Origin: Nitrososphaerales archaeon TH526
GTDB taxonomy: Archaea; Thermoproteota; Nitrososphaeria; Nitrososphaerales; Nitrososphaeraceae
Assembly: GCA_014523665.1 (NCBI GenBank)
Contig: JAATVR010000514.1
Span: 1-10,263 of the forward strand
Direction: 5' to 3'
Length of the DNA stretch: 10,263 bases
The position numbers and the translations under genes were made by a program. Shown here one piece after another: positions 1 to 10,263 of the stretch. The notes under the pieces were generated by a model that saw nothing but the letters and a program-made list of their open reading frames with translations, made no database searches and had not been told where the DNA came from. Numbering within the stretch: position 1 is the first letter of the stretch; the number at the start of each line of letters is the position of its first letter.

Positions 1-576
1 AAGATCATATTGCAAGACATAAGAATCAACTGTTGTTCCATTGACTGTGAGGGTGTCTTGTCCCGTTATTCTAATCGGTGCCGTCAGGGCCCCAGAAACC
101 ACGTTGTCCCAAACAGCTCCTGGAACCAAATACTTAGGTTCGATCGCGAAATTGCGAATATCAAACAATGAAGATTCTAAAATCCTGTAAACATCGGCGA
201 GGCTGCCCTGTGGCATCTGTCTATTAGTCAAGTACTCCTTTGATAGAAGAATACTTCCAGTAAAATCGCGTGAATCGTTCACTATGTCAAAGTTTGCCTT
301 CCAAGAATCATTTCCTTGTTGGAAGAATTGCACCATGATTGTTGAATTGATTAATGATAGCCCAGAAGGACTAGTTGAGGTTAATGTATAGTTTATCAGC
401 GTATTATTTCGCAATCCTTCACCAACAACCCACAAGTCCTTCGAAGAGGGTGGACTCAAGAGTGAAGGAACAGGACCCGAAAAGCCTCCTCCAGCAGCTA
501 CTATCACCAAACTTACAACAATCCCTAACGTTCCTAGAATGGATGTGAGCAAGATAACTCGTCGTACTGGAGACAT
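1..576 (-). CDS. Exported/membrane-anchored protein, partial (192 N-terminal residues), paralogue of the upstream gene
   Basis: An open frame runs from the ATG at 574-576 to the left edge with no stop, so 192 residues are seen and the C-terminus is missing. Residues 6-28 form a hydrophobic stretch after MSPVRR, so this is a signal anchor or signal peptide; the remainder is Asn/Ser/Thr-rich and extracytoplasmic with several N-glycosylation sequons. From about residue 46 it lines up with the neighbouring protein at 655-1740: a W-V-V-G-E-G segment matches W-Y-V-G-K-G, followed by a similar succession of strands and a late segment with a PxxLVPGAxW-like feel. I infer tandem duplication. The gene lies 78 bp downstream of its paralogue on the same strand, with a T-run and an AT-rich possible TATA element between. 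I do not recognise a named family, and function is unknown. Confidence 0.8.
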   Translation of the reverse strand, partial: MSPVRRVILLTSILGTLGIVVSLVIVAAGGGFSGPVPSLLSPPSSKDLWVVGEGLRNNTLINYTLTSTSPSGLSLINSTIMVQFFQQGNDSWKANFDIVNDSRDFTGSILLSKEYLTNRQMPQGSLADVYRILESSLFDIRNFAIEPKYLVPGAVWDNVVSGALTAPIRITGQDTLTVNGTTVDSYVLQYDL

Positions 577-617
577 TATCTATTTCCAAAAACGGATGTT
601 CTTAAAATTAAAGAATT

Positions 618-650
618 AAAAAAAGATTGTGGAGACGGAATTATAATTCC
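618..650 (-). terminator. Palindrome plus T-run between tandem genes
   Basis: Just past the stop of the 361 aa gene is a perfect 14-bp palindrome, GGAATTATAATTCC (637-650). On the minus strand it is followed by CTTTTTTTAATT (seven T at 618-624). Archaeal termination mainly needs oligo-T, so this probably ends the 361 aa transcript. The AT-rich stretch at 600-612 may then serve as TATA box for the next gene. Confidence 0.4.
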
Positions 651-654
651 CTCA

Positions 655-1740
655 TTAGGTTGCTATTACACTGAAAGTAGCGCTTTCCACAAATTCCCCT
701 GTAGGCACTCCCTCTACAGCATTTATTGTTACTTTGATGTCGTAGGGCCCAGGAGAAGGAAAGGTATAGGATACCAACCCAGTACCTTCATCTGCTCTTT
801 GTCTATCCAATTCGTCTACGATTGTTCCATTCTTGGCAGTTATTTCGAGATTGTACGAGACTCCGCTAATGGTCTTTCCGAAGCTATCGCTGAAAATTAA
901 GCCTAACTTTGTCTCTTTTCCTGATACAATTGGATCTGGTTCCCAGATCAGCTTGATACTGTACGTAGCCCTACCGGTTTGCAATACAAGTCCTGACTTC
1001 GGGGTTTCCTCTACTGCTTTGGGAGCAGTAGGGCACGCACCAGTACCAGTAGATTGGAGTTCAAACTGATACTGCACTGGTGCGTGTCCTGAGGTGACCG
1101 CGGCAAAGGTCTGTGCCTTAACAGGAAATGGCAAATTAGGATCGACCCAGATATTGTTTGTGGGCCCATACGTCCAAGAAACATCAACTGTGTTGAATGT
1201 CCCTGCTGGGGTAGTGACCTTTGCTGCCCCACCCGGAGATATGGCAGAGCCACCTATCGCGGCTATTTTACCCCAATTGGGAGCACTCAGAGATTGCCCA
1301 GGTTTGGGAACGTAGGAGGCTAGCCAGGCTAGCGAGTTAGAGTATGCTGCTCTATATTTGACCAGATCAGGAGAAACAACAGATGAACCTAATGCGGTCA
1401 TATCCAAATCACTTAGGTGGAAAGTACCGTTGTATACTTGTCCTTGATCGACAACAAATACTGGAGCGTTCCAATATTTGTTAGCCTCATCAAAGTCCTT
1501 CAAGCAGATCGTCATCAGAAATGGCCTGCCTTGATTAGTGTCAAAATTCTGAACCTGATAGGTATAATAAGTGTCGGGCTTTGCACCCTTTCCCACATAC
1601 CAATTATCGCCCTGGGCAGAAGCGCGGCTGGGGCCTATTGCATTTAATAAGAAAATGCTCGATCCCAGAATAGTAAGAAGAAAACATACTTCCAGGTTGG
1701 CTCGGAAGATCCTTGAGGTCTTTGTCAAGTAGTTTTTCAT
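655..1740 (-). CDS. Secreted two-domain protein, C-terminal Ig-like/YtkA-FixH-like beta domain
   Basis: 361 aa. Residues 17-36 form a hydrophobic core and A40-S41-A42 then Gln43 is a good signal-peptidase site, so the protein is exported. Residues 43-236 form domain 1, shared with the partial neighbour at 1-576 and bounded by C79 and C236, a possible disulphide. A Pro/Glu-rich linker (237-256) leads to a C-terminal beta-sandwich (257-361) beginning Y-S-I-K-L-I-W-E-P-D-P, the kind of exported Ig-like domain common in thaumarchaeal surface proteins. This C-terminal assignment is by general resemblance, not by a catalytic motif. No transmembrane helix or PEFG-type sorting tail is seen at the C-terminus. 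A TATA-like ATTTATCA at 1764-1771 (minus strand) sits about 28 bp before the ATG. Biological role unknown; binding, adhesion or metal handling at the cell surface are possibilities only. Confidence 0.88.
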   Translation of the reverse strand: MKNYLTKTSRIFRANLEVCFLLTILGSSIFLLNAIGPSRASAQGDNWYVGKGAKPDTYYTYQVQNFDTNQGRPFLMTICLKDFDEANKYWNAPVFVVDQGQVYNGTFHLSDLDMTALGSSVVSPDLVKYRAAYSNSLAWLASYVPKPGQSLSAPNWGKIAAIGGSAISPGGAAKVTTPAGTFNTVDVSWTYGPTNNIWVDPNLPFPVKAQTFAAVTSGHAPVQYQFELQSTGTGACPTAPKAVEETPKSGLVLQTGRATYSIKLIWEPDPIVSGKETKLGLIFSDSFGKTISGVSYNLEITAKNGTIVDELDRQRADEGTGLVSYTFPSPGPYDIKVTINAVEGVPTGEFVESATFSVIAT

Positions 1741-1760
1741 TAACTGTTATGTTCAAAAAG

Positions 1761-1773
1761 GAATTGATAAATG
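1761..1773 (-). promoter_or_regulatory. TATA box for the 361 aa secreted protein
   Basis: The minus strand reads CATTTATCAATT here, centred about 29 bp before the ATG at 1740, the spacing expected of a leaderless or near-leaderless archaeal transcript. It is divergent from the TATA element at 1819-1826. Confidence 0.5.
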
Positions 1774-1818
1774 TTTCAATAACAAACGCCGTCCTCAAAT
1801 TCAGATTCGTCAGCTAAC

Positions 1819-1826
1819 ATAAATAT
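1819..1826 (+). promoter_or_regulatory. TATA box for the 51 aa Cys-rich protein
   Basis: CATAAATA lies about 30 bp before the ATG at 1853. There is no Shine-Dalgarno-like sequence next to the start, fitting leaderless translation. Confidence 0.5.
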
Positions 1827-1852
1827 GACCGGTGTGCCCTCACTAATGATGT

Positions 1853-2008
1853 ATGTGTAACTGCCCCAATATCCAATTCTATGAGGTAGAGTTCAAGCTA
1901 TGGGGAATGCAAGTGGTCCCAACGCACAAGAATTGTGGTGACCCCCTCACAGATGAGCAAGCAACTAAATTCAATAAAGAACTAACCAAAATGTGGAACA
2001 TGGAATAA
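1853..2008 (+). CDS. Small Cys-rich protein (51 aa), possible metal-binding micro-protein
   Basis: ATG to TAA, 51 codons. The protein starts M-C-N-C-P, has H25 and C28 in H-K-N-C-G-D-P, and ends in an amphipathic helix (about residues 33-51, D-E-Q-A-T-K-F-N-K-E-L type). C2, C4, H25 and C28 could bind one metal ion, but this is inference. A TATA element 30 bp upstream supports the start; an in-frame stop (1847-1849) lies just before it, so no longer version exists. Codon and residue composition look protein-like. Caveat: the opposite strand carries a 63-codon ORF (1879-2070) with its own TATA-like sequence; I prefer this strand because of the ordered Cys/His pattern and helix. I do not recognise a named family. 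Confidence 0.6.
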   Translation: MCNCPNIQFYEVEFKLWGMQVVPTHKNCGDPLTDEQATKFNKELTKMWNME

Positions 2009-2112
2009 TTCAGTACATCTAACTCTCTCCTACGCATCTGTTTCAAGACTGTTTGAAGTAAATCTTTCATTCTAGCATGGCATTAAGCATATAAGAACGT
2101 GCTATTGCGACC

Positions 2113-2292
2113 ATGTCTTACTTAGGCGATTCTGTCACAATCAAAATTTTGCTATTTTCTCATTGCTTTGCATATGATAGTCAATTCTACCCCAGCAAAT
2201 TCAAAATACAAAAAGATGAAAATGCTTCAAGGGTACGCTGGTCGGATAACCATACGTCAACTTTATTAATAGCCGGAATGAATTTGGTTTAG
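2113..2292 (+). CDS. Uncertain 59 aa ORF immediately upstream of the 84 aa gene
   Basis: ATG to TAG, 59 codons, ending 10 bp before the ATG at 2303. The stop codon touches a GGTGAT Shine-Dalgarno-like site (2292-2297), so the two could be translationally coupled. Against it: the nearest TATA-like element (2090-2096) is only about 20 bp from the ATG, the composition shows no ordered motif, and the downstream gene has its own TATA box inside this frame. It may be a chance ORF. Confidence 0.22.
   Translation: MSYLGDSVTIKILLFSHCFAYDSQFYPSKFKIQKDENASRVRWSDNHTSTLLIAGMNLV
2262..2269 (+). promoter_or_regulatory. TATA box of the 84 aa gene
   Basis: TTTATTAA is centred about 38 bp before the ATG at 2303, predicting a start of transcription near 2290 and a leader of about 10 nt that would include the GGTGAT motif at 2292-2297. 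This is the only convincing Shine-Dalgarno-like site in the window. Confidence 0.5.
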
Positions 2293-2302
2293 GTGATTTT
2301 GA

Positions 2303-2557
2303 ATGACCAAGATGCTAACCGTAAACATAGAAACAGGTGGCGTTAATGAAAACGAAGCCAAGGAATGGGTTACTGAACTTACAAATGTCTATGCGGATAT
2401 GGAGATTGAGGATGTCAATGTCTCGGGTAACAAGATCTCATTTAAAGCTGGCTTATCGGGAATGGAGGATACCGAGCCAGAAGATCTCAAGATGAAAGTC
2501 GACGAGTACCTCCAAATGAATGAAGCATTTGAAGCCAAGAGCGTTTCAATCAACTAA
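2303..2557 (+). CDS. Small acidic alpha/beta protein, conserved-hypothetical type (84 aa)
   Basis: 84 aa, Glu/Asp-rich with no Cys or Trp-rich motif except one Trp. The predicted order is strand (residues 4-11), helix (15-33), two strands (34-41, 44-51), helix (58-77), strand (78-83): a beta-alpha-beta-beta-alpha-beta layout as in ferredoxin-like folds. No signal peptide or membrane segment, so cytoplasmic. The start is fixed by a GGTGAT site 6 nt upstream and by the TATA box at 2262-2269. I recognise no named family; a small-molecule- or RNA-binding role is possible but not shown. The gene stands alone on its strand with a T-rich end. Confidence 0.85.
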   Translation: MTKMLTVNIETGGVNENEAKEWVTELTNVYADMEIEDVNVSGNKISFKAGLSGMEDTEPEDLKMKVDEYLQMNEAFEAKSVSIN

Positions 2558-2570
2558 GGCACACGTCATT

Positions 2571-2589
2571 TCTTTTTATTTCTTTTTTA
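2571..2589 (+). terminator. Oligo-T terminator of the 84 aa gene
   Basis: TCTTTTTATTTCTTTTTTAT, two T-runs (five and six T) starting 14 bp after the stop codon. There is no strong hairpin, as is usual for archaeal intrinsic termination. Confidence 0.6.
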
Positions 2590-2637
2590 TTTGTCAGGTT
2601 GTTGTTATTAATAGATCATTTAATATAGTTACTCATG

Positions 2638-2645
2638 TTTAAATA
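2638..2645 (+). promoter_or_regulatory. TATA box of the zinc-ribbon protein gene
   Basis: TTTAAATA is centred about 34 bp before the ATG at 2676, predicting a leader of only several nucleotides. Confidence 0.55.
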
Positions 2646-2675
2646 GTAGGACAAGGCCTTCATACAGGTCAAACG

Positions 2676-2915
2676 ATGACGTGTAAAGGTATCTGTATAA
2701 GGCATAGGGCACAAAAGCCTGTCGGTTCAGGCAGGTACGTCAGTGGTCAAAGGCGTTGCCAGATTTGCGAAATTTTCATAAAGTGGGAAGGATTATGGTG
2801 TCCTTGTTGTGGTTATAGGTTAAGAACTAAACCAAGAAATCTCAAATATAAGGCAAAATTGCGTGATAGAAGTAAGAGAGTTGAAATAACTCAACCAGCA
2901 ATAACCGTTCGGTGA
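2676..2915 (+). CDS. Small basic zinc-ribbon protein (79 aa), thaumarchaeal conserved type
   Basis: 79 aa with seven Cys: C3 and C7 near the N-terminus, C28-x2-C31, and W-C42-P-C44-C45-G. The 28/31 and 42/45 pairs form a typical zinc-ribbon with a short linker; C3/C7 may support a second site. The C-terminal third (residues 47-70) is strongly basic (R-L-R-T-K-P-R-N-L-K-Y-K-A-K-L-R), suggesting nucleic-acid or ribosome contact. The M-T-C-K-G-I-C-I-R-H opening resembles a hypothetical protein I recall as common in Thaumarchaeota; this is from memory, not a search. The last 25 bp overlap the tail of the convergent 305 aa gene. Function unknown; a role in transcription or translation is inference. 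Confidence 0.85.
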   Translation: MTCKGICIRHRAQKPVGSGRYVSGQRRCQICEIFIKWEGLWCPCCGYRLRTKPRNLKYKAKLRDRSKRVEITQPAITVR

Positions 2916-3808
2916 GAGCGAAGTAGCCGCTTGGCGGCTATGCTAAGCTGTGAATTCCATCTTTGGATATGCTCAACATCCAAGCTTAGGTCCATCCCAA
3001 TTTGTATGAGCTTTCCATATGTGCGCCAAAAAGTACCGTCTACTGACTTGAGAATGTCTGAACACATTTTCCCTGTATAGTAGTAACAGTCTGTCAACAT
3101 GCCCGATTCATAGAGATATTTGATTTTGGCTTCAATTAACGGTCTGTCGTACCGCTTCTCAGCTAGTCGAGAGTATGAAGGAACCGATCGTCTCAGTACT
3201 GAAGCTGTTGCTCTCTCTACCCCAATAATTTCTAGTGCCAATGAGATGCTCTCAGACTCGAACTGATTTGGCTCCAGTGTTTTTCTAATTAAATCCAGTT
3301 GATGCAGCGGCGATCCAGGTAGCCCAGAAAAAAAAACAAGACTCTGCATAATTTCGTAAGCGGAAATCTTCAGAAGCATCGACGAAATTATGGGTGATTT
3401 CTGAGACATTTTCTCGATTTCGGTATATCTCATTAAACATGAGATGAGTTGCTTTCTAGCAATTGCCGTTCTGCTGATGGTCCGACTTCTGTTATTCATG
3501 TCAGAATTTTTTTTTATTGAAGATAGCTCGAAGTCATCCGTATCACTTAGCACGATTTCTTCAATGCTATCGGGTACTAGTTTCAGTACCTTGGATCCCG
3601 GTGGAACGTGCACAATTTCAGTCCAATGAGAACCAAATCTCATCACCTCGTGGGAGCGATTACTATCCGATAAGACTATTATGTCATATTCACAGCAGGG
3701 CTTTGACAGCCGTAATCCGCTCGCTCTGCAGCCAATGAGTAAGGCTGGCGATTTTAAGACTTCAATGACGTAATTAGAAATGGCCGGTGGAATGTGAATG
3801 TCTCCCAA
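2891..3808 (-). CDS. Nucleotidyltransferase-fold-like protein (305 aa), TTG start
   Basis: 305 aa, no signal or membrane segment. The N-terminal 90 residues have the look of a DNA-polymerase-beta-type nucleotidyltransferase: strand A22-LLIG26, then C27-R-A-S-G31, and after a short helix E40-Y-D42-I-I-V, matching the [DE]-h-[DE]-h metal-binding pattern; strand W62-T-E-I-V-H could supply the third carboxylate (E64). Here the usual Gly-Ser is Gly-Cys, so activity is uncertain. Residues 115-305 are mainly helical with basic patches and no recognised domain. There is no ATG in the N-terminal region: an in-frame stop lies at 3830-3832 and TTG at 3806-3808 is the first start, 27-34 bp from a TATA box, so a leaderless TTG start is likely. 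It overlaps the 79 aa gene by 25 bp, tail to tail. Confidence 0.82.
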   Translation of the reverse strand: MGDIHIPPAISNYVIEVLKSPALLIGCRASGLRLSKPCCEYDIIVLSDSNRSHEVMRFGSHWTEIVHVPPGSKVLKLVPDSIEEIVLSDTDDFELSSIKKNSDMNNRSRTISRTAIARKQLISCLMRYTEIEKMSQKSPIISSMLLKISAYEIMQSLVFFSGLPGSPLHQLDLIRKTLEPNQFESESISLALEIIGVERATASVLRRSVPSYSRLAEKRYDRPLIEAKIKYLYESGMLTDCYYYTGKMCSDILKSVDGTFWRTYGKLIQIGMDLSLDVEHIQRWNSQLSIAAKRLLRSHRTVIAG

Positions 3809-3834
3809 TGGGTTAGGTTCACCAAGGGTCTACC

Positions 3835-3842
3835 AAATATAA
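3835..3842 (-). promoter_or_regulatory. TATA box of the 305 aa gene
   Basis: The minus strand reads TTATATTT, 27-34 bp before the TTG start at 3808. Confidence 0.6.
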
Positions 3843-3924
3843 TGCAATCCATTAGAGTTGCATCCTCCGAACAAGTTTCAAGGACCTCATATCTGGGGCA
3901 CAAATCACGTAGCATTAAACGCAA

Positions 3925-3934
3925 TTTTTATATG
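3925..3934 (+). promoter_or_regulatory. TATA box of tRNA-Glu
   Basis: TTTTTATATG is centred about 28 bp before the first base of the tRNA, the normal spacing for archaeal tRNA promoters. Confidence 0.65.
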
Positions 3935-3957
3935 ATGAATAGGATGCAATGTGTTGA

Positions 3958-4064
3958 GCTCCGGTGGTGTAGTCCGGTTAAGCATTTCGCCCTCTCAAGG
4001 CGGAGATCCCGGGTTCAATCGCATTGCGGTCATTGCCGCAACGGAACAAATCCCGGCCGGAGCA
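3958..4064 (+). tRNA. tRNA-Glu (anticodon CTC), interrupted by a 31-nt T-loop intron
   Basis: The acceptor stem GCTCCGG (3958-3964) pairs perfectly with CCGGAGC (4057-4063), with discriminator A4064 and no encoded CCA. The D arm is 3967-3985. The anticodon stem 3987-3991/3999-4003 encloses the loop CTCTCAA, giving anticodon CTC (3994-3996), which reads GAG (Glu). The T stem CCGGG (4009-4013) pairs with CCCGG (4052-4056), but the T loop TTCAA..AT is split between positions 58 and 59 by 31 nt. Removing 4019-4049 leaves a regular 76-nt tRNA with loop TTCAAAT. The intron is not at the common 37/38 position. The small number of mismatches and complete cloverleaf argue for a functional gene. Splicing would need the endonuclease encoded nearby (5135-5782). 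Confidence 0.95.
4013..4053 (+). other. Bulge-helix-bulge splice motif and intron (4019-4049) of tRNA-Glu
   Basis: The exon bases GTTC (4013-4016) pair with the intron bases GAAC (4044-4047) to form the 4-bp central helix. The 5' bulge is A4017-A4018-T4019 and the 3' bulge is A4048-A4049-A4050. Cutting after the second base of each bulge releases 4019-4049. The inner side continues with C4020-G4043 and G4021-C4042, then a 6-bp hairpin TTGCGG/CCGCAA (4024-4029/4036-4041). The outer helix is weak (G4012-U4051, G4011-C4052), so this is a relaxed form of the motif. Confidence 0.85.
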
Positions 4065-4292
4065 TTAAATATGGATGTCTCTTCAGGATTCAGAAGTCCG
4101 GTCATTCTCTTCATCTTTTCTGACACAGATTTGCCAGAATAATAGGGGGACTATCTTGCTCTTCATCATCCGGTACGATTAGCGGGATTAGATCAAAAGA
4201 TAATCCTTTATAAGTATAATCAAGTTGAGCAGGTAATTCAAAAGGTATCTACATTATTGACGCACTAAATGCAGATTGGTGTTCATCATATG
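4065..4292. other. Non-coding stretch after tRNA-Glu
   Basis: Directly downstream of the tRNA lies TTAAATATGG, then a pyrimidine-rich run (4101-4117) that may end the tRNA transcript. TTTATAAG at 4207-4214 is TATA-like in both directions. Frames of 28 codons (minus, 4083-4169) and 19 codons (plus, from 4270) are present but unsupported. Confidence 0.4.
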
Positions 4293-4466
4293 CTATATTT
4301 CAATGATAAAGGTATCATCAGTTATTAATGCGCTATGATATGCTGCATTACATCGCGGACACATGGAATGTACACTTATGCATTCTGTACAAAAATCGCC
4401 AGCTTGCAGGTATTCATAATCGTCACCCGTATAGAAACAGCTCTCACACACTCTTTTCAATACCAT
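4293..4466 (-). CDS. Micro zinc-finger protein with three CxxC pairs (57 aa)
   Basis: 57 aa from the ATG at 4464-4466. Six Cys in three pairs, C7-x2-C10, C26-x2-C29 and C36-x2-C39, plus H33 and H44, make one or two zinc sites likely; the spacing resembles small zinc-ribbon or treble-clef proteins. The open frame extends to a TTG at 4481, but a minus-strand TATA box (ATTAAATA, 4485-4492) is centred 22 bp from the ATG and only about 7 bp from the TTG, favouring the ATG. No signal peptide. Similar small zinc proteins at 2676-2915 and 4914-5084 flank the tRNA. No named family recognised; nucleic-acid or protein binding is inferred from the fold only. Confidence 0.7.
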   Translation of the reverse strand: MVLKRVCESCFYTGDDYEYLQAGDFCTECISVHSMCPRCNAAYHSALITDDTFIIEI

Positions 4467-4484
4467 TCGGATCAGCCCCAACTC

Positions 4485-4492
4485 TATTTAAT
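4485..4492 (-). promoter_or_regulatory. TATA box of the 57 aa zinc-finger gene
   Basis: The minus strand reads ATTAAATA, centred about 22 bp before the ATG at 4466. It decides between that ATG and the upstream in-frame TTG. Confidence 0.5.
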
Positions 4493-4493
4493 G

Positions 4494-4913
4494 GTTCTCG
4501 ATGGAGGCGGTGTTCTAAACACCGGCTCGATGATGGATAATAATTTGCCGATCCATTTACCCTGGAGCACTCTCCATCCCCAGATTAAAAATATGAAATA
4601 AGAACATCGTCATTTCGACATTTAACTACGGATTCCCAAAATTTAAGTCTGATTTTACGAGGACCTATTAATGTGGCACAAATACTCAATCCAACTTATC
4701 TCTTACTGATAACTCCGGCTAATCAAAAATCATCGCATATGAGGTACTATCCATCCAATTCACACATCCAAGTCGATTTCTCAATCATCAAGCTTATTTT
4801 AAAACGGGAAATATTCAATTCTCCTTGCATGCCCTGATGTGTAACACTGCAAATGCGGATCCTATTAGAATTGTATTTATTTATTCATTCGACACAGAGA
4901 GTGAGAAGTTCTC
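4494..4913. other. 420 bp without a supported gene
   Basis: The only clear structure is a perfect 7-bp hairpin CGGTGTT-CTA-AACACCG (4508-4524). Short frames exist on the plus strand (36 codons from ATG 4491) and the minus strand (27 codons, 4747-4830, within a 45-codon stop-free stretch). Neither has convincing promoter spacing. A TATTTATTTATT run (4874-4885) could be a T-rich or TATA element. No RNA gene is seen. Confidence 0.5.
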
Positions 4914-5084
4914 TTAGTAGACCTTATCGCCGGTAAGTCTGGTTGTAACCGAATGGCCGCTTCTTATGTGACTGTTGTGATGTAATCGCGTTAGTTCAGT
5001 AACCTTAAGATCTGAGAAATAGTCAGCATTGTAGCGAGCTAAAATCGTATTGCAATCGTGGCAGAAGACCTCTTTGAATCCCAT
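4914..5084 (-). CDS. Micro zinc-finger protein, CxxC...HxxxxH type (56 aa)
   Basis: 56 aa from the ATG at 5082-5084. C8-H-D-C11 followed by H39-I-R-S-G-H44 gives a C2H2-type site (C-x2-C-x27-H-x4-H), with H35/H36 nearby as alternatives. The open frame continues to a TTG at 5099, but the minus-strand TATA box (ATTTAAAT, 5113-5120) lies 29-36 bp from the ATG, and the first coherent residues are M-G-F-K-E-V-F. It lies 50 bp downstream of endA on the same strand yet has its own promoter, so it is probably transcribed both alone and perhaps by read-through. Cytoplasmic. Function not known; a small DNA/RNA-binding regulator is an inference. Confidence 0.7.
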   Translation of the reverse strand: MGFKEVFCHDCNTILARYNADYFSDLKVTELTRLHHNSHIRSGHSVTTRLTGDKVY

Positions 5085-5112
5085 CTCTATACCACACAAT
5101 CGTACTACTTTG

Positions 5113-5121
5113 ATTTAAATA
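5113..5121 (-). promoter_or_regulatory. TATA box of the 56 aa zinc-finger gene
   Basis: The palindromic ATTTAAAT lies in the 50-bp gap after endA, about 32 bp before the ATG at 5084. Confidence 0.55.
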
Positions 5122-5134
5122 ATGATCCTTGTCT

Positions 5135-5782
5135 CTATTCTAATCGATTAGGGAGCTCCGAGTTTATTTCCCTTTCTTTGCGAAATCGGTTGTCCTTCAG
5201 CAGAAACTTCGAGGCTTTATAATAGATTACTTCCCCCCTTCGCTCGATGACCGCTAGGACAGAATTCTTTCCCATTCTGGCAGTCTGATCGATCAAGTCG
5301 TAAAGTTCTTCTATCTTCATGTTGATCCCTTCGTTTAGCGCATACACCAAATATTTTGAAGGCTTTTTCTGATGCTCTCCCCTTTCATACACCCTGAAAT
5401 CAATACCAAAGCCAAATCCGTCCTTCACGACATAGCCACGACTACGTAGGTCTCGGTACACTAGAAATCTTGTAAGTATACCATGATCGTGCTTTAGCAT
5501 CTTTTTTATCAGCTGCTCAAAACCGATAGTGTCGTCTTCATTGTTTTTTATTACCAACCTGTTTGTAAACGATAAAAAGAGCGCCTCACAATAGCTAAGG
5601 ATGAACTGCGAATCCTGATTTTCGCCGAACCCCTTTGATCTCAGCTGATCTTGGCATCTCGTTTCATTTACCATGATCTTGGTCTCTCCAGCTGGCATGG
5701 TTGCTTCAATCAAATATGATATATCGAGGTCTGAACCCTCAATATCGGCTGACATAACGAATAAATCGGAGCCAGTCCACAT
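5135..5782 (-). CDS. endA: tRNA-intron endonuclease EndA (tRNA-splicing endonuclease)
   Basis: Cuts pre-tRNAs (and pre-rRNA) at bulge-helix-bulge motifs, giving 2',3'-cyclic phosphate and 5'-OH ends for ligation by RtcB. 215 aa. The N-terminal domain (1-98) contains the R-S-K-G-F-G-E segment (48-54). The C-terminal catalytic domain has the family signature from R105: F-L-V-Y-R-D-L-R-S-R-G-Y-V-V-K, then G-F-G-F-G-I-D-F-R-V-Y132-E-R-G, S142-K-Y-L-V, and an A-R-M-G-K172 helix before V-L-A-V-I. Y132 and K172 fit the catalytic Tyr and Lys. The catalytic His is unclear: H137 lies only 5 residues after Tyr, while the place about 10 residues on, just before S-K-Y-L-V, is P141. Length suits a single-repeat subunit. 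The start could also be M10 (5753-5755), because the promoter position is ambiguous. Divergent from rpl10e. Confidence 0.92.
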   Translation of the reverse strand: MWTGSDLFVMSADIEGSDLDISYLIEATMPAGETKIMVNETRCQDQLRSKGFGENQDSQFILSYCEALFLSFTNRLVIKNNEDDTIGFEQLIKKMLKHDHGILTRFLVYRDLRSRGYVVKDGFGFGIDFRVYERGEHQKKPSKYLVYALNEGINMKIEELYDLIDQTARMGKNSVLAVIERRGEVIYYKASKFLLKDNRFRKEREINSELPNRLE

Positions 5783-5830
5783 TTAAGCATTAAAAAATAG
5801 GTGCATTTTGTTGAAGGGTAGTAATTATAG
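5778..5830. promoter_or_regulatory. Interlocked divergent promoters of endA and rpl10e
   Basis: Only 25 bp separate the start codons. The plus-strand TATA element TTTAAG (5782-5787), about 23 bp before the TTG of rpl10e, abuts the endA ATG. For endA the minus strand offers CTATAATTA (5822-5830), which lies inside the rpl10e coding region, or CTATTTTTTAATG (5789-5801), which would suit a start at the internal ATG 5755. Transcription of the two genes therefore probably interferes. Confidence 0.45.
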
Positions 5831-6329
5831 AGAAATTCGTGGGATGCCATACGTAAGAAAGGAATACATCAGAGGAAAGCCTCAATTGAAGATCGCTAGG
5901 TTCTCGTCAGGGGAATTTAGAGATGATTATGATTACAAGATCGAACTCGTAGTAGAAGAAAGGCGTCAGATCAGGCATAATGCATTGGAGGCGGCTAGAC
6001 TTGGCGCAAATAAGACCTTGGCCTCTGCGGGTGAGACGAGTTTCTTCTCAAGTATTAAGGTATATCCTCACGTCATTTTGCGTGAAAATAAGATGATTGC
6101 GACTGCAGGTGCTGATCGATTGCAGGAGGGGATGAGGCGAGCCTTTGGTAAAGCAACAGGTCTGGCTGCTAGGGTCAAGCCCGGAGACACCATTTACGAG
6201 GCATATGTGAGCGCTGAAAATCTTCAACTTGCCAAACAGGCCTTAAAGATAGCTGCAGGTAAACTTGGTTGTTTGACGGATACGAAGGTGACTCAGCTTC
6301 GTCAAAGCGAACCAAAGGAAGAAGATTAG
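5808..6329 (+). CDS. rpl10e: Large-subunit ribosomal protein L10e (uL16)
   Basis: 173 aa, the usual size for archaeal L10e, the counterpart of bacterial L16, which helps organise the tRNA sites of the 50S subunit. Family features run the whole length: N-terminal N-Y-R-E-I-R-G-M-P-Y-V-R-K-E-Y (6-20), Q-I-R-H-N-A-L-E-A-A-R-L-G-A-N-K (54-69), F-F-S-S-I-K-V-Y-P-H-V-I-L-R-E-N-K (78-94) and the D-R-L-Q-E-G-M-R-R-A-F-G-K loop. Homology reaches upstream of the first ATG (5844), so the start must be TTG 5808 (or the adjacent TTG 5811); an in-frame stop lies at 5784-5786. With a TATA box about 23 bp upstream, translation is probably leaderless. The gene stands alone, not in a ribosomal operon, and is divergent from endA. 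Confidence 0.95.
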   Translation: MLKGSNYREIRGMPYVRKEYIRGKPQLKIARFSSGEFRDDYDYKIELVVEERRQIRHNALEAARLGANKTLASAGETSFFSSIKVYPHVILRENKMIATAGADRLQEGMRRAFGKATGLAARVKPGDTIYEAYVSAENLQLAKQALKIAAGKLGCLTDTKVTQLRQSEPKEED

Positions 6330-6439
6330 ATAGCAATCAGTAATTTGAAGAATTCCGAGTCAGCGCTGAGCGTGCGTTGCTTGAGGGACTGACCACGTGA
6401 ATAGCTTCCGAAACTCTATCAGGCAGACTCCAAGTATTG

Positions 6440-6544
6440 TTAGGCATCGTCTAACGGATGTTTCTTTAATTCACGATGAATTATCTGCGCAGTCGTGCTT
6501 GATACAGCACGTTCAGCTAGTTTTTTAATGACTTTATCTGCCAT
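6440..6544 (-). CDS. Possible basic micro-protein (34 aa)
   Basis: ATG to TAA, 34 codons: begins M-A-D-K-V-I-K-K-L-A-E-R and is predicted to be one amphipathic helix with a basic H-R-E-L-K-K-H tail. An in-frame stop 21-24 bp upstream excludes a longer form. A weak TATA-like GGATTAACG lies near 6561-6569. The ATG directly follows the right arm of the inverted repeat at 6546-6639, so translation could be affected by that structure. No homologue recognised; could be chance. Confidence 0.32.
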   Translation of the reverse strand: MADKVIKKLAERAVSSTTAQIIHRELKKHPLDDA

Positions 6545-6545
6545 G

Positions 6546-6639
6546 GTTGGGCTCTTCGTTCGTTAATCCACAATCACCCCAGCGACAAGACGTTTCAGAT
6601 TTTACTAGGCAGATTAACGATTTGAATCAAAAGCCCAAC
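6546..6639. repeat. Nested inverted repeats, 94-nt potential structured element
   Basis: The outer arms are GTTGGGCT (6546-6553) and AGCCCAAC (6632-6639), 8 of 8 complementary. Inside them TCGTTAATC (6560-6568) pairs with GATTAACGA (6612-6620), 9 of 9. The two stems are collinear, separated by a 6/11-nt internal loop; the right side of that loop is itself a small palindrome, TTTGAATCAAA (6621-6631). The terminal loop is 43 nt. Could be a structured RNA, a leader of the 34 aa ORF, a 3' processing signal, or a remnant with terminal inverted repeats; no target duplication seen. Confidence 0.5.
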
Positions 6640-6668
6640 AGATTAAGGATAGTCGGTTCTTCAATCCC

Positions 6669-8333
6669 TTATTGCATCCTTATTTGAACTGCTCGGAGAA
6701 CTGACACATCACTTGTCTCTGCTCCTACCATGAGCGTATAATTACCTGATTCCAATTCTTGCGTTGGCGTTATTATAAGGCTTATCTGCTTGGTTTGTCC
6801 TGGATCTAATCTAACCGAGTTCTCGCTAAATAATCCTGAGAGATTGCCCAGATTACCTGTCGTGGTAAAGGAACCAGCTGCCAACATGTCTGCAGTCAAA
6901 TTAGTATTCGTGTTCGAAGTAACGTTTATTCTAATCTCCTCATTCCCTCCTCTTTGCAGAGTAATGTTGTTAGGTAAAACAGAGATAGATATAGGTAAAA
7001 CTCTCTCAGTCAGCACCCTGCCAAGTTTATTTTCAGACCATTCTGAAAACCATACTTCGTTGTGATTGTCCACGTCAAATTGCAAAGCATTACTTATTCC
7101 ACATTGATTGACACTGTCTCGACATGGTCCCCAAAGCTTGTTTTGGGAAGGAATCCAATATTCCGTGAGTGTCAAATTATTAGGATTAAAGCTTGATATC
7201 TTGTTTCCTGTATGTTGGTTGAACCATATTGTACCGTTTTCGCCTGTCTTTATCCAATATGGTAACGTATAGGCTGCATTTACAGTCGTGCTTTGTCCTA
7301 AGGTTCTTGGAGAGACTGTAGAGGTTGTAAACTTCGTGATGTCTCCCGAAGTAGGATCGAGTCTATAAAAAATACTAGTCCCATGGTCAGTAACCCATAA
7401 GTTATCATTGAGATCAAGTGTTAATCCTACTGGGGAGGTGATATCATCCGGCATTTCATAAGAAGTAAAGGTTTTATTCTTAAGATCATAACCCAAGATC
7501 TCTCCTTTCGTATTGAAGGCAAGCAAAGAAACATACAGTCTATCATTATCCTTATCCAAGACAATTGAACCTGTGCTTACAAGATCTGGGTCTATTCCCT
7601 TAAATGAGTCGAGCGGAATTCCTATGCGTTCTATTCCTTCAGCTGTACCGTTCCTCATTTGAGAAATGTTACCTATCCATATGGACGGAGATCTTATTCC
7701 AACAAAGTAAATATTGCTACCATTATCATCTATCTCCATCGAAACCGGATACGTTGTTCCGAAGGCCTCGGGTTTCTCTGGGACCGTAAACATTTCAAAG
7801 GATCTTGTGTCATTCGAAAATCTCCACAAAGCATTCTGTGTTTCGTCGGTAAACCAGATATCTCCCTTATTGTCAATGTCAAGATCCCAAACCTGTGAGG
7901 ACATTGTCGGGTTTTCCCTAGCAGGCCAGCTTGGAATTTTATACTCTTCTTCAAATGTGTTGTTACCTAGATCGTACCTTCCCAACGTACCATTCTTTGT
8001 AGAAACGTACCAAATATTTTGGTCCTGAGAATCTACACCGATGGCTAAGGGCATCTCGCAAAGAGCTGGAAGAGGATATTCGATAACAAGGGAGCTCGAA
8101 TTGGGATGTGAATTTAGTCCACAGAATTGGGTATTGAACTTTTCTACTGCGTCTGCTCTAGAACCTGAAACGAGCTCAGAGACATCATCATTACCCTTTT
8201 GGGATGGACCTGAAGTAATACTGGAGGAATATACCAATGAAAACCCTACGATTGCGATGATGGCAAGAACTACAAAGATGACTATTTTCTTCTTACCAAA
8301 TTGTTTTGATTTGTTCCCCCTTTTTTCTGCCAA
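6669..8333 (-). CDS. Membrane-anchored Vgb/SMP-30-like seven-bladed beta-propeller with C-terminal Ig-like domain
   Basis: 554 aa. A Lys-rich cytoplasmic head (1-16) and one transmembrane helix (17-37) leave the rest outside. Residues 85-440 contain about seven repeats of a pattern h-x-h-D-x-x-[DN]-x-[IL]-W-[FV]-[TS], seen around 97-112, 149-163, 198-212, 256-270, 302-316, 362-374 and 417-431, most followed by a strand ending E-Y-x-[IM]-P. This is the virginiamycin-B-lyase/SMP-30-like propeller layout. The lyase function is not implied; in archaea such proteins are usually uncharacterised. Residues 445-554 form a beta-sandwich resembling alpha-galactosidase-associated (NEW3-like) domains. Many N-x-[ST] sequons suggest glycosylation; C71, C92, C404 and C411 may form disulphides. 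The start is TTG 8331-8333, 24-35 bp after the TATA box; no ATG lies near. Confidence 0.88.
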   Translation of the reverse strand: MAEKRGNKSKQFGKKKIVIFVVLAIIAIVGFSLVYSSSITSGPSQKGNDDVSELVSGSRADAVEKFNTQFCGLNSHPNSSSLVIEYPLPALCEMPLAIGVDSQDQNIWYVSTKNGTLGRYDLGNNTFEEEYKIPSWPARENPTMSSQVWDLDIDNKGDIWFTDETQNALWRFSNDTRSFEMFTVPEKPEAFGTTYPVSMEIDDNGSNIYFVGIRSPSIWIGNISQMRNGTAEGIERIGIPLDSFKGIDPDLVSTGSIVLDKDNDRLYVSLLAFNTKGEILGYDLKNKTFTSYEMPDDITSPVGLTLDLNDNLWVTDHGTSIFYRLDPTSGDITKFTTSTVSPRTLGQSTTVNAAYTLPYWIKTGENGTIWFNQHTGNKISSFNPNNLTLTEYWIPSQNKLWGPCRDSVNQCGISNALQFDVDNHNEVWFSEWSENKLGRVLTERVLPISISVLPNNITLQRGGNEEIRINVTSNTNTNLTADMLAAGSFTTTGNLGNLSGLFSENSVRLDPGQTKQISLIITPTQELESGNYTLMVGAETSDVSVLRAVQIRMQ

Positions 8334-8356
8334 TTACTCTTGAAGAGCAACTTTTG

Positions 8357-8368
8357 CTTATATATAAA
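8357..8368 (-). promoter_or_regulatory. Strong TATA box of the propeller gene
   Basis: The minus strand reads TTTATATATAAG, an excellent archaeal TATA match, centred about 29 bp before the TTG start. The leader is close to zero length, so TTG is likely used on a leaderless mRNA. Confidence 0.75.
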
Positions 8369-8425
8369 TTAAGACCGTACGCATTGTTCAAAAACCTGTG
8401 CGGCGTAGTGATGGGCTATGTCAAT

Positions 8426-8548
8426 CTAGTCATTTCCCAAGTAGCTAAATTTGAGGCTCGAATTCTCATTCCCATCAAAGCAGACCGATTCAAAAATGAC
8501 ATTGCCATGTTCAAAAATATCCGGTCCACACAAATGTTCCCATTTCAA
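8426..8548 (-). CDS. Possible micro-protein (40 aa), TTG start
   Basis: TTG (8546-8548) to TAG (8426-8428), 40 codons. The product opens M-K-W-E-H-L-C-G-P-D-I-F-E-H and has a second Cys (C23) with H5 and H14, a possible small metal site. A minus-strand TATA-like GAATAAAT (8571-8578) lies 23-30 bp upstream, the same geometry as the TTG-started genes in this window. The plus-strand frame over the same DNA looks less protein-like. It would be transcribed toward the propeller gene, 93 bp ahead of its start. No homologue recognised. Confidence 0.4.
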   Translation of the reverse strand: MKWEHLCGPDIFEHGNVIFESVCFDGNENSSLKFSYLGND

Positions 8549-8580
8549 TTGTGGTTCAATGTTTGAACGATTTATTCATG

Positions 8581-8981
8581 AAGATTAAATTCTATCGATG
8601 CAATCGATAACACAACTCTGAAGAAACTAGACCTTGATATGAGAAACACCCCTTACAGTCAGGCGGGTGGAATTTGCTAACAATGATATGGTACAGTATG
8701 ATCGCCTATTATTGATTTTTCAGAGCTTATGCTCTTGAAATAAACTCACTCATTCTAAAAGGCACGATCGACTGTAGATTTAGATCAAAACAAAGAATTT
8801 ATCAAGCTTTACCTTGCCAATTGGCTTGATAGCTACGTGAATCACTGCAATAAAAGATCAATGTCAAGATTGGACCTGTTTAGGATTACCCAGTGGACTT
8901 TCCAGCTAAATCTGTGATACCTTGGGATTGCTGGAAACGCACTAATAACAGGTCGTAGCACACTCCACGTGAAATCGTGAA
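8581..8981. other. 400 bp gap with inverted repeats and a start-less open frame
   Basis: Three inverted repeats: TATCGAT-GCA-ATCGATA (8593-8609), AGAGC-TTAT-GCTCT (8722-8735), and TATCAAGC (8800-8807) with GCTTGATA (8824-8831), the last enclosing the 10-bp palindrome GCCAATTGGC (8816-8825). A plus-strand frame from 8759 to the TGA at 8915-8917 is open for 52 codons and reads like protein, but has no ATG, GTG or TTG in its first 23 codons. No clear TATA box precedes the 188 aa gene; ACTAATAACA (8941-8950) is a weak candidate. Confidence 0.45.
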
Positions 8982-9548
8982 ATGCCTAAACGGAAGGTAA
9001 AAGAGGAGAAACCAAAAAAAAGGCTAGGTAAAAAAGAATTACTCATACCGCCTGCGGCCATGGGAGTGTCTCTGCTTGTGACACTGGTGATAATTCCCCA
9101 TTTTGCACCTCCTCCAACTCCTTTAAAAGTCTGTCTAAAGGGGCATAACGTAGACTCGTTCAGCATTCATCCTATAGTACAAGTATCAGTGAATGGGGAA
9201 CCAAAATTACTTCCTGCTGGGGTCGGTAATGATACCTTAGATGGTAAGGAGTGTCTCAGAACCATCCACACTGACTCTCAAGGCGACGTACTTCATATTG
9301 AGTATGTGAGACCAATAAGGCTCTCATTGGGTGATTTTATGAAAATTTATTCTCCAGACAATGCGACCATCCCAATTATGGATAATTCGACAGGATCGTT
9401 CTCGGAACAGCATCTCAATCTTAGTGATTATGACATTTCTTATTCGTACTATTCAGAAAAAAATGAATTTACAAGTGTCAAGAATGCTAGTGACGTGCCG
9501 CCGTTTAGAGACAATATGGTAACCCGAATCGAATTAAATTCAAAATAA
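8982..9548 (+). CDS. Membrane-anchored extracytoplasmic protein with a conserved His/Cys domain (188 aa)
   Basis: 188 aa. A basic N-terminal tail (K/R-rich, 1-18) and a transmembrane helix (about 20-41) place the rest outside, followed by a P-P-P-T-P spacer. Residues 49-125 resemble a domain I know from archaeal and bacterial anchored proteins in which H-x-H, an IPA-x-VGI-like strand, C-L-x-x-[IL]-H-T-H-D and I-H-I-E-S-P occur in order; here these are H63-P-I-V, L77-P-A-G-V-G, C91-L-R-T-I-H96-T-D and L104-H105-I-E, then L116-G-D-F. One His of each H-x-H pair is missing. C51 and C91 could pair. Residues 126-188 are Asn/Ser-rich with sequons. Name and function unknown; metal binding is inference. 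It ends where the TATA box of the next gene begins. Confidence 0.85.
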   Translation: MPKRKVKEEKPKKRLGKKELLIPPAAMGVSLLVTLVIIPHFAPPPTPLKVCLKGHNVDSFSIHPIVQVSVNGEPKLLPAGVGNDTLDGKECLRTIHTDSQGDVLHIEYVRPIRLSLGDFMKIYSPDNATIPIMDNSTGSFSEQHLNLSDYDISYSYYSEKNEFTSVKNASDVPPFRDNMVTRIELNSK

Positions 9549-9556
9549 ATATAATA
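9547..9556 (+). promoter_or_regulatory. TATA box of the isocitrate/isopropylmalate dehydrogenase gene
   Basis: AAATATAATA begins inside the stop codon of the upstream gene and is centred about 34 bp before the TTG at 9586. The dehydrogenase thus has its own promoter despite the short 37-bp gap. Confidence 0.6.
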
Positions 9557-9585
9557 CTGGAAGAATTCCTTCTGAACTATTCTCA

Positions 9586-10263
9586 TTGACACGCAAGACA
9601 GCTACTGTGATAAAAGGTGATGGAACAGGCCCAGAGCTCGTCGAAGCTGTCCTGAAAGTATTGAAATCATGTAATTCCCAGGTTGAGTTTGTGATCTGCG
9701 ACGCAGGTTCTGAATGGTGGATGAAAGCCGGTGGTAATTCATATATCTCGGATGAGGTATGGAAGCTCCTCAAACAAAGTGACGCATGCTTCAAAGGCCC
9801 GACCACGACAGTTCCAAATCCGGAAGCTCCTCGCAGCGTAGCAGTTAGCATAAGACAAAGATTCGAACTCTATGCGAATGTAAGGCCGATCAAGACGTAT
9901 CAGCAGATGGAGCGAAAGCTTGACTTCCTTTGTGTTAGAGAGGCTACCGAAGGGCTCTATGCAGGGATAGAATTTAGAACTAGTGAAGATTCTGCAATTG
10001 CAATAAGGAAAACAACACGGAAGGGTTGTGAACGAGTGGCCCTTAAGGCTTTTGAGCTTGCGAAAGAACGAGATTATCGCAAGTTAGTAGCAGTGACGAA
10101 ACGGAACATATTGAAGGAAACCGACGGAATATTCTGGAACTCTGTTGAAAAAATCAGTCATCAGTTCCACGATGTGGAGGTAGAAGAGTATTATGTGGAC
10201 AACATGACTCAACAACTCGTCAAAAATCCTGAACGATTTAATCGAAACATACTTTTGAGCACC
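9586..10263 (+). CDS. Isocitrate/isopropylmalate dehydrogenase family, probably isocitrate dehydrogenase; partial (226 aa)
   Basis: Runs from TTG 9586 off the right edge; about two thirds of a normal 330-350 aa protein is present. Family marks in order: G11-D-G-T-G-P-E (nucleotide-side loop), F69-K-G-P-T-T-T, R83-S84-V-A-V-S-I-R90-Q-R-F-E-L-Y-A-N-V-R100-P (substrate Arg residues), C117-V-R118-E-A-T-E-G-L-Y125 (catalytic Tyr), V170-T-K172-R-N (catalytic Lys) and V204-D205-N-M (metal Asp). K-G-P-T-T-T and Y-A-N-V-R-P favour isocitrate over isopropylmalate dehydrogenase, with NAD-type homoisocitrate relatives not excluded; the coenzyme-specific part lies outside the window. The enzyme would oxidise isocitrate to 2-oxoglutarate in the TCA cycle. 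By spacing to E. coli Icd, S84 fits Ser113, but the residue matching Asn115 is A86. A start further upstream would lack an ATG. Confidence 0.9.
   Translation, partial: MTRKTATVIKGDGTGPELVEAVLKVLKSCNSQVEFVICDAGSEWWMKAGGNSYISDEVWKLLKQSDACFKGPTTTVPNPEAPRSVAVSIRQRFELYANVRPIKTYQQMERKLDFLCVREATEGLYAGIEFRTSEDSAIAIRKTTRKGCERVALKAFELAKERDYRKLVAVTKRNILKETDGIFWNSVEKISHQFHDVEVEEYYVDNMTQQLVKNPERFNRNILLST

Follow-up and report, generated by a model that had tools for sequence, protein, structure and literature searches.

How a tRNA gene whose T-loop is interrupted can yield a normal tRNA, and how the interruption came to be there, is the question raised by a locus in the draft genome of Nitrososphaerales archaeon TH526. 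Direct reading of the window, i.e. the whole 10,263-nt stretch of DNA analysed, reveals a tRNA-Glu(CTC) gene on the plus strand at positions 3958–4064, interrupted by a 31-nt intron at 4019–4049 that lies in the T-loop between tRNA positions 58 and 59, a site other than 37/38. Exon 1 (3958–4018; tRNA positions 1–58) ends in ...GGGTTCAA, the last base being 4018, and exon 2 (4050–4064; positions 59–73) resumes with ATCCCGG. The acceptor arm is formed by GCTCCGG (3958–3964) and CCGGAGC (4057–4063) followed by A4064, the anticodon CTC lies in the loop CTCTCAA, and the T-stem pairs CCGGG with CCCGG. Joining the exons produces a 76-nt tRNA with the T-loop TTCAAAT, which ARAGORN reads as tRNA-Glu(ctc); the complete cloverleaf is regained upon removal of the intron. 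The gene identity, intron boundaries and 58/59 position given in a preliminary description of this DNA were confirmed by direct reading, by comparison with relatives and by ARAGORN on the spliced form, and its claim of an exact rejoining to TTCAAAT in a 76-nt form held for the joined exons. It is very probable that the intron is of the ordinary protein-spliced archaeal type, though at a noncanonical site, and that it is excised.

The preliminary description proposed a bulge-helix-bulge (BHB) motif with a 4-bp central helix and two 3-nt bulges, a claim that stands in part. GTTC of the T-arm (4013–4016; G53, T54, T55 and C56 of the tRNA) is complementary over 4 bp to GAAC within the intron (4044–4047), and the 5' bulge, AAT (4017–4019; A A|T, predicted cut after 4018), is indeed 3 nt long. 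The 3' bulge (4048–4050; A A|A, predicted cut after 4049) measures 3 nt only if the outer helix is shifted and reduced to 2 bp (G52-U60, G51-C61); in the natural register of the T-stem, because G53 is already used by the GTTC/GAAC helix, the stem resumes at G52-C62 and leaves a 5-nt bulge, AAAUC. The predicted motif is a relaxed BHB rather than a strict one, since its 3' bulge spans 5 nt in the natural register. Inside the central helix, the intron carries an inner helix and hairpin (4020–4043; CG/CG, then TTGCGG/CCGCAA). Minimum-free-energy folding of the precursor does not recover the BHB, and locally the T-stem is favoured over the central helix. This weakens the structural argument; the case for the intron rests on conservation.

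Conservation was examined in the genus (g1; five genomes, G000–G004, with the present genome as G000) and in a family set of 61 genomes that includes it. The orthologue comparison suggested in the preliminary description places an intron at 58/59 in all five members of the genus. None of the 76 exon positions varies across these genomes, against 8 of 31 in the intron, 22 of 60 in the upstream flank and 6 of 24 in the downstream flank; flank identity is 79–82%. Within the drifting intron, the central-helix complement GAAC and the inner GCGG/CCGC pairing are kept in 5/5 genomes. When named genomes were scanned for a tRNA-Glu carrying an insert of this kind, seven records were obtained, the introns of four being those of G001–G004.

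These data bear on the reading that the gene is a dead pseudogene whose T-arm was broken by an insertion. The interrupted T-loop, the truncation of the gene by ARAGORN on raw DNA and the presence of a partial tRNA-Glu copy on contig C56 would all fit such a history, but exon identity in all five genus members, set against drifting introns and flanks, rules it out for practical purposes and leaves it the slimmest of chances. In addition, the insert retains the complement of GTTC, and a DNA search of the draft genome found no second intact tRNA-Glu(CTC), although in an assembly of 833 contigs (96.6% complete, 5.3% contamination) this absence is not absolute. The preliminary description had named such a second copy as the case against an active gene; the search gave only the 3' fragment on contig C56 and a tRNA-Glu(TTC). 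The latter (contig C791, 2426–2533; L005 627–734, minus strand) has a D-loop insert and is missed by ARAGORN.

In the family, tRNA-Glu(CTC) could be read in 46 genomes, the gene not being read in the remaining 15. An intron at 58/59 is present in 8 of the 46 and absent from 38: the carriers are 5/5 genomes of g1 and 3/10 of a second genus, g12 (G032, G051 and G060). The introns of G051, G060 and a named record of the same type (L102) are 34 nt long, have GGAT or GGAC as the complement and look unrelated to that of g1. Among the 38 genomes without a 58/59 intron, three of genus g2 (G005, G016 and G023) have an altered 5' part of tRNA-Glu(CTC), which suggests a D-arm intron there. The 8/46 distribution, together with the unlike introns of g1 and g12, points to repeated gain or loss of the Glu 58/59 intron in the family. 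The intron is not required for tRNA-Glu(CTC), since 38 of the 46 genomes have none, and the intron-plus and intron-minus relatives constitute a natural series for testing tRNA intron gain.

The same site is interrupted in a second tRNA. Of 101 genomes searched for the pattern GGGTTCRA-N10-40-GAAC-NN-ATCCC, 22 contained it, with 28 matches in all; the same pattern reversed, used as a control, gave 0. By reading, six matches were tRNA-Glu, 18 were tRNA-Trp(CCA) and four were false (three without a tRNA, one extending beyond a tRNA-Pro). With a single tRNA-Trp gene as the query of a DNA search, 52 of the 101 genomes gave a match, all within the family, and the 58/59 intron is present in 51/51 family genomes in which the gene is readable to its end; this count leaves out the present genome, whose contig C502 stops inside the gene, and nine family genomes without a match. 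With the spliced family sequence as query, no tRNA-Trp was recognised in 30 loci from 18 genomes of other families of the order. The tRNA-Trp(CCA) of the family shares with tRNA-Glu the site of its T-loop intron and differs from it in having two introns, the other being an anticodon-loop insert, and in that ARAGORN reports no tRNA at the 10 Trp loci given to it. Among 46 distinct Trp T-loop introns, 23–33 nt in length, GRRY stands opposite GTTC in all 46 (GAAC 25, GAAT 11, GGAC 7, GGAT 3). The complement thus changes only in ways that keep pairing with GTTC, and the central helix is maintained in evolution in the Trp introns as in the five Glu introns of the genus. In this family, then, each of the 51 genomes in which tRNA-Trp was read has an interrupted T-loop in that tRNA, and some genomes have one in tRNA-Glu(CTC); in both, normal folding of the elbow would presumably have to await splicing.

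Sequences from more distant genomes of the phylum point to a wider use of the site. In 398 genomes, the present one included, the pattern gave 13 matches in nine genomes (reversed control, 4 matches); three of the 13 are the family's own and two show no tRNA. G306, of another family (f25), has 58/59 introns in tRNA-Pro CGG, tRNA-Pro TGG, tRNA-Met and tRNA-Glu CTC (loci L167, L169, L171 and L172), while G435 has two matches, one a tRNA-Arg CCG, G462 has one tRNA-His and G290 one tRNA-like sequence. Because introns are found there in G306 and other distant genomes, the 58/59 site as read from sequence is not peculiar to Nitrososphaeraceae. The G306 introns share with that of tRNA-Glu in the window both the site and the GAAC complement; they begin with TCGG, end in CCGGAACA plus one base and are alike among themselves, unlike the introns of Nitrososphaeraceae, which have diverged. 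Such likeness in four tRNAs recommends G306 as an example in which introns may have spread recently.

Noncanonical archaeal tRNA introns, including those of the T-arm and T-loop, are already known, and tRNA-Glu(CTC) adds a member. It resembles the noncanonical BHB introns of Thermoproteales and Thaumarchaeota in being short, in lying off 37/38, in its BHB-type pairing and in giving a normal spliced tRNA. Thaumarchaeota have many noncanonical introns, according to the portion of PMC8450103 consulted, and BHB motifs in the T-loop of archaeal pre-tRNAs, cleaved there, are described in the part of PMC6379350 available to us. A review list of intron sites contains T-arm positions (53/54, 56/57 and 59/60 among the sites given); in the part of that review at hand (PMC4090602), 58/59 is missing from the printed list, which ends in "etc." The portion of PMC4033280 at hand makes no mention of Thaumarchaeota or of the T-loop. 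What distinguishes the present case from published noncanonical introns is that one site recurs: it is used in tRNA-Glu and, throughout the family genomes read, in tRNA-Trp as well. No description of the family-wide tRNA-Trp T-loop intron was found in the literature, of which part was covered, and no priority is claimed.

The data presented above lead us to propose a model for the maturation of tRNA-Glu(CTC) whereby GTTC of the T-arm pairs with GAAC at the 3' end of the intron to form a relaxed BHB in the pre-tRNA, allowing a heteromeric splicing endonuclease to cut in both bulges, after 4018 and after 4049. A tRNA ligase would then join the exons to give the 76-nt tRNA, with T-loop modification and elbow folding expected to follow splicing, as the preliminary description also supposed. 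The T-arm hardly varies and so would always offer GTTC as one strand of a central helix, which may be the reason for repeated use of the site 58/59. The genome contains two PF01974 genes, corresponding to two splicing-endonuclease subunits. The one in the window (5135–5782, minus strand; PF01974 and PF02778) has Pro aligned to the catalytic His of 1a79_A, which we take to be the M. jannaschii endonuclease, and probably encodes the structural subunit, an assignment that is likely rather than certain because another His occurs a few residues before the aligned Pro. The other, the catalytic subunit, is on contig C78; it matches endonuclease chain 3p1z_B of A. pernix (E 4.1e-43), with few gaps over residues 8–184, and its Tyr, His and Lys positions are conserved. 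Two-gene (alpha-beta)2 enzymes with a Crenarchaea-specific loop have broad specificity, according to the same portion of PMC6379350. The endonuclease gene of the window lies 1.1 kb from tRNA-Glu(CTC), a closeness that may be due to chance.

With regard to the source of the intron, a spliced insert may have been copied into tRNA-Glu from the tRNA-Trp T-loop intron between identical GGGTTCAA/ATCCC targets. This proposal concerns origin and is compatible with a protein-spliced intron. The Glu and Trp introns share position and flanks, and tRNA-to-tRNA transposition of introns is described for Thermoproteales in the part of PMC4090602 consulted. When the five g1 Glu introns were compared with the Trp introns, the best score was reached by 6 to 26 of 1000 structure-keeping shuffles, and the best Trp match always came from one other genus, g12 (shared GCGGT...CCGC); the five tests are not independent, however, and the best pair was chosen from 46 introns, the shuffles being handled alike. 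The genus's own tRNA-Trp introns are unlike its Glu intron, and for G051, G060 and L102 the Glu intron displays no Trp likeness (of 300 plain shuffles, 213, 226 and 222, respectively, score at least as high). Transposition from tRNA-Trp is a doubtful account, at perhaps one chance in several, and the likeness between g1 Glu and g12 Trp introns may be taken as a lead, not as proof.

The fragment on contig C56 enters a bolder version of this idea. Positions 2023–2093 (L004 624–694) match window positions 4018–4088 at 96% and contain the last base of exon 1, the intron, exon 2 and 24 nt of trailer, so that the likeness starts at the 5' splice site of tRNA-Glu(CTC). Such a boundary would be expected if a cleaved precursor had been copied into DNA, on evidence that is thin, being one junction in a draft assembly; contamination or misassembly is a possible explanation as well. 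If the copy does derive from a half-spliced precursor, it would point to an RNA-mediated route of intron spread. It is quite unlikely, though conceivable, that tRNA introns have landed repeatedly in the T-loop in Nitrososphaeraceae, with the old tRNA-Trp intron as donor, tRNA-Glu(CTC) as recipient more than once, and the C56 fragment as the DNA copy of a half-spliced precursor integrating elsewhere. The fragment stands behind an ORF with what we take to be the look of a CAP/SCP-type secreted protein. That contig C56 marks the integration site of an element inserted in a tRNA is a further, less favoured possibility: the matches of this contig in G003 and G004 begin beyond the fragment, at C56 positions 2240 and 2245, and the stretches examined upstream of them contain no match to the fragment.

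The warning in the preliminary description that standard tRNA finders can fail on this gene was borne out. On raw DNA, ARAGORN truncates tRNA-Glu(CTC), ending at 4049 with intron letters as the 3' end, and Rfam gives no match anywhere along the window at E values up to 0.1; in a whole-genome search with a tRNA model, the gene was not among the 45 matches listed (150 of 261 candidates scored). Given seven Glu loci, ARAGORN truncated six and missed one (L053), besides its silence on the tRNA-Trp loci, and of nine sources (five Glu and four Trp) the Rfam tRNA model, run with its gathering cutoff, recovered one, a tRNA-Trp. The general finders tried thus truncate or miss genes with T-loop introns, with consequences for annotation and for any claim that a tRNA is missing. 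tRNAscan-SE 2.0 contains a BHB model trained on Thaumarchaeota introns, with 107 noncanonical introns reported there, according to the portion of PMC8450103 consulted.

Many more tRNAs of this genome appear by eye to be interrupted, some off 37/38 (L022, L026, L027, L031, L033–L035 and several of L193–L205); examples are D-arm inserts in tRNA-Arg CCT, Asp GTC and Gln, and an insert near the variable loop in Lys CTT. Several pairs of contigs (C213/C788, C269/C270, C115/C151, C167/C390 and C81/C82) have the same tRNA on both members, often near a contig end, as if the assembly had branched at tRNA genes.

Elsewhere in the window, positions 6669–8333 on the minus strand encode a 554-aa protein with a match to Pfam Vgb_lyase (E 9.3e-21), a family name that says nothing certain on its role. 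Adjoining tRNA-Glu(CTC) is a conserved element about 104 nt long (4080–4183, minus strand). With model R1 and strict filters, it has one match each in 54 of the 61 family genomes, and 40 further genomes of the order give no match; it has no Rfam match up to E 0.1. It adjoins tRNA-Glu in many genera, lies 2–5 kb away in G015, G027 and G032, and is far from it in g2, G007 and G018. On the minus strand it reads ATGATGA, GATAGTCC, a central hairpin, GATGAAG and then ACCGGACTNCTGA, with complementary ends. By eye, the stem of the central hairpin seems altered on both sides between genera; RNAalifold pairs only nine positions, the central hairpin not among them, and gives a score of −3.7 against column shuffles with a mean of −0.1 and a lowest value of −3.0 (opposite strand, −4.3). 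A role as a guide for D-loop modification of tRNA-Glu, through pairing of ACCGGACUA with TAGTCCGGT, was rejected, as the element does not follow the change of the tRNA to TAGGCCGG in genus g6. A tiny ORF is a possible explanation of the conservation; the element is a candidate single-copy small RNA, perhaps C/D-box-like, and may merit more attention.
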